Under the pieces are notes generated by a model that did not search any database, was not told the DNA's origin, and saw nothing but the letters and a program-made list of their open reading frames with translations. DNA of 64,000 bases, from assembly GCF_900109465.1 (NCBI RefSeq), contig NZ_FOAZ01000014.1, positions 124,001 to 188,000 on the forward strand. The letters run 5' to 3'. Every line of letters begins with the position of its first letter. Position 1 is the stretch's first letter. Below, piece after piece: positions 1 through 64,000 of the stretch. Both the position numbers and the translations under genes were made by a program. This DNA is from Streptacidiphilus jiangxiensis. GTDB lineage: Bacteria > Actinomycetota > Actinomycetes > Streptomycetales > Streptomycetaceae.

Positions 1-833
1 AAGTAGACGACGAAGTTGCCGACGGCGGCGAAGTAGAAGAGCAGGAAGACGCTGATCGCGAACGCCGAGCCGACCACGTCCAGGCGCATCATCTGCCGCC
101 AGTGGCCCTTCAGTTGGCGCTCGGGGTCGATCCCGGCGGCGCGGGCCTCGACCAGGGCGCGGTCGCGCAGGCTGACCATGATCTGGTCGCGCAGCCGCGG
201 TGAGAGCTCGCGGAGCCCGAACAGGGCCAGGACGAAGACGAGCAGGCCCGCGTAGCCGGAGTAGCGCAGCTCGTCCTGCCAGCCCGCCGTGGAGAGCGTC
301 GCGCTGGTCACCTCGGTGACGACGAGGCTGCCGATGACCGGACCCATCGTCCAGTAACCCATGGCGGTGGCCCGGCCGAGCTGCGGGGAGAAGTCGCGGA
401 TCAGGGCCGGGGTGGCGACCAGGACGATGCCCTCGACGAAGCTGACGGCAGAGAAGAGCACCAGGTAGACGTTCTTGTCGGGCGCGTTCGGCAGGCCGAG
501 GACCAGCAGCAGGGCCGCCACCAGCAGCCCGTAGACGACGAGGTTGGCGCGTCCCCACCGGTCGGCGAAGCCGGCCACGAGCGAGGCGAAGGCGCCGACG
601 GCGTTGCCGATGACGCTGATCCAGACGAAGGTGCGGAAGCTCATGTCGTAGTGGCGGATGATCGAGGTCGCCACCGCGTACTGCACGTACAGCTCGTAGT
701 AGAGCACCACCGTGGTGACGACCACGATGCCGAGATAGAGATAGCGGCGCGCCGTGTCGGGGTAGTGGGCGAGTTCTCTTCGCCACAGCCGGGCGAGCGG
801 GGTCGGGGCGGTCAGGGGCACGGACACGGACAT
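1..833 (-). CDS. MFS transporter, C-terminus cut by window edge
   Basis: This is the N-terminal 277 codons of a major facilitator superfamily transporter, read on the minus strand from the ATG at 833 and running off the left edge. The translation begins MSVSVPLTAPTPLARLWRRE. A cytoplasmic N-tail is followed by repeated hydrophobic helices, with the MFS loop 2-3 pattern GFADRWGRANLVVYG near residue 65. A long hydrophilic central loop (LKGHWRQMMRLD, about residue 250) is typical of the hinge between the two six-helix halves. The substrate cannot be told. A TetR-type inverted repeat lies about 100 bases upstream, suggesting repression by a TetR regulator that is not in this window. The MFS assignment is firm; the function is unknown. 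Confidence 0.85.
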   Translation of the reverse strand, partial: MSVSVPLTAPTPLARLWRRELAHYPDTARRYLYLGIVVVTTVVLYYELYVQYAVATSIIRHYDMSFRTFVWISVIGNAVGAFASLVAGFADRWGRANLVVYGLLVAALLLVLGLPNAPDKNVYLVLFSAVSFVEGIVLVATPALIRDFSPQLGRATAMGYWTMGPVIGSLVVTEVTSATLSTAGWQDELRYSGYAGLLVFVLALFGLRELSPRLRDQIMVSLRDRALVEARAAGIDPERQLKGHWRQMMRLDVVGSAFAISVFLLFYFAAVGNFVVY

Positions 834-928
834 GCGGAGCCCTCCTCGCACCCGGCGCGCACGCGGGAAGACGCGCGCGTGCGGCCAGGACGGATTCCAG
901 TCGTCTGTGAAATGGAATTCAGCACACC

Positions 929-940
929 TACCGGTCGGTA
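929..940. promoter_or_regulatory. TetR-type operator candidate upstream of MFS gene
   Basis: TACCG-GT-CGGTA is a perfect 5-bp inverted repeat with a 2-bp spacer, a core common in actinobacterial TetR-family operators. It lies in the 174-bp gap between the divergent MFS gene (start 833) and the peptidase-like gene (start 1008), so one regulator could control either or both. No TetR gene is adjacent inside the window. Confidence 0.5.
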
Positions 941-1007
941 TGGAGGAATGTAGAAGTCGCTCCGGCGCCGGTCAATGGTGCGGGCAGAACGCGTGCAGAA
1001 TCGACCC

Positions 1008-1646
1008 ATGGAGATCACCGCCACCGGCACCGTGCCCTACTGCTCCCAGTTCGGCTCCCCCGAGCTCGTCCCCGAGCTCATCTCGGGCACGCTCGCCGCG
1101 CAGGACGACCCACGCTGGGCCGAGTCGGGCGCTTCGACGCCGCAGGAGTACGCATGGTGGTGCCGACGGGTCTGCGGGATGGCGTGTCTGCGGATGGCGT
1201 TGCTGCACTGGCGCGGCTCCGCCCCCGGCACGGTCGAGCTCGCGCACCAGTGCGTCGCGGCCGGCGGCTACGTCGTGGACGGGGAACGGGTCGAGGGGCT
1301 GATCTACGCGCCCTTCGCCCGCTACGCAGGCGAACGCTGGGGACTGGCGGCCACGGTGGAGACCTCGCTCGACCCGGCCGGGATCCGCGCGCATCTCGAC
1401 GCAGGACGGCTGCCGATGCTCTCCGTGCACCCGTCCATCCGCACCCTGAATCCCGAACCTCCGTTCCGTGGCGGGCACCTGGTGCTGGCCGTGGACCACG
1501 ACGACGAGGCGCTGTACGTCAACAACCCCTCCGGCTACCCGGGGAGTCAGCACTACGCGCGCGTGCCGTGGGCGGACCTGGACCGGTTCTTCGCTCGACG
1601 CGGCGTGGTCCTCGGCGCCGACGCAGACGTCCGGCCCGGCGGGTGA
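1008..1646 (+). CDS. C39-like cysteine peptidase family protein (212 aa)
   Basis: The protein resembles the Peptidase_C39_2 papain-like fold. The putative nucleophile is the Cys of RVCGMACLRMALLHW (about residues 46-60). The His partner is in GGHLVLAVDHDD and the Asn/Asp position in YVNNPSGYPG near the C-terminus, in the expected Cys-His-Asn order. There is no signal peptide, so it is probably cytoplasmic, and about 210 aa is usual for stand-alone members. The ATG at 1008 was chosen over an upstream GTG at 975 because the domain begins there (MEITATGTVPYCSQFGS). It is divergent from the MFS gene and convergent with the PTS gene. The substrate is unknown; the family includes bacteriocin-leader peptidases and many uncharacterised proteins, and nothing nearby suggests a bacteriocin. 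Confidence 0.7.
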   Translation: MEITATGTVPYCSQFGSPELVPELISGTLAAQDDPRWAESGASTPQEYAWWCRRVCGMACLRMALLHWRGSAPGTVELAHQCVAAGGYVVDGERVEGLIYAPFARYAGERWGLAATVETSLDPAGIRAHLDAGRLPMLSVHPSIRTLNPEPPFRGGHLVLAVDHDDEALYVNNPSGYPGSQHYARVPWADLDRFFARRGVVLGADADVRPGG

Positions 1647-1674
1647 GCCGGGCCGGACGGTGGAGCGGGTGGGG

Positions 1675-3684
1675 TCAACCGACCGCCTCGAGGGTGCGGA
1701 CGATGTCGCGGTCGCTGGTGGCAGCCTCCAACTCCTCGCGGAACTCGGCGTTCACGAGCTTGCGGGACAACTGCGCCAGGATCCGGAGGTGTTCGTCCCC
1801 GGCCATCTCCTTCGGGACGGCGACCAGGAACATCAGCTTGGCCTTCTCGCCGTCCGGCGAGCCCCATTCGACGCCCTGCGGCGAGCGGGAGAAGGCGACG
1901 ACGGGCGCGGTGACGGCGTCGGTCTTGGCGTGCGGGATGGCGATGCCCTCGCCCAGACCCGTCGATCCCTGCGCCTCCCGGGCCTGCACGGCCGCCACCA
2001 GCGCGTCCTGATCCGCCACCCGGCCTGTCCCGGCGGCGAGTTGGACCAGCTCGCCGATGGCGTCGGCCTTGGCTTCGGCCTCCAGCTCCAACTGCACGGT
2101 GTCGGTGGTCAGGTAGCCGGAGAGCACCTCGTCCTCGGCCACCTCGGCCGTTTCGGTCACCTTGACCGTCTCGGCCACGTCGGCCACCTCGGCCGTCCCG
2201 GCGGACGCTGCCGCCGCCTCGGACGCGCCACGGCGACGCTCCGAGCGCTCGATCAGCGCGACCGCGGTGAAGGCCGTGACGGCGGTGCCCGCAGCGATCG
2301 CGGCGAAGTAGAGCGGGACGCCGCCCACCGCGCCCAGGACGGCCACGATCGGGCCGCCGTGCGGCACCGCGTCGGTGACGGCGAAGACCGCGCCGAGACC
2401 GCCGGCCACCATCGCGCCGGCCATGTTCGCGGGGATGACCTGCGCCGGGCGCCCGGCGGCGAACGGGATCGCGCCCTCGGTGATGCCGAAGAAACCCATG
2501 AAGAGCGCCGCGATGCCGGTCTCCTGCTCCTGCGCGTTGAACAGGCGCTTGCGGATCAGTGTGGCCAGGCCCATGCCCAGCGGCGGCACCGCGATCGCGG
2601 CGGCGACCATGCCCATGACCTCGTGGTTGCCGGAGGCGATCAGGCCGGAGCCGAAGAGGAACGCGGTCTTGTTGACCGGGCCGCCCATGTCGAAGGCGAT
2701 CATGGCACCGAGCACGATGCCGAGGATCGCCGCCGAGCCGCCCTGCAGGCCGTTGAGGAAGTGCGTCAGCGTGGTGAACACCCAGGAGATCGGCGAGCCG
2801 ATGACGTAGACGAAGAAGGCCCCGACCGAGACGGTGGTGAGCACCGGGATGAAGATGATCGGCATCACCGTGGCCATGGCCCGTGGCACCTTGATCCTCT
2901 TGATCGCCAGCGCGACGTAACCGACCAGGAAGCCCGAGACGATCGCGCCGAGGAAGCCCGTGCCGGACTCGCTGTGGTAGAACGTGCCGGTGTTGGCGAT
3001 GAACCCGACGATCAGACCTGGTGCGAGGCCCGGCCGGTCCGCGATCGCGTAGGCGATGTAGCCGGAGAGGATCGGCACCATCAGCGAGAAGCCGAGCGCG
3101 CCGACGTCGCTCATGGTCTTCCACACCGTGCCGTCCGGGATGACCATGCCGTCGGGACCGGCCTGGCCGCCGAAGGCCATCGCCACGGCGATGAGCAGAC
3201 CGCCGACCACCACGAACGGGATCATGTAGGAGACGCCGTTCATCAGCGCCTTGTAGACGACGCTGCGCTCCTTGCCACCACCGGAGCCACCGGACCCGCC
3301 GGACGCACCGGACCCGCCCGAGGCGGCGGCAGCGGCGGATCCGCCGCTCGCCTGCGGCGTGGCGCTGCGCGCCTGCTCGAAGAGCTCCACCGGCCGCCGG
3401 ATCGCGTCACCGACCCCCACCGAGACGACGGGCTTCCCGGCGAACCGGCTGCGGTCCACCTCCTTGTCGGCGGCGACGATGACGGCGTCAGCCGCGGCGA
3501 CGTCCGCCGCGGTCAGCACGTTCTCCGCCCCGATGGAGCCCTGGGTCTCCACCTTGATGGTGTGGCCCTGTGCCGCCGCCTCCTGTTGGAGTTTCTCGGC
3601 GGCCATGTAGGTGTGCGCGATACCGGCGGGACAGGCCGTCACCGCCACCAGCCGCAGTGGGCCGGCGTCACTGGTCGGGGGCAC
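1675..3684 (-). CDS. fruA: PTS fructose/mannose-family EIIBCA permease
   Basis: This is a 669-aa single-chain phosphotransferase-system permease that imports and phosphorylates a hexose. Domain order is IIB-IIC-IIA. IIB is at the N-terminus with the phosphorylated Cys18 in VAVTACPAGIAHTYMAAEKL. IIC is membrane-embedded, about residues 145-480, with many hydrophobic helices. IIA is at the C-terminus with the phospho-His at about 585 in GEGIAIPHAKTDAV. A Gly/Ser/Ala linker (GASGGSGGSGG) joins IIB to IIC. The GTG start at 3684 is preceded by GAGGAG. No fruK or fruR is adjacent; instead manA lies 112 bp upstream in the same direction, which makes mannose a plausible substrate (Man-6-P then to Fru-6-P). 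The symbol reflects the fructose family, not a proven substrate. Confidence 0.9.
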   Translation of the reverse strand: MPPTSDAGPLRLVAVTACPAGIAHTYMAAEKLQQEAAAQGHTIKVETQGSIGAENVLTAADVAAADAVIVAADKEVDRSRFAGKPVVSVGVGDAIRRPVELFEQARSATPQASGGSAAAAASGGSGASGGSGGSGGGKERSVVYKALMNGVSYMIPFVVVGGLLIAVAMAFGGQAGPDGMVIPDGTVWKTMSDVGALGFSLMVPILSGYIAYAIADRPGLAPGLIVGFIANTGTFYHSESGTGFLGAIVSGFLVGYVALAIKRIKVPRAMATVMPIIFIPVLTTVSVGAFFVYVIGSPISWVFTTLTHFLNGLQGGSAAILGIVLGAMIAFDMGGPVNKTAFLFGSGLIASGNHEVMGMVAAAIAVPPLGMGLATLIRKRLFNAQEQETGIAALFMGFFGITEGAIPFAAGRPAQVIPANMAGAMVAGGLGAVFAVTDAVPHGGPIVAVLGAVGGVPLYFAAIAAGTAVTAFTAVALIERSERRRGASEAAAASAGTAEVADVAETVKVTETAEVAEDEVLSGYLTTDTVQLELEAEAKADAIGELVQLAAGTGRVADQDALVAAVQAREAQGSTGLGEGIAIPHAKTDAVTAPVVAFSRSPQGVEWGSPDGEKAKLMFLVAVPKEMAGDEHLRILAQLSRKLVNAEFREELEAATSDRDIVRTLEAVG

Positions 3685-3721
3685 GGATCTTCTCCTCGCA
3701 GGGGGTCCTGAAGAATTAATC

Positions 3722-3736
3722 GGACTTTCAGAGTCC
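3722..3736. promoter_or_regulatory. Inverted repeat in fruA upstream region
   Basis: GGACT-TTCAG-AGTCC is a perfect 5-bp inverted repeat about 40 bases upstream of the fruA start, next to an AT-rich stretch (GAATTAATC, 3712-3720) that stands out in this GC-rich DNA. It could be an operator or a small hairpin in the manA-fruA gap. No regulator can be assigned. Confidence 0.3.
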
Positions 3737-3796
3737 CTCTGCGGGCCGGTGTGCCATCAGGGTCCGCCGACCCGAACCGGAACGGGTCCAAGGCCC

Positions 3797-5050
3797 CTAG
3801 GCCGCCTCCGAAAGCCCCCAGCAGGCTCCCGCCTGCGCGCCCACGACCGTGGCCCGGAACGCCGTCGCGTCCGCGCCGCGGGCGGTCAGGGTCACGGCGG
3901 GGCTGTCGGCGGCGATGAAGCAGGACTGCCCCGGGGCGAGCGGCACCTCCTCCCCCGTGGCGTCGGTCAGCACGACCCGGCCGCCCGTGCACAGCACGAT
4001 CTGCGGGGTGTCCGTCGGCAGCGGCCAGCCACCGGACCGGTAACGCGACAGCCGGAACTCGTCGATCGGCGCGGGGTAGAGCTCCTCCCCCGGATGCCCC
4101 GCCACCGACCGCGGCCGGATCACCCCCGGCTCCGTCGCCGCGAAATCCACCACCCGCAGCAGCTCCGGCACGTCGATGTGCTTCGGCGTCAGCCCGGCCC
4201 GCAGCACGTTGTCCGAGTTGGCCATCAACTCCACGCCCAGGCCCCGGAAGTAGGCGTGCGGCACGCCCGCCCCCAGGTAGACCGCCTCGCCCGGCGCCAG
4301 CACCACGTGGTTCAGCAGCAACGCCGACAACAGGCCCGGGTCGGCCGGGTAGTGGTCCGCCAACGCCGCGTAGTCGCGCAGCATCAGCGCCTCCCGCGCG
4401 TCGGTCGACTCCCCGGCGAGACGCAGCAGCGCGTGCCCGGTCGCCCCGACCAGCCGCGCCACGGTGTCGGGGTGGAGGGTGAGCACCCAGGTGAGCGCCT
4501 CGCGCAGGGCCTCCGTCTCGGGCTTGGCCCGCAGCACCTCGATCACCGGACGCAGCCCGGCGACCCCCAGCCGCTCCAGCAGCGCCACGGTCGACAGCGG
4601 TGCGCGGAACCCGCACACGCCGGTGAACTCCCCCAGCGCGCACAGCATCTCGGGCTTGTGGTTCGCGTCCTTGTAGTTCCGCTCCCGCGCCTCCAGCGGC
4701 ACCCCGGCCGCCTCCTCCGCCGCGAACCCCGCCCGCGCCCGCGCCAGATCCGGATGCACCTGCACCGACAACGGCTCACCCGCCGCCAGCACCTTGAACA
4801 GGAACGGCAGCCCCGCACCGAACCGCGCCACCACGCCCGCGCCCAGCTCCCGCTGCGGGTCCGCCGCGATGACCGCGTCCAACGTCAGCGTGCCGCCCGT
4901 GCCCCGGTCCACCCCCGACGGCGCGCCCGGATGCGCGCCCATCCACACCTCCGCCTGCGGCTCCCCACTGGGCTCCTGGCCGAGCAGGGCCGGGATCGCG
5001 GTACGCGACCCCCAGGCGTACGGGCGGACGGTGTTCTCCAGGCGGTCCAT
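3797..5050 (-). CDS. manA: Mannose-6-phosphate isomerase, class I
   Basis: This is a 417-aa type I phosphomannose isomerase interconverting mannose-6-P and fructose-6-P in the cytoplasm. Family landmarks are the N-terminal NTVRPYAWGSRTAIP, AEVWMGAHPGAPS with a metal-site region, VQVHPD, the HKPEM metal-ligand motif (after KDAN), and GVPHAYFRGLGVELMANSDN with the family Arg-x-Gly that follows (LRAGLTPKH). The ATG at 5050 has GAAGGGA upstream; a TTG 30 bases earlier is less likely. It lies 112 bp upstream of the PTS permease on the same strand, so the pair probably forms a hexose uptake and conversion unit. Confidence 0.93.
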   Translation of the reverse strand: MDRLENTVRPYAWGSRTAIPALLGQEPSGEPQAEVWMGAHPGAPSGVDRGTGGTLTLDAVIAADPQRELGAGVVARFGAGLPFLFKVLAAGEPLSVQVHPDLARARAGFAAEEAAGVPLEARERNYKDANHKPEMLCALGEFTGVCGFRAPLSTVALLERLGVAGLRPVIEVLRAKPETEALREALTWVLTLHPDTVARLVGATGHALLRLAGESTDAREALMLRDYAALADHYPADPGLLSALLLNHVVLAPGEAVYLGAGVPHAYFRGLGVELMANSDNVLRAGLTPKHIDVPELLRVVDFAATEPGVIRPRSVAGHPGEELYPAPIDEFRLSRYRSGGWPLPTDTPQIVLCTGGRVVLTDATGEEVPLAPGQSCFIAADSPAVTLTARGADATAFRATVVGAQAGACWGLSEAA

Positions 5051-5213
5051 GGGCGCCTCAGTCCCTTCGGGCAGTCGCAAGCGGGGGGTCCGGGCCCGTC
5101 CCGGGCCACTCCACGACGCTAGGAGCCCTGGCGGCCGCCGGGGCAGGGCGTTCCGCCCCGACCGCGGGTGCCGAAAGTCCCACGGCCGGGGGCGCGACGA
5201 AGGGCCCCCACGT

Positions 5214-6476
5214 TCACCGGCCGGCCCGGACCTCCACCACCGCGCCTTCGACGCGGGCGCGCTCCGCGGCGAGCACCGCGAGGTGGCTGAGCAGCGACTC
5301 GCGCGGGCCGGACCGCACCAGCGAGGGGTCGCCCGCCGCGACGGCAGCGACGAACGCCTCCATCAGTCCCGCGTCGCCGCCGCCGTGGCCGCCCGCGGCG
5401 GACATCGCCGCGGTGGCCTGCGTGTCCAGGGTCTCCGTGGTGTCGGTGCGGAAGTCGTGCACGTGGAGCAGCCGTCCGTCGCCGCGGATCTCGCCGCGCG
5501 TGCCGTAGATCTCGGTGCGGCGGTTACCGATCTCGGTGAGGCCGGTCATGGTGAACGTCGCGGTGGCGCCGCTCTCGAACTCCATCGCGACGACCTGATG
5601 GTCGACGACGTCGTTGTCGCAGGCGAAGACGCAGCGGCCGTAGGGGCCGGTGCGCAAGGCGGTGTCCAGGGCCTCGTCGGTGAAGTCCTCCACGACGACG
5701 GAGAGCGGCCAGCCGTGCTCGCCCTCGGTGAGCCGGGTGCCGTAGAAGCGAACGGCGTCGAAGGCGCACTGCGACCGCACCGGGCACTCGACGCAGCGGT
5801 CCGTGGCGCCCTCGGGCCGGTTGGCGGCGGTGAAGTAGGAGAGCCGGCCGAAGCTCGCGACCCGGGTGGGCGCCGCGCCGACGACGTACTGCAGCCAGTC
5901 GAGGTCGTGGCAGGACTTGGCCATCAGCATGGTGGTGGCCTCGTCGGCGCGCCGCCAGTTGCCGCGGACGAAGGAGTGGGCCTGGTGCCAGTAGCCGACG
6001 GGTTCGAGGTGGCGCACGCTCACCACCTCGCCGATCCGGCCGCTGTCGAGGAGGGTGCGCAGGGCGTCGGTGTAGGGGGTGTACCGCAGCACGTGGCCGA
6101 CGGACAGGATGACACCGGCCTGCTCGACGGCCTCGACGACGGCCCGGCAGGACTCCTCGTCGAGGGCCATCGGCTTCTCCAGCATGACGTGGTAGCCGAG
6201 GGCGGCGAAGGCGAGCACCGGCTCCAGGTGGTCGCAGTCCAGGGTGCAGATCAGGACGGCGTCGGCGATCCGCTCGCCGCGGGCGGCCAGCTCGCGCCAG
6301 TCGACGACGGCGTCGGCCGCGGCGACGCCGTGCTCGGCGGCGATCCGCTCCCGCCGCACGGCACGCGGCTCTGCGACGGCCACCACCCGCGCCAGCTCGG
6401 GGTGTTCGAGCGCGAAGCGGGCGTGGCGGGCGCCACGGTCGCCCGCGCCGACGACGACCAGTGAGACCTGGGGCAT
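5214..6476 (-). CDS. Gfo/Idh/MocA family oxidoreductase
   Basis: This is a 420-aa NAD(P)-dependent sugar or inositol oxidoreductase-type protein. The N-terminal Rossmann fold has the dinucleotide motif VVVGAGDRGARHA (residues about 6-18). The family EKP signature is in YHVMLEKPMALDEE and a catalytic-region His is in KSCHDLDWLQY. A CVECPVRSQC cluster (C-x2-C-x5-C) in the second half is found in a Gfo/Idh subgroup and may bind metal. The ATG at 6476 starts MPQVSLVVVGAG; longer in-frame starts would add a low-complexity tail. It sits 163 bp upstream of manA on the same strand, suggesting sugar metabolism. The substrate cannot be read from the sequence. Confidence 0.88.
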   Translation of the reverse strand: MPQVSLVVVGAGDRGARHARFALEHPELARVVAVAEPRAVRRERIAAEHGVAAADAVVDWRELAARGERIADAVLICTLDCDHLEPVLAFAALGYHVMLEKPMALDEESCRAVVEAVEQAGVILSVGHVLRYTPYTDALRTLLDSGRIGEVVSVRHLEPVGYWHQAHSFVRGNWRRADEATTMLMAKSCHDLDWLQYVVGAAPTRVASFGRLSYFTAANRPEGATDRCVECPVRSQCAFDAVRFYGTRLTEGEHGWPLSVVVEDFTDEALDTALRTGPYGRCVFACDNDVVDHQVVAMEFESGATATFTMTGLTEIGNRRTEIYGTRGEIRGDGRLLHVHDFRTDTTETLDTQATAAMSAAGGHGGGDAGLMEAFVAAVAAGDPSLVRSGPRESLLSHLAVLAAERARVEGAVVEVRAGR

Positions 6477-6509
6477 GGATTCGACTCCTGGGCAGCTAGG
6501 TGGTCGCGG

Positions 6510-6525
6510 CGTTCCTCTCGGAACG
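6510..6525. other. Small perfect hairpin in the Gfo/Idh-signal peptidase gap
   Basis: CGTTCC-TCTC-GGAACG forms a 6-bp stem with a 4-base loop in the 209-bp intergenic space between the divergent Gfo/Idh and signal peptidase genes. It could be an operator for either gene. It lacks a T-run, and both flanking genes point away, so a terminator is unlikely. Confidence 0.3.
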
Positions 6526-6685
6526 TCATCCCCCGTGGAGGTGCGCTCCGCACCCGCTACGGCCGCATCCGTCACCCGGCTCCACGAGGTCGGCGGCCTC
6601 CGGCTGCTAGATTCGCGCCGCCCGGCGCCGGGATTCCGGCCGGACCACCGGCACACCCCTCGCGGGTCGACTCGAAAGGAGCACC

Positions 6686-7432
6686 ATGACAGCGGTTCAG
6701 CCGATCACGCCACACGAGGGGGAGGTGGCCGTGGCCCCGAAGCGACGCAGGTGGGTGTTCCGCCTGGCCCTCGTGCTGCTCGGTCTCGGCACGGTGCTCA
6801 CCGTCACCGGCGGTGCCCGGACGCTCGGGCGCGTGCACGACTACGCGGTGCCCACCACGTCGATGACCCCGACCCTGCGCTCCGGCGACCACGTGATGAC
6901 CGTGCCCCTGGACGGGGCGGTGCCCCAGCGCGGGGACCTGGTCGTGGTCGACGGATCGGCCTGGGGCATACCGGGCCTGACCCTCCGCCGGGTCATCGGT
7001 GTGGGCGGTGACCGGGTGGCCTGCTGCGCCGGGGGCGGGCTGACGGTCGGCGGAAGGGCGCTGGTCGAACCGTACGCGGCGTCGGCGAACGGCGGCCTGC
7101 CGGGCTACTCGGTCACGGTGCCCCCGGAGCGGCTCTTCCTGCTCGGGGACAACCGGGCCGACGCGGTCGACTCCAGGATGCACCTGGCCCAGGATCAGGG
7201 CACCCTCCCGCTGACCGCCGTGAGCGGACGGGTGATCTGGTCCTCCCGGGGCGGCTGGATCGGCCGCAACGGGGACAGCTCAGTGATCGCGTACTTCGTC
7301 GCCCTGGGCGCCGGACTCCTGCTCTTCGTGCTCGGGCTGGTGGTCCTGCTCGTGTCCGCCGTCCTCGCGCTCGTGCGGCGGTCCCGTCAGCGGCAGGCCG
7401 TCGGACCGGCCGTCCGGGACCGGACGATGTGA
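6686..7432 (+). CDS. Signal peptidase I-like protein lacking the catalytic Lys
   Basis: This is a 248-aa S26-family protein. It has an N-terminal membrane anchor (about residues 23-43), box B VPTTSMTPTLRSGD with nucleophile Ser59, and box E GDNRADAVDSRM near 154. A second hydrophobic helix is at the C-terminus (about 205-228), a two-anchor layout common in actinobacterial enzymes. The box D position normally reads K-R-V-I-G; here it is RRVIGVGGD with Arg101 in place of the general-base Lys. The usual box E Ser is Ala160. Either it is a catalytically altered homologue or it uses a different base. The ATG at 6686 follows AAAGGAG. The family is clear; peptidase activity is doubtful. Confidence 0.8.
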   Translation: MTAVQPITPHEGEVAVAPKRRRWVFRLALVLLGLGTVLTVTGGARTLGRVHDYAVPTTSMTPTLRSGDHVMTVPLDGAVPQRGDLVVVDGSAWGIPGLTLRRVIGVGGDRVACCAGGGLTVGGRALVEPYAASANGGLPGYSVTVPPERLFLLGDNRADAVDSRMHLAQDQGTLPLTAVSGRVIWSSRGGWIGRNGDSSVIAYFVALGAGLLLFVLGLVVLLVSAVLALVRRSRQRQAVGPAVRDRTM

Positions 7433-7458
7433 GCCCGGGACGGCCCTCGCCCGGACCG

Positions 7459-7512
7459 CGGTCATCGATGGGTCCACGGTCATCGATGGGTCTGCGGTCA
7501 TCGATGGGACTG
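7459..7512. repeat. Three tandem 18-bp repeats
   Basis: The unit CGGTCATCGATGGGTCCA occurs three times head to tail (7459-7476, 7477-7494, 7495-7512). Copy 2 ends CTG instead of CCA and copy 3 reads GGACTG. The array lies just after the signal peptidase gene and covers the last five codons of the convergent nucleotidyltransferase gene. In another minus frame it would encode repeats of PSMTAD. The 18-base period keeps any reading frame. It is too regular and short for a CRISPR. Confidence 0.8.
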
Positions 7513-7986
7513 CGGGATCTCGTAGCCGAAGCGCTCCGCGAGGGCCCGCACGTCGCCGCGGTCCTTGGGGGCGGGCGGGTAGGCGGTCTTGAAGCGGAAC
7601 ATCCACTCCGGGGCGATGCAGCGGACCTCCTGACCGGCCAGCACGCCGGTGCCGGTGAGGGAGGCAGCCGGGTAGGCGACGCCCCAGACATGGGCACCGT
7701 CCGCGTCGAAGGCGAAGACGTGGACGTCCACGGCCCGGCCCCGACCGTCGTCCAGGACGAAGTTCGACTCCGTCGCGCCCACCTCCCCGCGCGGCGCGAA
7801 GCCCTGGGTGGAGAGGAGCGCCACGAGCGCGGACACGTGCTCCCGGGGGACCGCGAGGTCCAGGTCCGGGTGGGGGCGGGTCTCCCGCCCGAGCAGCGCG
7901 TCGACGCACCAGCCGCCGTCGATGCGGACCGGCACGCCCGCCGCGTCCAGGTCCGTGTACAGGGCGAGCACGTCCTCGACCCTCAC
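7498..7986 (-). CDS. Lincosamide/aminoglycoside nucleotidyltransferase-like protein
   Basis: This is a 162-aa nucleotidyltransferase-fold protein. The signature RIDGGWCVDALLGRETRPHPDLDLAV has the GG-W and D-x-D spacing of LinA- and ANT(2'')-type resistance enzymes. A second acidic residue is in AVDVHVFAF. The C-terminal FRFKTAYPPAPKDRGDVRAL resembles the family end with KD.DV. The GTG start at 7986 overlaps the stop of the upstream acetyltransferase gene by 4 bases (GTGA), so the pair is translationally coupled. In the family these enzymes adenylylate lincosamides or aminoglycosides; many chromosomal actinobacterial members have unknown substrates. Its 3' end lies in the 18-bp tandem repeat. 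Confidence 0.75.
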   Translation of the reverse strand: MRVEDVLALYTDLDAAGVPVRIDGGWCVDALLGRETRPHPDLDLAVPREHVSALVALLSTQGFAPRGEVGATESNFVLDDGRGRAVDVHVFAFDADGAHVWGVAYPAASLTGTGVLAGQEVRCIAPEWMFRFKTAYPPAPKDRGDVRALAERFGYEIPQSHR

Positions 7987-8498
7987 GTCAGCTCCTCGGC
8001 GAGCAGGTCCATCAGCAGGCCGTCGTGCCAACGGCCGTCCTCGCCGCGCTCGTAGGCGCGCAGGATGCCGACGCGGCGGAACCCGACCTTCTCGTAGCAG
8101 CGGATCGCGGCGGCGTTGTCGGCCGCCGGGTCGATGGTGAGCCGGTGGTGGCCCAACTCCCGGACGAGGTAGCGGGCGAGGGTGCGCACCGCGTCGGTGC
8201 CGAGACCGTGGCCGTGATGGGCGGGGTCGAGGTAGACGTCGATGCCGGCATGGCGGTAGTCCGGCTCCTCCTCGGCGTGCCACTGGATGGCACCGGCCAC
8301 CCTGCCCTCGTGCTCGATCACGAGGGTCGGGGTGGCGTCGTCGGCGAGGTCCGCGGTGACCTCGGCGGCCAGGTCCGGACCGCCGCGCCACCAGCGGTGG
8401 ACCTCGGGCGTCTCCCGGATGGCGGCGAGCGCGGGAACGTCCGCCACCCCGGCGGGACGCAGGGTGACGGACGTTCCGTGCAGGGTCGGTCGCTCCAT
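7983..8498 (-). CDS. GNAT acetyltransferase, AAC(6')/RimL-like
   Basis: This is a 171-aa GCN5-related acetyltransferase. TLRPAGVADVPALAAI begins the fold. The central DYRHAGIDVYLDPAHHGHGLGTDAVR contains the acetyl-CoA pyrophosphate loop (HGHGLG). DPAADNAAAIRCYEKVGFRRVGI is the classic C-terminal N-x-x-A-I-x-x-Y-E-K-x-G-F motif. The layout and the RWW.GG element match AAC(6')-Ib-type proteins more than ribosomal RimL. It is followed with a 4-base overlap by a LinA/ANT-like nucleotidyltransferase, so the pair looks like an antibiotic-modification module. The substrate is unproven. The ATG is at 8498, 27 bp downstream of the amylase stop on the same strand. Confidence 0.82.
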   Translation of the reverse strand: MERPTLHGTSVTLRPAGVADVPALAAIRETPEVHRWWRGGPDLAAEVTADLADDATPTLVIEHEGRVAGAIQWHAEEEPDYRHAGIDVYLDPAHHGHGLGTDAVRTLARYLVRELGHHRLTIDPAADNAAAIRCYEKVGFRRVGILRAYERGEDGRWHDGLLMDLLAEELT

Positions 8499-8525
8499 AC
8501 CCCGCAGGCTACTCGGACAGGTCGG

Positions 8526-10325
8526 CTACCAGGTGTCGGTCAGCGTGCCGTTGCCCGAGGCGCCGGTGGTGAAGGAGTGGTTGTTGCCGGGCTCCCAGGT
8601 GATCGAGCCGTCGGAGTTCTTGAGGATGTACTTGTACTCGACGTAGGTGTTCGCGGGCAGGGTGACCGTGCCGCGCCAGACGGGGTAGCCCGAGGAGGAG
8701 AGCGGGATCGCCTGGGCGGTGTTCCAGCTGCCGAGCGCCGGGATCGAGCCGACCAGGTAGACGTTCTGGCCCCAGCTCGTCGTCTGGTTGACGCCGAAGC
8801 TCTCACCGACCGTGCCGGACGCGGCGTTCGGGAGGTAGAGGGCGACCGCGTCCATCGCGGGGACGGTGACGGTGGCGGTGCCGTTGCCGGCGACGGTGAC
8901 GGTCGAGCCGGTGCAGGCGCCGGTCGAGGGGGTGAGGTCGCCGTGGATGACGTCGCAGTAGCTGCCGGCCGGCAGGCCCGTCTCGACGGTGACGGTCTTG
9001 GCGGCGGACTCGTTGTTGATGGCGATCCAGCCGCGGTCGCCCCGGCTGAACGCGATCAGGTTGGTGCCGTCGTCGTACCAGTTGGCGACGGACTGTCCGG
9101 CGGTGGCGTTGTGCCAGCCGACCATGTTGGCGACGCCCTGGTTGCGGTCGGTGCAGAACCACCCGTTGGAACAGTCGGTGTTGGTGACGAAGCCGTTGGC
9201 GTCGGCGGGCGGCGAGTCGTCGCTGTTCGTCCAGTCGAAGCTGGCGTAGACCTGCGGCACGTCGTAACCCCAGGCCAGCTCGAACAGGTTGGCCAGGATG
9301 TAGTTCGCACCGGACTTGTAGTTCAGCGTGCTGCCACTGCGCTCGGTGTCGTGGTTGGTCACCATCGAGGTCGAGGCGGACGACGGCTCCAGACCCCAAC
9401 TCTGGCCGAACGTCTTCAGGTTGGCGATGTCGCCGGTGAACTGCGCCTTCAGGTCCTGGGCATAGGTGAACTCGATGACACTGCCGTTGGACTCGAAGGC
9501 GGCGGGCTGGAGCGCGCCGTTGGTGCTGCCCGGGATCACCTCCTGGTAGACGTAGGGCCGGGAGTTGGTCCAGGTGGTGTTGCTGACCTGGGCCAGGATC
9601 GCGGCCATGTCGGCGGCGTTGATGTGCTTGGCGGCGTCCATCCGGAAGCCGTCCACGCCGTCGGCGACGAGGCTGTTGAGGTAGCCGGCCTCCGTCTGAC
9701 GGACGTGGGTGGTCTCGGTGTAGAGGTCCTCCAGGTTCGACAGGTCGCACTCCTGGACCTGCGCCTGGTTGTTCCAGTCCGTGATGGACAGGTCGGAGTT
9801 GGGGCAGTTGGCGGGCGAGGCGTGGAAGTCCGCGCTGGTGTAGCCGGGCTGCGAGTAGCTCTCCGTCGACGAGTTGAAGCTGTCGCCGCCGTAGGAGTCG
9901 GTGCTGGTGTTGTTGTTGCCGGCCATGTGGTTGAGCACGGCGTCGGCGTAGACCTTGACGCCGGCGTTGTGGCAGGTGGTGACCATCGACGCGAACTGCG
10001 CGGCGTTGCCCATGCGGCTGTTCAGGTCGTAGCCGATCGGCTGGTAGACCTCCCACCACGGGTGGCCGCTGAGCCGGATCGAGTCCTCCGGCGGGGCGAC
10101 CTCGACCGCCCCGTAGCCCTTGGGGCCGAGCACGTTGGTGCACTCGCTCGCGACGGAGGTCCAGTTCCACTCGAAGAGGTTCGCGATGACGTCTCCGCCG
10201 TCGGGCGCGGTGGCCGCCCGGGCCGGAGCGGCCTGCAGGGTCAGCGGCAGGACCGCACCGGCGAGGAGGGCGCCGACGGCGGCCCAGCGGGGTCTGGCTC
10301 TGCGCTGCGACGTGATGCGCTTCAT
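8526..10325 (-). CDS. Secreted alpha-amylase, GH13 with CBM20
   Basis: This is a 599-aa exported endo-acting alpha-1,4-glucan hydrolase. The Sec signal is MKRITSQRRARPRWAAVGAL and onward, with cleavage near APARA|A. The GH13 barrel shows region I VYADAVLNH, region II DGFRMDAAKH (nucleophile Asp), region III YVYQEVI (general acid Glu) and region IV VTNHDTERSG (transition-state Asp), all in order. The C-terminal 100 residues (GESFGVNQTTSWGQNVYLVG, ending near SITWEPGNNHSF) form a CBM20 starch-binding domain. Size and order match streptomycete amylases. Two CGGCAAG direct repeats upstream resemble maltose-regulator sites. The downstream GNAT gene is only 27 bp away. Confidence 0.95.
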   Translation of the reverse strand: MKRITSQRRARPRWAAVGALLAGAVLPLTLQAAPARAATAPDGGDVIANLFEWNWTSVASECTNVLGPKGYGAVEVAPPEDSIRLSGHPWWEVYQPIGYDLNSRMGNAAQFASMVTTCHNAGVKVYADAVLNHMAGNNNTSTDSYGGDSFNSSTESYSQPGYTSADFHASPANCPNSDLSITDWNNQAQVQECDLSNLEDLYTETTHVRQTEAGYLNSLVADGVDGFRMDAAKHINAADMAAILAQVSNTTWTNSRPYVYQEVIPGSTNGALQPAAFESNGSVIEFTYAQDLKAQFTGDIANLKTFGQSWGLEPSSASTSMVTNHDTERSGSTLNYKSGANYILANLFELAWGYDVPQVYASFDWTNSDDSPPADANGFVTNTDCSNGWFCTDRNQGVANMVGWHNATAGQSVANWYDDGTNLIAFSRGDRGWIAINNESAAKTVTVETGLPAGSYCDVIHGDLTPSTGACTGSTVTVAGNGTATVTVPAMDAVALYLPNAASGTVGESFGVNQTTSWGQNVYLVGSIPALGSWNTAQAIPLSSSGYPVWRGTVTLPANTYVEYKYILKNSDGSITWEPGNNHSFTTGASGNGTLTDTW

Positions 10326-10500
10326 GGTGGCTCTTCTCTGTGCGCACGGCCCGGCCGACGGTCGACCGGACGGACCGGGGCCGCGGAGGAGCCAGAGGGT
10401 GGGGACGCGACGGCGGCCACGCCCGCTGTGGCCGCCGCGCCGCGTAGCAGACCATCCCGCAGCCGGAATGAGCGCGTCAATAACTCCGTGGAAATTCTTA

Positions 10501-10517
10501 CGGCAAGTTTCGGCAAG
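10501..10517 (-). promoter_or_regulatory. Direct-repeat operator candidate upstream of the amylase gene
   Basis: CGGCAAG occurs at 10501-10507 and 10511-10517; on the coding strand this is CTTGCCG-AAA-CTTGCCG with a 10-bp period, one helical turn. CTTGC-type direct repeats precede streptomycete amylase and chitinase genes and are linked to LacI-family maltose control. That functional link comes from the family and is inferred here. The site is about 180 bases upstream of the amylase start. Confidence 0.45.
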
Positions 10518-10543
10518 CGATTACGAACGATTTCTCGTCGCTA

Positions 10544-11074
10544 TCACCCCTGGGGCACCGGAAGGACCTGGTCCCGGACGGGGGCCAGGCACTGGTCCGC
10601 GCTGCAGGCGCCGAAGCTCACCACGGCCTCGGCCGCGCCGGTCGCCCCCGCCGTGCGCTCGACCGGGAGGGTCAGGGTGACCGGGCCGTCCGGATAGACG
10701 GGAAGGTCCACGCCGAGTGCGGCCAGGTGGAGGGTGCGGACGGGGACGCTCGCCGTCAGTGCGCCGGTCGCCGTCAGACCGTGCCGGACGCGCAGCCGGG
10801 TCGGCACACCCAGACCGTCGACTCCGCCGTCCGGCAGCGCGGCACTGTAGAGGTGGAAGCCGGGACGGTCGGGCGTCAGCGTGACGGCGAGCCGCGAGCC
10901 CTGCAGGGCCACGACGACGTGCACACCGCCCAGGTCGACGCCCGCGCGCGGCGAGGCGAGGACGGGGTGGGGCGCACCGGTGACGGATTCCGCACGGGAG
11001 GCCGAGGGGGACGCCGGGCCCGCGCAGCCCGCCAGGGCCAGCGCGAGCACGGGCGCGAGACGATGGAACCTCAC
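10544..11074 (-). CDS. DsbD N-terminal-domain-like lipoprotein
   Basis: This is a 176-aa exported lipoprotein. The GTG start at 11074 gives MRFHRLAPVLALALAGCAGP with a lipobox ALAGC. The mature part looks like the immunoglobulin-like DsbD-alpha/DsbC-N fold: GFHLYSAALPDGGVDGLG, VTLTLPVERTAG, and a C-terminal FGACSADQCLAPVRDQVLPVP matching the two-Cys C-x(n)-C-x-x-P element of DsbD-alpha. It overlaps by 4 bases the stop of the thioredoxin-like lipoprotein gene, so the two are coupled. In DsbD these two domains are ends of one chain joined by a membrane electron channel; that central domain is not encoded here. The domain call is from motif reading and is moderately sure. Confidence 0.65.
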   Translation of the reverse strand: MRFHRLAPVLALALAGCAGPASPSASRAESVTGAPHPVLASPRAGVDLGGVHVVVALQGSRLAVTLTPDRPGFHLYSAALPDGGVDGLGVPTRLRVRHGLTATGALTASVPVRTLHLAALGVDLPVYPDGPVTLTLPVERTAGATGAAEAVVSFGACSADQCLAPVRDQVLPVPQG

Positions 11075-11667
11075 TGCCCCGCCGCCGACCACTGCGTGAG
11101 GAACGCGGCGACCTGAGCGGGGTCCATCGTCCGCGCGTTGGAGAAGGCACCGTCGTTGGTCACGTGGCGCACCTTGCCGTCCGCCCCGATCACGACCAGC
11201 GCCGGAATCCCGCTGGTGCGCAGGTCGAGCCGGTAGGCGGCGGCCAGGGCCAGGTTGTGGTCCCAGTTGCCGACGTCCACGGGGACGACCCGGAAGTGCT
11301 GCTGCAGGAGCGGAGCGACCTCGGGGTCGGCGAAGAGCTTCTCCAGCACCCGGCAGTCGGGGCACCAGTTCGCACCGAAGTCGAGCAGGACCTCGCGGTG
11401 GTCCTTGGCGGAGGCGGCGAGCGCGGCGTCGACCTGTGCCTTGGCGTCCGCGGCGGGATCGTAGCCCGTCGGGAGCGGCAGCGGGGACGCCACCGCGGCG
11501 GTCGGCGACGAGGCGGCAGCGCTCGGCGCGGCGATGTTCGGCGCGGCCGCCTGCGGGGTTCCGGGGTCCGCCGGCGCGACCGCCGTCGTCCCGGAGGCGC
11601 ACGCGGCGCTCATCAGGACGGTGGCCGCGGCGACGGCGAGGGCCGCGAGACGGGACGGGCGTGGCAT
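11071..11667 (-). CDS. Thioredoxin-fold lipoprotein (WCPDC)
   Basis: This is a 198-aa exported lipoprotein with N-terminus MPRPSRLAALAVAAATVLMS, lipobox SAAC and an Ala/Pro/Ser linker to about residue 65. The thioredoxin domain follows: EVLLDFGANWCPDCRVLEKL has the redox pair Cys-Pro-Asp-Cys, and SGIPALVVIGADGKV holds the family cis-Pro (IPALV). The LL.F.ANWC.DC pattern is closest to DsbD C-terminal or Thioredoxin_7 proteins, reductases or carriers outside the membrane. It is the first gene of a coupled pair with the DsbD-alpha-like lipoprotein. It probably passes electrons between that partner and an unseen membrane donor; this is inference. Confidence 0.82.
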   Translation of the reverse strand: MPRPSRLAALAVAAATVLMSAACASGTTAVAPADPGTPQAAAPNIAAPSAAASSPTAAVASPLPLPTGYDPAADAKAQVDAALAASAKDHREVLLDFGANWCPDCRVLEKLFADPEVAPLLQQHFRVVPVDVGNWDHNLALAAAYRLDLRTSGIPALVVIGADGKVRHVTNDGAFSNARTMDPAQVAAFLTQWSAAGQ

Positions 11668-11823
11668 GGGACTCCCCCTGGGACTGTGAGGCCGCTGTGC
11701 GGCAGGTGTGCCGCAGGAGGATAGCCAGCCGCGATTCGGGGTTGATCACCGGGTCCGCTGCGGTCCCCACCCGCGCCGCGGGGCGACGGGAAGGTCGTGG
11801 GCTTCCACGCCGTTGCTTCTCAC

Positions 11824-12858
11824 GTGACGAACGCTGCGTTGAAGCTCTCCCTCCTCGACCGGTCCGTGCTGCGCGAGGGGCGGTCCGCCGCGCAGGCGCT
11901 GCGCGACACCCTGGCACTGGCGCAGGAGGCGGAGCTGCTCGGATACGAGCGATTCTGGGTGGCCGAGCACCACGGCGTGCCGGGGATCGCGGGATCGGCG
12001 CCGACGGTGCTGGCCGCGGCGATCGCGTCGGCGACATCGCGGATCCGGGTCGGGACCGGCGGCGTGATGCTGCCGAACCACCGGCCGCTGGTCGTGGCCG
12101 AGCAGTTCGCGGTGCTGGGCGCGCTCTTCCCCGGGCGCATCGACATGGGGCTCGGGCGCTCCGTCGGCTTCACCCGCGCGGTGCAGGAGGCACTCGGGCA
12201 CAGCGTGCGCGACGTGGAAGACTTCCCCGCGCAGTTGGCCGAGCTGCTCGCGTGGGCGCGCGGCGACAGCGAACGCCGTGCGGGAGAGCAGGTCCGACCG
12301 GGGGTGCGGGTGCAGCCCTCCGACGGGCTGCCGGTGCCGGCGTTCGTGCTCGCGCTGGGCGCGGGGGCGCGGATCGCCGCCGAGGCGGGGCTGCCGGTCG
12401 TCGTGGGCGGCCTGCACGACCGGGCCCGGCTGCTGGCGGCCGTGGCCGAGTACCGCGAGGCGTTCACCCCGTCCGCATGGAGCGCCGAGCCGTACGTCGT
12501 CGTCGCGGCGCCCGTGGCCGTGGCGGACACCGCTGAGGAGGCCGGCGAGATGCTTGCCGCCGAGGCCTGGGCGCTGGCCGAGGCCCGCACACGCGGCGCG
12601 TTCCCGCCCCTGCCCTCGCCGGAGCGGATGCGGACGGCCGAGACGAGCGCACGGCAGCGCGGGTTCTTCGCGCAGGCGCGGGCCGGCCACATCGCCGGCA
12701 CCGAGGCGGACGTGCGCGAGGCCCTGCAGACGCTGGTCGCGCAGACGGGCGCGGACGAGGTCCTGGTCACCGCGAGCGCCTACGATCCGGCCGCGCTCCG
12801 CTCCTCGCTCGCCCGGCTGGCCGCCGTCGCCCAGGAGCTTGAGCATCAAAACTATTGA
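11824..12858 (+). CDS. LLM-class flavin-dependent oxidoreductase
   Basis: This is a roughly 344-aa luciferase-like monooxygenase (F420 or FMN class). Family elements are LSLLDRSVLREGRSAAQAL at the N-terminus, ERFWVAEHHGVPGIAGSAP with the active-region His-His, RIRVGTGGVMLPNHRPL, and FPGRIDMGLGRSVGFT. The GTG at 11824 matches the usual family beginning (x-T-N-A-x-L-x-L-S); a GTG at 11797, two bases after a GGGAAGG, is the alternative and would add nine residues. The substrate is unknown. It is followed 53 bp downstream by a DsbA/FrnE-like gene on the same strand. Confidence 0.85.
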   Translation: MTNAALKLSLLDRSVLREGRSAAQALRDTLALAQEAELLGYERFWVAEHHGVPGIAGSAPTVLAAAIASATSRIRVGTGGVMLPNHRPLVVAEQFAVLGALFPGRIDMGLGRSVGFTRAVQEALGHSVRDVEDFPAQLAELLAWARGDSERRAGEQVRPGVRVQPSDGLPVPAFVLALGAGARIAAEAGLPVVVGGLHDRARLLAAVAEYREAFTPSAWSAEPYVVVAAPVAVADTAEEAGEMLAAEAWALAEARTRGAFPPLPSPERMRTAETSARQRGFFAQARAGHIAGTEADVREALQTLVAQTGADEVLVTASAYDPAALRSSLARLAAVAQELEHQNY

Positions 12859-12911
12859 GCACCTCATGTAACCTGGACGGAGCAGGACGAACAGAAGTGA
12901 GGAGCAAGACC

Positions 12912-13562
12912 GTGCGCGTCGAGATCTGGGGCGACATCAACTGCCCGTGGTGCTACATCGGCAAGGCACGCTTCGAGAAGGCCCTCGCCGCCTTCCCGCA
13001 CCGCGACGAGGTGGAGGTCGTCCACCGCTCGTTCGAGCTCGACCCGAACGCCCCGCACGAGGCGCGCCCGGTCCTCCCGGCGATCGCCGCGAAGTACGGC
13101 ATCACCGTCGAGCAGGCCCAGCAGGCCGAGGAGCGGATCGCCTCCCACGCCCACGGCGAGGGGCTCGCCTACCGCGGCGCCGAGCGCGACGTCGCCAACA
13201 GCTTCGACATGCACCGCCTGCTGCACTTCGCGCACGAGCAGGGCCGCCAGGAGCGGCTGCTCGACCTGCTCTACCGGGAGAACTTCGACGGCGACGTCTC
13301 CCCCTTCGCCCCCGGCCGTCTCCAGGCGCTGGCCGTCGAGGCGGGCCTGGACCCCGCCCGAGCCGCCGAGGTCCTCGCCGACCCGACGGCGTACGCGGAC
13401 GCCGTCCGCGAGGACGAGGCGACCGCGGCCGCGCTCGGCGCCACCGGCGTCCCCTTCTACGTCTTCGACCGCCGCCTCGGCGTCTCCGGCGCTCAGCCCC
13501 CGGCGGCCTTCGCCTCCGCACTCGAACAGGCGTGGAGCAGCCGGGCCGTCCCGCAGGCCTGA
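12912..13562 (+). CDS. DsbA-family oxidoreductase, FrnE-like
   Basis: This is a 216-aa thioredoxin-fold protein of the FrnE/2-hydroxychromene-2-carboxylate isomerase group. It begins MRVEIWGDINCPWCYIGKAR with the redox motif CPWC. The family middle HRSFELDPNAP and the C-terminal GATGVPFYVFDRRLGVSGAQPP (cis-Pro in GVPFYVF) are present. There is no signal peptide, so it is cytoplasmic. The GTG at 12912 is preceded by GTGAGGAGC; an earlier in-frame ATG at 12855 would overlap the stop of the monooxygenase gene and adds unconserved residues. Such proteins act as disulfide oxidoreductases or isomerases. The gene pairs with the upstream flavin oxidoreductase. Confidence 0.88.
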   Translation: MRVEIWGDINCPWCYIGKARFEKALAAFPHRDEVEVVHRSFELDPNAPHEARPVLPAIAAKYGITVEQAQQAEERIASHAHGEGLAYRGAERDVANSFDMHRLLHFAHEQGRQERLLDLLYRENFDGDVSPFAPGRLQALAVEAGLDPARAAEVLADPTAYADAVREDEATAAALGATGVPFYVFDRRLGVSGAQPPAAFASALEQAWSSRAVPQA

Positions 13563-13672
13563 CCTGGCCGCGGCGGCCCGGGCGTCACCCGGCCGGACCT
13601 CCCGCGGTTGTGGGCCGCCCGCGCCTGGCCAAGGCTGGGACGAAGGCGTGGGCGTCCGGATGAGGTGAGGAT

Positions 13673-14467
13673 GTGCTGACTGCCAAGAGCGTGTTCCAGG
13701 AGATCCTGGACGACGACGAGGCGTTCCGGCTCTTCTGCTCGATCGCGGCGAGCGGCGAGGCCCAGGGGGGCTGGGAGAACGGGCGGATCGCGGCGCTGCT
13801 GCCACCCGGCATGGACTACCTCGCCCCTCGGGTGGCGCGACACGGGGCCGACGAGGACAAGCATGGCCGGATCTTCAACGCGCTGCTGCACCGGCGCGAC
13901 CTCACCCCGGTGCCGGTGCCGCCGGACACCGACTACACGATGATCCTCGAGCGCCAGGGCATCGGTCTGTCCCACCGGAAGCTGAGCGCCGACGACCGGT
14001 TGGACGAGCACGATGTCGTCGCCTACCTGGCCCACAGCCGGGTCACCGAACAGCGGGCCTCGGAGCAGATGCGGATGCTCGCGCACTACTTCGGCGACGA
14101 CCCGGGCATCGGCAAGGCCGTCCGCATGATCTGCCGCGACGAGGACAACCACCTCGCCTACTGCCACGAGGAACTGCTGCGTCTCGCGGCGGCCGGACGC
14201 GGCCGGGAGATCAAGGACCTGCTGGACGCGAGCGCGGCGGCGGAGATCCGCGTCTACCGCGACGTCAGCCTCGCGGTGATGGGCCGGATGGCGGAGATCC
14301 TGCGGTGGCCGCGGGCCAAGGCCGCGGTGATCACCGCCGGCATCCACGGGATGTACGCCTGGGAGCGGCTCGGCGGCTGGTACCGGATGGTCAGCCTGCG
14401 CATGCCGGAGCGGCGCGGAGCCCTCGACGGTCCCGCACCCACCCCGGCGGCACCCGAGTTCGCCTGA
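13673..14467 (+). CDS. Ferritin-like diiron protein
   Basis: This is a 264-aa mostly helical protein with ligand-type motifs of the ferritin-like superfamily. HGADEDKHGRIF (D/E-D-x-x-H), TEQRASEQM (Glu-rich helix) and CRDEDNHLAYCHEEL (E-D-x-x-H) sit on separate predicted helices, as in a four-helix diiron site. It has no signal peptide. The GTG start at 13673 has GAGGTGAGG upstream. Proteins of this size are common and uncharacterised in streptomycetes; they could be oxidases or desaturase-like rather than iron-storage ferritins. The gene has its own 110-bp upstream gap and is convergent with the VOC gene. Confidence 0.72.
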   Translation: MLTAKSVFQEILDDDEAFRLFCSIAASGEAQGGWENGRIAALLPPGMDYLAPRVARHGADEDKHGRIFNALLHRRDLTPVPVPPDTDYTMILERQGIGLSHRKLSADDRLDEHDVVAYLAHSRVTEQRASEQMRMLAHYFGDDPGIGKAVRMICRDEDNHLAYCHEELLRLAAAGRGREIKDLLDASAAAEIRVYRDVSLAVMGRMAEILRWPRAKAAVITAGIHGMYAWERLGGWYRMVSLRMPERRGALDGPAPTPAAPEFA

Positions 14468-14764
14468 GCCCGGCCGAGCCCGCTGGAACGCGCCGGACCG
14501 TGCCCGCCTCTGCAGTACAGTGCGTACACGGAGTCCGGGGCGGCGTAGTGCACCTGCTCGATTCGCCAGGTTTCGCCGCCCCCGCGCCACTACCCCACAC
14601 CCCTGGCGGCGGCACCAGGCTGGTGACCATGAAAGCGAACGTGACCCCGCGCCACCAGCCCGTCCGTCTCCCCGCCGCCTTCGTGCACTGGTGGCTGTCC
14701 GACACCGTCCCCCCGCATGGACCTCCCGGCGACCCGGCGCCCGCCGACCGTATGGCCGCTGCGC
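14468..14764. other. 297-bp intergenic gap with one doubtful small frame
   Basis: Between the convergent ferritin-like and VOC genes there is no clear terminator. A small plus frame (ATG at 14629, 62 codons, MKANVTPRHQPVRLPAAFVH, ending 14817) would overlap the end of the VOC gene by 53 bases. It has only GGCTGGTGACC upstream and Pro/Ala-rich content, so I do not call it as a gene. A GTACAGTGCGTACAC motif at 14514-14528 is close to an inverted repeat (GTAC/GTAC). Confidence 0.35.
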
Positions 14765-15211
14765 TCAGCTCAGGCCCCAGTCCTGCCCCGGATCCAGCCG
14801 CTCACGACGCTGGGTGAACGAGAACCAGTTGCCGGAGTCGTCGCGGAAGATCGCCTCCGTGCCGTAGGGCCGCTCCTTCGGATCCTGGAGGAACTCCACG
14901 CCGCGCGCCTTCAGGGCGGCGTAGTCGGCGTGGATGTCGTCCGTGGCGAAGACCCCGGCACCGAGGACGCCCTTGGCGACCAGTTTCCGCAGCTCCTCCG
15001 CCGACTCAGGGTCGAGCGCGGGCGGGCCGGGGACCATGAGCGTGATCTCCAGATCCGGCTGGTCCTTGGCGCCGACCGTGAGCCAGCGCATGCCGCCCTC
15101 GCCCATGGTCATGTCGGTGCGGACCTCGAGCCCCAGCTTCTCGGTGTAGAACGCCTTGGCCCGCTCATGGTCCAGGACCCAGACGTTGGCGATGGACATT
15201 CCCTTGATCAC
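14765..15211 (-). CDS. VOC family (glyoxalase/bleomycin-resistance-like) protein
   Basis: This is a 148-aa vicinal-oxygen-chelate fold protein. It has two beta-alpha-beta-beta-beta modules: IANVWVLDHERAKAFYTEKL and then TDDIHADYAALKARGVEFLQ, ending GTEAIFRDDSGNWFSFTQR. The last segment carries the usual F-x-D-P/S-x-G-N motif. GTG at 15211 was chosen because GGAGG lies five bases upstream; a later ATG (15199) and an earlier GTG (15223) are possible. Members bind metals and act on dicarbonyls or drugs, but many are uncharacterised. It lies downstream of the AraC regulator gene on the same strand, with a 69-bp gap. Confidence 0.85.
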   Translation of the reverse strand: MIKGMSIANVWVLDHERAKAFYTEKLGLEVRTDMTMGEGGMRWLTVGAKDQPDLEITLMVPGPPALDPESAEELRKLVAKGVLGAGVFATDDIHADYAALKARGVEFLQDPKERPYGTEAIFRDDSGNWFSFTQRRERLDPGQDWGLS

Positions 15212-15280
15212 GACGGCCTCCACGTGCCCGGGCGGGCGCCGCGCGCGTCCGCTCCCCCACCACGGTAGGGACGGCCGGGC

Positions 15281-15781
15281 TCAGTCGGCTTCTCCGGAAT
15301 TGCGGAACGCCGTGAAACCGCCGTGCCAGAGCAAGGCGTAGCAGCCGGGCACGAGGGCGCTGCCGCGCCCGACGTGCCGGGCGCGGTACTCGCTCGGAGC
15401 GAGGCCGGTGTGCCTCCGGAAGCTCGACGAGAAGGTGCCGAGGCTGCTGAAGCCGACCAGCGTGCAGATCTCGGTGACGGACAGGTCGGCGGTCCGCAGC
15501 AGGTCCTCGGCGCGCTCGATCCTGCGGCGGCTGAGGTACTGCCCCGGGGTCTGCCCGTAGGCGGCCCGGAAGAGCCGGATGAAGTGGTAGCGCGAGTACC
15601 CGGCCTCGCGGGCGACGGCGTCGAGGTCGAGCGGCCCGGCCCAGTCGCGGTCCATCGCGTCCTTGGCCAGCCGCATCCGGCGCAGCCGGTCGAGGTGCGC
15701 GGCGGCGTCGCCCGCCGGAGTCGCGAGACTCGGATCGACGGGCTGCGGATCGACGGGCTGTGGATCGACGGGACCGGCCAC
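15281..15781 (-). CDS. AraC-family transcriptional regulator
   Basis: This is a 166-aa regulator consisting mainly of the AraC DNA-binding domain. The first helix-turn-helix is at LDAVAREAGYSRYHFIRLFR. The second is at VTEICTLVGFSSLGTFSSSFRRHTGLAPSEYR, matching the AraC signature. There is no ligand-binding domain before it. Instead there is a short Pro-rich leader built from VDPQP repeats, and a 30-residue tail (VPGCYALLWHGG) that may be the sensory part. The GTG at 15781 follows AGGA by seven bases. It sits directly downstream of the luciferase-like monooxygenase gene (stop 15823) on the same strand and could control it or the VOC gene. Confidence 0.85.
   Translation of the reverse strand: MAGPVDPQPVDPQPVDPSLATPAGDAAAHLDRLRRMRLAKDAMDRDWAGPLDLDAVAREAGYSRYHFIRLFRAAYGQTPGQYLSRRRIERAEDLLRTADLSVTEICTLVGFSSLGTFSSSFRRHTGLAPSEYRARHVGRGSALVPGCYALLWHGGFTAFRNSGEAD
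15732..15775. repeat. 15-bp tandem repeat encoding VDPQP
   Basis: GGATCGACGGGCTGC (15732-15746) is repeated at 15747-15761 and partly at 15762-15775. On the minus strand it encodes consecutive VDPQP units near the N-terminus of the AraC protein. The 15-base period preserves the frame, so copy number may vary between strains without breaking the gene. Confidence 0.75.
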
Positions 15782-15822
15782 CCGTCGATCCTGGCACACG
15801 CCTCGTCCCTGCGCCGTCCCGC

Positions 15823-17043
15823 TCAGTCCTGGACCGGCAGGATCGCGCTGAGCGGCAGCACGCTGTGCTTGAGGTCGGGGTCCACCGGGCCGTTGAACGG
15901 CGGGTACTTGGGGGCGCCCGCGCCGCGGCGGTAGACCTCGGTGGAGATCTCCGGGTTCCGGTCGAACTCCGGGATCACCCGGTCGCCGAAGAGCTCCACC
16001 ATCTCCAGGTGCTCCTCGAAGGTCATGCCGCCCGCCAGGCCGAAGACCAACTGGTCGCAGCCGACCCGCTGGTAGGCCTCGACCTGCTCGCAGACCTCGT
16101 CGGGCGTGCCGCACAGCAGGTAGCCGCCGGCGATCAGCTCGTCGAGCAGCTCCTCGCCGCCGAAGGCGCCGAGGTTGATCGGGGGCTCCGGCCAGGTGAT
16201 GCCGTCGGCCGACTTCGGCATGGTGTCGTGGTAGAGGTTGACCAGCGTCACGATGTAGGCGTTGCCCGCCGAGAGGGCGATCTCGCGGGCCCGCTTGCGG
16301 TCGTTGAGGCAGACCACGGCGTTGGTCATCATCACGTTGTTGTTCTGGTAGTCGCCGAGGATCTCCACGGGGTTCTCGGCCGCCTCCTTGTAGGCCTCGA
16401 TCCTGCCCTTGAGGTTGTAGATCGGCTCGAAGTTGAAGGCGATGGCGCCGATCCCGAGCGAGCCCGCCTTGGCGAAGGAGGGCGGGTTCCCGCAGGCCAT
16501 CCAGATCGGCGGGTGGGAGTGGCCGTAGGGCTTGGGCAGGATGTTGTGCGGGGTCGGCACGGTGAAGTGCTGTCCCTGGAACGAGTAGTCGTGCTGCTCC
16601 CACATCCGCACGATCTCGCGGGAGACCTCGTCCCACTCCGGCTTGGTGGAGTCGGTGTCCATGATGTTGAAGGACTTCAGCTCGTGCGAGCCGGCGCCGC
16701 GGCCGGTTCCCCACTCGAACCGACCCTCGGTGATGTGGTCCAGCATCGCCGCGCGCTCGGCGAACCGGACCGGGTGCTCCTTGCGCGGCGAGAGCGAGTT
16801 GATGCCGGTGCCGAGGTGGATCCGCTCGGTGCGGGCCGCGACGTAGCCCATCACGACCTCGGGGGCGGACATGTGGCTGTACTCGGTGAGCGAGTGGTGC
16901 TCGCCGAACCAGACGAACTTCCAGTTGTGCTTGTCCGCCTTGATGGCGATCTCCATCTCGCGGCGGAGCGCGAGATGCTCCGAGGCCCGGTCGTGCGCGG
17001 CCGGGCCGGGGATGAACCCGTTGACGAAGATGCCGAATTCCAC
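15823..17043 (-). CDS. LLM-class flavin-dependent monooxygenase
   Basis: This is a 406-aa bacterial-luciferase-like monooxygenase. The N-terminus MEFGIFVNGFIPGP, VWFGEHHSLTEYSHMSAPEV (active-region His-His), IHLGTGINSLSPRKEHPVR and FEWGTGRGAGSHEL are typical of the group near alkanal and limonene-type monooxygenases. The C-terminal GTPDEVCEQVEAY and QLVFGLAGGMTFEEHLE are also typical. It is longer than the window's other LLM protein and belongs to a different branch. Its start (ATG 17043) lies 51 bases from a perfect 6-7-6 inverted repeat, so it is probably repressed by a TetR-type regulator. The AraC gene follows 42 bp downstream. Confidence 0.88.
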   Translation of the reverse strand: MEFGIFVNGFIPGPAAHDRASEHLALRREMEIAIKADKHNWKFVWFGEHHSLTEYSHMSAPEVVMGYVAARTERIHLGTGINSLSPRKEHPVRFAERAAMLDHITEGRFEWGTGRGAGSHELKSFNIMDTDSTKPEWDEVSREIVRMWEQHDYSFQGQHFTVPTPHNILPKPYGHSHPPIWMACGNPPSFAKAGSLGIGAIAFNFEPIYNLKGRIEAYKEAAENPVEILGDYQNNNVMMTNAVVCLNDRKRAREIALSAGNAYIVTLVNLYHDTMPKSADGITWPEPPINLGAFGGEELLDELIAGGYLLCGTPDEVCEQVEAYQRVGCDQLVFGLAGGMTFEEHLEMVELFGDRVIPEFDRNPEISTEVYRRGAGAPKYPPFNGPVDPDLKHSVLPLSAILPVQD

Positions 17044-17093
17044 GGTGGGCCCTCCAGGCTGTGACGGAGTCGCGCTGCGCGCGCCACAAGAAC

Positions 17094-17112
17094 ATCTGAC
17101 TATCCATCAGAT
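17094..17112. promoter_or_regulatory. Perfect inverted repeat, operator candidate
   Basis: ATCTGA-CTATCCA-TCAGAT is a perfect 6-bp inverted repeat with a 7-bp spacer, 51 bases upstream of the monooxygenase ATG. Size and spacing suit a TetR-family dimer, and TCTGA/TCAGA arms resemble those of actinobacterial lipid/steroid regulators. It lies in a locally AT-rich stretch likely to hold the promoter. Confidence 0.55.
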
Positions 17113-17178
17113 TTGGCGACAAGGCAACGGCCTGGGCGAGCTGAGCTGATGCTGCGTCAGATCACGGCGATACCAACG

Positions 17179-18027
17179 TCATGGGGTGACGAACGTGTAC
17201 CCCTCGTCCAACAGGCGCGGCAGCACGATGCGCAACGCCGCTACCGTCTGGGACCGGTCACCGCCGCCGTCGTGCTCCAGGATGATCGAGCCGGGACGGG
17301 TGGTGCGCAGGATCGTGTCGGTGATGTGGCCGGCTCCGGGCCGCGACCAGTCACGCGGGTCGACCGACCAGGCGAGCGGCGTGAGGTTCTGCCGCCGGCA
17401 CTCGTCCAGGACCTGACGCGACCACGCGCCGTACGGGGCCCGGAAGAACGTCGGTTCCACTCCGGTGACCTCCTCCAACGCCTCGCTGGTACGGGTCAGT
17501 TCGTCCCTGATCGCGGGTGCGGTGGCGCGCGTGAGGTCGGCGTGCGTCCAGGTGTGGTTGGCGAGCAGGTGCCCGCGCGCGGAGACCTCGCCCACCAGAG
17601 TGGGGAATCGGCTCACCTGCTGTCCCAGCTGGCAGAAGGTGGCGGTGATGTCGTACCGCTCCAGCAGCGCCAGCACCTGCGGGGTGTAGCGCGGGTCCGG
17701 ACCGTCGTCGATGGTCAGCGCGATCGCGTGCGGACCCTGGTGGACGTAGAAGACCGGCTCACCGTCACCGCTCCCGCTCGCGCCGGGTGAGGGGCTCGCC
17801 ACCGTGGTGCCGAGGCCCGTCCCGGTGCCCGGAACGGGCGAGGGGGACGGACCGGCGGACGCGCCCGTCGAGGCAGCAGCCGACGGCGAGGCCGAGCCCG
17901 CGCCCGCGGACGGACGGCCGCCCGCGGTCCGGGCCGCGGCGGGCGAGGAACAGCCGGTCAGCAGGCTGAGTCCGCCCAGGGTCAGCAGCGCCCGGCGGGA
18001 CAGGCGCGGGCGTATGAGCTCGTTCAC
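17179..18027 (-). CDS. Polysaccharide deacetylase lipoprotein (NodB domain)
   Basis: This is a 282-aa exported CE4 deacetylase. The GTG start at 18027 gives MNELIRPRLSRRALLTLGGL, a Tat-like double Arg followed by a lipobox (LLTGC). A Pro/Ser/Ala/Gly linker runs to about residue 85. The NodB domain shows all five motifs: TIDDGPDPRY (metal Asp-Asp), HTWTHADL (His-x3-His), FFRAPYGAW, VDPRDWSRPG and SIILEHDGGG. It probably removes N-acetyl groups from peptidoglycan or chitin-like polymers on the outer face. It is a single gene with a 108-bp gap after the upstream membrane-protein gene. Confidence 0.92.
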   Translation of the reverse strand: MNELIRPRLSRRALLTLGGLSLLTGCSSPAAARTAGGRPSAGAGSASPSAAASTGASAGPSPSPVPGTGTGLGTTVASPSPGASGSGDGEPVFYVHQGPHAIALTIDDGPDPRYTPQVLALLERYDITATFCQLGQQVSRFPTLVGEVSARGHLLANHTWTHADLTRATAPAIRDELTRTSEALEEVTGVEPTFFRAPYGAWSRQVLDECRRQNLTPLAWSVDPRDWSRPGAGHITDTILRTTRPGSIILEHDGGGDRSQTVAALRIVLPRLLDEGYTFVTP

Positions 18028-18135
18028 GGGCGCGCACACTACCCGGCCCACTACCCGCTCCAACAGACGCGTCCGCCCCTCGACCGCCCCGCGGCCGGCT
18101 GTTCACCCACCCGCCACCAGGTGGGTGGCCACGCG

Positions 18136-19500
18136 TCACCAGCCTCGCGAGGCCCGCTGCTCCTTGTCCAGCAGGGCGGCGCTGCGAAAGCGCCGGGTGG
18201 CCAGCCAGGCGAGCGGGCGCCAGGGGAAGAGGGTCCGGCTGACCGGGCCGCGGAGGTCCAGCCCCTCTCGCGCCAGGCCCGGAAGCAGGTACCGGGCGAA
18301 CGCGAGCCCGGCCTCGTCCGCGAGCCGCCCGACGGCCGCCCAGTCGCTTCCCCAGCCCGGCAGTTCCAGGACGCGGTAGCCTTCCGCGTCCAGCAGGGCC
18401 AGCCAGGTCCGCCGCCAGGTCGGCGTGTCCGCCCGGAACTCCTCGTACAGGACCAGCTCCGCGACGGGATGCCGGGCGAGCGCGGCCCGCACCCCGCCGT
18501 CCGGTGCGGGTGCGCCCACGACGGGCAGCACCAGCTGACCTGCGGGGTGGTGGAGCTTCAGTTCCCGGTGCTCGGGCGTCCAGCGCAGCAGCCGCTGGTG
18601 ACTGCGGCAGTCCACCTGGTCCGGGGCCGGTCCCTTGCGGCGACGCGCCGTGTGGCCGGGCAGCGGGGAGGGTCGACCCGCGGCTCCCGCATCGGGGTCG
18701 AAGCCGCCCAACGCCGCCACGGTGGCCGTGACCGGCGCGCCGGGCGGCAGGAAGGGTGCGGGCGCGGCGCCCGGACGGCGGCGTGGCCGCCGGGTGCCCG
18801 CCGGACGCCAGTTCGGCTGTGCGGTCGGCCGGGCCGTGGGCAGGGCGGCCGGGCGCGCGGCCACCGCCCCGGCCGCCGCCCGGTCCGACCGGCGGCGCTG
18901 CGGCCAGAGCCGCCCCGGCCCGATGGCCACCTCCAGGTACCGCTGCCCGCCCCGGGCCCGCCGGGCCGCCGAGCGGATCGAGGCCGGCCAGGCGCGCCAC
19001 ACCAGCGGGTCGACCAACGGGGGGACGACGCAGCCCAGAGCGAGTGCCGAGGCCGCAGCCCCCGGGCCCACCTCCAGCCGCACCGCGACGGCGGCGAACA
19101 GCAGCACGCACGTGGCCCGCCACGCGATCCGCCGCTGTCTGCTGCGCAGCCGCAGCGGCTCCGGCTCGCCGTGGTGCGGCGCGCGCCAGACCGGCCAGGT
19201 GAGGGTGGCGCAGAGCACCGCCGCGGCGGCGAGCCGCAGATCGGTCCGACCCTCGTCGACCAGGACCGTGAACGCGACCACGCCGAGGGGGATCCGCAGC
19301 GCCCGCCCCCATCCGCGGCCCAGCCGCTGGGCCCGGGCCCGGACGCGGCCCGCCCACAGCCGCACCACCCGCAACGGCCCGGCCACCCACGCGCACATGT
19401 CCCGCTCCCCCCTGTCGCTCCGCGCCTCGAAGGGCGCCACGGTGACACGGACGGGGGCGGGCCGTCCAGAGCCGCACGGTCCGCCCGCACCCGGACTCAC
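18136..19500 (-). CDS. Uncharacterised membrane protein, third gene of MoxR operon
   Basis: This 454-aa protein is not recognised. Hydrophobic segments at about residues 70-82, 88-100 and 128-160 suggest membrane helices in the N-terminal third. A very Arg/Pro/Ala-rich low-complexity middle (about 190-290) is followed by a soluble C-terminal domain (KLHHPAGQLVLPVVGAPAPD, then AELVLYEEFRADTPTWRRTW). The GTG start at 19500 overlaps the stop of the VWA gene by 4 bases, so it is coupled to the MoxR/VWA pair and probably serves the same function. Being coupled to a MoxR-VWA unit hints at a membrane anchor or substrate, but no activity can be assigned. Confidence 0.7.
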   Translation of the reverse strand: MSPGAGGPCGSGRPAPVRVTVAPFEARSDRGERDMCAWVAGPLRVVRLWAGRVRARAQRLGRGWGRALRIPLGVVAFTVLVDEGRTDLRLAAAAVLCATLTWPVWRAPHHGEPEPLRLRSRQRRIAWRATCVLLFAAVAVRLEVGPGAAASALALGCVVPPLVDPLVWRAWPASIRSAARRARGGQRYLEVAIGPGRLWPQRRRSDRAAAGAVAARPAALPTARPTAQPNWRPAGTRRPRRRPGAAPAPFLPPGAPVTATVAALGGFDPDAGAAGRPSPLPGHTARRRKGPAPDQVDCRSHQRLLRWTPEHRELKLHHPAGQLVLPVVGAPAPDGGVRAALARHPVAELVLYEEFRADTPTWRRTWLALLDAEGYRVLELPGWGSDWAAVGRLADEAGLAFARYLLPGLAREGLDLRGPVSRTLFPWRPLAWLATRRFRSAALLDKEQRASRGW

Positions 19501-21341
19501 GCCAGGTGGAAGACAGGGCCACGCGGGGTGAAGGGCAGCGTCGCGCCGCGCGGGACGAGGTAGGCGTGCTCACGGCCGCGCACCCGCAGCACGTCGCACT
19601 CGCCGTCGGTGATGATCAGCAGCGGCGCGGCGGGCGGGAAGTCGGGGGCGCGACCCAGCAGGTCCACTCCCGGCTGCAGCACCGTGCCGCCGCGGCCGTG
19701 GACGCGGACCCGGGCCGCGATCTCGGCGACGGGCAGGTAGCCCGCGTCGAACGGCGCCGCGTCGCAGAAGACGACGCGGGCCGCCGGGACGTCGCGCGAG
19801 GCGGCGTAGGAGGCGATCGCGCCGAGCGCCTTGCCGAGCAGGGTGCGGCTCATCGAGCCGGAGGTGTCCAGCAGCACCCCGAAGGTGCAGCGGGCCACCT
19901 CCTCGGGCGGGAAGTACCGGCCCGCGCGCGGGATGTCGGGCGTCGAGGCCTGGCGGCGGGCCGGGCGCGCGTAGGAACGCACCGGCTCCGGGCGCGGGAC
20001 GAACTCGTCGAACCAGCGAGCCAGTCGTGCGTCCCAGGGCAGCGGCGGCTGCGCGAGCGCGCGGATCTCCTCGACCAACCCGGCCGGCAGCAACCCGCGT
20101 TCGCGCTGGTGGAGCTCGAACCCCTGCTGCAGGCCACGCCGGTAGAACTCGTCGAGGTCGACGAACGTGCCGCCGCGCCCGTCACGACCACCGCGCGACA
20201 GCGGTTCGCCGAGCACGTCGCCGAGGCCCTTGCCGCGCAGCGTGGCCAGACGGCGCAGCCGCCGCTGGTCGCGGGCGATCCGGTCGTAGACCTCCTCCGT
20301 CGACAGGCCCTTCAGCTCCGGGTCGTGGAGCAGCCCTTCGGGCATCTCGCCGACGCCCATCTCCAGCAGCCAGCCGTTGATGACGTAGTCGGCAGCGACG
20401 TTGAACAGGTAGGGGTCACGTCCCCCGGTGCGCTCGCCGTGCCGCAGGGCGGCGTGCAGCATCTCGTGGGCGAGGATGAAGCGCCACTCCTCGTCGCTGT
20501 GCCGGCGCAGCGGGTTGACGTAGATCTCGCCCGCCTCGGCGTTGACGGCCGCGATGGCGATGCCGTGCGCGCGGGCCAGTTCGGCGTCGGCGACGAGCGT
20601 CAGCCCGGCGGCGATCCCGCCCAGCAGCGGGTAGGAGGAGACGAACCAGCCGAGTGCCCGCTCCCAGGGCCGCTGCGGCAGGCGCGGCCCGCCCAGCTCC
20701 TCACGGCGGCCGGCCGCCAGGTCCATGGCGGCGGAGACGGTGCGGGTGAGCGCGTGCGCGAACGCGAGGGTCCAGTCCTCGGGCGGCTGCTGCCAGGCCG
20801 CCCAGGTCTCCAGCACCTGGTCCGGCTCGCCCCCGGCGACGCCGCAGTCGGCGTACTCGGCCGGGACGCCGTCGCGGCGCCAGCGGGTCGCGAGCCGCTC
20901 CTCGTCGTCGCCCGGATGGACGGCGGGCAGCGTGTCCGGCGCCCGGCCCACGCCGAAGCCGGACAGGAAGCGGTTGACCACCGTGCAGCGGGCGGCCAGC
21001 TCCGCCCGGTCCGGCTGCTCCCGCCGCCCGCGCGCGGCCGGGACGTGGCCGAAGCCGAGATGCAACAGCGCGTGCGCGAGCGCCCAGGCCCACTCCTCCG
21101 GCTCCGCGCGGCGCCGACGGTTGTGGTGCAGCACGCCGTTGGAGGTGACCACGACCCAGCCGTGCGCGGGGTGGTGGGGGCAGACGTCCTCGGCGGCCCC
21201 GCAGACCGTGGCCGGGACGGCGTCCAGCGCCGTGTTGCGGCGCACCAGCGCCAACCCGGCGCCGAACGCCGCGACGGCCGGGTCCGCCGGGGTGTCGCTG
21301 CCGCCCGCCGGTGCGCGGCCGGTCCGGCGGCGCCCGCTCAC
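19497..21341 (-). CDS. VWA-like protein with duplicated metallopeptidase domain
   Basis: This is a 614-aa protein of the DUF2201 type: zinc-metallopeptidase-like region followed by a von Willebrand A-like domain. The metallopeptidase segment appears twice. Residues 82-99 read EEWAWALAHALLHLGFGH and residues 284-301 read EEWRFILAHEMLHAALRH. The second has an intact HExxH; in the first Ala replaces the Glu. The C-terminal VWA domain has the MIDAS DTSGS at 492-496 and IITDGECD later. Such proteins partner MoxR AAA+ ATPases as chaperone-like assembly factors. The GTG start at 21341 overlaps the MoxR stop by 4 bases. Confidence 0.85.
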   Translation of the reverse strand: MSGRRRTGRAPAGGSDTPADPAVAAFGAGLALVRRNTALDAVPATVCGAAEDVCPHHPAHGWVVVTSNGVLHHNRRRRAEPEEWAWALAHALLHLGFGHVPAARGRREQPDRAELAARCTVVNRFLSGFGVGRAPDTLPAVHPGDDEERLATRWRRDGVPAEYADCGVAGGEPDQVLETWAAWQQPPEDWTLAFAHALTRTVSAAMDLAAGRREELGGPRLPQRPWERALGWFVSSYPLLGGIAAGLTLVADAELARAHGIAIAAVNAEAGEIYVNPLRRHSDEEWRFILAHEMLHAALRHGERTGGRDPYLFNVAADYVINGWLLEMGVGEMPEGLLHDPELKGLSTEEVYDRIARDQRRLRRLATLRGKGLGDVLGEPLSRGGRDGRGGTFVDLDEFYRRGLQQGFELHQRERGLLPAGLVEEIRALAQPPLPWDARLARWFDEFVPRPEPVRSYARPARRQASTPDIPRAGRYFPPEEVARCTFGVLLDTSGSMSRTLLGKALGAIASYAASRDVPAARVVFCDAAPFDAGYLPVAEIAARVRVHGRGGTVLQPGVDLLGRAPDFPPAAPLLIITDGECDVLRVRGREHAYLVPRGATLPFTPRGPVFHLA

Positions 21342-22402
21342 CGGCGGGCCTCGACCAGGCGCGGCATGTCGCGCGCGGCCTCGATCAGGAACCACGAGGG
21401 CAGCACCGGGTTGCCGTCGGGCCCGTCGGCGATGACGGTCTGCGCGACCTCGACGGAGATCTCCGCCAGCTGCACCAGCAGCGACTTGGCCCGGTAGCCG
21501 GTCTGCCGCACGGCCGCCGAGGCGTGCTCCTTGCTGGCCGGCAGCTCCTTGACCAGGCGTCCGCGGAAGGCGTCGGCGAGGTAGTAGAGCAGGTCGCGGT
21601 CCTCGACGCGGTTCGGCCAGGAGGCGTCGCCCTTGAGGATCGCGTCCAGCCCGTAGGAGTTACGCACGATCTTGGCGTAGCCGCAGAAGGCGACCGCGTG
21701 CGCGGGCGTCAGCAGGCCGTGGGCGAGCACCTTCAGGGTGGGCTCGTCCAGGGTGGGGCCGAAGGAGTGCAGCGTGTCCGAGAGCATGTGCCAGGCACGC
21801 GGGGTGGAGAAGGGCTCCTCCGTCTTGGGCGGGGCGGACCACAGGTGGTCGGGGCGGTCGGTGAGGTGGTCGGTGATCCACGGGTGGATCCCCGCGCCCC
21901 CGGCCCAGGTGAGCCAGTCGTCGGCGCTCGCCCGCAGATGGACGTGGACCAGGCGGTTCAGCAGCGCGGACGGCATGGGGCGCGCCAGCGCGCCGTCGGT
22001 GGACCGGTTGCCCGCGCCGATGACGATGCTGCCGGGCGGCAGCTCGTAGGAGCCGATCCGGCGGTCCAGGATCAGCGAGTAGAACGCCTTCTGCACGTCC
22101 GGCGTGGCCGCGTTGAGCTCGTCCAGGAAGAGGCAGTAGGGCTCGTCGCGGGCGATCGCCTCCGGCGGGCAGAACCGCGACCGCCCCTCGGGAGTGATCT
22201 GCGGGACACCGATCAGGTCCTCCGGCGCGAGCTGCGTGCCGAGCAGCGAGACGCACTCCAGGCCGAGCGACTCGGCGAACTGGCCCACCAGCGACGACTT
22301 GCCGATCCCGGGCGCCCCCCAGAGGAACACGGGCCGCACCGTCGCCAGCCCGAGCAGCAGCTCGGGCACCTGGGAGGGGGACACCGTGACGGAACTCTGC
22401 AC
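21338..22402 (-). CDS. MoxR-family AAA+ ATPase
   Basis: This is a 354-aa AAA+ ATPase. It has Walker A GAPGIGKS (residues 29-36), Walker B CLFLDELNAA, sensor 1 in IVIGAGNRS, and the family stretch LIGVPQITPEGRSRFCPPEA. GTG at 22402 was chosen because GAGGAGAG lies about six bases upstream. In-frame codons before it run into a Pro/Ala-rich stretch. MoxR proteins work with VWA-domain proteins to mature or load metals into enzyme complexes. Here the next two genes, a VWA/metallopeptidase and a membrane protein, are joined to it by 4-base overlaps, giving a three-gene unit. Confidence 0.9.
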   Translation of the reverse strand: MQSSVTVSPSQVPELLLGLATVRPVFLWGAPGIGKSSLVGQFAESLGLECVSLLGTQLAPEDLIGVPQITPEGRSRFCPPEAIARDEPYCLFLDELNAATPDVQKAFYSLILDRRIGSYELPPGSIVIGAGNRSTDGALARPMPSALLNRLVHVHLRASADDWLTWAGGAGIHPWITDHLTDRPDHLWSAPPKTEEPFSTPRAWHMLSDTLHSFGPTLDEPTLKVLAHGLLTPAHAVAFCGYAKIVRNSYGLDAILKGDASWPNRVEDRDLLYYLADAFRGRLVKELPASKEHASAAVRQTGYRAKSLLVQLAEISVEVAQTVIADGPDGNPVLPSWFLIEAARDMPRLVEARR

Positions 22403-22545
22403 AACTCTCCTCAAGGAGGGGGATACGGGGATGACCGGCCGCCTGTCGGTGGCAGGCCGGGCCGGGGCTGCCAGTGTGAACCGCCCGTGCCCGTGCATGC
22501 ACCGGGTTTTCCGCGCCGCCACGCCCCTCTCCCCACGTCGGAGGG

Positions 22546-22974
22546 TCAGTTGCAGGTACCGCTACCGCTGTAGCAGGGCTGGTGGTCGCCGGTCGGCGCG
22601 GGCGCGGGGGTCGGGTGCGTGCGGTCGTAGCCCTGCTGGGCGAGGGTCAGCAGCACCGTCAGCGCGGCGGCGGCGAGCAGCTGCGACCCGAACGTCCACG
22701 GCGCCCGCAGCACCGCGGCCACCACCACGAGAGCGAGGGCGGCGAAGAGCAGCCACTGCGTCCGGGCCAGCTCGGTCCGCAGCGTCGCGTCGACGCTCGC
22801 CGAGTCGTCACCCGCGGCCCAGATCTGCAGCCCGCCACCGAGCCACAGCCACACGTAGAGCAGGACCTCGACGCCCAGCAGGACGCAGCTCGCCACGACG
22901 TCCACCGGGAGCGGTGCCCGCGGGACTCGGAACCGGCCGCGGCTCGTCGGGGTCTCAGGGTTCAACACGATCAT
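22546..22974 (-). CDS. Small membrane protein, DUF6234-like
   Basis: This is a 142-aa integral membrane protein with three hydrophobic segments: about residues 25-47 (VVASCVLLGVEVLLYVWLWL), 70-90 (WLLFAALALVVVAAVL) and 97-113 (LLAAAALTVLLTLAQQG). A Pro/Ala tail ends in a Cys pair (PCYSGSGTCN). That helix arrangement and the Cys-x-S-x-S-G-x-C end recall the DUF6234 family of streptomycetes, from memory. It has no known function. The ATG at 22974 was taken as the start. It is convergent with nothing and lies upstream of the MoxR operon on the same strand, with a 143-bp gap. Confidence 0.65.
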   Translation of the reverse strand: MIVLNPETPTSRGRFRVPRAPLPVDVVASCVLLGVEVLLYVWLWLGGGLQIWAAGDDSASVDATLRTELARTQWLLFAALALVVVAAVLRAPWTFGSQLLAAAALTVLLTLAQQGYDRTHPTPAPAPTGDHQPCYSGSGTCN

Positions 22975-23109
22975 GCCCGCCACCCTGGCCCACCCGCTCC
23001 CCGGATCGCCTGAGTACGGATACTCAGACGCCTTCCACGTTCCCACCTGCGCGTCGCCGCAGTGCCGGGCTAATCTCGTTCAGGTTGGTCACTGCAGAAC
23101 AGGGGGGCT

Positions 23110-23742
23110 ATGTCCAGCGGTGCCGTGTCACTGATCGTTGCCATCGTCGGCGTCCTCGGAACCCTTGGGTCATCCGTGTGGACGCAACGTCTGGGCCAAC
23201 AGACGAAAGCCCGGGAGATGGCGCACGAAGCAGAGCGCGCCACGATCCAGCACTCTCGCGAGCAAGAGGCACGGCAGTACAACGAACTCCGAATTACGTG
23301 CAGCAACCTCAACGTCCGGGCCCGGGAGTACCGTGACGCGCTGAACGAGCTCTTCTTCGCGCTGCGCGACAGGAGCGTGACCGCAGAGATCAGGGAAGAA
23401 GTCGCCCGATCGAGGCGCGAGTACCGCACCACCCGCGGAGAAGCCCAGATGATCATTGGCGATGCCGTCCTGGACGCCAGTTCGATCGTCAATCGGGAAC
23501 TGGGGCGCGCTTACGGGATTCTGATGCGGATGGACCGAAGCCAGCCTCCCCGCCGGGACGACAGCCTCGACGAAGCAGAACGCATCCTGCAAAGCGTGAT
23601 GGTGGCGACCAACGTGATGCGACAGCAGATGCGGAACGAACTTGGCGTCAGCGCCTCTGCCGGTCCACCCCGTCGGCCGACAACGGACCCTGCCGTCGCG
23701 GAGAGGGGAAAAGCAGGGCGATTCGGCTCGACATCTACTTGA
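23110..23742 (+). CDS. Hypothetical protein, one TM helix and coiled coil
   Basis: This 210-aa protein is not recognised. The N-terminus is a membrane helix (VSLIVAIVGVLGTLGSSVW, about 6-24). It is followed by a charged, helix-forming region (about 25-175) with heptad-like spacing (KAREMAHEAERATIQHSREQ) and a Pro/Arg-rich tail. A cytoplasmic coiled coil tethered to the membrane is the likely form. Codon use is less GC-biased than its neighbours (ATGATCATTGGCGATGCC, GGAACTGGGGCG), hinting at recent transfer or weak expression. It stands next to the two truncated genes at 23.8-24.5 kb, in a region that looks rearranged. Confidence 0.7.
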   Translation: MSSGAVSLIVAIVGVLGTLGSSVWTQRLGQQTKAREMAHEAERATIQHSREQEARQYNELRITCSNLNVRAREYRDALNELFFALRDRSVTAEIREEVARSRREYRTTRGEAQMIIGDAVLDASSIVNRELGRAYGILMRMDRSQPPRRDDSLDEAERILQSVMVATNVMRQQMRNELGVSASAGPPRRPTTDPAVAERGKAGRFGSTST

Positions 23743-23770
23743 TTCCGGATCGAGCGCGCAGTTGGCCGAC

Positions 23771-24050
23771 CTAGTGCGCCAGGTACGCGAGGGCGTCCGG
23801 GGCGAGGTCGCTCGCGCGCTGCTTGTCGTGGATCGCGCTCCCGAGCCGCGCCTCGACCAGGAACCGGTATGCGAAGACCTCCACGTTCGGCGCGCACCAG
23901 AACAAGTCGCTGCGCGGGACCACGAACTCGCCGTCTGGCCCGTACATCACCTCCGGCCGGCAGGCGAAGTCGCGGTCGGAGCAGACGACGGCGGACCGGC
24001 CGCTGTGGTGCAGATAGAGGTACCAGATGATGCAGGACTGCTGGTCACGG
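23771..24050 (-). pseudogene. C-terminal remnant of a truncated gene
   Basis: The minus frame ending at the TAG at 23771 reads as protein-like sequence for about 90 residues: CIIWYLYLHHSGRSAVV, VMYGPDGEFVVPRSDLFWCAP, then NVEVFAYRFLVEARLGSAIH and APDALAYLAH. This resembles the C-terminus of SMI1/KNR4-like or related streptomycete proteins (…CAPS.E.FAYRFW.E…). Upstream of about 24050 the frame stays open only as the antisense of the opposing remnant, with no start codon or ribosome site at a sensible place. The N-terminal part therefore appears to be missing. The family call is tentative. Confidence 0.5.
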
Positions 24051-24054
24051 GAGA

Positions 24055-24522
24055 AAGAAACGAGGCGATCGCGATCGTCGACGGGACTGGGCAGCGGCCC
24101 CCCCACGTCCGTTGGGACGACCGCTGCCTCATCGACGTCTCCCCCGACGGTCGCGAGTTCATGACCGTCGGGCACGATGCGGACAACGCCGTCTTCCACA
24201 GCTTCCCGGACGGCACCGAGCTGTGCCGCTTCGCGGTCGACCGCTTCGTCGCCCAGGCAGGAGCCAATGAGGACGCGAGCATCGGTGACGAAGAGGACGA
24301 CGACGCACATGTCGCGTGGAGCGGGGGCTACCTCGACAGCGCCACCGCGGTGATCACCATCGCCGGAGAGACCGAGGACGACGAATGGAGCGTCCCGTAC
24401 GTCGTCGACTGCCCAGCGGAGCGGTCCGAGGCCGCCTTCCTGCCGACCCTCGGCTGTGCGGCGACGGCACCTGGACCACCGTCGACGAGAACGGCCGGCT
24501 GACACTCTGGAAGCTCGGCTGA
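24055..24522 (+). pseudogene. Frameshifted, 5'-truncated hypothetical gene
   Basis: The plus frame reads convincingly from about 24100: HVRWDDRCLIDVSPDGREFM, then VGHDADNAVFHSFPDGTELC and AHVAWSGGYLDSATAVITIA. It fails around 24420-24465, and the natural ending GDGTWTTVDENGRLTLWKLG is in the next frame, stopping at 24522. A single indel in that interval restores one protein. No start codon with a ribosome site precedes it. The repeated D-G-x-x-T/W strands look like a beta-propeller-type hypothetical protein. With the opposing remnant at 23771-24050, both genes have lost their 5' ends at the same place. Confidence 0.55.
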
Positions 24523-24584
24523 TCGCCTCCCGGCACTGCCCCGCCCCACGCCGGGCCTGACCGCCTGGGGCCCCGCGCGCAGCA

Positions 24585-24609
24585 CCCCCTGTTCTCTCGG
24601 AACAGGGGG
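24585..24609. terminator. Strong hairpin terminator between convergent genes
   Basis: CCCCCTGTTC (24585-24594) and GAACAGGGGG (24600-24609) form a perfect 10-bp stem with loop TCTCG. It lies between the plus-strand remnant (ending 24522) and the convergent phosphoglucomutase gene (ending 24628), so it could end transcription from both sides. Confidence 0.75.
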
Positions 24610-24627
24610 CTCACGCAGGTCACGCCG

Positions 24628-26268
24628 TCACGCCGTCAGCGCCGCGGTCACCACGTCCTTCGCCTCGGCCTGGACCCGGGTCAGGTGGTCGGGGCCGAGG
24701 AAGGACTCGGCATAGATCTTGTAGACGTCCTCCGTGCCCGAAGGGCGAGCGGCGAACCAGGAGTTGGCGGTGGTGACCTTGATGCCGCCGATGGCCGCGC
24801 CGTTGCCCGGGGCCTCGGTGAGGATGGCGGTGATCTTCTCGTCGGCGAGGGTGTCGGCGGTGACCTGGGCCGGGGAGAGCCGGGCCAGCAGCGCCTTCTC
24901 CTCGCGGGTGGCGGGGGCGTCGACGCGGGCGTAGGCGGGCGCTCCGAAGCGGTCGGTCAGGGCCGCATAGCGCTCCGAGGGGGTCTCGCCGGTGACCGCG
25001 GTGATCTCGGAGGCGAGCAGGGCGAGCAGGATGCCGTCCTTGTCCGTCGTCCACACCGAACCGTCGCGGCGCAGGAAGGACGCGCCGGCGGACTCCTCGC
25101 CACCGAAGCCGAGGGAGCCGTCGACGAGCCCGTCGACGAACCACTTGAAGCCCACCGGCACCTCGACCAGCTCCCGGCCGAGGTCGGCGGCGACCCGGTC
25201 GATCATCCCGGAGGAGACCAGGGTCTTGCCGACACCGGCCCGGGCCGGCCAGTCGGCGCGGTGACGGAAGAGGTAGTCGATCGCGGCGGCGAGGTAGTGG
25301 TTGGGGTTCATCAGCCCGGCGTCGGGGGTGACGATGCCGTGGCGGTCGGCGTCGGCGTCGTTGCCGGTGGCGATCGTGTAGCGGTCACGCTGCCCGATCA
25401 GCGAGGCCATGGCGTAGGGGGACGAGCAGTCCATGCGGATCTTCCCGTCCCAGTCCAGCGTCATGAAGCGCCAGGTGGGGTCGGTGAGCGGGTTGACCAC
25501 CGTCAGGTCGAGCCGGTGCTGTTCGGCGATGCGGCCCCAGTACGCGACGGAGGCGCCACCCAGCGGGTCGGCGCCGATGCGCACCCCGGCCGCGCGGACC
25601 GCGTCGAGGTCGAGGACGTTCGGCAGGTCGGCGACGTAGTCGCCGAGGAAGTCGTGGCGGCCGGTGCCGGGGGCGGCCAGGGCCCGCGCGTAGGGGATCC
25701 GTCGGACGTCCGTCATCCCGCCCGCGATGATCTGGTTTGCGCGGTCCTGGATCCAGGCGGTGGCCTCGGAGCCGGCCGGCCCACCGCTGGGCGGGTTGTA
25801 CTTGAACCCGCCGTCGGCGGGCGGGTTGTGGGACGGGGTGACCACCACTCCGTCCGCGAGACCCGAGGTCCGCGCCCGGTTCCACGTCAGGATCGCGTGC
25901 GACACGGCCGGGGTCGGGGTGTACCCGTCGGCGGAGTCGATCAGCACGGTCACGTCGTTCGCCGCGAACACCTCCAGGGCGGTGACGCGGGCGGGCTCGG
26001 ACAGGGCGTGGGTGTCGGCGCCGAGGAACAGCGGGCCGTCGGTGCCCTGCGCGTGGCGGTACTCGCAGATGGCCTGGCTGGTGGCGGCGATGTGGTCCTC
26101 GTTGAAGGCCGTGGCCAGGGACGAGCCGCGGTGCCCGGAGGTGCCGAAGGCCACCCGCTGCGCGGGGTCCGCCGGGTCGGGGTGGAGCGCGTAGTAGGCC
26201 GTCACCAGGCGGGCGACGTCGACGAGGTCGTCGGGACGGGCCGGTGTTCCGGCGCGTTCGTGCGGCAT
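24628..26268 (-). CDS. pgm: Phosphoglucomutase (alpha-D-phosphohexomutase)
   Basis: This is a 546-aa hexose-phosphate mutase moving phosphate between C6 and C1, the same length as the E. coli Pgm type. Landmarks are [12 protein letters not shown], the phosphoserine loop [18 protein letters not shown], the metal-binding loop [11 protein letters not shown], the sugar loop [12 protein letters not shown], and the phosphate-binding [23 protein letters not shown] 26268 is four bases after the SIS gene stop, so it is the last gene of the TetR-GT-kinase-SIS-pgm operon. In that setting it may convert GlcN-6-P to GlcN-1-P as well as, or instead of, glucose phosphates. Substrate preference cannot be read from sequence. 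Confidence 0.94.
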
Positions 26269-26272
26269 GCCA

Positions 26273-27250
26273 TCACTCCTGATCGAGCCCGCACGCCTGG
26301 TCGAGCCAGAGGCGCGAGGCCAGCAGTTCGGCGACAAGGGTCTCGGTGAGCAGGCGGACGTCGTCGTCCGTGTCGCCACGGTAGCGCAGGGTGTACGCCG
26401 CCCCGGGGACCTCGGCCCCGACGGCCACCACCGTGGACCCGCGTTGCCGGACCCAGTCCATCATCTCGTCCTCCCACCGTGCGCCTGACAGGAGCAGCAG
26501 CCGGTAGTCGGTGGTCCTGGTGAGGTAGACGTCGACGTGCGACCAGTCGCCGGTCTCGCAGGCGTAGGCCTGACGGCGCGGGCCTTCGCGCAGCATCAGC
26601 GCCGACTGCTGCGCGGAGGAGAGCCGGTGGGCGGGGGCGGCGACGTGCATGCCCTGCGGGCCGTCGAGCAGGCGGCGCACCTGGGGCAGCCACTCGGGCG
26701 CGCGGCCGGCCAGGTCGAGGGTGGCCGCGGCGGCGGCCCGGACCAGTTCGGTCAGATCGCGGTCCAGGCCGAGCAGGTGGCGTTCCAGGGCGAGCAGGTG
26801 CACCAGCGTGTGCTGGAAGGAGCGGCAGGCCACGCCTCCGGCCTCGGTGCCCGCGTGCATGTCCACCACCAGCGGCAGGGACGCGGCGAGCGCCGACTCC
26901 GGCTTGTTGGTCAGCAGCACCAGCGGCGCGCGGTCGCGGTAGTGCTCGACGGCGGCCAACGTCTCGCGCGAGCCGCCGCCGGCGGAGACCGCGACGACGA
27001 CGTCCCCCTCCCGGACCGCGGGCAGCAGGCTGCTGGAGGCCAGGACGCTCACGGCCTCCTGGCCGCGTGCCTGGAGACGGGCCGCGGCGACACCGGCGGC
27101 GTAGGCGGAGGAGCCCATGCCGACGAGGACCACGCGGCGGATCTCGTCCGGTAGGCACTTCCACGGGTCGGTGTCGGCCAACTGGGCGGCCAGGTTCATG
27201 AGATGGGCGGGCTTGGACGCGAGGTCGGCCGCGAACAGCGAAGGCTCCAC
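26273..27250 (-). CDS. SIS-domain sugar isomerase-like protein
   Basis: This is a 325-aa double-SIS protein like the isomerase half of glucosamine-6-phosphate synthase or AgaS/FrlB-type deaminases, with no glutaminase domain. First [23 protein letters not shown], then [17 protein letters not shown] with the sugar-phosphate Ser loop. The second has [17 protein letters not shown]. The GTG at 27250 has GAAGGA six bases upstream and lies two bases after the glucosamine kinase stop. Given the neighbours it may interconvert GlcN-6-P and Fru-6-P (plus ammonia) or isomerise a related amino-sugar phosphate. The classic SGxSxET-type loop is modified (SAGGGSRET), so the reaction is open. Confidence 0.82.
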
Positions 27251-27252
27251 GA

Positions 27253-28569
27253 TCAGTCCTTCAGTCTTTCCGGAAGCAGGTCGGTCAGGGAGAGGTCGGG
27301 CACGTAGACCCAGTGGGGAAGATGTCGCACGGCATAGAGGTACTCGCGCACCTCCTGTGCGTAGCGGAGGGGCGTCAGCAGCCGATCGTCGAACAGGTCG
27401 TCCGCGTCCAGCCTCGCCAGCGTGGTGCGGTAGGCGTCGAGGAAGGAACGCTGCGCGGCAGCGATCCAGGCCCGCACGGGGGCCGGATCGACGTCCGGCG
27501 TCCGGAAGACGACGACGCGCCCGACGTGGTCGAGGCTCGCGGTCATGCCGACGACGTCCAGCGCGGCGGGCTGACGGGCGGCCCGCTGATCGGCGGGCAG
27601 CACGGGGTTGCCATCGAAGTCGACGACGGCGTACCGCCCGTCGGCTCGCAGGATCTGTCCGACGTGGAAGTCGCCGTGCACGTCGATCAGCGGCGTCCCG
27701 GCCAGCGCGTCCAACTCGGCGTAGACGTCCGCGATACGCGGCGCCCAAGCCTTCAGCCGTTCGCCCTCGGCGCCCGGGACCGAGGCCACGGCCTCGTCGA
27801 GCTCCTCCCGCATCCGGACGCCCCACGCGGCGACGTCCGCCGCGGTGGCGGGAGTTCGGCCGCGGGCGGCCAGGGCGGCGTGCATGCGGGCGGTCAGCGT
27901 ACCGAGCTGTGCGGCCGGAAGCAGAGCTTGATCCATCGTCAGCTCGCCCCGGGCGAGGCGGCGGACGTCGTCGACGGCCCAGTCCCAGCCGTCGAGCGCT
28001 CCCGGCAGGTAGGCGACGACGCTCGCCAGCAGTACCGGTTGCGCACCCTCCGCGAGGGTGAGCAGGCCCCAGGGCCGGGGCATCTCCGTGAAGCCGCCAC
28101 GGGCGAGAGCGGCGATCCGCTGCGCCGCCGGGCTGCCCGGCTCCCCCTCGGCAGGCAGGCGGACGGCCCACTTGACGACGGCGCACTCGCCGACGATGAC
28201 GCTCTCGTTGGTCTGGTCGACGATGATGCCGCGCTCGCCCGTCACCGGGGCGGCACCGGTGAAGGCCTCCAGCACGAAGGCCGCGTCGGGCGTCGCGCCC
28301 CGGCGGGCCAGGGCGGCCACCAGGTGTTCGGCGGTGCCGTCGCCCGGCCGGGACCGGCGGACGCCGCCGGCGCCGTCCCGCACGAGCGGGACGGTCCACC
28401 GGGCGGCGTCGGCCGAGCGGACCACGCCGACGGCGTGGCCCTCGCCCAGGTCGAGGAGTGCGTCGAGCCGGAGCGGGCCGGGGACCGCCACCTCGGCGCG
28501 CCGCTCTCCCGAGGGCAGCACCAGGGCGGGGTCCGCGGCCGCGACCAGCTCGGACCAGTTCGGGGTCAC
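27253..28569 (-). CDS. Glucosamine kinase / maltokinase-like APH-fold enzyme
   Basis: This is a 438-aa kinase of the maltokinase/aminoglycoside-phosphotransferase fold. The N-cap ends in IIVDQTNESVIVGECAVVKW (ATP-binding Lys). The catalytic loop is IDVHGDFHVGQIL (Asp of Brenner's motif, with Gln where APHs have Asn). The metal loop is YAVVDFDGNP. The C-lobe has PAALDVVGMTASLDH. Unlike true maltokinases it does not sit with trehalose synthase; its setting of SIS, mutase and glycosyltransferase matches the actinobacterial glucosamine kinases described from Streptacidiphilus jiangxiensis. It would make GlcN-6-P from free glucosamine. The GTG at 28569 overlaps the GT stop by 4 bases. Glucosamine specificity is inferred from context. 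Confidence 0.8.
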   Translation of the reverse strand: MTPNWSELVAAADPALVLPSGERRAEVAVPGPLRLDALLDLGEGHAVGVVRSADAARWTVPLVRDGAGGVRRSRPGDGTAEHLVAALARRGATPDAAFVLEAFTGAAPVTGERGIIVDQTNESVIVGECAVVKWAVRLPAEGEPGSPAAQRIAALARGGFTEMPRPWGLLTLAEGAQPVLLASVVAYLPGALDGWDWAVDDVRRLARGELTMDQALLPAAQLGTLTARMHAALAARGRTPATAADVAAWGVRMREELDEAVASVPGAEGERLKAWAPRIADVYAELDALAGTPLIDVHGDFHVGQILRADGRYAVVDFDGNPVLPADQRAARQPAALDVVGMTASLDHVGRVVVFRTPDVDPAPVRAWIAAAQRSFLDAYRTTLARLDADDLFDDRLLTPLRYAQEVREYLYAVRHLPHWVYVPDLSLTDLLPERLKD

Positions 28570-29891
28570 GAGCCCGATGCTTCCACGTGCGTCCGCCCGA
28601 CCTGCTCGATCACGTCGGCGGCACGGCGCAGTCCGTCGCGGTCGCGGACGGCCTCGCCGACCTTGACGGCGCGCTCGCGCACCTTCGGGTCCAGCACGTG
28701 GGCGAGGGCGGCGTCCATCTCCTCGTCGGTGAAGTCGTAGGTGCGCAGGCGGACGCCGAAACCGGTCTCGTCCATGCGCTGCGCGTTGTCGTGCTGGTCC
28801 CAGAAGAGCGGGAGCACGATCATCGGCTTGCCGAAGTGCAGGCACTCGGTGGTGGTGTTGTTGCCACCGTGGGTGATGACCGCGTCCACCTGCGGGATCA
28901 GCGTGGTCTGCGGCAGGAACTCGGCGCCGACCATGTTGTCCGCGAGCTCGTACTCGGCGTGCTGCGGACCCTTGCTGACGATGTAGCGGTGCGAGGTCCG
29001 GCCGAGCGCGTCGACGAGCCGCTTCATCAGCTCGACGTCGGCGCTGCCGAGCGAGCCGAGGGAGAGATAGATCAGCGCGCTGCCCTCCGGCCGGTCGGCG
29101 ACGGAGGCCGGGATCTCGTAGACGGCGTCGGTCTCGCGCACGCTGGAGTCGATCCGGTGCCAGGTGGGGCCGAGCGGGCGCGCCTCGGTGTAGTCGGTCT
29201 CCTCGGGGAAGACGTAGAGGTTGGCGTGCCGGCTCTCGTGGATGAACTCCAGGTCGGGCAGCGGCGGCGCGCCCTGCTCGACGACCCAGGCGTTGAACTC
29301 CTCCCACATGGCCCGGTGGGTGCGGTCGTACTCGTGCCGGAACGAGCCCCATTCGCTGCGGTCGTCGCACGGCAGGCCGGAGTAGGGCGGTGCCACGTCC
29401 GGGCCGGAGACCTCCAGCGGGTTGCAGGAGACGATCCGCACGAACGGCACGCCCGCGGTCAGCAACGCCGGGAAGGCTATGACGTTGTCCTCGATGATCA
29501 CGTCGGGGCGGGTGCGCCCGATGATGGCCTTCAGCTGCGGCTCGCAGTAGCGGGCACCGTCGATCAGGGCCTGCCAGGTGGGCTGCATGAAGGTGGCCAG
29601 CTGGTCGACGGTGGGCTTGCGGAACTCCGGCGCGGTCTCCCGGATGAAGTCCTTCCAGAACTGTCCGGCGTCCTGCTGGGTCTCCGCGTCGCTCTCCTCG
29701 GCCGGCGGTGCGAGGTCGACGAGGTCCTCCTCGAAGCCGAGCGCCGTCAGCCTGCCCTGCCAGGACGCCTCGGCGGCGAACACCACGCGGTGTCCGCGGC
29801 GGCGCAGGATGTCGCCGACGCCGATGCACTGGTTGGTCGGACCGTAGGCCGACTCGGGCATGAAGAGGATGGTGAGCGGACGGACGGTCAT
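28566..29891 (-). CDS. GT1 (macrolide-type) glycosyltransferase
   Basis: This is a 441-aa GT-B glycosyltransferase. The N-terminal acceptor half begins MTVRPLTILFMPESAYGPTN. The C-terminal donor half has ALIYLSLGSLGSADVELMKR, then FLPQTTLIPQVDAVITHGGN and NTTTECLHFGKPMIVLPLFW-D-Q-H-D-N-A, the family nucleotide-sugar signature with the D/E-Q donor pair (WDQHDNAQR). It has no signal peptide. The acceptor cannot be inferred, but family members glycosylate small molecules. It is the first enzyme gene after the TetR gene (23 bp) and is coupled to the glucosamine kinase, so UDP-glucosamine or a derivative is a reasonable donor. Confidence 0.9.
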   Translation of the reverse strand: MTVRPLTILFMPESAYGPTNQCIGVGDILRRRGHRVVFAAEASWQGRLTALGFEEDLVDLAPPAEESDAETQQDAGQFWKDFIRETAPEFRKPTVDQLATFMQPTWQALIDGARYCEPQLKAIIGRTRPDVIIEDNVIAFPALLTAGVPFVRIVSCNPLEVSGPDVAPPYSGLPCDDRSEWGSFRHEYDRTHRAMWEEFNAWVVEQGAPPLPDLEFIHESRHANLYVFPEETDYTEARPLGPTWHRIDSSVRETDAVYEIPASVADRPEGSALIYLSLGSLGSADVELMKRLVDALGRTSHRYIVSKGPQHAEYELADNMVGAEFLPQTTLIPQVDAVITHGGNNTTTECLHFGKPMIVLPLFWDQHDNAQRMDETGFGVRLRTYDFTDEEMDAALAHVLDPKVRERAVKVGEAVRDRDGLRRAADVIEQVGRTHVEASGS

Positions 29892-29914
29892 GGGTCGCTC
29901 CTGATCGTGGGGGG

Positions 29915-30529
29915 TCAGTCGGCGGGCAGCGGGTGTCCCGTGGCGAGGCGGGCGTAGTCGAGGATCAGCCGGCTCGCGGCGGCGTGGTCGATGGAGGGGT
30001 GACGCGCCATCATGCGGTAGCCGTAGGCGTCCTCGAGGGCGACCAGGTTGCGGCCGATGGTCAGTGACGGGTCCTTGAGGGAGAAGACGCCCTGGGCGGC
30101 GCCGATCTCCAGGATCACCTGGTACATGGAGACCTGACGGTCGTACAGAGCGGTGAGCAGTGCGGCGTAGACGGTGTTGCGGCCGGCGGCCCCGCCGAGT
30201 TCGCACAGCAGGCGGACGTCCTCGTCCTCACTGTCCACGGGCAGGCCGCTGGTGATCGTCATGACCAGTTTGCGGACCGGGTCCGTGACACCCTCGACGG
30301 CCCGCAGGCGCTGGTCGTAGAAGCGCTCCATACCCGCCCGGTGGGCCTCCAGGAGCAGTTCCTGCAGGTCCGGATAGTGGTAGAGAACGGCACCGGACGT
30401 CAGTCCGGCGACCTCGGCCACCTGGTTCAACCGCACGGCGCTGCCGTGTTCCAGCATGGCGCGGCGCGCGGCGTCCACCAGGTCCGCCCTGCGCTCGGTG
30501 CGCCGCTGCTTGTTTCGAGCCACTTGCAC
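29915..30529 (-). CDS. TetR-family regulator of the amino-sugar locus
   Basis: This is a 204-aa TetR repressor. The N-terminal HTH is in RADLVDAARRAMLEHGSAVR followed by LNQVAEVAGLTSGAVLYHYP-D, the typical recognition helix ending in Y-H-Y/F. The C-terminal ligand domain is helical. The GTG at 30529 is preceded by GGAGGCAGGGG; a GTG six bases later is the alternative. It leads the minus-strand operon and is divergent from galU, with a perfect TGAAT-N4-ATTCA inverted repeat between them. It probably represses both directions; the inducer is unknown. Confidence 0.9.
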   Translation of the reverse strand: MQVARNKQRRTERRADLVDAARRAMLEHGSAVRLNQVAEVAGLTSGAVLYHYPDLQELLLEAHRAGMERFYDQRLRAVEGVTDPVRKLVMTITSGLPVDSEDEDVRLLCELGGAAGRNTVYAALLTALYDRQVSMYQVILEIGAAQGVFSLKDPSLTIGRNLVALEDAYGYRMMARHPSIDHAAASRLILDYARLATGHPLPAD

Positions 30530-30573
30530 TACCCCTGCCTCCAGTGCGCCGTACCGTATCCGCCTCCGCTCTT

Positions 30574-30587
30574 TGAATCCGCATTCA
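30574..30587. promoter_or_regulatory. Operator candidate in TetR-galU divergent promoter region
   Basis: TGAAT-CCGC-ATTCA is a perfect 5-bp inverted repeat. It lies 45 bases upstream of the TetR start and 118 upstream of galU, in the most AT-rich part of the 175-bp gap (CTTTGAATCC and ATTCAGAACGAAAGGAAAA). A TTGACG at 30613-30618 could be a -35 element for galU. Position and symmetry suit autoregulation of TetR. Confidence 0.5.
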
Positions 30588-30704
30588 GAACGAAAGGAAA
30601 AGGCCTGTTCTCTTGACGTTCTGCAGCCTTGTCCGGCCTGAACCCCGATGCAAGACTCCCGCAACGCTTCCGCTGGACGACGAGGCTCCCGAAGGGGGGA
30701 CACG

Positions 30705-31634
30705 ATGGGTCAGCACCCCGTCACGAAGGCGGTCATCCCCGCCGCAGGCCTGGGCACCCGCTTCCTACCGGCGACGAAGGCCACGCCCAAGGAGATGCTG
30801 CCCGTGGTCGACACCCCGGCCATCCAACTGGTCGTCGAGGAGGCCGCGTCCATCGGCCTGACCGACGTGCTGTTGGTGACCGGCCGGAACAAGCGCGCCC
30901 TGGAGGACCACTTCGACCAGGCCGCCGAGCTGGAGACGATCCTGGCCGCCAAGGGCGACGCGGAGAAGCTGGCCCTGGTGCGCCGCAGCACCGACCTGGC
31001 CGACGTGCACTACGTGCGGCAGGGGGAACCCAGGGGCCTCGGCCACGCCGTGCTGTGCGCGCGCCGGCACGTCGGCGACGAACCGTTCGCGGTGCTGCTC
31101 GGCGACGACCTGATCGACGCCCGCGACGAGCTGCTCTCCCGCATGGTGGCCCTGCGCGAGAGCTTCGGCGGCAGCGTGGTCGCGCTGACGGAGGTGCCAC
31201 GCTCGCAGATCCACCGCTACGGCTGCGCCGCGTTCGAGGCCTTCCCCGACGCCGGGCACCCCGACGTGGTCCGGGTGACGGACCTGGTCGAGAAGCCGGC
31301 AACGGACCAGGCGCCCAGCACCTACGCGGTCATCGGCCGCTACGTGCTCGACCCGGCGGTCTTCGACGTCCTGGAGGGCACCGCGCCCGGTCGCGGCGGC
31401 GAGATCCAACTGACCGACGCCCTGCGCGAGCTCGGCTCCCGCGTACCGGCTTCGAGCGGCGGCGGCGTGCTCGGCGTCGTCTTCCGCGGCCGCCGCTACG
31501 ACACCGGCGACCGGCTCTCCTACCTCCAGGCGGTGATCCGCCTGGCCTCGGAACGCGAGGACCTCGGACCCGACCTCAACGACTGGCTGCGCTCGTTCGT
31601 GGCCGAGCGCCTCGGTACCGGATCCCGCAGCTGA
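30705..31634 (+). CDS. galU: UTP-glucose-1-phosphate uridylyltransferase
   Basis: This is a 309-aa nucleotidyltransferase. The signature KAVIPAAGLGTRFLPATKAT carries the UTP-binding G-x-G-T-R-F-L-P. KEMLPVVDTPAIQLVVEEA, QGEPRGLGHAV, LLGDDLID (metal Asp) and LVEKP (Lys) follow in GalU order. The ATG at 30705 has GAAGGGGGGA upstream. In the locus it would make UDP-glucose or, since related enzymes tolerate GlcN-1-P, UDP-glucosamine for the glycosyltransferase. It is probably not the only galU of the genome, since it sits with secondary-metabolism-type genes. The aldehyde dehydrogenase gene follows 34 bp later. Confidence 0.92.
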   Translation: MGQHPVTKAVIPAAGLGTRFLPATKATPKEMLPVVDTPAIQLVVEEAASIGLTDVLLVTGRNKRALEDHFDQAAELETILAAKGDAEKLALVRRSTDLADVHYVRQGEPRGLGHAVLCARRHVGDEPFAVLLGDDLIDARDELLSRMVALRESFGGSVVALTEVPRSQIHRYGCAAFEAFPDAGHPDVVRVTDLVEKPATDQAPSTYAVIGRYVLDPAVFDVLEGTAPGRGGEIQLTDALRELGSRVPASSGGGVLGVVFRGRRYDTGDRLSYLQAVIRLASEREDLGPDLNDWLRSFVAERLGTGSRS

Positions 31635-31668
31635 GCTCTCTCCTCAGACCGCTCTGGAAGGAACAGAC

Positions 31669-33159
31669 ATGACCGACGGTCAGCACGTCGACGGGCTGCT
31701 CATCGACGGCACCTCCCGCCCCGGCGGCGGCGCGGTGCGCACCCTGCTGGACCCGGCCACCGGCGAACCGGTCGCCGAGATCACCGAATCCAGCCCGGCC
31801 GAGGTCGCCGCCGCCGTCGCCTCCGCGCGCACGGCCGCCGCGGGCTGGGCCGACCACACCGCGGGCGAGCGCGCGCGGGTGCTGCTGAAGCTCGCCGACC
31901 TGGTCGAGGAGCACGCCGAGGAGCTCACCGAGCTGGAGGTGCGCGAGTCCGGCAAGCCCTGGGCCACCTTCCGCGACGGCGAACTGCCTTTCGCGGCCGA
32001 CAACCTCCGCTTCTTCGCCGGCTCCGCCCGTTCCCTGGACGGCACCGGCGCCGGGGTGCTGAGCAAGGGCTACACCTCGATGCTGGTCCGCCGCCCGATC
32101 GGCGTGATCGGCAGCATCGCACCGTGGAACTTCCCGCTCGTCATGGCGGTCTGGAAGCTGGGCCCCGCACTGGCGGCGGGCAACACCGTCGTCCTCAAGC
32201 CCGCTCCCACGACGCCGAGTTCGACGCTGAGACTGGCCGAGCTGGCCCTGGCGGCGGGCCTGCCGGCGGGCGCGCTCAACGTCGTCACCGGCGGCGCGGA
32301 GGTCGGCAGCGCGCTGGTCACCGACCCCGGCACCGACATGATCTCGGTGACCGGATCCACCGGCACCGGCCGCGCGATCATGACCGCGGCGGCGCAGAGC
32401 GTGAAGCGCGTCCACCTCGAACTGGGCGGCAAGGCCCCCGCCCTGGTCTTCGCCGACGCGGACATACCCGCCGCCGCCCGAGCGATCGCGATGGGCGCGA
32501 CCTACAACACCGGCCAGGACTGCACGGCCGCCACGCGCGTCTACGTCCACCGCTCCCGCTACGCCGACCTGGTCGACCAGCTGCGCGCGACGCTCGCCGG
32601 CATCCGCGTCGGCGCCCCGCGCGACTCCGCCACCGACATCGGCCCGCTGGTCTCGGTCGAACAGCGCGACCGCGTCCACGGCTTCGTGGAGCGCGCCCGC
32701 AAGGCGGGTGCCCGCACGGTCGCGGGCGGCGAGCTCCCGGACGGTCCCGGCGCCTTCTACCACCCGACGCTGATCGTCGACGCGCAGCAGGACAGCGAGA
32801 TCGTCCAGGGCGAGGTCTTCGGCCCGGTCCTGGTCGTACTGCCCTTCGACGACGAGGACGAGGCCGTGCGCCTCGCCAACGACAGCCGCTACGGTCTCGC
32901 CTCCTCGATCTGGACCAACGACGTCGGCCGCTCCCTGCGCGTCGGTCACCGCCTCGACGTGGGCGTGACCTGGGTCAACGACCACCTCCCGATCGCCTCC
33001 GAGGCCCCGCACGGCGGCGTCAAGGGCAGCGGCTTCGGCAAGGACATGAGCCACGAAGCGATCCTGGAGTACACCGTCACCCGCCATTTCATGATCAAGC
33101 ACAGCGTGTTCGAGCATCCGGCGAGCGGGTCGGACACGTCCTCCTTCCGCCCGGCCTGA
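31669..33159 (+). CDS. Aldehyde dehydrogenase (NAD(P)+)
   Basis: This is a 496-aa aldehyde dehydrogenase of the betaine/aminobutyraldehyde type. Elements are IAPWNFPLVMAVWKLGPAL, the NAD motif VTGSTGTGRAI, the active-site Glu in HLELGGKAPAL, the catalytic Cys in YNTGQDCTAATR, and GEVFGPVLVVLPFD. GGAAGGA precedes the ATG. It follows galU in the same transcription unit. It could oxidise an amino-sugar-derived or polyamine-derived aldehyde (gamma-aminobutyraldehyde dehydrogenases share this sequence style). It converges on the P450-like gene with a 4-bp gap and no terminator. Confidence 0.92.
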   Translation: MTDGQHVDGLLIDGTSRPGGGAVRTLLDPATGEPVAEITESSPAEVAAAVASARTAAAGWADHTAGERARVLLKLADLVEEHAEELTELEVRESGKPWATFRDGELPFAADNLRFFAGSARSLDGTGAGVLSKGYTSMLVRRPIGVIGSIAPWNFPLVMAVWKLGPALAAGNTVVLKPAPTTPSSTLRLAELALAAGLPAGALNVVTGGAEVGSALVTDPGTDMISVTGSTGTGRAIMTAAAQSVKRVHLELGGKAPALVFADADIPAAARAIAMGATYNTGQDCTAATRVYVHRSRYADLVDQLRATLAGIRVGAPRDSATDIGPLVSVEQRDRVHGFVERARKAGARTVAGGELPDGPGAFYHPTLIVDAQQDSEIVQGEVFGPVLVVLPFDDEDEAVRLANDSRYGLASSIWTNDVGRSLRVGHRLDVGVTWVNDHLPIASEAPHGGVKGSGFGKDMSHEAILEYTVTRHFMIKHSVFEHPASGSDTSSFRPA

Positions 33160-33163
33160 CGCC

Positions 33164-34039
33164 TCACCCCGGCGTCGGCCATGCCACGGGGAGCGAGACC
33201 GGCCGGGCGGCCGGGCCGTCGAGGTCCCAGGGGACCTCGCGTTCCGCGATCGCCAGGAGCAGGCCCGGGAGGCGGGTGAACAGGGCTTCCAACGCCACGC
33301 CGACGAGCAGGCGCGTCAGCGCCGCTCCCGGCTCGGGCGTGGCCGCCGTCGGGTCCTCGCGGTGACGGTGGAGGTCGAACCTGTATGCCGTGTCGTGACC
33401 GGCCGCGGACCGGACGGGCACACAGACGGCCTCGCCGCGCCGGATGGTGACACCATGGAGGGTGAGGTCCTCGGTGGCGATGCGGGGTCGGCCGAGCACC
33501 CCGGCGTGGTGGCAGCGCAGGATCTCCGCGACGGCCTTGGGCCACAAGGACGGGTCCGCCAGACACACGCGGACGGCGCGGGGGTTGACCAGCAGCGTGA
33601 ACGCGCCGACGGCGAGCGCGGAGACCGGGGACGCGTCCGCCGCATCGGGCCACTGCTCCTGCAGCGGGCCGACGTAGGCCGGTATCAGATCGATCAGGTT
33701 CGGGCCCGCCGCCATGGCGTCCAGGAGTCGTGAGGTGCGGCGAACGATGACGGGACGCTGGGCCGACACGCCCTGGTCGGTGAGGTGCGGCGCGTGCCCG
33801 TCCGGTTCGACGGGGACGAGCCGCGGGTCGCTCAGTGCCCGGGCGATGTCGTCGTGCCGGGTGAGCATCCACACGGAGCGTCCCGACGGCAGGCGCACCG
33901 GGCAGACGGGCCGGTGCTTGCGCGCCCACTGCAGCACGGTCGGCGGCGTGCCGAGGGGTCCGGGCTCGAAGGGGTAGCGCAGGGGTAACTCGGGTGTCCG
34001 TCCGCCCCGCACTCCGGTCGTGCCGGTCCCGCCGGTCAT
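33164..34039 (-). CDS. Shrunken cytochrome P450-like protein without heme-binding loop
   Basis: This is a 291-aa protein aligning by eye with bacterial P450s (about 400 aa). P450-like parts are RHDDIARALSDPRLVPVEPD, DPSLWPKAVAEILR with the K-helix ExxR, DLTLHGVTIRRGEAVCVPV, YRFDLHRHRED, then VALEALFTRLPGLLLAIAE and SLPVAW. Missing are the C-helix H-x-x-x-R region, the I-helix A-G-x-x-T, and the FGxGxHxCxG loop; between RED and the L-helix there is only a short PTAATPEPGAALTRL. No frame restores the Cys. The frame stays open with normal codon use, so it looks kept rather than decaying. It could be a heme-free partner protein, as EryCII/DesVIII-type P450 homologues are, or a defunct enzyme. ATG overlaps the CDPS stop (ATGA). 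Confidence 0.7.
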   Translation of the reverse strand: MTGGTGTTGVRGGRTPELPLRYPFEPGPLGTPPTVLQWARKHRPVCPVRLPSGRSVWMLTRHDDIARALSDPRLVPVEPDGHAPHLTDQGVSAQRPVIVRRTSRLLDAMAAGPNLIDLIPAYVGPLQEQWPDAADASPVSALAVGAFTLLVNPRAVRVCLADPSLWPKAVAEILRCHHAGVLGRPRIATEDLTLHGVTIRRGEAVCVPVRSAAGHDTAYRFDLHRHREDPTAATPEPGAALTRLLVGVALEALFTRLPGLLLAIAEREVPWDLDGPAARPVSLPVAWPTPG

Positions 34040-34743
34040 GCCGCCTCCACCAGGGACCCGGCCGGGGTGACGACGGCGTAGCCCTGTCCTGCGGCGGGGG
34101 CGAGACGGGTGCTGCGGCCGTCGACCATGGGCTCCACGAGCTCGATGCGCCGGTGGTAGACGAACACCGAGCTGGGGACGGAGAGGATGGCCGGGGTGTC
34201 CAGCAGCAGCGGCAGTTCGGCGAGCGCGTAGCGCGCCGCCAGGTCCATGTGCGCGTCGGCGCGCTCCTCGCCGCCCGCGGCGTGCCGCACGGCGGTCCTG
34301 GCGACGGCCCGGCAGGCGTCCCTCACGACGGGGTCGTGCGCGTAGGCCTCCTCGGCCGCCGCCCGCAGCGCGGCGTAGGCGGGACGGTTGGCCAGCTCCG
34401 TCCAGGAGTGCACCCGCTGCCGCCAGTCGGCGATGCCGGCCCGCTGCAGCGCACGGTAGGCCGGATTGCGCAGCTGCGGCCCCACCTTGCGGGCCCGGTG
34501 GACCGCCTCCAGGGTCTCCATGCCGCCCGCCATCAGCGTGTAGGCGGCCTCGTAGCCGGGCACCAGGACGTCGACGCTGCGGAACTCCCGGCAGGCCCAG
34601 GCCACCAGCTCCTCGATCCGGCGCGGCCGGTAGTAGCTGTTCCAGGGCGAGATGCCCAGCAGTGCGTGGTCGCGCCGGGCCACCATGTCGACGCTCGCGG
34701 GTGAGAAAGGCTCCACGACGAACGTGGCGGCGGCCGTGCTCAC
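34036..34743 (-). CDS. tRNA-dependent cyclodipeptide synthase (NYH type)
   Basis: This is a 235-aa CDPS, close to AlbC's 239 aa. These enzymes use two aminoacyl-tRNAs to make a diketopiperazine. HALLGISPWNSYY carries the catalytic Ser32 (AlbC Ser37) and Asn35 (Asn40). RYALAELPLLLD has Tyr172 and Glu176 (AlbC Tyr178/Glu182). LSVPSSVFVYHRR gives Tyr196-His197, so the N-Y-H subgroup. The end GQGYAVVTPAG matches the family. GTG 34743 overlaps the upstream small gene (GTGA), and the stop overlaps the P450-like start (ATGA). The residues chosen cannot be predicted safely. Alignment was by recall, but the motif order is distinctive. Confidence 0.9.
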   Translation of the reverse strand: MSTAAATFVVEPFSPASVDMVARRDHALLGISPWNSYYRPRRIEELVAWACREFRSVDVLVPGYEAAYTLMAGGMETLEAVHRARKVGPQLRNPAYRALQRAGIADWRQRVHSWTELANRPAYAALRAAAEEAYAHDPVVRDACRAVARTAVRHAAGGEERADAHMDLAARYALAELPLLLDTPAILSVPSSVFVYHRRIELVEPMVDGRSTRLAPAAGQGYAVVTPAGSLVEAA

Positions 34744-34949
34744 GACCCCGACTCCGCGTCTGCTCCCTGCTCGCGCTCCTTCGCTTCCAGCGCGTCGTTC
34801 AGGCCCCGGGTGATGAAGTCGATCGCCTCGATCGTGTAGATCCACTGCTGACGGTCCCTCATCTCCTCCGTCAGCTCCACCAGTCGCCTGTTCTCGCTGT
34901 TGCGGATGGCAGCCCGCACATCGTCATCGGTCAGCCTGGGCCCGGCCAC
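34740..34949 (-). CDS. 69-aa protein coupled to the cyclodipeptide synthase
   Basis: This is a small acidic, helix-rich protein beginning MAGPRLTDDDVRAAIRNSEN, with RRLVELTEEMRDRQQWIYTI and AIDFITRGLNDALEAKERE following. No family is recognised. GTG 34949 was chosen for GGGGGAG seven bases upstream; earlier in-frame starts (ATG 34991, GTG 35006) lack that signal. Its stop overlaps the CDPS start by 4 bases, so it is made together with the synthase. It could be a partner or small subunit; AlbB-like cyclodipeptide oxidase subunits are similarly small, but I see no convincing similarity. No membrane segment is present. Confidence 0.7.
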   Translation of the reverse strand: MAGPRLTDDDVRAAIRNSENRRLVELTEEMRDRQQWIYTIEAIDFITRGLNDALEAKEREQGADAESGS

Positions 34950-35126
34950 GTCGAACTCCCCCGTTGTCGACGAACAAGCGTTCCGCCCCATCCTGCCCGG
35001 GAACACCGTACGAGAACCATCGTCCTTCGCGAATCAGCAGCGATCCGGCAGCCGGGAACAGGGGGTCCGCCCGACACCGTTGCACTGGTCGACGCACCAG
35101 GAACGTTCTACCCGGAGGACTGCTTG

Positions 35127-35984
35127 ATGAATGCCCGCCCCCTGACCCTGATGGCGGTGCACGCCCACCCCGACGACGAGGCCACCGGAACCGGCGGCGT
35201 CCTCGCACGCTATGCACAGGAGGGCATGCGCACGGTCCTCGTCACCTGTACCGACGGCGGCTGCGGCGACGGCCCCGGGGGCGTCAAGCCGGGCGACCCG
35301 GGGCACGACCCGGAGGCCGTCGCGGCGATGCGCCTCGACGAGCTCAAGGCCAGCTGCGAGGTCCTGGGCGTCAGCCACCTGGAGACCCTGGGTTACGCCG
35401 ACTCCGGGATGATGGGCTGGTCGACCAACGACGCCCCCGAGTCCTTCTGGCAGACGCCCGTGACGGAGGGCGCGGCCCGCCTCGCCGAGCTCCTGCACCG
35501 CTACCGGCCCGACGTGGTCGTGACGTACGACGAGAATGGCTTCTACGGCCACCCCGACCACATCCAGGCGAACCGCATCACCATGGCGGCCCTGGAGCAG
35601 TCCGGGCTGACGCCGAAGGTCTACTGGACGACCGCCCCGCGCTCGATGATGCAGCGGTTCGGCGAGGTCATGCGCGAACTCGGCTCGGACTGGGACGAGC
35701 CGGCCGCCTCCGAGGGCGCCGACGCCGAGACGCCCGAAACGCCCGAGGTGCCGGAGATCGGGCTCCCGGACGAGGAGATCACCACCTGGGTGGACACCCG
35801 CGAGTTCGGCGGCCAGAAGTTCGACGCGCTGGCCGCGCACGCCAGCCAGGGCGAGAACATCTTCTTCCTCAAGATGGGCAAGGAGAGGTTCACCGAGCTG
35901 ATGGGCGTGGAGACCTTCGTCCGGGTCCGGGACACCACCGGCGCGCCCGTGCCCGAGAACGACCTCTTCGCCGGCCTGCGCTGA
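35127..35984 (+). CDS. PIG-L/LmbE family deacetylase, Mca/MshB-like
   Basis: This is a 285-aa zinc-dependent N-acetylglucosamine deacetylase-fold protein. MAVHAHPDDEATGTGGVLAR has the metal-binding A-H-P-D-D-E and NGFYGHPDHIQANRI the second His ligand H-P-D-H. TCTDGGCGDGP lies in the usual loop. It resembles mycothiol conjugate amidase (Mca) and MshB. An acidic insertion rich in Glu/Pro (ETPETPEVPE) is at about residue 195. The ATG at 35127 has CCGGAGGA upstream. It may process mycothiol conjugates or deacetylate a GlcNAc-containing product; the nearby amino-sugar locus makes the second idea attractive but untested. A hairpin terminator follows. Confidence 0.87.
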   Translation: MNARPLTLMAVHAHPDDEATGTGGVLARYAQEGMRTVLVTCTDGGCGDGPGGVKPGDPGHDPEAVAAMRLDELKASCEVLGVSHLETLGYADSGMMGWSTNDAPESFWQTPVTEGAARLAELLHRYRPDVVVTYDENGFYGHPDHIQANRITMAALEQSGLTPKVYWTTAPRSMMQRFGEVMRELGSDWDEPAASEGADAETPETPEVPEIGLPDEEITTWVDTREFGGQKFDALAAHASQGENIFFLKMGKERFTELMGVETFVRVRDTTGAPVPENDLFAGLR

Positions 35985-35998
35985 GCCCGGCCACGTGA

Positions 35999-36050
35999 CG
36001 TCGGGGCTCGACTGGAATTTCGAGCCGAGCCCCGACGCCCCTCTTTTGCT
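35999..36050 (+). terminator. Rho-independent terminator after the PIG-L gene
   Basis: CGTCGGGGCTCG (35999-36010) pairs perfectly with CGAGCCCCGACG (36026-36037), a 12-bp stem around a 15-base loop. The loop can also form an inner GGCTCGA/TCGAGCC pairing. A T-rich tail (CTCTTTTG) follows. It separates the deacetylase from the alpha-galactosidase gene. Confidence 0.8.
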
Positions 36051-36117
36051 CGCCTCCTCGCACCCCTACGCTCAGAACCACACACAGCTCAACAGGTTCC
36101 AACAGCGAGGATCCTCC

Positions 36118-38295
36118 ATGCCTGCGGCGATCCACCACGACCCGACGTCCGGCACCTGGCTGCTCTCCACCCGCGCCGGCAGCTACGCCCTGCGCGTCGA
36201 CGAGGACGGCGTGCCGCGGCACCTCCACTGGGGCGGGCCGCTCTCCCTGCACGACGCCGTCTCCCTGCCCCTCGCGGGCACCGGCCCGCGCAGCAGCTTC
36301 GACGGCCGGACGGCCGCCTCCGAGGAGCTGGCCGTGGACGGCGCGGACCGCTTCGGGCCACCTGCGCTACGGGTCCGGTTCGCCGACGGCACCCGCGCAC
36401 TGACCTGGCAGGCCGACGGGCACGCACAGCCCGACCCGCACACCCTGCTGCTGCGCTTCCGCGACCCGCACTACCCGCTGCGCACCACCCTCGGCTACCG
36501 ACTCCACCCCGACACCGACGTGATCGAGCGCTGGACCGAACTCACCCACACCGGCACGCCCGACACCGCCTCGCCCGACACCGGCGCGCCCGACACCGAC
36601 ACCGCCGACGACGCACTCGTACTGCTGCGCGCCGACTCCGCCACGCTCCCCCTGCCGCCCCGCGACGACTACCGCCTCAGCCACGCGGTGGGCCAGTGGG
36701 CCGCAGAGACCCAACTGCGCCGCACCCCACTGCCCTACGGCGAGACCGTCCTCACCAGCCGCACCGGCACCACCAGCCACCGCGCCCAGCCCTGGGTGAT
36801 CCTCGACGCGGGCGACACGACCGAGACCCACGGCGAGGCCTGGAGCGCGGCCCTCGCCTGGAGCGGCTCCTGGCAGATCACGCTGCAGCGCACCGCCGAC
36901 AACCAGCTCTCCGTCAACACCGGCGCCGGCCACGACGCCGTCACGGTCACCCTGCGCCCCGGCGAGACCCACACCACCCCGTCCGTCCTCGCCCTTCACA
37001 CCGGCACCGGCGGATTCGGCGCGCTCAGCCGGGCCTGGCACGCGCACCTGCGCGCCCACGTGCTGCCGCACCCGCAGGAGACCCGGCCGGTCCTGTACAA
37101 CTCCTGGGAGGCCACGTTCTTCGACGTCACCCTGGAAGGCCAGCAGCGGCTCGCACGGATCGCCGCCTCCCTCGGGGTCGAGCTCTTCGTCATGGACGAC
37201 GGCTGGTTCGGCGCGCGCCGCGACGACCGAGCCGGCCTGGGCGACTGGACGCCGCACGTCGGCGCCTTCCCCGACGGCCTGAAGCCGCTGGCGGACGATG
37301 TCCACCGGCTCGGCATGGCCTTCGGCCTGTGGGTCGAACCGGAGATGGTCAACCCCGACAGCGACCTCTACCGTGCCCACCCCGACTGGGTCCTGCACTT
37401 CCCCCACCGCCACCGCACCGAGCTGCGTCAGCAGCTGGTCCTCAACTTCGCCCGCCCCGACGTGGCCGCCTGGGCCTTCGACTGGCTGGACCGGCTCGTC
37501 GCCGCGAACGACGTCGACTACCTGAAGTGGGACATGAACCGCCCCTTCACCGAGGCCGGTTGGCCCGACGAGCCGGGCGGGCGCGGCGACCGCCTCTGGT
37601 ACGAGCACGTCCGCGCCTACCACGCCCTGCTGGACCGCCTCCGCGCCGCGCACCCGCAGCTGCGCGTCGAGGCGTGCAGCGGTGGCGGCGGCCGCGTCGA
37701 CCCGGCCGTGCTGGCGCGCACGGACCAGGTGTGGATCTCCGACAACACCGACGCCGCGGACCGGCTGACCATCCAGCACGGCTACACCCAGCTGTATCCG
37801 GTACGGACGATGGCCGCCTGGGTGACGGACGTCCCCAACCAGCAGACCGGCCGCACCGTCCCGCTGCGGTTCCGCTTCCACAGCGCGATGAGCGGTGTGC
37901 TGGGCGTCGGCGGTGACCTGACGCGGTGGCGGCCGGAGGAGTTGAAGGAGGCGGAGCAGCTGATCGCCGACTACAAGGCCGTGCGCCCGCTGGTCCAGCA
38001 CGGCGAGCTGTACCGGCTGCGCCCGCCGGGCGACCTGCAGGGTCTCACCGCCGTCCAGTACGTCTCCGCCGACGTGGACGCCTCCGAGACGGCGGTCTTC
38101 GGCTGGCTCCCGCAGCCCCGGTTCGGCCTCCCGCCCGCGCCGGTCCGCCTGGCGGGCCTGCCCCGCGACGCGCACTACCGCGACCCGCGCACGGGCCGCG
38201 TGCACAGTGCCGCGGTCCTGCTGGAGCGCGGCCTCGACCTCCAGCTCCCGCACGAGGACTGGGCGAGCACCCTGGTGCATCTCGTCCGGACCTGA
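36118..38295 (+). CDS. Alpha-galactosidase, GH36
   Basis: This is a 725-aa intracellular GH36 alpha-galactosidase (no signal peptide) hydrolysing alpha-galactosides such as melibiose or raffinose. VLYNSWEATFFDVT starts the barrel. LFVMDDGWFGARRDDRAGLG, the nucleophile Asp in YLKWDMNR, the ACSGGGGRVD loop and the acid/base Asp in VWISDNTDA are in order. A C-terminal beta domain follows. An N-terminal stretch (DTASPDTGAPDTDTADD) is built from PDT repeats. ATG 36118 follows GCGAGGATCC. No sugar transporter or regulator gene is adjacent. Confidence 0.94.
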   Translation: MPAAIHHDPTSGTWLLSTRAGSYALRVDEDGVPRHLHWGGPLSLHDAVSLPLAGTGPRSSFDGRTAASEELAVDGADRFGPPALRVRFADGTRALTWQADGHAQPDPHTLLLRFRDPHYPLRTTLGYRLHPDTDVIERWTELTHTGTPDTASPDTGAPDTDTADDALVLLRADSATLPLPPRDDYRLSHAVGQWAAETQLRRTPLPYGETVLTSRTGTTSHRAQPWVILDAGDTTETHGEAWSAALAWSGSWQITLQRTADNQLSVNTGAGHDAVTVTLRPGETHTTPSVLALHTGTGGFGALSRAWHAHLRAHVLPHPQETRPVLYNSWEATFFDVTLEGQQRLARIAASLGVELFVMDDGWFGARRDDRAGLGDWTPHVGAFPDGLKPLADDVHRLGMAFGLWVEPEMVNPDSDLYRAHPDWVLHFPHRHRTELRQQLVLNFARPDVAAWAFDWLDRLVAANDVDYLKWDMNRPFTEAGWPDEPGGRGDRLWYEHVRAYHALLDRLRAAHPQLRVEACSGGGGRVDPAVLARTDQVWISDNTDAADRLTIQHGYTQLYPVRTMAAWVTDVPNQQTGRTVPLRFRFHSAMSGVLGVGGDLTRWRPEELKEAEQLIADYKAVRPLVQHGELYRLRPPGDLQGLTAVQYVSADVDASETAVFGWLPQPRFGLPPAPVRLAGLPRDAHYRDPRTGRVHSAAVLLERGLDLQLPHEDWASTLVHLVRT

Positions 38296-38315
38296 CCACC
38301 TGACGTCGGTTCGGT

Positions 38316-39236
38316 TCAGCGCGGTCCGAGCAGCGCGGCCACCACCGCAAGGGTGCCGAGGGAGAAGGTGGTGGAGACGATGACCGCGCGGTTGGCGAGG
38401 GCCTCGCCGACGCCGTACTCCTGGGCGAAGATGAAGGTGTTCTGCGCCGTCGGCAGACCGGCGCAGACCACCACCGCGAACAGCTGCGCGTGCGTCAGGT
38501 GGAAGAGAAGACCGACGAGCAGCGCGACGACCGGTTGGGCGACCAGTTTGAGGCCCGCGATCACCCCGATCTCGGCTGCGGTCGCGGGCCGGGCGTCCTC
38601 ACTGTGCAGCGAGGCGCCGAGCGCGATCAGCGCGACGGGAACGGCGGAGGCGCCGAGCAGGCCGAACGTGCCGGACACCACGTGCGGCACCGGTAGATGC
38701 CCGGCGGACCACACCACGCCGAACGCGGACCCGAGGATCACCGGATTGCGGAACGGCAGGCCGGCCAGCCGCCTGAGCCGGATCCGGCCCGCCGCGTCGG
38801 TGTGCCGGTCCAGCGCGGTGAGGATGACCGGCGTCACCACCAGCACCTGGACGAGGACCACCTCGACCAGGAACGAGACGCTGTGAAGCACCTGCTGGGC
38901 GATCGGGATGCCCAGGTTCGCCGAGTTGACGTAGCCCGCGGCCATCCCCCACACCGGCCGCTCCCCGGCCTTGCGGCCGAACAGCCGCGCGGCACCGAAC
39001 CAGCCGACGCCGACGACCACGGCCGTGCTCACGCCGAACACGCCCAGCCCGCGCAGGTCGAAGCTGCCCAGCGGGGTCACCGACAGGGTGAGGAACAGCG
39101 CGGCGGGCATGGCCAGATGGAAGACGTACCGCCCGAGCACCATCGCGGCGCCCTCGCCGAGCAGTCCCCGGCGCCGCGCGAGATAGCCGACGGCGGTCAG
39201 GGCCCAGATCGGTATGAAGGCGTCGACGAGGTTCAC
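38316..39236 (-). CDS. AEC-family transporter
   Basis: This is a 306-aa integral membrane protein of the auxin efflux carrier family with about ten hydrophobic helices in two five-helix halves. VDAFIPIWALTAVGYLARRR at the N-terminus and AAGYVNSANLGIPIAQQVL (the N-x-x-x-L-G-I-P motif) are diagnostic. The second repeat has GLPTAQNTFIFAQEYGVGEA. Bacterial members export organic acids or other small carboxylates; substrates vary. The GTG at 39236 is the start. It is convergent with the alpha-galactosidase gene. Confidence 0.88.
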   Translation of the reverse strand: MNLVDAFIPIWALTAVGYLARRRGLLGEGAAMVLGRYVFHLAMPAALFLTLSVTPLGSFDLRGLGVFGVSTAVVVGVGWFGAARLFGRKAGERPVWGMAAGYVNSANLGIPIAQQVLHSVSFLVEVVLVQVLVVTPVILTALDRHTDAAGRIRLRRLAGLPFRNPVILGSAFGVVWSAGHLPVPHVVSGTFGLLGASAVPVALIALGASLHSEDARPATAAEIGVIAGLKLVAQPVVALLVGLLFHLTHAQLFAVVVCAGLPTAQNTFIFAQEYGVGEALANRAVIVSTTFSLGTLAVVAALLGPR

Positions 39237-39380
39237 GTGATCATCATGTGGCGCGTCTCGCCCGCTGGACCAGGGGCACCGTGGCGCGGTGGCGCCGTCG
39301 ATGTGGACAGCGCGTCAGGGTGCTCGCGCCAGTGACCGGCCGGAGCAGGTGATCGGTGATCGGTGCGACCGGAGGCTGCG

Positions 39381-40658
39381 TCAGAGACGCATGTGTGCTC
39401 CGTCCTCGGCGAAGTCGGCCAAGGCCCGCTCGGTGAGGGTGGGCCGGGTGTCCGCGATGGCCGCGAGATAGTCGTCGGTGGCGGGCGGGGCACCGCGGCG
39501 GTGGGCGATCTCGTGCTCGAAGGCCCGCTGGGAGCCCTTGCGGGCGGCGTACTCGATGTCGGCCGGGGTGAACATCTCACTCGCGGCGACGAGCCGGTCG
39601 AGGTCGACCCGCTGCCCGGCCGGACCGAGGTAGCGCCGCCAGATCGCCTCGCGGGCACTGGGGTCGGGCGGTCCGACGGGGATGACGTAGTCGAACCGGC
39701 CCGGACGCAGGAAGGCCGGGTCCAGGGTGCGCAGCGAGTTGGTGGCGCAGATCAGCAGGCGGTCGTCGTGGTCACGGAAGGCCGGGATGAGCTTGAGGAG
39801 TTCGTTGGTGACTCCGTGTCCCGGGTCGACGGCCGTGCCGGAGCGGGCGGCAGCGATCTCCTCGACCTCGTCGATGAAGAGCAGCACGCTGCCCAGCTCG
39901 GCCAGGTCCGCGAAGACCTCGCGCAGCGACGCGGCGAGGGCTCCGTCGGCGTCGGCCGCGAGGCGGGAGGGGAACAGCTCCACGAACGGCCAGCCCAGCC
40001 TGGAGGCGACCGCCTTGGCGAAGCTGGTCTTGCCGGTGCCCGGTGGCCCGAACAGGATGACCGCCTTGGGCGGGCGCACTCCGTAGCGTTCGGCCACCTC
40101 CGGCTCGGCGAGTGGCAGCACGATCCGCTTCTCGATCGTCTCCTTGGCCTCGTACATGCCCGCGAGCTGCTCCCACAGGCCCTGCGGCATGACCCGGCCA
40201 CCGAGTTGGGCGAGCAGCCCCGCGTCCGCCGCGCCGAGGTGTTCGAGCTTCTCGTAGTAGACCAGGCCGTCCAGGAGGCGGTAGCCGGAGTTCTCCAGGG
40301 CCGTCGTACCGGCCGATCCGGGAGTCAGGACCGCGCCGATCCGCCGCACGCCCTTGGCTCGCAGGCGCTGCTCGACCTGGGCGATCAGCGCGCTGCCCAG
40401 GCCCCGGTTCCGCCAGGCGCCGGACAGCGCGACGATCATGATCCAGCCGCGCTCGCCCTCCGCGCGGGCGACGACCATCCCGACGAGCTCCTCCCCGACC
40501 ACGGCGACGACGGCCGGCTGGCCGCCACGGGCCGCACCGACGACCTCGGAGACGGGGAAGACGGGCAGCGACAGGTCGGCCTGCCGGCCCTGGTCCCACA
40601 GCTGGACGGCCTGGTCGAGGTCGTCGTCGTGGAAGTCCCGCAGGTGCCACACCGACAC
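39381..40658 (-). CDS. GNAT-AAA+ ATPase fusion protein
   Basis: This is a 425-aa two-domain protein. Residues 1-140 are a GCN5-like acetyltransferase (SVWHLRDFHDDDLDQAVQLW; acetyl-CoA loop WRNRGLGSAL at 82-91; ALENSGYRLLDGLVYYEK). From about 165 comes an AAA+ domain of the FtsH/Cdc48 class. It has Walker A GPPGTGKT (204-211), Walker B VLLFIDEVEE (about 258-267), sensor 1 LICATNSL and the Arg-finger region LRPGRFDYVI. Acetylation may be coupled to an unfolding ATPase; no target is known. The GTG at 40658 is six bases after GAGGAG. Confidence 0.88.
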   Translation of the reverse strand: MSVWHLRDFHDDDLDQAVQLWDQGRQADLSLPVFPVSEVVGAARGGQPAVVAVVGEELVGMVVARAEGERGWIMIVALSGAWRNRGLGSALIAQVEQRLRAKGVRRIGAVLTPGSAGTTALENSGYRLLDGLVYYEKLEHLGAADAGLLAQLGGRVMPQGLWEQLAGMYEAKETIEKRIVLPLAEPEVAERYGVRPPKAVILFGPPGTGKTSFAKAVASRLGWPFVELFPSRLAADADGALAASLREVFADLAELGSVLLFIDEVEEIAAARSGTAVDPGHGVTNELLKLIPAFRDHDDRLLICATNSLRTLDPAFLRPGRFDYVIPVGPPDPSAREAIWRRYLGPAGQRVDLDRLVAASEMFTPADIEYAARKGSQRAFEHEIAHRRGAPPATDDYLAAIADTRPTLTERALADFAEDGAHMRL

Positions 40659-40967
40659 GGCAGCCTCCTCGAAGGGGTTCTTCCGGTCATTCTCGCGCCG
40701 CACGGCCGGAGGCAGGATGTGGTCGTGACCGCCGGCGATGAACAGCCGTGGCCGGGACCGAGAAGCGACCGCACGAACGCTCCGCCGAACGGGTGACCCG
40801 AGATGGTCGGCTTCGTGTCCGGCCCGTCCGATGCCGGCGAGCTGCCCGACGGGCACGTCCTCATCGAAACCTCAGGTCCGGTGCGGGACGCTGACGCGTC
40901 CGAGCGCGTCGCCGCCGTTCGAGGAGGCGGCGGTGGCGTGCTGAGCACCGTCTGAATCGAGTGGTGG
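40659..40967. other. 309-bp gap with RBS-like inverted repeat and a small frame
   Basis: The gap separates the divergent GNAT-AAA+ and lectin genes. The 18 bases covering the ribosome site and GTG of the GNAT-AAA+ gene (minus, 40656-40673) recur in inverted form at 40918-40935 with 16 of 18 matches. The plus copy's GTG opens only a four-codon frame. A 50-codon plus frame from ATG 40803 (MVGFVSGPSDAGELPDGHVL, ending 40954) has no ribosome site, and I do not call it. Confidence 0.4.
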
Positions 40968-42305
40968 ATGACGTACCGTCGGGTCCGACCGCGGCTGCTG
41001 GGTGGGTTGTTGTCGCTGGGCGTGGTGGCCGGGCTGGGTCTTGCCGTCGCGCCCGGGGCGCACGCGGACGACGGGCACACGCCGGGGTCCTCCACCGACT
41101 ACGCGTTCCCGGCCGGGACGAGGCCGCTGCACGACGTGACCTGGACGACGACGCCCACCGTGGACCCGGGCTGGACCGCGGACGTCTTCTGGAGCCACCA
41201 GTTCGACCTGGACGACGGCCGGACCGGCTCCATCGGCCTGCGGAGCAACGGCGGCGACCCGCGCTGGATGCTCTTCTCCGTCCGGAACGCCACCCAGGCG
41301 GTGCCGGGTGCGGGCAGCCACTGCGAGAGCTTCGGCGGCGAGGGCACCGGTGAGCACTGCGCCGCCACCGTCGACTGGACCACCGGCCACACCTACGCCT
41401 TCACCGTCAGCGCCGTCGGCGACGGCTGGTTCGAAGGCAAGGTGACCGACCAGCAGACCCGCAGGACCATCGTCCTCGGCCGGATCAGGACCACCGCCCA
41501 CGCGGTCTCCACGCAGAACATGGTCGACCGGACCGAGTACGTCGAGTGGAACGACCCGCGCTCCACCTGCTACGACCAGCCCGGCTCCGGCGTCCGGTTC
41601 GGCCTGCCGAGCGGCGACGGCGGCCGGGTGCACGCCGGGGTGTCCGGCACCGGGCTCGGCCCCGCCTGCGACCCGCAGTCGCGGGTCGCCCGCGTCGCGG
41701 GCGGCAGCGTCCAGCGGAACGGGATCGGCAACTCGGTGCGGGGCGAGGTGGGCAAGGGCAAGGCGTGCCTGGGCGTGCACGGGACCGTCGCGGACGGGGT
41801 CGTGGCGGCTCTCGTCCCGTGTCTGCCGAGGGCGGACCGCGGCTGGGTGCACGGGTCCGACGGCACGCTGCGGCTGCCGTCGAACTACTGCCTGGGCGAC
41901 GGCCGGACCGGCGTCCGGATCCGTGACTGCAAGGGCGCGAAGGACTCCGGCCGGGTCACCGATCCGGCGAAGCTGTGGACCTACGACCCGGCCCGCGGCG
42001 AGCTGCGCAACCGGCAGACGGGCCGGTGCCTGGCGGCCGACGGCTCCGGCCTCGCCTCGCGTCGCTGCTCGGCCGACCCGAGCGACCGGGGGTGGACCCT
42101 GCCGACACTCGACGGGCGGACGCCGCGCACCCCGCAGGCCGGAGCCCTGTCCGCGTCCGCGGTCTCCCTGGACCCGACCGGCCTGCTCGCCCGGACCGGT
42201 GTCGACGGTCGGGTCCTGGCGACAGCCCTGGCCTCCGTCGGCCTGGTCGCGGCGGGGTCGACGGTGGTGCTGCTGGTCCGGCGGCGGCGCCGCGACGCGC
42301 GCTGA
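40968..42305 (+). CDS. Secreted ricin-type lectin with LAXTG sortase signal
   Basis: This is a 445-aa exported protein. The signal peptide is MTYRRVRPRLLGGLLSLGVV and onward, cleaved near AHA|D. Residues about 40-230 resemble a DUF3472-type beta domain (YAFPAGTRPLHDVTWTTTPT at its start). About 255-375 is a ricin-B beta-trefoil with repeated C-L units (KACLGVHG, NYCLGDG, GRCLAADG). The C-terminus has LARTG (407-411), a hydrophobic helix (417-437) and RRRRRDAR. That is the order of a class E sortase substrate (LAXTG) linked to the wall. It probably binds a polysaccharide at the cell surface. A serine-protease-type lipoprotein gene follows. Confidence 0.82.
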   Translation: MTYRRVRPRLLGGLLSLGVVAGLGLAVAPGAHADDGHTPGSSTDYAFPAGTRPLHDVTWTTTPTVDPGWTADVFWSHQFDLDDGRTGSIGLRSNGGDPRWMLFSVRNATQAVPGAGSHCESFGGEGTGEHCAATVDWTTGHTYAFTVSAVGDGWFEGKVTDQQTRRTIVLGRIRTTAHAVSTQNMVDRTEYVEWNDPRSTCYDQPGSGVRFGLPSGDGGRVHAGVSGTGLGPACDPQSRVARVAGGSVQRNGIGNSVRGEVGKGKACLGVHGTVADGVVAALVPCLPRADRGWVHGSDGTLRLPSNYCLGDGRTGVRIRDCKGAKDSGRVTDPAKLWTYDPARGELRNRQTGRCLAADGSGLASRRCSADPSDRGWTLPTLDGRTPRTPQAGALSASAVSLDPTGLLARTGVDGRVLATALASVGLVAAGSTVVLLVRRRRRDAR

Positions 42306-42418
42306 CGCGCGCCGAAGCCCCGGCCCTCATCAAAACCTCAGCCCGGCCACCCCACGCTGCAAGCAGCGTCGCACCGCTCGGTGACGCGCCCGGCTCGACA
42401 CGGACGGACAGATCCACC

Positions 42419-44026
42419 ATGCACGCACCCAGGTCCACCGGAACCATACGCGCGGCCCTCGCCGCCGCGGTCGCAGGCGCCGCCGCCCTCGCGGGCTGCG
42501 CACCGCAGCTGACGGTACCCACTGCGCACACCGACCCCCTCCAGCGGTTCTACGCGCAGAAGCTCACCTGGACGGCCTGCGGGGAACTGCAGTGCGCGCG
42601 CCTGACGGTCCCGATGGACTACACGCACCCGGGCAACGGCAAGACGTTCAGCCTGCCGCTGGCGAAGGCTGCGGCGACCCACCCGTCGGCCAGGATCGGT
42701 TCGCTGGTGTTCGATCCCGGCGGCCCCGGCGCGTCCGGCGTCGCCACGCTGAAGGCGGGCGGGACGGACTCCTTCAGCGCCACGGTGCGCGCCCGGTTCG
42801 ACATCGTCGGCTTCGACCCGCGCGGGGTCGCCGGGAGCCGGCCGTCCGTGGACTGCGGCGACAGCGGTCCTGCGGCGACTCCCACCGGCGACCCCGCCAC
42901 CGCCCCCGACCCGGCCACCGACGCAGCCCCGCTCGTCCCGCGGACCGCCGCCGACCGCGGGGCCGCCGTCGCGAGCGCGGACGCCGGCACGGCCGCCTGC
43001 CTGGCCCACAGCGGGGACCTGCTGCGCCACGTCGGCACCGAGGACGCCGCCCGCGACCTCGACGTGCTGCGCGCCGCCCTCGGCGACCCGAAGCTGAGCT
43101 ACCTGGGCTGGTCCTACGGCACCTACCTGGGCACCGTCTACGGCGAGCTGTTCCCGCAGCGCGTCCGCGCGCTGGTGCTGGACGGGGCCGTCGACCCGAG
43201 CAAGGACTGGGCCGCGCGCGACCTCGAACAGGGCGCGGCCTTCGCGCACGCGGTCGACGCCTACGCGGACCGGTGCGCCACGGTCGTCACCACCGGCTGC
43301 CCGGCCGGAGGCGACCCCGCAGGGATCCGGCGGGTCCTCGCCGACCTCGCCACGCGGACTGCAACCGACCCGCTCCCCGTGCAGGGCGGCAAGCAGCCGC
43401 CGCTCGACGCCGTGACCTTCAACAGCGCGCTCACCACGGCGATGTACACGCCGGAGGCCCAGTGGCAGGAGCTGTCCGACGGCCTGCGGGCCGCGGCCGA
43501 ACAGGGTGACGGGACCGGGCTCGCCACGCTCGCGCGGTCCGGCACGAACCTCCAGGACGACGGATCCAGCCCCTCGCCCGGAGCCGCGACTCCCTCGCAG
43601 GACGAGCAGGCGCCCGACAACAGCACCGCCGCGCTCACCGCCGTCGACTGCCTCGACGTCCCGCACCCCCGTGCCCCGGACGCCTACTGGCGGCTCCTGG
43701 ACCGCGCGACCGCCTCCTCCGGTGACTACGGCGCCACCACCGTCCTGTCCGACCTCGCCTGTCGCACCTGGCCCGCCGGGACGGCCGAGCCGCACCGCGT
43801 CCACGCGCCCGGACTGCCGCCGGTGCTGGTCGTCGGCACCACGGGCGACCCGGCCACGCCGTACCAGGACGCGCAGAGCCTCGCGGCGCAGCTCCCGCAC
43901 GGCATGCTGCTGACCTACGACGGCCTGGGCCACACCGCCTACGGCCGCAGCAACGGCTGCGTCACCGACGCCGTCGACGGCTTCCTCGTCGACCTGCGTC
44001 CCGTCGCGGACGGCACGACGTGCTGA
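42419..44026 (+). CDS. Tripeptidyl-aminopeptidase-like lipoprotein (alpha/beta hydrolase)
   Basis: This is a 535-aa exported hydrolase of the Tap/SlpD family that removes short N-terminal peptides. The N-terminus MHAPRSTGTIRAALAAAVAG ends in lipobox ALAGC. VFDPGGPGASGVATLKAGG is the oxyanion-side motif, YLGWSYGTYLGTVYGELFP holds the nucleophile Ser (G-W-S-Y-G), and the late VVGTTGDPATPYQDAQSLAA and YDGLGHTAYGRSNGCV hold the Asp and His. A C-terminal TAP-like domain with Cys is present. ATG at 42419. The next gene overlaps it by 7 bases. Confidence 0.92.
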   Translation: MHAPRSTGTIRAALAAAVAGAAALAGCAPQLTVPTAHTDPLQRFYAQKLTWTACGELQCARLTVPMDYTHPGNGKTFSLPLAKAAATHPSARIGSLVFDPGGPGASGVATLKAGGTDSFSATVRARFDIVGFDPRGVAGSRPSVDCGDSGPAATPTGDPATAPDPATDAAPLVPRTAADRGAAVASADAGTAACLAHSGDLLRHVGTEDAARDLDVLRAALGDPKLSYLGWSYGTYLGTVYGELFPQRVRALVLDGAVDPSKDWAARDLEQGAAFAHAVDAYADRCATVVTTGCPAGGDPAGIRRVLADLATRTATDPLPVQGGKQPPLDAVTFNSALTTAMYTPEAQWQELSDGLRAAAEQGDGTGLATLARSGTNLQDDGSSPSPGAATPSQDEQAPDNSTAALTAVDCLDVPHPRAPDAYWRLLDRATASSGDYGATTVLSDLACRTWPAGTAEPHRVHAPGLPPVLVVGTTGDPATPYQDAQSLAAQLPHGMLLTYDGLGHTAYGRSNGCVTDAVDGFLVDLRPVADGTTC

Positions 44027-44532
44027 GCGTCGCGTACCCGTACCGGATCCAGGGCCGGACCGGGGACCGGATCGTCCTGTGGCGGCCGGGGACGGGTGAC
44101 GCACCCGACACGCTGGCCCTGGACGGCGACGCCCGGCTGCTGACCTTCGGCTCGCGGACCGAACTGGACGCCCACTGCGCGGCGCACGGCCTGCACCTCG
44201 TCCCGGACGGCGAGGCGGAGCTCGACCTGGAACCGGTCCGCGCGTGGGTGCACGCGCCCGTGCCGGACCCGGCCCTGGCCGGTGCGCTGCTGGCCGCGTG
44301 GAACTTCTTCGACGACCTGGCCCGCAGCCTGCCGCCGGGCCTCGGCCCCGGGCTGCCGGCGCAGGGCGCGGTGCACGATGCCGCCTACGAGAAGTTCTTC
44401 CACGGCAGCGCCCTGGATCCGGCCGCGGGCGCGCACGCCTGGTCGCCGGACGAACGCGCGGCGGTGCGCGAGCTGCTGCGCGCCGGGCTGACGCTGTGGC
44501 GGTCGGCGTCGGGAAGGAGCGCCGACCGGTGA
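44020..44532 (+). CDS. Hypothetical cytoplasmic protein (170 aa)
   Basis: No family is recognised. It begins MLSVAYPYRIQGRTGDRIVL, with an all-beta start and a helical second half (AGALLAAWNFFDDLARSLPP, then FFHGSALDPA and ELLRAGLTLWRSA). The GTG at 44020 overlaps the stop of the peptidase gene by 7 bases, so it is probably co-translated. No signal peptide or membrane segment is seen. The response-regulator gene starts 38 bases later. Confidence 0.72.
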   Translation: MLSVAYPYRIQGRTGDRIVLWRPGTGDAPDTLALDGDARLLTFGSRTELDAHCAAHGLHLVPDGEAELDLEPVRAWVHAPVPDPALAGALLAAWNFFDDLARSLPPGLGPGLPAQGAVHDAAYEKFFHGSALDPAAGAHAWSPDERAAVRELLRAGLTLWRSASGRSADR

Positions 44533-44570
44533 GGAAAAGCGCGCCCGACCTGGGCGGATATTCTGATCCT

Positions 44571-45254
44571 ATGCGCGTACTGGTGGTCGACGACGACGAG
44601 GACCTGCGTTTCTCGGTCGTGGCCGCGCTCCGCTCCGACGGCCTGGCCGTGGACGAGGCGGCGGACCTGCCGGCCGCCGACGAGGCGCTGTTCGTGACCG
44701 CCTACGACTGCGCCGTCTTCGACCGCGGGCTGCCCTCCGGCGACGCCCTGGACTACGTGCGCGAGCTCCGGCGCTCCGGCCGCAACGTCCCGGTGCTCTT
44801 CCTCACCGCGCGGGACGAGGTCGCCGACCGCGTCGACGGCTTCGCGGCCGGTGGCGACGACTACCTCGTGAAGCCCTTCGCCGCGCCGGAACTGATCGCG
44901 CGCGTGCGCAACCTGTGCCGCCGTTCCGGCGGCGTGCGACCGACGACCACCCGGGTGGGCGATCTGGAGGTGGACGCCGCACGGCGGCAGGTCCGTCGCG
45001 CGGGGGTGCTGCTGCCGCTGACCGCCAAGGAGTTCGCGCTGCTGGAGCTGCTCGCGGCCCGACCGGACGAGGCGGTGCCGCGGGGCGAGCTGATCGAGAA
45101 GTGCTGGGACGAGATGGCCGAGCCCAACTCCAACGTGGTCGAGGTGCTGGTCTCCCAGCTGCGCCGCAAGCTCGGCGACCCGCCGCTGATCCACACCGTG
45201 CGCGGCGTCGGCTACCGCCTCGCCGCCGATCCGCACGCCGCGCCCGCCGGGTGA
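44571..45254 (+). CDS. OmpR/PhoB-family response regulator
   Basis: This is a 227-aa response regulator. The receiver domain MRVLVVDDDEDLRFSVVAAL has the acidic pocket, the phospho-acceptor Asp in CAVFDRGLPSGD, Thr in FLTARDE and Lys in DDYLVKPF. A winged-helix DNA-binding domain (about 125-220) ends LIHTVRGVGYRLA. ATG at 44571. Its stop overlaps the kinase start (GTGA at 45251-45254), giving a standard two-component pair. Targets are unknown; the adjacent upstream peptidase and lectin genes are candidates. Confidence 0.95.
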   Translation: MRVLVVDDDEDLRFSVVAALRSDGLAVDEAADLPAADEALFVTAYDCAVFDRGLPSGDALDYVRELRRSGRNVPVLFLTARDEVADRVDGFAAGGDDYLVKPFAAPELIARVRNLCRRSGGVRPTTTRVGDLEVDAARRQVRRAGVLLPLTAKEFALLELLAARPDEAVPRGELIEKCWDEMAEPNSNVVEVLVSQLRRKLGDPPLIHTVRGVGYRLAADPHAAPAG

Positions 45255-46513
45255 ACGCGCCCACCCGGGTCCGACGTCTGCGACGCCGGCTCACCGCCCT
45301 GTACGCGCTCACCAGCGCCGTCGGCCTGGTCGGGCTGGCGACGTTCGCCGTGCACAGCGACGCCGTCTCCCGGCACAAGGAGCTCGACAGTTCACTCAAC
45401 ATCGCCACCTCGCAGGCGATGTCGGGGATCAGCTACACCGCCGACGGCAAGGTGGACGCGAGCACCATGCTCGGCTACCTCTCGCCCGACTGCCCCTCGC
45501 TCTTCGTCTACCTGGACCTGAACCACAAGGTCACCCGCGGCTACGCGCCCCCGTACCCGTGCGCGCACGTCGCCGACGCCGACCTGAGGGCCGCCACCGA
45601 GCAGTTGGTCCGCACGAACGACGCCGCCACCTACCGGAGCGTCCGCGGCACCGACGGTCACCCGCTCCGGCTCTACGCCGACGCGTTCGACGACGACAAC
45701 AACACCACCGTCGGCGCGGTCATCGCCGTCGCCGACACCTCCTCCGACGAGGCCGCCCACCAGCACCTGGAGCTGCTGCTGTACTCCGGCTGCGCGGTCC
45801 TGGTGCTGATCTCCGCCGTGATCGGCCACCTGCTCTCCGGCCGGGCCACCCGGCCCGCGCTGGCCGCGATCCGGCAGCAGGAGGAGTTCCTCGCCGACAC
45901 CGCCCACGACCTGCGCTCCCCCGCCGCCGCGCTGCGCGGCCTGGCCGAGACGGCGCTGCGCGACGACTCCGCCCGCGACGCGGCCCTCCAGCGCACCGTC
46001 CGCCTGGCCGGCCGGATGGGCGAGCTGGTCGACGACCTGCTGACGCGCGCCCGTCTCAGCAGCGGCACGGCGGACGTCGCCGCCGAGCCGGTCCGGCTGG
46101 ACCTGCTCGTCGAGGCGGCGGCCGAGGACGCGCGGGCATCGGCCTCCTCCGCCGACACGATCACGCTGACGGCCCAGCCGGTGATCGTCACCGGCGACCC
46201 GGCGCTGCTGCGCCGCGCGGTCGGCAACCTCCTCGGCAACGCCCTCACCCACGGCCACCGGCCCGGCGAGCCCGCCCACGTGGCACTGACCGTCGACGCC
46301 GACGGCACCGTCACCGTCGACGACGCCGGCCCCGGCATCCCGCCGGGCGTGGCGGAATCCCTCTTCGAGCGGTTCCGCAGCGGCTCCGGCTCCACGGGCC
46401 TCGGCCTCTCCATCGCCTCCTGGGTCGCCCGTGCCCACGGCGGCAAACTGACCGCCGGCCCCTCACCCCTGGGCGGCGCCCGCTTCACCCTGCGGGTCGC
46501 CACCCGGCGTTGA
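45251..46513 (+). CDS. Sensor histidine kinase
   Basis: This is a 420-aa membrane kinase. TM1 is ALYALTSAVGLVGLATFAVH (about 15-34). An extracytoplasmic sensor of about 130 residues contains a Cys pair (PDCPSLFVYLDL, PPYPCAHV). TM2 is LLLYSGCAVLVLISAVIGHL. The H-box FLADTAHDLRSPAAALRGL holds the phospho-His; the usual E after the His is D. The N-box is VGNLLGNALTHG and the G-boxes DDAGPGIP and GSTGLGLSI. The GTG start is coupled to the response regulator. The signal is unknown; the two sensor Cys suggest a disulfide outside the cell. Confidence 0.94.
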   Translation: MNAPTRVRRLRRRLTALYALTSAVGLVGLATFAVHSDAVSRHKELDSSLNIATSQAMSGISYTADGKVDASTMLGYLSPDCPSLFVYLDLNHKVTRGYAPPYPCAHVADADLRAATEQLVRTNDAATYRSVRGTDGHPLRLYADAFDDDNNTTVGAVIAVADTSSDEAAHQHLELLLYSGCAVLVLISAVIGHLLSGRATRPALAAIRQQEEFLADTAHDLRSPAAALRGLAETALRDDSARDAALQRTVRLAGRMGELVDDLLTRARLSSGTADVAAEPVRLDLLVEAAAEDARASASSADTITLTAQPVIVTGDPALLRRAVGNLLGNALTHGHRPGEPAHVALTVDADGTVTVDDAGPGIPPGVAESLFERFRSGSGSTGLGLSIASWVARAHGGKLTAGPSPLGGARFTLRVATRR

Positions 46514-46529
46514 GGCCCCCGTACGCGAA

Positions 46530-46559
46530 GGTCCCGGCCCCTGAGCAGGGGCCGGGACC
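46530..46559. terminator. Bidirectional hairpin terminator
   Basis: GGTCCCGGCCCC (46530-46541) pairs with GGGGCCGGGACC (46548-46559), extended by an inner T-A pair, leaving loop GAGC. It lies between the convergent histidine kinase and phosphoesterase genes and has no long T-run, as is usual in streptomycetes. Confidence 0.75.
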
Positions 46560-46573
46560 GCTCTGTCGGTGCG

Positions 46574-48481
46574 TCAGCCGCGGCGGACGGGCTGCCAGAT
46601 GCCCGTGACGGGCTGGGCGTAGAGGTCGTTCTTGGTCAGGCTGGGCAGGTGCAGTGCCGCCTCGATGGTGCGCAGCATGCTGTAGTGCGTGTAGCGCAGG
46701 TCGCTGGTGGAGCCGGCGCGGACGCCCTGGGAGCCGAGGACCAGCGTGGGGATGCGCTGCAGCTGCTGCTGGCCGTCGGCCGCGTCCTCGTCCCAGGTGA
46801 GGATGAGCAGCGAGCGCTGGCTCTTCCAGGCCGGGGAGTTGAAGATCGGCGTGAGGGTGTTCTTCAGCCAGGTGTCGCCGGCGGCGACGCCGCAGCCCTC
46901 CATGTCGTCGCAGTCGTCGGCGCTGAGCCAGGAGAACGTCGGCGTGGTGGAGGTCTTCTGCAGGTCAGTCGTCAGCTGGGTCTGCGGCAGCAGGTGGGCC
47001 TTGCAGTTGGCCGGGTTGTCCTTGACGTCCTTGAAGAAGTAGAATGGCAGGTCGTCGATGGTGTAGGCGCCATGGGCGGTGGTGTCGCAGGGGCCGGCCG
47101 CGTTCTCCATGTAGCCGCGCCAGCTGCCGCCCGCCTTGGTGACCAGGTCGCCGATGTGCGGCGCGTCGACGGTGCTCGCGAACGGGGTGTTGTCGTTGAC
47201 GCCGAAGAGGCTGCCGCCGGCGAGGGCCACGTAGTTGGGGTCGCTGGGGTGGGTCTCGGCGATCGCGTTCGTGAGGTTCGCGCCCTTGGGGACCAGGCTG
47301 TTGACGAACGGCGCGGACTTGTTGCCGATGATGCCGTTGTAGTCCTGGTTCTCCATCATGACGACGAAGACGTGGTCGTAGCCGGGCACGTGCGCGACGG
47401 GCGGCTTGACGGGCTTCGGGGCCGGGACGGGCGCGGAGATGTGCAGGGCCAGGTTGTCGACGTAGCCCTGGGCGTGGCCGAGGCGGTCGTGCGGCTGCGG
47501 GCCGGTGATCGTCATGACCGTGCGGACCTTGCGGGTGCCGCGCGGCAGCTTGCCGATCGCCTGCTCGGGCAGCAGCTCGGTGGCGAAGCCGCGCATCTGG
47601 CGGGTGACCGGGCCGAGCGTGGCGTGGCCCAGGACCTTGCCGTGGGCGTCGAGGAAGTAGCTGGTGACGGAGGACTCGTCAGTGATCGCGCCGGAACCGC
47701 CGAGGTAGCCGGTCAGGTCGTAGGTGACCTGGCCGCGGTCGATGCGCTTGGCGGCGGCCGAGACGTCGGCGGTCTGGGTGCCGGTGCTGACGCCGCCGCC
47801 ACCGCCCGAGAAGACGTTGTGGCCGCGGTTCTTCGGGCCGGGCGTGGTGGCGGTCGGGAAGTCGGTGATGCCCTCGCCGCCCTTGGCGCCGTAGGCGACG
47901 GAGTTGAGCAGGCCGGTGACCTGCCAGCCCGGCACGGTGTTGGTGTCGACGCCCACCTGCGTACCGGCGCCCGTCTCGGCGTCACCGTTCACGATCAGGT
48001 TCGGCCCGGGGCCGACCTTCGGAGCCGGCGGCTCGGGCGTCGGCTTCGGGGTGGGGGCCGCGTTGACGGCCAGGGCGATCGGCCCGGACAGCACGGTGTA
48101 GCCGTTGTTGGCGAACAGGTAGACCTGGTAGGTACCGGGGGTCAGCGCGCTGGTGTCGAAGGTGACGTTGCCGCTCGCGTCGGGGGTGTACTGCCAGCTG
48201 GTGGAGCTCTGCACGCCGGGCTTCGCGCCGGGCGCGTAGAGGCCGACCCAGTTGGTGGAGCTGAGGTCCGAGGCCGGCACCGCGTAGGCGAAGCCGACGG
48301 TGTCGCCCTTGTAGACCGGACCGGTGGTGGTCTCGGTGAGGGTGGGCGCCGACACGGAGGCGGTGGCGGGCGCGGGGAGCGCGACGGCCTGGTAGCCGCC
48401 CGCCGCGACGAGCGCGAGGGAGAGCGCGGCGGCGGCGACGAGGGCGCGATGCTTGCGAAGACCCGAAACTTGTTCAGACAT
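46574..48481 (-). CDS. Secreted phosphoesterase (phospholipase C/acid phosphatase-like)
   Basis: This is a 635-aa exported enzyme. The signal helix is in RALVAAAALSLALVAAGGYQ. An N-terminal beta domain of about 110 residues (TETTTGPVYKGDTVGFAYAV) follows, then a Pro-rich linker (PTPKPTPEPPAPKVGPGP) and a second beta domain (NLIVNGDAETGAGTQVGVDT). The catalytic phosphoesterase domain (PF04185 type) runs from about residue 370. It opens VFVVMMENQDYNGIIG (metal Glu-Asn) and has THPSDPNYVALAGG, DAPHIGDLV and LLILTWDEDAADG. Substrate may be phospholipid or phosphomonoester. ATG 48481 is the start. Its upstream 500-bp gap holds two perfect palindromes. Confidence 0.87.
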   Translation of the reverse strand: MSEQVSGLRKHRALVAAAALSLALVAAGGYQAVALPAPATASVSAPTLTETTTGPVYKGDTVGFAYAVPASDLSSTNWVGLYAPGAKPGVQSSTSWQYTPDASGNVTFDTSALTPGTYQVYLFANNGYTVLSGPIALAVNAAPTPKPTPEPPAPKVGPGPNLIVNGDAETGAGTQVGVDTNTVPGWQVTGLLNSVAYGAKGGEGITDFPTATTPGPKNRGHNVFSGGGGGVSTGTQTADVSAAAKRIDRGQVTYDLTGYLGGSGAITDESSVTSYFLDAHGKVLGHATLGPVTRQMRGFATELLPEQAIGKLPRGTRKVRTVMTITGPQPHDRLGHAQGYVDNLALHISAPVPAPKPVKPPVAHVPGYDHVFVVMMENQDYNGIIGNKSAPFVNSLVPKGANLTNAIAETHPSDPNYVALAGGSLFGVNDNTPFASTVDAPHIGDLVTKAGGSWRGYMENAAGPCDTTAHGAYTIDDLPFYFFKDVKDNPANCKAHLLPQTQLTTDLQKTSTTPTFSWLSADDCDDMEGCGVAAGDTWLKNTLTPIFNSPAWKSQRSLLILTWDEDAADGQQQLQRIPTLVLGSQGVRAGSTSDLRYTHYSMLRTIEAALHLPSLTKNDLYAQPVTGIWQPVRRG

Positions 48482-48668
48482 GTGGGCGATCCTGGCCGCC
48501 CTCACGGGGGTGAACGGCGGCGTCCGGGTAACGGACACCCGTCGCCGCGCGGAACACTTGGGCCGCCGGTCCGGACCTGACGTGACCCTCGAGTAGCGCG
48601 CTGTTCAATGCGGCAGAGAGCGCGCGAATCTCTTTCCACCATGGACCTTGACGCGGCATCCTCCTGGA

Positions 48669-48682
48669 CTTGTCCGGACAAG
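48669..48682. promoter_or_regulatory. 14-bp perfect palindrome, operator candidate
   Basis: CTTGTCCGGACAAG is a perfect palindrome in the phosphoesterase-TetR gap, 188 bases upstream of the phosphoesterase start. TTGTCCGGACAA-like sites are common TetR-family operators, and a TetR gene lies on the other side of the gap. The link to that regulator is inferred. Confidence 0.5.
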
Positions 48683-48740
48683 GTTCGAGAAGGAGTCGGG
48701 CATGGCGCCGTAGGGGGCCGGCTGCTCGGCGCTCCACGGG

Positions 48741-48768
48741 GCGCCGTTCCGGCGCGCCGGAACGGCGC
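48741..48768. repeat. 28-bp perfect palindrome
   Basis: The 28 bases from 48741 to 48768 equal their own reverse complement; the left half is GCGCCGTTCCGGCG and the right half CGCCGGAACGGCGC. There is no spacer, so it would form a cruciform or a loop-strained hairpin. It has no T-run. It could be an operator or a terminator-like barrier between the divergent promoters. Confidence 0.7.
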
Positions 48769-48988
48769 GACGCCCGGGTGATCGGGGCGGAACCACGGCG
48801 AGGGGTGTAAGACGAACCCTTCCCCGGCGCTGACCTGCGGCGATAGGCTGTCGGGACTGGTTTTGAGCGGCCAGTACGGCCCCGGTGCGACCCCCCGACG
48901 CCCCGGGGCCTCTTCCTGCCCCGGCCTCGCCCGCCCGCAACGGGCCGGTGCTGCTACGGTCCGTGTACCAGGCGACGGGGAGCACGTG

Positions 48989-49642
48989 GTGACCGAAGTG
49001 ACGGAGACATCAGGGCCGCGCTTGCGGCGGCAGCCGCAGCAGGCGCGCAGCCGCGCGCGGGTCGAGGCGGTGCTGACGGCCGCCGACCGGATCCTCACCA
49101 CGGACGGTTACGAGGCACTGACCATGCGCCGGATCGCCGACGACGCGGGGGTTCCGGTCGGCAGCATCTACCAGTTCTACCCGGACAAGGGCTCAGTGGT
49201 GTCCGCGCTCGGGGAGCGCTACATCGGCAGCTTCGAGGCCGCCATCGGCGCGCTCGTCGCGCAGGCCGACCGGGGTGAGCTCACCGACATGGTGGGCACG
49301 GTGGTGGACGTCTACGCCGACCTGTTCCGCGCGCAGCCGGGCTTCGTGACCCTGTGGTCCGGCCGCCACCTCAGCCCCGAGCTCGCGCGCGCCGACGAGG
49401 CCAACAACGCCGCCATCGCCGACGGCCTGCGCCGCATCATGGAGTCGTTGACGGGCCGGCCCGGAGGCGAGCTGATGGAGCGGGCGACCCGGATCATGGT
49501 CCGGGTCGCGGACACGGTCCTGCACGACGTGTTCCGGGCCGACGGCGAGGCCGACCCGGAACTGCTGACGGAACTCAAGCGCATGATGCGCCTGTACTGG
49601 GCGGACCTGCAGGCCGAGTTGGGGTCCGGCCCGCAGGGCTGA
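48989..49642 (+). CDS. TetR-family regulator
   Basis: This is a 217-aa TetR protein. LTAADRILTTDGYEALTMRR then IADDAGVPVGSIYQFYPDKG-S form the HTH, with the family G-S-I-Y-Q/H-Y/F-F end. The C-terminal part has HLSPELARADEANNAAIADG and RIMVRVADTVLHDVFRADGE, typical of the AcrR-like group. GTG 48989 was preferred because GGGGAG lies about seven bases upstream; GTG 48986 is the neighbour. It converges with the acylase gene (16 bp) and may regulate that gene, the phosphoesterase, or itself. Confidence 0.9.
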   Translation: MTEVTETSGPRLRRQPQQARSRARVEAVLTAADRILTTDGYEALTMRRIADDAGVPVGSIYQFYPDKGSVVSALGERYIGSFEAAIGALVAQADRGELTDMVGTVVDVYADLFRAQPGFVTLWSGRHLSPELARADEANNAAIADGLRRIMESLTGRPGGELMERATRIMVRVADTVLHDVFRADGEADPELLTELKRMMRLYWADLQAELGSGPQG

Positions 49643-49658
49643 TCTGGCCGCCCGTCAG

Positions 49659-52600
49659 TTACTGTGCGTAGACGCCCATTTCGTAGAGCGAGTAGCCCCA
49701 GCCGGTCCCCCGGCCCACCCCCGCCATCCGGACGTAGCGGGCGCTCACCGGTGTGAACGCGTCGTCGTCGGTGCCGCCCCGGCCGTTGGCCGTGGACCAG
49801 ACGGTGGTCCAGTGCTGCCCGTCGTCCGAGACCTCGATCCGGTAGGCCTTGCCGTAGGCCTTCTCCCAGTCGAGGACCACGCGGCCGACGCGCCGCTGGG
49901 TGCCGAGGTCGACCTGGATCCACTCGCCGTCGTCCCAGTTGCTCGCCCAGCGGCTGCCCTGGTTGCCGTCGACGGCCAGGCCGGGCGAGTAGGTGGGCTG
50001 CAGGATCCCGGACTGGTAGCTGGACGCGGTGGCCGTGTGCCCGAGCGCGAGGTCCGCGATGGTGTCGCCGCGGTGCGCGGGGAACTGGACGACCTGCTGG
50101 AAGGTGGGCCGGTTCTGCCAGTTGGTCTCGGCGTCGGTGATGCCGCCGAGCGGGTGCTGCTGGATGGAGTCCGCGCACCACTGGTCTCCGGCCGAGCAGG
50201 TGCCGTCCGCCGGGTAGACGGTCGCAGCCGGGGTGGCGGCGGCCGTCGAGAGCGCGGAGAGGAGGTCACCGCGGCACTGGACGAGGTCACCGCCGCCGCA
50301 GAAGGTCTGCGTCAGACCGCCCTTGACCGGCTCGCCGAGGACGGCGCGCAGGTCCTTGTCGACGTAGGACCACCAGCCGAACTGGAAGCTGGAGCCCGCG
50401 TGCGAGACGCCTTCCTGGCCGCCGGACGGCGGCTGGTCGACCTGCAGCGCGTTGGTCAGCGCGGTGTAGAGGTCGGTGCCGAGGCCCGGGGCGAACTCCG
50501 CCTTCACCAGCAGCGGCCACCAGGCGTCCATGATCCGGATCGCATCGGCGTCGGTGTACTGCTTGCTGCCGGCCGAGGACTCGACGCGCTTGGCGCCGTG
50601 CGCGAGCCAGGTCTTCAGCTCGGCGACGGCGGCGGCCTGGGTCGGGTCGGTGGGGGTGCCGATGACCTGGAGCAGCTCCGGCAGGACCGCCTCACCGCGC
50701 AGGTCGGTGACGGCGGCGTCCTCCATCTGCTGGGCGAGCGCGGCGCGGGTGATCTTGGTGCCGCTGTTGATCAGCTTCTGGATGCGGGTGTTGAGCAGGT
50801 TACTGCGGTAGACCGAGCCGTCACCGAAGTTGGCGACGCTGTAGCCGGCTGCGATCTTGTTGTTCCAGGACTCGTAGTAGTCCTGGTCGGTGGAGTTGGG
50901 GTGCTGGTCGGACGGGGTGTTCGCGACCGTGTAGGTGGCGGGGTCCCAGTTCTGCCAGTCGGTGGAGCCGTCCGCTGCGGCGGCGACAGGCAGGTTGGGA
51001 TCGACGTCCGCCGCACGGGTCGGGTTCAGGCCCGAGTTGTAGTAGGCCGTGTGGTGCGCGTCCACGTAGAACCAGTTGAAGGTGTAGCCGATGTTGGACG
51101 CGGCCTGCTGGAAGCCGGCCGGACCGGTGACGACGTCGGGGTCGTTCAGCATCTGGAAGCCCACCATGGAGTCGCCCTCGTGCCCGTAGGTGGAGCGCAG
51201 CGTGGTGTAGGCGACGGGCTTGCCGCCGATGGTGGCCCGGTACTGGACGATGCCGTAGTGGGTCCGGAACGCGACCAGTTGGTAGGACCCGGCCGGGGTC
51301 GAGTCGGCGACCGTCGGCGACCAGGAGTCCGTGCGCACGAGCTTGTCCATCGGCGTGCAGACACCGTGGAAGAGGTAGGCGCTGGAGTCCTTGGTGGCCG
51401 CCGACCCGTCCGTGTTGCACAGCGTCACCGCGTAGGTGTCGGTGATGTCCTGCCCGGCGCTCGTCGCGCTCCACGCGTAGTCCTGGCCGCGGCCGAGCTC
51501 GACGTACTGGTTCAGGCCTGCGAAGGCGGCGCCGCGCGCATGGATGCCGGGGCCCTGGATCTCCTCCAGCATCAGCAGCTGCGGCGCGAAGTAGCCGGTC
51601 TGAGGTCCGAAGACGGCGACCGGGTTGCCGGAGTCGGTGTACTGGCCGGACACCACGAGGGCGTTGGACATGCCGTGCTGGGTGCGGAAGAGGTTCGCGG
51701 GCAGCACGCCCTTGGCCGGGGCCGGGGCCGACGCCCCGGCCGTGGCGGTCCCCGCTCTCGCCGCCGCACCGGCACGCGGCGCCGCGGCGACGCCGGGGCC
51801 CGAGGTGGCCGAGCCGGTGGGGTTGTAGACGACCTGCTGCGGCGTCACCGAGCCCGGGTCCGGCATGGCGACGCCGGCCGGGTTGTCGGGGCTCTGCGCG
51901 TAGGGGAAGGTCGACCCGTCGTGCAGGGTGAGGTCGGCCTCGGGGTCGTTCTCCTCACGGAAGGCCTGCCACACCTGGTCGCCCCGGGTGGCACCGTACT
52001 TGGCCTCGGCCGCCTCCTTGACCAGCGCCGAGGCGACCTGGTTGCCGCCTCCGGAGCCGAACAGTGCGCTGATGACCGTGCCGATGGCCAGCAGGTCCGA
52101 CGGCTGGAACGGCTGGATGCCCGCGCCGGTGACGATGTTGGCGTTGCCGGTCAGGTTGTACTCACCGGGCCAGTTCAGGTGGGACCTGGCGTCGGCGATG
52201 TACTGATTGAGGCCGGACAGGTAGTCGCCCATGTCCTGCAGCACCTGCGCGCCACGCGGCCCCGAGTTCTGCAGCCGGGTCAGCTGGTCCTGCGCGTCCT
52301 GGTCGGTGTAGGCGCCGTTGAGGTAGAACTCCTGCTCCAACTGCCGGTTTCCGGCCGCGCCTCCGGCGAACCCGCTCAGCTCGCCGCGTCCGAGGTGCCG
52401 GAACACGTCCATCAGCCACAGCCGGTCCTGCCCGGCCGCGTACCCGGCACCGTACTCCGTGCCCGAGCGGGTGGTCCCGTTGATGTGCGGGATGCCGGTG
52501 GTGTCACGGGTGATGGTGACGTCGCTGCGCCCGCCGGGGTTGATGACGCTCTCGACGTCGGCGGCCGGAACGCCGAAGGAGGAGTCGTTGAAGAACGAGC

Positions 52601-52910
52601 CGAGGTTCTGGTTCGTCAGCCCGGTGTAGCCGTCGACGAGGCTCGCGTACTTGCCCAACTGGTCGTCCGTGTGGGCGGGTTTGGTGCCGAAGAGTTTGAA
52701 GCCGATGATCTGGGTCTGGGTCGCCGAGCCGTTCTCGCCGGGCGGCAGGATGTCGTTGCACTGGCCGAGGCAGTAGTCGCCGTCGGCTGCGTAACTGCTG
52801 GTCGATGTCGTCGCCGCGCCTGCGGACGGTCCGGTGACGAGGGCGGCCAGGGGAAGGGCCGCCGCGAGCACACAGGCCGCCAGGGCGCGTTGACGTTGCC
52901 GTCGGCGCAT
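49659..52910 (-). CDS. Secreted penicillin-acylase-family enzyme with discoidin domain
   Basis: This is a 1083-aa exported Ntn-hydrolase. The signal peptide is MRRRQRQRALAACVLAAALP and onward, with cleavage near GAA|T. The alpha part (residues 125-360) has VTITRDTTGIPHINGTTRSG and GYAAGQDRLWLMDVFRHLGR. A Pro/Ala/Gly spacer (about 365-400) precedes QHGMSNALVVSG, whose Ser415 is the expected N-terminal nucleophile after self-cleavage. The beta subunit follows to about 920. Then comes an F5/8 type C (discoidin) domain: LGHTATASSYQSGILQPTYS with WIQVDLGTQRRVGRVVLDWE. It probably cleaves amides (acyl-homoserine lactone, lipopeptide or beta-lactam side chains) while bound to a glycan. GAAAGGAGCG precedes the ATG. 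Confidence 0.92.
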   Translation of the reverse strand: MRRRQRQRALAACVLAAALPLAALVTGPSAGAATTSTSSYAADGDYCLGQCNDILPPGENGSATQTQIIGFKLFGTKPAHTDDQLGKYASLVDGYTGLTNQNLGSFFNDSSFGVPAADVESVINPGGRSDVTITRDTTGIPHINGTTRSGTEYGAGYAAGQDRLWLMDVFRHLGRGELSGFAGGAAGNRQLEQEFYLNGAYTDQDAQDQLTRLQNSGPRGAQVLQDMGDYLSGLNQYIADARSHLNWPGEYNLTGNANIVTGAGIQPFQPSDLLAIGTVISALFGSGGGNQVASALVKEAAEAKYGATRGDQVWQAFREENDPEADLTLHDGSTFPYAQSPDNPAGVAMPDPGSVTPQQVVYNPTGSATSGPGVAAAPRAGAAARAGTATAGASAPAPAKGVLPANLFRTQHGMSNALVVSGQYTDSGNPVAVFGPQTGYFAPQLLMLEEIQGPGIHARGAAFAGLNQYVELGRGQDYAWSATSAGQDITDTYAVTLCNTDGSAATKDSSAYLFHGVCTPMDKLVRTDSWSPTVADSTPAGSYQLVAFRTHYGIVQYRATIGGKPVAYTTLRSTYGHEGDSMVGFQMLNDPDVVTGPAGFQQAASNIGYTFNWFYVDAHHTAYYNSGLNPTRAADVDPNLPVAAAADGSTDWQNWDPATYTVANTPSDQHPNSTDQDYYESWNNKIAAGYSVANFGDGSVYRSNLLNTRIQKLINSGTKITRAALAQQMEDAAVTDLRGEAVLPELLQVIGTPTDPTQAAAVAELKTWLAHGAKRVESSAGSKQYTDADAIRIMDAWWPLLVKAEFAPGLGTDLYTALTNALQVDQPPSGGQEGVSHAGSSFQFGWWSYVDKDLRAVLGEPVKGGLTQTFCGGGDLVQCRGDLLSALSTAAATPAATVYPADGTCSAGDQWCADSIQQHPLGGITDAETNWQNRPTFQQVVQFPAHRGDTIADLALGHTATASSYQSGILQPTYSPGLAVDGNQGSRWASNWDDGEWIQVDLGTQRRVGRVVLDWEKAYGKAYRIEVSDDGQHWTTVWSTANGRGGTDDDAFTPVSARYVRMAGVGRGTGWGYSLYEMGVYAQ

Positions 52911-53035
52911 GAGGCGCTCCTTTCGGGGTGAGGGTGGGGACATACCGAACAGGCGCCGCACGCGGGCAGGTTGACGAAGCCTCAGTCCCGGTGGGGCGGG
53001 CCTGCGGCGGCAGGGGAGGGTGCGAATTGCGTCCC

Positions 53036-53064
53036 ATAGTGGGACTGTGCTGACGGTCTGTCAA
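53036..53064 (-). promoter_or_regulatory. Vegetative-type promoter of the acylase gene
   Basis: On the minus strand TTGACA (53064-53059), a 17-bp spacer and CACTAT (53041-53036) match the streptomycete HrdB pattern. The start of transcription would be near 53030, giving a leader of about 120 bases before the ATG at 52910. An inverted repeat lies 4 bases upstream of the -35 box. Confidence 0.6.
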
Positions 53065-53067
53065 TAA

Positions 53068-53084
53068 GAACCGAACGACGGTTC
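53068..53084. promoter_or_regulatory. Inverted repeat operator candidate beside the acylase promoter
   Basis: GAACCG-AACGA-CGGTTC is a perfect 6-bp inverted repeat with a 5-bp spacer in the divergent gap between the acylase and a lipoprotein gene (start 53153). A 10-base direct repeat, GTTTTCTGCG, follows at 53087-53096 and 53099-53108. The layout suits control by a TetR-type regulator such as the one at 48989-49642. Confidence 0.5.
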
Positions 53085-53152
53085 ATGTTTTCTGCGCGGT
53101 TTTCTGCGACCCCCCCGGGGAACGCGTCCGGGGTGAACCGCGTCGAAGCGGT

Positions 53153-54025
53153 ATGAGGATCCCGGTACGCGCGCTCGGATCGATCGTGGGAGTCGCCGCC
53201 CTGCTGCTGGCGGGCTGCGCCAAGGGAGCGTCCGTCGTCGCACCCTCCGGGACGGGCGAGCAGGCGACGCCGCCCGGAGAGCTGCTGTTGTTGTTCCGCG
53301 CGCCCCAGGGCGCGGTCCGACTGGGCGGGGAGCCGTCCGGCGTACCGGAGGCGATGAAGGGGCCCATGTCGGAGCCCGCCGTGGACCACCTGCTCCTCAC
53401 GACGTCCTGGTGGACCGTCGGCATGACGCCGCAGCAGGTCGAGAGCTGGCTGCTGGCCCATCCACCGGCCGGTTCGACACCCAACGCCTCGATGGTCGGG
53501 GGCGGATCGGGCACGGCGTTCGGGGAGACCTTCGCCCTCCCCGACCAAGGCGCCTACCAGGAACGCTCGTTGGCGACGAGCGCGACCGCCTGGCACGGCG
53601 GCGCGCTGCTGCGGGTCGATGCGATGGAGGTGCGGGTCGGGGTCCGCAGCGCGCGGAACGAGGTGCCGTCCGGGGTCACCCGCCTGAAGGCCCGGACGTC
53701 GCGCCCCGGCCCGGGAGGGTCGCCGGTGACGCGCACGACGTCGGTGACGGACGTCGCGACGGTGCGGCGGATCGCGGCGCTGACCAACGGCCTGCCGCCC
53801 CTCCCCCCGGGTATCCGCAACTGCCCGATGGACAACGGCGGCAGGCTCACCCTCGACTTCTACACGCCAAACTCCCCCACGCCGGCCGCGACCGTCACCG
53901 TCGGCCTCTCCGGCTGCCGCGACGCGACCGTCACCACGCCCCAGGACCCCGCCGGAACCGGCCTGAACGCCACGCCGAGCGACTTCGGGGACCAGGTGTT
54001 GCGGCTGCTGGATCCGACCCTCTGA
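53153..54025 (+). CDS. Hypothetical secreted lipoprotein (290 aa)
   Basis: The N-terminus MRIPVRALGSIVGVAALLLA with lipobox LLAGC marks an exported lipoprotein. The mature part is not recognised. It has a middle section (TSWWTVGMTPQQVESWLLAH) and a repeat-like second half ending RLTLDFYTPNSPTPAATVTV and LSGCRDATVTTPQ, with two Cys (NCPMDN, SGCRD) that could pair. Many streptomycete lipoproteins of this size have no assigned role. It is divergent from the penicillin-acylase-like gene, with a shared 242-bp promoter region. Confidence 0.78.
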   Translation: MRIPVRALGSIVGVAALLLAGCAKGASVVAPSGTGEQATPPGELLLLFRAPQGAVRLGGEPSGVPEAMKGPMSEPAVDHLLLTTSWWTVGMTPQQVESWLLAHPPAGSTPNASMVGGGSGTAFGETFALPDQGAYQERSLATSATAWHGGALLRVDAMEVRVGVRSARNEVPSGVTRLKARTSRPGPGGSPVTRTTSVTDVATVRRIAALTNGLPPLPPGIRNCPMDNGGRLTLDFYTPNSPTPAATVTVGLSGCRDATVTTPQDPAGTGLNATPSDFGDQVLRLLDPTL

Positions 54026-54054
54026 CGCACCCGAACCGGTTCAGCCGGTGACGC

Positions 54055-54276
54055 TCAGGCCGCGTTGGGGTCGAGGGAGACGCCGTCGGGCGCGTACACC
54101 CAGCCGCCGGACGGCTGCGCGACGTCGGCGTTGACCTGGTTCGTGTCCTGCGAGGCAGCGGCGTCGGCGCGGGCGAAGACGTCCGCCGTGTGCGCGGCCG
54201 GCCCGACCAGGGCCGCTGCGGCGATGGCCGCGCAAGCGAGGGCCTTGACGGCGCCTCCGGTCATACCTCCGGGCAT
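54055..54276 (-). CDS. Small secreted peptide (73 aa)
   Basis: ATG 54276 has GAGGGGGAC upstream and gives MPGGMTGGAVKALACAAIAA, a clear signal sequence ending near ALVGPAAHTA. The mature part of about 40 residues (ASQDTNQVNADVAQPSGGWV then YAPDGVSLDPNAA) is polar, without Cys. No family is recognised. It resembles small secreted proteins of unknown function in streptomycetes. It is convergent with the lipoprotein gene (29-bp gap). The roughly 295 bases upstream to 54571 show no other gene. Confidence 0.65.
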   Translation of the reverse strand: MPGGMTGGAVKALACAAIAAAALVGPAAHTADVFARADAAASQDTNQVNADVAQPSGGWVYAPDGVSLDPNAA

Positions 54277-54571
54277 GGTGTCCCCCTCGGTCGTGGCCGC
54301 ACCCTGACCGGCGGCCGAACAGGGGTGATCCAAGCAGCGGAGTCGGCCCCTCAGCACCGCTGACCGGCGGGCCGGTCACCCACTGGTCGGCGGGGCACGG
54401 GGCACGGGGCGGTTCCCGCGACGGAGGCCCTGCCCGGAGCAGGCCCACCAGCCCGATGACCGGAGCCGGCGCCGCGACGAAGGCGGAGGCAGTGCCGGGG
54501 TCGCGGTGGCTTCCGCCTGCGCCGTCCCCCCTCGGGAGCACGTCAGCTCGCCGAGTCGCTACGGTTGAGGC

Positions 54572-55576
54572 GTGACCGCCAAGCCGCCCCCGCCGCCGGA
54601 GCAACCCTCCGACGGAGTTCCGGCACCGGCCACGACCGATCCTGACCGCAGCCGAACCGAACAGAGGCCGGACGTGCACATCGAAGACGTCCTCGAATCC
54701 GCCGCCGAACTGCTGCCGAGCAGCGGGGCCGAGCTCGCCCGTGCGCTCGTCGCCAAGGGCGACCACGCCGCCGCGCTGAAGGCCCTCGCCGAGGCCGCGG
54801 ACCAGCACCCCGCACCGCCGCGCTTCTGGGAGTTCCTCACCGACGCCGCCGAACAGCTCCCCGGCGAACCCGAGGCCGCGTGGTACCGCTGGCGCACCAC
54901 CGAGGCACTTCGCGGGTACCTGCGCATCGACCTCACCCTCACCACGGACACGGGTATCGCGCCGATCCCACCGGGTCGAGGCCTGCAACCCCAGTGGGAC
55001 CTGGGCGAGCACGCCGTCAGCAGTTACCGCGCGGTGCGCGTGGCGGCGCTCTGGCTGGAGGGCGAGGAGCCGCTCCGCAGCGGCGGCCGGGCCTTCGGAC
55101 GGTTGCTCCCGCTGGACGACGCGCACTGGCACAACCTGATGCCGGGCGATGTGATCACCCTGCGCGACGGGGATCGAGCCGTCGGCAGCGCCACCGTCCT
55201 CGATGTGGCCTGGCCCGATGCGCCCGCCGAACAGCAGCCCGCCCCCCTGCCGGCCGGCTTCGGCGACCTGCCCCTCCCCCCGCCGCCGACGCAGCGCGTC
55301 CGCGCCAGGACCCACACCGAGCACACCACCTGGCCCAACCCCGACTGCCCGGTCCAGGTGTCCGCCCTGATCCCGGGCCTCCGTCACCGCTACGTCCGCG
55401 TGATGCGCGAGAACGGCTCGGTCGGCCAGCCCTACCCGTGCGCCACCCACGCCGAGTTCGTCCGACGCGTTTCCCACGAGCGCCCGGATGTCGACCCCCT
55501 GGACCCGGCCGAGATCCACTGGGACAACCAGCCCGACGTCTGGCCCGCCCAGGGTCCTCGGCCTGGCCGCGACTGA
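54572..55576 (+). CDS. Hypothetical protein with Pro-rich N-terminus (334 aa)
   Basis: No family is recognised. GTG 54572 gives a Pro-rich leader (MTAKPPPPPEQPSDG). A helical segment follows (HIEDVLESAAELLPSSGAEL, then VAKGDHAAALKALAEAADQH) with a TPR-like look. Next is a mixed alpha/beta part (LRGYLRIDLTLTTDTGIAPI) and a C-terminal domain with Cys and His (WPNPDCPVQVSALIPG, GQPYPCATHAEFVRR). It has no signal peptide. Neighbours give no hint of function. Confidence 0.68.
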   Translation: MTAKPPPPPEQPSDGVPAPATTDPDRSRTEQRPDVHIEDVLESAAELLPSSGAELARALVAKGDHAAALKALAEAADQHPAPPRFWEFLTDAAEQLPGEPEAAWYRWRTTEALRGYLRIDLTLTTDTGIAPIPPGRGLQPQWDLGEHAVSSYRAVRVAALWLEGEEPLRSGGRAFGRLLPLDDAHWHNLMPGDVITLRDGDRAVGSATVLDVAWPDAPAEQQPAPLPAGFGDLPLPPPPTQRVRARTHTEHTTWPNPDCPVQVSALIPGLRHRYVRVMRENGSVGQPYPCATHAEFVRRVSHERPDVDPLDPAEIHWDNQPDVWPAQGPRPGRD

Positions 55577-55650
55577 ACGACGCCGGCCCCGAACCGGTCT
55601 CCGTCCCCAGGTCCGTGCCCGCGCGGACGGGGGCACAGTCCGTGGGCGCG

Positions 55651-55681
55651 CCCAGTGCTGTGACCGGGAAGGTTCGCCGGG
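55651..55681 (+). repeat. Inverted-repeat copy A of a 31-bp element
   Basis: Read on the minus strand, 55681-55651 begins CCCGGCGAACCTTCC and ends CAGCACTGGG. It matches 57008-57038 on the plus strand at 27 of 31 positions. The two copies face each other across a 1.3-kb segment carrying the DinB-like gene and the IS630 relic. The 262-bp gap around copy A (55577-55838) shows no gene. Confidence 0.6.
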
Positions 55682-55838
55682 GTGCTGGTAGATCTGCTTG
55701 GCGTGGCGGTCCCGAGGGTGTGGCGCCCTTGGGGCCGGCGGCTTGTGCGTGGAGATCAATTCCGTTGCGGGCGTCTGAGTGGATCACTAGGGTGCGGATG
55801 TTCTGCGCTCGACGACGTAACGAAGGTGGCGCCCCCGC

Positions 55839-56498
55839 ATGACCTCGACTGATCTGCTCCCGCCCATCGGGCCGGTCACGACGGACGACCTTGCCGAAGG
55901 TCTCCGGCTGGTGGTCGCGCTGCTGCGCCAGCCGACCGCCCTCTCCGCGGACTGGAGCCGTCCGGCCGGGACGCTGGACATGGACTGCTGGGAGACCGCC
56001 GAACACCTCGCTGACTGCTTCTTCTTTTACGGCACGCAGCTTGCCCAGCAGTCACCGCCCGTCGAGGACTTCCTGTCGTTCGTCAATCATCAGTCCGCAC
56101 CGGGCAAGCCGTGGAGCGTGATCTCCAGTGAGCGCGAGTCCGGGGTCGAGGGCCTGGTGCAGGTGGTGGAGGCCTGCGGGGCGCTCCACATCGCAATGGT
56201 GCGGACGTCGGCGCCGGAGGCCCGTGCCTTCCACTCCATGGGGACGACGGACCCCGAGGGTTCGGCGGCCATGGGCCTGGTCGAGCTCTTCGTCCACGGT
56301 TACGACCTGTCCTGCGGGCTCGGCCTGGACTGGACTGCCCCGGCCGGCCTCGCCGCCCGGGCGCTGCACCGCCTCTTCCCCGACGCTCCGGCGGACACCG
56401 ACCCCTGGGAGACCTTGCTCTGGGCCACGGGCCGCGGTGACCTGCCCGGACGTGAGCGGTTGACGGCGGACTGGCGCTGGCACAGCGCACCCCGCTGA
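55839..56498 (+). CDS. DinB/maleylpyruvate-isomerase-like protein
   Basis: This is a 219-aa protein of the mycothiol-dependent DinB_2 / maleylpyruvate isomerase group. It is a four-helix bundle with MDCWETAEHLADCFFFYGTQ as the usual first metal-binding helix (W-x(n)-H-L-A-D) and ELFVHGYDLSCGLGLDW as the second His helix. Members bind a metal and use mycothiol to isomerise or detoxify small molecules. ATG 55839 follows CGAAGG. Its neighbours are a repeat copy and an IS630 relic, so the gene may have moved with them. Confidence 0.75.
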   Translation: MTSTDLLPPIGPVTTDDLAEGLRLVVALLRQPTALSADWSRPAGTLDMDCWETAEHLADCFFFYGTQLAQQSPPVEDFLSFVNHQSAPGKPWSVISSERESGVEGLVQVVEACGALHIAMVRTSAPEARAFHSMGTTDPEGSAAMGLVELFVHGYDLSCGLGLDWTAPAGLAARALHRLFPDAPADTDPWETLLWATGRGDLPGRERLTADWRWHSAPR

Positions 56499-56719
56499 GA
56501 CGGGTCCCGGCCATGCGCTGCGACTGACCGAGCGCGGTTGGGAACAGGGCGTCGGGCCGGAGCCGAGCTTCGCGGGCTATTCGGGGTTGAGCGGGTCCAG
56601 GTCTACGTTGTGAGTTCTCGGTTGGTGCTGGGCGAGCTGCTCAGTCTGATCTGGAGTCGCGTTGGTTGCGTGGGCAAGCTGCCAGCCGGAAGGCACCTGC
56701 TCCGAGCGGCCCTCCTCTG

Positions 56720-56948
56720 AGGATGTCCGCCCCAGCGAAGGCCCTTCTCGCTGCGGACGCGAGCCCGCTCCTTCCGCTGGGCGGCGAGGACGTCGGGGTG
56801 GCGGGCGTTTTTGTTGCGCCAGCGTAAGTAGGCGTGCAGGGATCGCCCGCCGGAACCGCACCGAACTGGTGCTGCCCCGGCGCACGATCTGCTGCAGCCT
56901 CTGCCCCTCCTGGTCGGTCAACCTGCGCACACGGACAGGCTCAGCCAC
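56720..56948 (-). mobile_element. IS630-family transposase relic (internal deletion)
   Basis: The GTG at 56948 begins MAEPVRVRRLTDQEGQRLQQ then IVRRGSTSSVRFRRA, the normal N-terminus of IS630-type transposases. After about 56845 the frame changes, and the next frame reads SLHAYLRWRNKNARHPDVLA then AAQRKERARVRSEKGLRWGG, the normal C-terminus. Roughly 300 central residues, including the DDE catalytic core, are gone. It cannot transpose. The deletion joint lies in the CTGCACGCCTACTTACG stretch (56835-56851). Confidence 0.75.
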
Positions 56949-57007
56949 CGCACCCCCAACGGTCGGACTCGCGGACGTCACCGCACATCCAACCGCCCGA
57001 CAACCAA

Positions 57008-57038
57008 CCCGGCGAACCTTCCTGGTCGCAGCACTAGA
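57008..57038 (+). repeat. Inverted-repeat copy B of a 31-bp element
   Basis: 57008-57038 begins CCCGGCGAACCTTCC and differs from copy A (55681-55651, minus) at 4 of 31 positions. Copy B overlaps the stop codon of the aldehyde dehydrogenase gene (57034-57036), so the repeat supplies that gene's last codons. Confidence 0.6.
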
Positions 57039-58428
57039 CGGCCCCGTACCAGACCGTCGTGATGTTGCAGAACTCCCGGATTCCGTGCTCCGACAGTTCC
57101 CTCCCGTACCCCGAGCGCTTCACCCCGCCGAAGGGGAAAGCCGGGTGGGAGGCCGTCATGCCGTTGAAGAAGACTCCGCCGGCCTCCATGTCCCGGACGA
57201 AGCGGTGCTGTTCCTCCTCGTCGCGGGTCCACACGTTCGAGCTCAGCCCGAAGGGCGAGTCGTTGGCCACGTCCAGGGCCTCGTCCACGTCGCGCACCCG
57301 GTACAGGGTGGCCACCGGACCGAACGCCTCCTCGTGGTGGATACGCATCCGCGGCGTCACCCCGGCCAGCACCGTGGGCTCGTAGTACCAGCCGTGGGCC
57401 AGGGCTACGGGGCGCTTGCCTCCGCACAGGGCAACCGCCCCGTGCTCGAGCGCGTCGTCGACGAGCTCCTCCAGGTCGGCGCGGCCCTGCTCGGTGGCGA
57501 GGGGGCCGACGTCGGTGGACGCGTCCATGGGGTTGCCCACCGTGAGCGCGGCCATCAGCTCCGCGAAGCGTGCCGCGAAGGCGTCGTAGACGTCCGTGTG
57601 CACGATGAAGCGCTTGGCCGCGATGCAGGACTGGCCGTTGTTCTGCACGCGGGCCGTCACCGCCGTGCGCGCGGCGCGCTCCAGGTCGGCCGACGGCATC
57701 ACCACGAACGGGTCGCTGCCGCCGAGCTCGAGTACCGTCTTCTTGATCTCGTCGCCGGCGATCGCGGCGACCGAGCGGCCGGCGGGCTCGCTGCCCGTCA
57801 GCGTCGCGGCGGCGACCCTGCGGTCGCGCAGGACGGCCTCGACGGCGCCGGAACCGATGAGCAGGGTCTGGAAGCATCCCTCGGGGTAGCCGGCCCGGCG
57901 GAAGAGGTCCTCCAGGTAGAGGGCGGTCTGCGGCACGTTGGAGGCGTGCTTGAGCAGGCCCGTGTTGCCGGCCATCAGGGCGGGTGCCGCGAACCGGACC
58001 ACCTGCCACAGCGGGAAGTTCCACGGCATGACGGCCAGGACGACCCCCAGCGGCCGGTAGACGACACGTACCTGCCGGCCTCCGGAATCCTGCACGTCCG
58101 ACTGGGCGGGCCGCTCGTCGGCCAGCAGGGCCTCGGCACGGTCCGCGTACCAGTGCATGGCCTTGGCGCACTTGGCGGCCTCCGCGCGAGCGGCGGCGAG
58201 CGGCTTGCCCATCTCGGTGGTCATGGTGCGGGCGATGTCGTCGCGGTCCTCGTCCAGCAGGTCCGCGGCGCGGTGGAGCAGCCGGGCCCGTTCGGCGAAG
58301 TCCGTGACGCGGTGGCGGCGGAAGGCGGCGTGGGCGGCGGCCAGACGCCGTTCGACCTCCTCCGGTCCCATCGGGTCGAAGGTCTTGAGTGTCTCGCCGG
58401 TTGCGGGGTCGACCGTTGCAATGGGCAT
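57034..58428 (-). CDS. NAD(P)-dependent succinate-semialdehyde dehydrogenase-like
   Basis: This is a 464-aa aldehyde dehydrogenase of the GabD type. [20 protein letters not shown] opens it, followed by [20 protein letters not shown], the NAD motif [12 protein letters not shown], the active Glu in [11 protein letters not shown] and the catalytic Cys in [11 protein letters not shown]. Then come [13 protein letters not shown] and [17 protein letters not shown]. The ATG is at 58428. It would oxidise succinate semialdehyde or a similar aldehyde. Its stop lies in the 31-bp repeat. An epoxide-hydrolase-like gene is upstream on the same strand, with a 118-bp gap. Confidence 0.93.
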
Positions 58429-58546
58429 GGGCTGGGTCCTTCCTCATGCTGCCTCGTACGCGTCACACCTTCCCTCGGGATGATGCCGCGTCCACCGCCC
58501 TTCCCGCAGCACCACCCCTCGAACGGGCTATCCGAGCGGCGGCGCG

Positions 58547-59527
58547 TCACACGGTCAGACCTTCGAGCCAGGAGACGAGAAGTCGGTTGACCTCCGCCGG
58601 CCGCTCCTGCTGGACCCAGTGGCCGCAGCCGTCGAGGACGTGGGAGGAGACCAGCCCCGGCAGGGTGACCGGGTACGCCGCGATCGCGTCGGCCAGCCAA
58701 GTGGTGGAGGCGTCCAGGCTGCCGCCGATGAACAGCGCCGGCTGCGTGATCGGAGCGCCGGCGAAGTCGGCGAGCTCCTCCCAGTCGCGGTCCATGTTCC
58801 GGTACCGATTGAGCGCGCCGGTCAGGCCGGTGCGCTCGAACTCACCCGCGTAGAAGTCGAGTTCCGGCTCGCCCAACCAGGCCGGCAGCCGGCCCGTGGG
58901 GAACCGGTCGCGCAGCGTCGCGCCGCGGCTGACGAAGTGCGGATCGGGGGCGTCGGACGCAGGCATCGTGTCGGCGGACAGAGCCGCGTAGAAGCCCGCG
59001 AGCCAGCCGCGTACATCGGGTTCGATCTCCGCCTCGGCGCGGCCGGGCTCCTGGAAGTACGAGACGTAGAACTCCTCGTCCCCGCCCATCGCGGCGAAGA
59101 CCTCGCTGGGACGCGGCCCGCCGGGCGGGGTGTAGGGCACGCTCAGCAGCCCGACCGCGCGAAACACCTCCGGGCGGATCAGGGCCGAGTGCGCGGCAAT
59201 GGTCGCGCCCCAGTCGTGGCCGACGACCACGGCGGACTCCTCGCCCAGGGCACGCACGACGGCGACGCCGTCCTCGACCAGCTCGAGCATCCGGTAGGCG
59301 TCGGTGGCGGTCGGCTCGGACGAGCGGCCGTAGCCGCGGACGTCGATCGCCACGGCGCGGTACCCCGCGGCGGCGAGCGCCGGCAGCTGGTGCCGCCAGG
59401 AGTACCAGGACTCGGGGAACCCGTGGACCAGGAGCACCAGGGGCCCGGCTCCCAGTTCCACGAGGTGGATCCGGTTCCCGGACGAGGGAACCGATCGGTG
59501 GGTGAGGCCTGCAAGCTGCTGGAACAC
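58547..59527 (-). CDS. Epoxide hydrolase-like alpha/beta hydrolase
   Basis: This is a 326-aa alpha/beta hydrolase. It has the oxyanion motif LVHGFPESWYSWRHQLPAL, nucleophile Asp in VVGHDWGATIAAH (G-H-D-W-G), cap-domain Tyr in EFYVSYFQEPG, and the final His in LDGCGHWVQQERP. The Asp nucleophile and H-G-F-P motif mark the epoxide hydrolase/haloalkane dehalogenase side of the family. GTG 59527 has CGGAGGAG six bases upstream. The substrate is not known. The gene may be transcribed with the downstream semialdehyde dehydrogenase. Confidence 0.9.
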   Translation of the reverse strand: MFQQLAGLTHRSVPSSGNRIHLVELGAGPLVLLVHGFPESWYSWRHQLPALAAAGYRAVAIDVRGYGRSSEPTATDAYRMLELVEDGVAVVRALGEESAVVVGHDWGATIAAHSALIRPEVFRAVGLLSVPYTPPGGPRPSEVFAAMGGDEEFYVSYFQEPGRAEAEIEPDVRGWLAGFYAALSADTMPASDAPDPHFVSRGATLRDRFPTGRLPAWLGEPELDFYAGEFERTGLTGALNRYRNMDRDWEELADFAGAPITQPALFIGGSLDASTTWLADAIAAYPVTLPGLVSSHVLDGCGHWVQQERPAEVNRLLVSWLEGLTV

Positions 59528-59674
59528 GTGTCTCCTCCGGGGGTGGACCGCCGCATGCCGCGACGATGGGAGCGGGGCGGGCCGCCCCGGCGCGCGCTAC
59601 CACCCGATCATGCGCACGGAACCGCCAGGAAGGACGGATCCCTTGCCGTTTCGGCAAACTGCGGCCCTGCCGAC

Positions 59675-60625
59675 TCAGCGGTCGCGGGACCGGTCGCTCC
59701 AGTAGGTGAACTCCTTGAGCGGATCCCCCGACAACTCCCAGGGCCAGGAGGTGACGGCGCCACCGATCGCCTGGAAGACCCCGGCGGCGTCACGGAGCCG
59801 CTCGGCCCGGACGAGCGCGTAGGCGAGCAGGTTGAGGTCGGCGAGCGCCGCCGCGTGGACGAGGTGACCGGGGCGCGGCCAGTAGGTCACGGCATCGTCG
59901 AGGACGGCGGCGTCCAGGGGGCGGCTCCAGCGGCGCTCCGCCCCGATCGAGGCGACCCCGCCCGCGGCGACGGTCGCCTCGTAGCGGTCGACCAGCATGG
60001 TCAGCTCCAGTGCGGCGACCGGGCTCTGACGCGGCGCCCGGCTCCGGGCGGCGTCCACGAACTCGAGCAGCTCCGGGTGCGAGCCGCACTCCTCCGGTGA
60101 CAGGTAGCCCAGCATCTCCAGGTGCGCGGCCCGATGCCAGCGGTCGCGCGCGACGATCTCCCGCCAGACCGGGAAGACCTCGGCCTGCGGGCGCCACAGC
60201 GTACGCAGCGTCCCGAGCAGGACGGTCCACGGCGTCGGATCGTCCGGTCGGGCCTCGATCGCCTGGTGACAGCGGGCGATCAGCGCCCCGGGGTCGTGCA
60301 GCGCACCCTCACGTCGCCCCTGCAGCAGGTCCATCCAGGCTGAAAGAAGGATCAGGCTGGCATCCTTCGGGCGCTGTCGAAGCCAGGCCTGGGCCACAGT
60401 CCTGGGCACGGTCCCGGCCAGGACGGAGAGGCGGTGGCAGCGGCGGTCCCAGTCGGTCCCGACATCCCTGAGCAGCCGGTCGACCAGTGGCGCGTAGGCG
60501 CTTGCCGCTGCCGTGAGCTCCAGTTGACCGGAGAATCCATGGGCCGTCAGCTTTTTTGTCAGTTTGCTCAGCTGATGGTCATTCAGCTCGGGAGTCAGGC
60601 GCGGACGGCGGCCGAAGAGAGACAT
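59675..60625 (-). CDS. Hypothetical TPR-like protein
   Basis: This is a 316-aa all-helical cytoplasmic protein starting MSLFGRRPRLTPELNDHQLS at ATG 60625. Paired-helix repeats (DASLILLSAWMDLLQGRREG, then EARPDDPTPWTVLLGTLRTL and RDRWHRAAHLEMLGYLSPEE) resemble degenerate TPRs. Proteins like this are common in streptomycetes without known function. It is divergent from the NCS1 permease gene. Confidence 0.72.
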   Translation of the reverse strand: MSLFGRRPRLTPELNDHQLSKLTKKLTAHGFSGQLELTAAASAYAPLVDRLLRDVGTDWDRRCHRLSVLAGTVPRTVAQAWLRQRPKDASLILLSAWMDLLQGRREGALHDPGALIARCHQAIEARPDDPTPWTVLLGTLRTLWRPQAEVFPVWREIVARDRWHRAAHLEMLGYLSPEECGSHPELLEFVDAARSRAPRQSPVAALELTMLVDRYEATVAAGGVASIGAERRWSRPLDAAVLDDAVTYWPRPGHLVHAAALADLNLLAYALVRAERLRDAAGVFQAIGGAVTSWPWELSGDPLKEFTYWSDRSRDR

Positions 60626-60778
60626 GGCGAGCGAGCATAGGGGGCGGAACGGACACTGTCGAGTGCCGATTCGTCGCATCGCGGGACCTTGACTGAAATT
60701 TCAGTTGACGCCAGTATGTCGGCTCACCGGAGCGCTCTGCCCCGGGTGACGGCCCATCACAGCCTGGAGGCGTCCCTC

Positions 60779-62245
60779 ATGCCTGCCCCCGCCCGTGCGA
60801 ACCTCGTCGAGACCGAAGGGCGCCCGTCCGCGCCTCCGGAGGGCGGCGTGGAAGTCCACTCCGTCGACTGGATCCCGGTCGCCGAACGCCACGGTCGACC
60901 CGCCCACCTCGGGGCCGTCTGGTTCGTCGGCAACATCAACCTCACCGGCATGGCCACCGGCATCACCGCGCTGAGCATCGGCGCCGGGCTGATGTGGACC
61001 GTCGTCGCCGTCGTCACCGGCTCGCTCTTCGGCACCTTCTTCATGGCCTTCCACTCGGCCCAGGGGCCCCAGCTCGGGCTTCCCCAACTCGTGCAGTCGC
61101 GCCCGCAGTTCGGCTACCTCGGCGCCGCACTGACGATCTGGGTCTTCGCGCTGGTCAACTACGTGGCCTACAACACCTCCGACGCGATCCTCTCCGGCGA
61201 CGCCATGCACACCCTCTTCGGCCTCGGGAACTCGGTGGGCTACTTCATCGCCGCCGCCGTCGCCGCGCTGATCGCGCTCTTCGGCTACCACTGGATCCAC
61301 CGGGTGAGCCGCTGGCTGACCTGGCCGCTGGTGGCCGTCATGGCCGTGCTCACGGTCGCCGCGCTGCGCGACTCCGGCCTGCCGGACGGCGCGTTCGCAT
61401 TCGGCCCCTTCCACGTCGCCGCCTTCATGACGGTCTTCGTCATCGCGGCCGGCTTCCAGCTCGGCTGGGCCCCCTACGTCTCCGACTACTCGCGCTACCT
61501 GCCGCCCACGGTCAACGTGCGCACCACCTTCTGGTGGACCTACCTGTCCAGCGGGATCTCGGTGATCTGGGTCTTCGTGATCGGCGCGCTGGCCGCCGCC
61601 GCGCACCCGAACGCGACGCCGGTGCAGGCTTTCCGCGAGGCCGCCGACTCGCTGGTGCACGGGCTCGGCTGGGTGGTGGTGCTCGCCCTGCTGGTCGGCC
61701 TGCTGTCGGTGATGGCGATCAACCAGTACGGCGGCATGATGTCCATGATCTCGATCAAGGACTCGTTCTCGCCGGTCGTTCCCAGCCGCCGGATCCGCGC
61801 GATCTGCATCACCGTGATGTTCGCGCTGGTCTGGGCCGTGGCCCAGTTCGTCGGCGTGGACCGGTTCAACGCCTTCTACGGCAATGTGCTGATCTTCCTC
61901 GCCTACGTGTTCACCCCGTGGACGGCCATCAACCTGGTGGACTACTTCTTCGTCCGTCGCGGCCGCTACTCCATCAAGGAGATCTTCAACCCCCACGGTA
62001 TCTACGGACGCTGGGGCTGGCGCGGAAACACCGCCTACCTGGTCGGCGTGGTGGCGATGGTGCCGTTCATGGTCTCCGGCCCCTTCGTCGGGACGTTCGC
62101 ACACCTGCTCGGCGACGCCGACTACTCGATGTTCGTAGGACTGCCCGTCTCGGGCCTCCTCTACCTGTTCCTCTGCCGCGGCCTCGACCTCGATGCCGAG
62201 CGGCGCGTCGTCGACGCGGAGGGTCTCCTCGCCGAGATCCACTGA
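60779..62245 (+). CDS. NCS1-family purine/cytosine permease
   Basis: This is a 488-aa membrane transporter of nucleobase:cation symporter-1 type with 12 hydrophobic helices. VHSVDWIPVAERHGRPAHLG and WFVGNINLTGMATGITALSI open it. FHSAQGPQLGLPQLVQSRPQ is the family Q-x-x-x-G-x-x-Q-x-x-x-S-R motif, and TPWTAINLVDYFFVRRGRYS lies near the C-terminal part. ATG 60779 has TGGAGGCG upstream. It probably imports cytosine, a purine or a related amide. It is 86 bp upstream of the Tat-exported deiminase gene on the same strand, suggesting they work on linked compounds. Confidence 0.9.
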   Translation: MPAPARANLVETEGRPSAPPEGGVEVHSVDWIPVAERHGRPAHLGAVWFVGNINLTGMATGITALSIGAGLMWTVVAVVTGSLFGTFFMAFHSAQGPQLGLPQLVQSRPQFGYLGAALTIWVFALVNYVAYNTSDAILSGDAMHTLFGLGNSVGYFIAAAVAALIALFGYHWIHRVSRWLTWPLVAVMAVLTVAALRDSGLPDGAFAFGPFHVAAFMTVFVIAAGFQLGWAPYVSDYSRYLPPTVNVRTTFWWTYLSSGISVIWVFVIGALAAAAHPNATPVQAFREAADSLVHGLGWVVVLALLVGLLSVMAINQYGGMMSMISIKDSFSPVVPSRRIRAICITVMFALVWAVAQFVGVDRFNAFYGNVLIFLAYVFTPWTAINLVDYFFVRRGRYSIKEIFNPHGIYGRWGWRGNTAYLVGVVAMVPFMVSGPFVGTFAHLLGDADYSMFVGLPVSGLLYLFLCRGLDLDAERRVVDAEGLLAEIH

Positions 62246-62331
62246 CGCCCACCCCCGCTTCGCCGCCCCTCGGCACGACCGTCCCCTCGGCACGACCGTC
62301 CCACCGCACGACCACAGCAAGGAGCTCCCCG

Positions 62332-63495
62332 ATGAACACCCCAGAGATCTCCCGCCGCCGCCTGCTCCAGTTCGGCGCGGCCGCCGTGCCCGTCGTGGCG
62401 CTCGGCCTGGCCTTCCCCGGCGTGGCCCGCGCCGCCGGCACCACGCCCGCCCTGCGCATGCCGGCCGAGAGCGACCCGCACACCCTGACGTTCATGGCCT
62501 GGCCCGAGTCGACCGCGGCCTGGGGCACGGACCTCTCCCCCGTGCGGCGCGACATCGCCAACCTGGCGAAGGAGATCTCCCGCTACGAGCCGGTCGTGAT
62601 GGTCGCAAGCCCGGACGCCGTCCCCTTCGCGGAGTACCTCTGCGACACCAGCACCATGGGCTTCTCCTACGGCATCACCTTCCTCCAGATCACCAACGAC
62701 GACCTGTGGATCCGCGACTTCGGCCCGACCTTCCTCGCCGGGCCCGGCGCGATCGCCGGCGTGGACACCAACTTCAACGGATGGGGGAAGACCGGCACGC
62801 CCTACTACCAGGCCTACTCCAACGACGCCAAGGTCGCCGCGTCCCTGCTGGCCCAGTACAACGTCAACCGCATCCAGGCCCCCTTCGTCGGCGAGGGCGG
62901 TGCCCTGGAAACCGACGGCCAGGGCACCCTGCTGGCCACCGTCAGCTCGCTGGTGAACCCCAACCGCAACCCCGGGCTGAGCCAGGGCGACGTCGAACAG
63001 CGGCTCAAGTCCACGCTCGGCCTGGACAAGGTCATCTGGCTGGCCGGCCTGGCCGGCCAGGACATCACCGACGACCACGTCGACTGCCTGGCCCGGTTCA
63101 GCGCGCCCGGGCGCGTCATCCTCGACCAGCCGGGTCCGGGCACCGCGCAGATCTGGATCGACGTCTACCACCAGGCCAAGCAGGTGCTGCAGTCCGCGAC
63201 CGACGCCCAGGGCCGCTCACTGACGATCGTGGAGCTGCCGGGACCCGACCGCACCAAGATCCGCGGCACCGGCAACGCCTTCCTCTCCAGCTACACCAAC
63301 TACTACACGGCCAACGGCGCGGTGTTCGTGCCGCAGTTCGGCGACGCCGCCGCCGACGAGCAGGCCCGCGCCATCCTGGCGGCCGAGTACCCGACCCGGA
63401 CCGTCGTCCAGCTGAACATCGACGTCATCGCGAGCGGCGGCGGCGGGATCCACTGCTCCACCCAGTCGCAGCCGGCCGTGCCGCCGGCGGCCTGA
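62332..63495 (+). CDS. Tat-exported agmatine deiminase-family protein
   Basis: This is a 387-aa peptidyl-arginine/agmatine deiminase-fold enzyme. The leader MNTPEISRRRLLQFGAAAVP has a Tat motif (S-R-R-R-L-L) and cleavage near ARA|A. Substrate and catalytic motifs are in order: NDDLWIRDFGPTF (Asp), EGGALETDGQG (Glu), TDDHVDCLARF (His), and a C-terminal GGGGIHCSTQSQP with nucleophile Cys375. Agmatine deiminases are usually cytoplasmic; export is shared with a subgroup of PAD-like proteins. It would release ammonia and N-carbamoylputrescine, or act on protein or peptide arginine, outside the membrane. The upstream permease may take up the product. Confidence 0.9.
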   Translation: MNTPEISRRRLLQFGAAAVPVVALGLAFPGVARAAGTTPALRMPAESDPHTLTFMAWPESTAAWGTDLSPVRRDIANLAKEISRYEPVVMVASPDAVPFAEYLCDTSTMGFSYGITFLQITNDDLWIRDFGPTFLAGPGAIAGVDTNFNGWGKTGTPYYQAYSNDAKVAASLLAQYNVNRIQAPFVGEGGALETDGQGTLLATVSSLVNPNRNPGLSQGDVEQRLKSTLGLDKVIWLAGLAGQDITDDHVDCLARFSAPGRVILDQPGPGTAQIWIDVYHQAKQVLQSATDAQGRSLTIVELPGPDRTKIRGTGNAFLSSYTNYYTANGAVFVPQFGDAAADEQARAILAAEYPTRTVVQLNIDVIASGGGGIHCSTQSQPAVPPAA

Positions 63496-63515
63496 GACGA
63501 CGTCATGAGACGACG

Positions 63516-64000
63516 TCAGACGAGCACCGACGTCGGCGTGGGCGTGGGCACCGGCAGGTAGGGGGTGATGTTGCGCCAGGCGCGCTCGACGTACTCCGCC
63601 TTCTCCCCGACCGGGGCGACGTAGCGCAGTGCGGCCTCGGCCTCGTCGCGGCCCCGGAGCCGGGTGATGACCCAGGCGGCCAGGTAGTGCGAGGCCAGGC
63701 AGCCGCCGGCGGTCGCGATGTTGTCGCGTGCGTAAAAGGGCTGGTTCAGCACCTCGACGCCGGCGGCGACGACCCAGGGCCTGGTGATCAGGTCGGTGCA
63801 GGCGGGGATCCGGTCGAGCAGGCCGAGCCTGGCCAGCACGAGAGCGCCCGAGCACTGGGCGGCGATCAACTGGCGCGTCGGATCCAGGCCGCGCAGCACG
63901 TCCATGACGGCTGCGTCCTCGACGACCTCGCGGGTGGCGATGCCGCTGCCGACGATCACAGCGTCGGCAGCGCACGCCTCCTCCAGCGTGGACATCTGTT
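63516..64000 (-). CDS. DJ-1/PfpI family protein, N-terminus cut by window edge
   Basis: This is the C-terminal part of a DJ-1/PfpI-like protein running off the right edge. DAVIVGSGIATREVVEDAAV, then IAAQCSGALVLARLGLLDRI with the nucleophile-elbow Cys (A-x-C-S-G), is the family core. The later GGCLASHYLAAWVITRLRGR and AALRYVAPVGEKAEYVERA complete it. A Met at 63995 is not the start, since the N-terminal strand of the fold is missing. It may be a transcriptional-regulator amidase part, a chaperone-like glyoxalase or a peptidase-like protein. Confidence 0.82.
   Translation of the reverse strand, partial: QMSTLEEACAADAVIVGSGIATREVVEDAAVMDVLRGLDPTRQLIAAQCSGALVLARLGLLDRIPACTDLITRPWVVAAGVEVLNQPFYARDNIATAGGCLASHYLAAWVITRLRGRDEAEAALRYVAPVGEKAEYVERAWRNITPYLPVPTPTPTSVLV

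Follow-up and report, generated by a model that had tools for sequence, protein, structure and literature searches.

A cyclodipeptide synthase gene coupled to that of a heme-less P450 homologue in Streptacidiphilus jiangxiensis

Few routes to bioactive diketopiperazines are as small as the cyclodipeptide synthase (CDPS) pathways, in which P450s often serve as tailoring enzymes. The CDPS itself is usually described as an enzyme that works alone. In the stretch of DNA analyzed here (the window; 64,000 nucleotides of a 9.5 Mb genome), a CDPS gene is joined to the gene of a P450 homologue that has lost its heme site. This locus raises the question of whether such a P450 is retained as a protein beside the CDPS and, if so, what it does there. 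A sequence-only reading of the locus had described an operon of three genes linked by two 4-base overlaps. Rereading of the sequence showed that their coordinates, strand, lengths and overlaps were correct (Table 1).

Table 1. Features of the CDPS operon and its flanks (positions in the window)
Feature	Position	Strand	Remark
Small protein, 69 aa, operon gene 1	34740-34949	minus	ORF, GTG start, orphan
Cyclodipeptide synthase (CDPS), NYH type, 235 aa	34036-34743	minus	Catalytic residues intact
Heme-less P450 homologue, 291 aa, operon gene 3	33164-34039	minus	Descendant of a CDPS-associated P450
GTGA stop-start overlap, small gene/CDPS, 4 bases	34740-34743	minus	
ATGA stop-start overlap, CDPS/P450-like, 4 bases	34036-34039	minus	GGAGG ribosome-binding site just upstream
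Aldehyde dehydrogenase gene	31669-33159	plus	Operon flank
PIG-L/mycothiol-amidase-like gene	35127-35984	plus	Other operon flank

Within the window's operon, no tailoring gene was found, whether for an intact P450 or for another enzyme. Conserved synteny was considered and rejected: the PIG-L-type gene occurred in 11 of the 13 other genomes of the genus, with no empty site readable, and in five PIG-L-type loci (83-85% identical, 9-12 kb each) it was the sole window gene found. The aldehyde dehydrogenase was matched in one of these 13 genomes (G030, 70%).

The CDPS matched Pfam PF16715 (E = 9.1e-59; 199 bits, cut-off 27) and NCBIfam TIGR04539 (E = 4.7e-69; 232 bits, cut-off 45), and had seven solved relatives, AlbC and YvmC among them. 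When the protein was aligned with AlbC, the catalytic residues claimed for an NYH-type enzyme (S32, N35, Y172, E176, Y196 and H197) were all present, none having been lost. Further, G30 was kept, and the full set GSNYEYH was kept in 13 of the 17 rows compared. The window CDPS is a clear member of its family, and it probably forms a cyclodipeptide from aminoacyl-tRNAs. Its pocket motifs, at positions taken from the available text of PMC5816076, are LGLPWLLF (P1) and VTAHRIE (P2). Enzymes with similar P1 motifs load Pro, Leu or Phe/Ile in Table 2 of that paper, whose authors, in the same available text, call pocket-based substrate prediction uncertain. The CDPS of G020 (L038), which is 51% identical to that of the window, carries the pair LGFPWLVF/TGARRMD, exactly a Leu-loading row of this table. 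We took this row to be CDPS 77 of Streptomyces scabrisporus, the table text carrying no row numbers; CDPS 77 makes cyclo(Leu-Val), cyclo(Leu-Ile) and cyclo(Leu-Leu) (PMC5816076, available text). Because of the window's pocket motifs and the match of the G020 pair to a Leu-loading row, our best guess for the product is an aliphatic or prolyl cyclodipeptide.

The P450-like protein matched 212 distinct sequences of solved structures, of which the best 60 were nearly all named P450s. Its sole Pfam match was p450, over residues 168-212 (22.1 bits versus a cut-off of 22.8). The protein was 123 residues short of the nearest full-length P450, across eight gapped stretches. The FxxGxxxCxG heme-ligand loop was absent, as the sequence-only reading had noted, and the four columns that hold HFCL in relatives were deleted. 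Further, the Arg of the C-helix HxxxR motif and the I-helix oxygen-activating segment were missing, lying inside deletions 99-105 and 216-248, respectively, relative to L037 (helix names by inspection). The ExxR of helix K was retained (E172-x-x-R175, in invariant alignment columns). An AF2 model, based on an alignment of 8 rows, had a P450 fold with 38 residues below pLDDT 50; residues 1-13 were below this value, and no helix of at least 4 residues preceded residue 34. The remaining parts, which are the sheet and first helices at the N terminus, helix K, the beta sheets and the final long helix, are predicted to fold as a shrunken P450 scaffold. The score against the model of CDPS-associated P450s, TIGR04538, was 31.3 bits (cut-off 500), and the six intact relatives scanned were also below the cut-off (80-107 bits). 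The coupling of a CDPS to a non-catalytic P450 homologue, which the sequence-only reading had found unfamiliar, was borne out, and our searches of the open-access literature gave no description of a CDPS cluster with a truncated or heme-less P450. The unmodified diketopiperazine that this reading had suggested is a putative product.

Relatives of the CDPS were sought in 394 genomes of the family, the window's own included (144 matched at E ≤ 1e-5), in 392 genomes of genus g9, a set that overlaps the family genomes (10 matched at E ≤ 1e-38), and in plasmids (16 records), where the two best relatives came from Streptomyces and Embleya. When genome contigs were searched with the CDPS, a single weak match appeared, in a clostridial stretch. 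In most of the closest loci, the CDPS was accompanied by a P450 of approximately 400 aa with the Cys loop, often together with a class I methyltransferase; those without a nearby P450 included G020, G151 and the Embleya plasmid. The 4-base overlap of CDPS and P450 genes was present in five relatives (L039, L044, L046 and L066, from our own gene calls, and L075, annotated), the spacing was 23 bases in G378a (L037), and the genes overlapped by one base in G046. Among the P450s of the window's clade, 12 of 15 had the Cys loop and full length, and 11 of those 12 lay beside a CDPS. Because related loci usually carry a full-length P450 in the same slot, five of them with the same overlap, the window gene is a degraded form of an ordinary CDPS-associated P450 gene and still occupies the inherited position.

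The search brought up several other settings of CDPS genes. The window's genome carries a second CDPS (L049 6678-8616, G000:C67), 32% identical to the first, whose gene overlaps that of an intact P450 with FGGGQHYCPA. Related loci that look decayed (L043 7073-8552; L068 6449-7451) were those of G151, in which R replaces S32 and F replaces Y196 of the CDPS, and G502, in which a shortened CDPS and a shortened methyltransferase stand beside an intact P450. An EF-hand gene lay directly upstream of CDPS-P450-methyltransferase genes in G147 (L039 9299-9853) and in pST1 (L075 612-1163), a linear plasmid of Streptomyces tsukubensis that also carries TniQ-family and transposase genes. In G278, G656 and G499 (L045, L070 and L071), the CDPS gene was flanked by a MerR-like regulator on one side and by a heavy-metal P-type-ATPase-like gene on the other (names from sequence starts), a setting unlike biosynthesis. 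A CDPS and an intact P450 also occurred among sugar and transfer genes (L041 4022-12139, L042 4055-12190, L067 3866-11370 and L046 6506-11737). In G232 and G368, they were accompanied by an EryCIII-like glycosyltransferase, an acyltransferase-like gene and sugar-nucleotide genes, in G590 by sugar genes with no glycosyltransferase called, and in G136 by a glycosyltransferase and TylF- and MycE-type methyltransferases; several gene names at these loci were assigned from sequence starts. These gene sets possibly make glycosylated cyclodipeptides, which are foreseen in the available part of PMC5767969.

We inspected 43 CDPS loci, namely two of the window's own genome, those from the best matches of the family and g9 searches, and two plasmid records. 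The best-scoring P450 frame per locus, found with a panel of seven P450s, was tested; in the 3.7-kb loci, about 1.5 kb was viewed on each side. A P450 lay within 2.5 kb of the CDPS in 29 loci, 26 with the Cys motif and 3 without it. The heme-less loci were the window, G046, which belongs to the same genus, and G510, of genus g9. G046 and G510 have a common island of approximately 7.2 kb and approximately 95% identity. It encodes a CDPS, a heme-less P450 of 388 aa, a P450 of 413 aa that looks intact, an FAD monooxygenase and a methyltransferase. In this heme-less P450, Leu occupied the Cys column and the loop was rewritten with its length unchanged.

The G046 and G510 copies were both 388 aa long without any indel and differed at 59 nucleotides, 31 of them synonymous and 28 nonsynonymous changes (dS 0.108, dN 0.033, dN/dS 0.311; Nei-Gojobori). 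Because the loss of the heme site is common to both copies, these differences most simply postdate it. Neutral simulation with the fourfold-site spectrum gave an expectation of 45.1 ± 3.3 nonsynonymous changes, and none of 5000 runs had 28 or fewer; codons with multiple hits were averaged in the observed pair, whereas the simulations treated them as fully nonsynonymous, a slight bias toward constraint. Further, 2530 of the 5000 runs acquired a stop. We concluded therefore that the heme-less P450 beside the CDPS of G046 and G510 is retained as a protein under purifying selection. Its constraint was weaker than that of three of the four island neighbors (dN/dS: CDPS, 0.170; intact P450, 0.117; monooxygenase, 0.157; methyltransferase, 0.368 from 21 changes) and no less than that of two pairs of intact P450s outside the island (0.399 and 0.358). 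Full P450s at homologous loci, which the sequence-only reading would have taken as a sign of strain-specific decay, do prevail in the window's clade. Strain-specific decay is not the full explanation, because a heme-less P450 also accompanies the CDPS at two other loci, in two genera, and that version is under purifying selection.

The lesions of the window copy are deletions, larger than those of the G046/G510 version with its rewritten loop. A P450 tree without the far outgroup joined the window to G046/G510 weakly (53/92) and with a long-branch warning. A CDPS tree that joined them was 3.73 log units worse (p-AU 0.092), and one that joined the window to the G378/G502 group had a p-AU of 0.209. 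An apparent excess of odd residues common to the window and G046/G510 (12 of 39) disappeared when all other clade pairs served as the control (24% shared; P = 0.22), and a third alignment mode gave 8 of 35 (P = 0.59). The heme site may have been lost in one event or in two.

Our best explanation, which we consider about evenly poised between right and wrong, is that the window P450-like protein is a non-catalytic, P450-derived partner of a CDPS that makes an aliphatic or prolyl cyclodipeptide. The operon would turn aminoacyl-tRNAs into a small aliphatic or prolyl-containing cyclodipeptide. Gene 3 stems from the P450 that usually accompanies the CDPS in this clade and has lost the elements that hold or use heme. 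Its product, made in step with the CDPS, would be kept as a non-catalytic partner and may, for example, stabilize or allosterically tune the synthase or a later enzyme, as EryCII does for EryCIII. The inherited slot and coupling, and the recurrence of heme-less P450s at 3 of the 29 P450-bearing CDPS loci, argue for this role.

The main rival is decay: an ordinary CDPS-associated P450 would have lost the heme domain in this lineage, its frame still being open only because decay is recent or the DNA is GC-rich; the CDPS would then work alone or also be on its way out. The intact P450s that prevail in the clade, the removal of the heme pocket by large deletions, and decay at other clade loci (the CDPS of G151, the CDPS and methyltransferase of G502) all fit a relic. 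However, the reading frame of the window gene was intact across all of its several separate deletions, third-position GC was normal (0.87-0.97 in 9 of 9 sliding windows), and the start signal and overlap were kept. The retained columns had diverged only slightly further than those of an intact P450: pn/ps against relatives was 0.64-0.89 for the window gene and 0.58-0.78 for the intact long-branch P450 L044. The absence of stops is weak evidence, because open frames are cheap in GC-rich DNA. The frame around the gene was open for 544 codons, and 12% or 39% of neutral runs, which modeled substitutions only and no indels, remained free of stops for a neutral share of the divergence of one half or one fifth, respectively. 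At E ≤ 1e-40, with the best 6 candidates per genome scored, a match was found in 1 of the 393 other family genomes (G378, intact), and no close relative with the window's truncation was detected. Further, when the 14 genomes of the genus were searched with the G046 heme-less P450, the best matches were G046 itself and the window, followed by the intact P450 of G046 (L072; 34%) and G019 (28%). Measurable selection was therefore limited to the G046/G510 version, whose constraint also counts against a relic. Decay is a serious contender with somewhat less than an even chance, and the window copy itself may be functional.

It is improbable, in our view, that the heme-less P450 serves another tailoring enzyme, such as an intact P450 or a glycosyltransferase, rather than the CDPS. 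In G046 and G510, it does directly precede the intact 413-aa P450, which is under stronger constraint. In the window, the nearest glycosyltransferase found (28566-29891; UDPGT/MGT-like, below the MGT cut-off) lies 3.3 kb from the operon, on the same strand and separated from it by two plus-strand genes, with phosphoglucomutase and GalU-like genes near it. However, the window's operon has no such enzyme, and the P450-like protein scored 44.5 bits on the glycosyltransferase activator model TIGR04515 (cut-off 343), on which six intact P450s scanned scored 84-125 bits. Further, its model, in which residues 1-13 are below pLDDT 50, has no helix of at least 4 residues before residue 34, where EryCII has an interface helix according to the available part of PMC3391682, and two reference glycosyltransferases were unmatched among the genes called around the partly annotated CDPS loci of G046 and G510. 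As a separate observation, 24628-31634 contains genes for a phosphoglucomutase, an SIS-domain protein, a 438-aa protein without a Pfam match, the glycosyltransferase, a TetR-like regulator and a GalU-like protein, possibly a set for UDP-sugar supply and glycosyl transfer. That the P450-like protein is still catalytic, with an unusual mode of binding heme or some other cofactor, would suit the predicted persistence of the P450 fold but is hardly credible, as the Cys, the Arg of the C helix and the oxygen site of the I helix are all absent.

A GGGGGAG site precedes the start codon of the small gene, and its GC content by codon position was 0.66/0.44/0.87, with a coding-like third-position value. 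The protein had been called unrecognized, and this held: scanned as a longer 88-aa form, it had zero Pfam matches and a sole, meaningless NCBIfam match (13.5 bits, cut-off 421); relatives were absent from the 393 other family genomes at E ≤ 0.001, and a plasmid search at E ≤ 0.1 was empty. The sole match outside the window's genome, in G432 (33%, E = 0.001, 99 other relatives searched), lay inside a 703-aa frame and was taken as chance. AF2 gave a single helix from residue 8 to 66 (pLDDT 92, single sequence); a coiled coil was rejected, given that 4057 of 5000 shuffles reached its heptad hydrophobicity. We guess that the protein is a helper of the CDPS and the P450-like protein.

To our knowledge, few non-catalytic P450s are known. 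If our reading is true, a selected heme-less P450 beside a CDPS adds a second system to these few and suggests that a CDPS can have a protein partner. Further, the idea is directly testable in the G046/G510 island, where selection is measurable. A broader and more doubtful reading is that heme-free P450 pseudoenzymes form a recurrent, selected class of CDPS partners in this family. They would have arisen at least once, perhaps twice, from the operon's own tailoring P450 and would now tune or scaffold the pathway. They would then represent a second invention of the role of EryCII, the window's helper set being a shrunken P450 and an orphan one-helix protein.

The systems described in the available parts of three papers resemble the window in different respects. 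The window CDPS and CDPS 77 are both NYH enzymes, but the pocket residues of the former (LGLPWLLF/VTAHRIE) differ, and its product may contain prolyl or leucyl (PMC5816076). CDPS-associated P450s include bicyclomycin BcmD, CYP121, cyclodipeptide dimerases and nucleobase-adding P450s, all of them working enzymes (PMC7954767). The window likewise unites a CDPS and a P450-family protein in one gene set, and its third gene descends from this kind. In contrast to the described P450s, which are working heme enzymes, its heme site is gone. EryCII, a P450 that lacks the Cys, the C helices and parts of helices G and H, stabilizes and activates the glycosyltransferase EryCIII (PMC3391682). As with EryCII and DesVIII, a P450 homologue that lacks the heme cysteine and these helical parts may act here as a stabilizing partner, a role assigned by analogy. 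However, EryCII keeps the I helix, whereas the window protein has lost the I-helix site; EryCII has an N-terminal interface helix, A'', whereas the window model, of low confidence at residues 1-13, shows none; and EryCII pairs with a glycosyltransferase, whereas the window protein is coupled to a CDPS (PMC3391682). EryCII was not among the best 50 rows listed by VIA-align for the window model, which excludes nothing. The window protein falls outside the EryCII-type activator family by score but may act similarly, by analogy, on a different partner.
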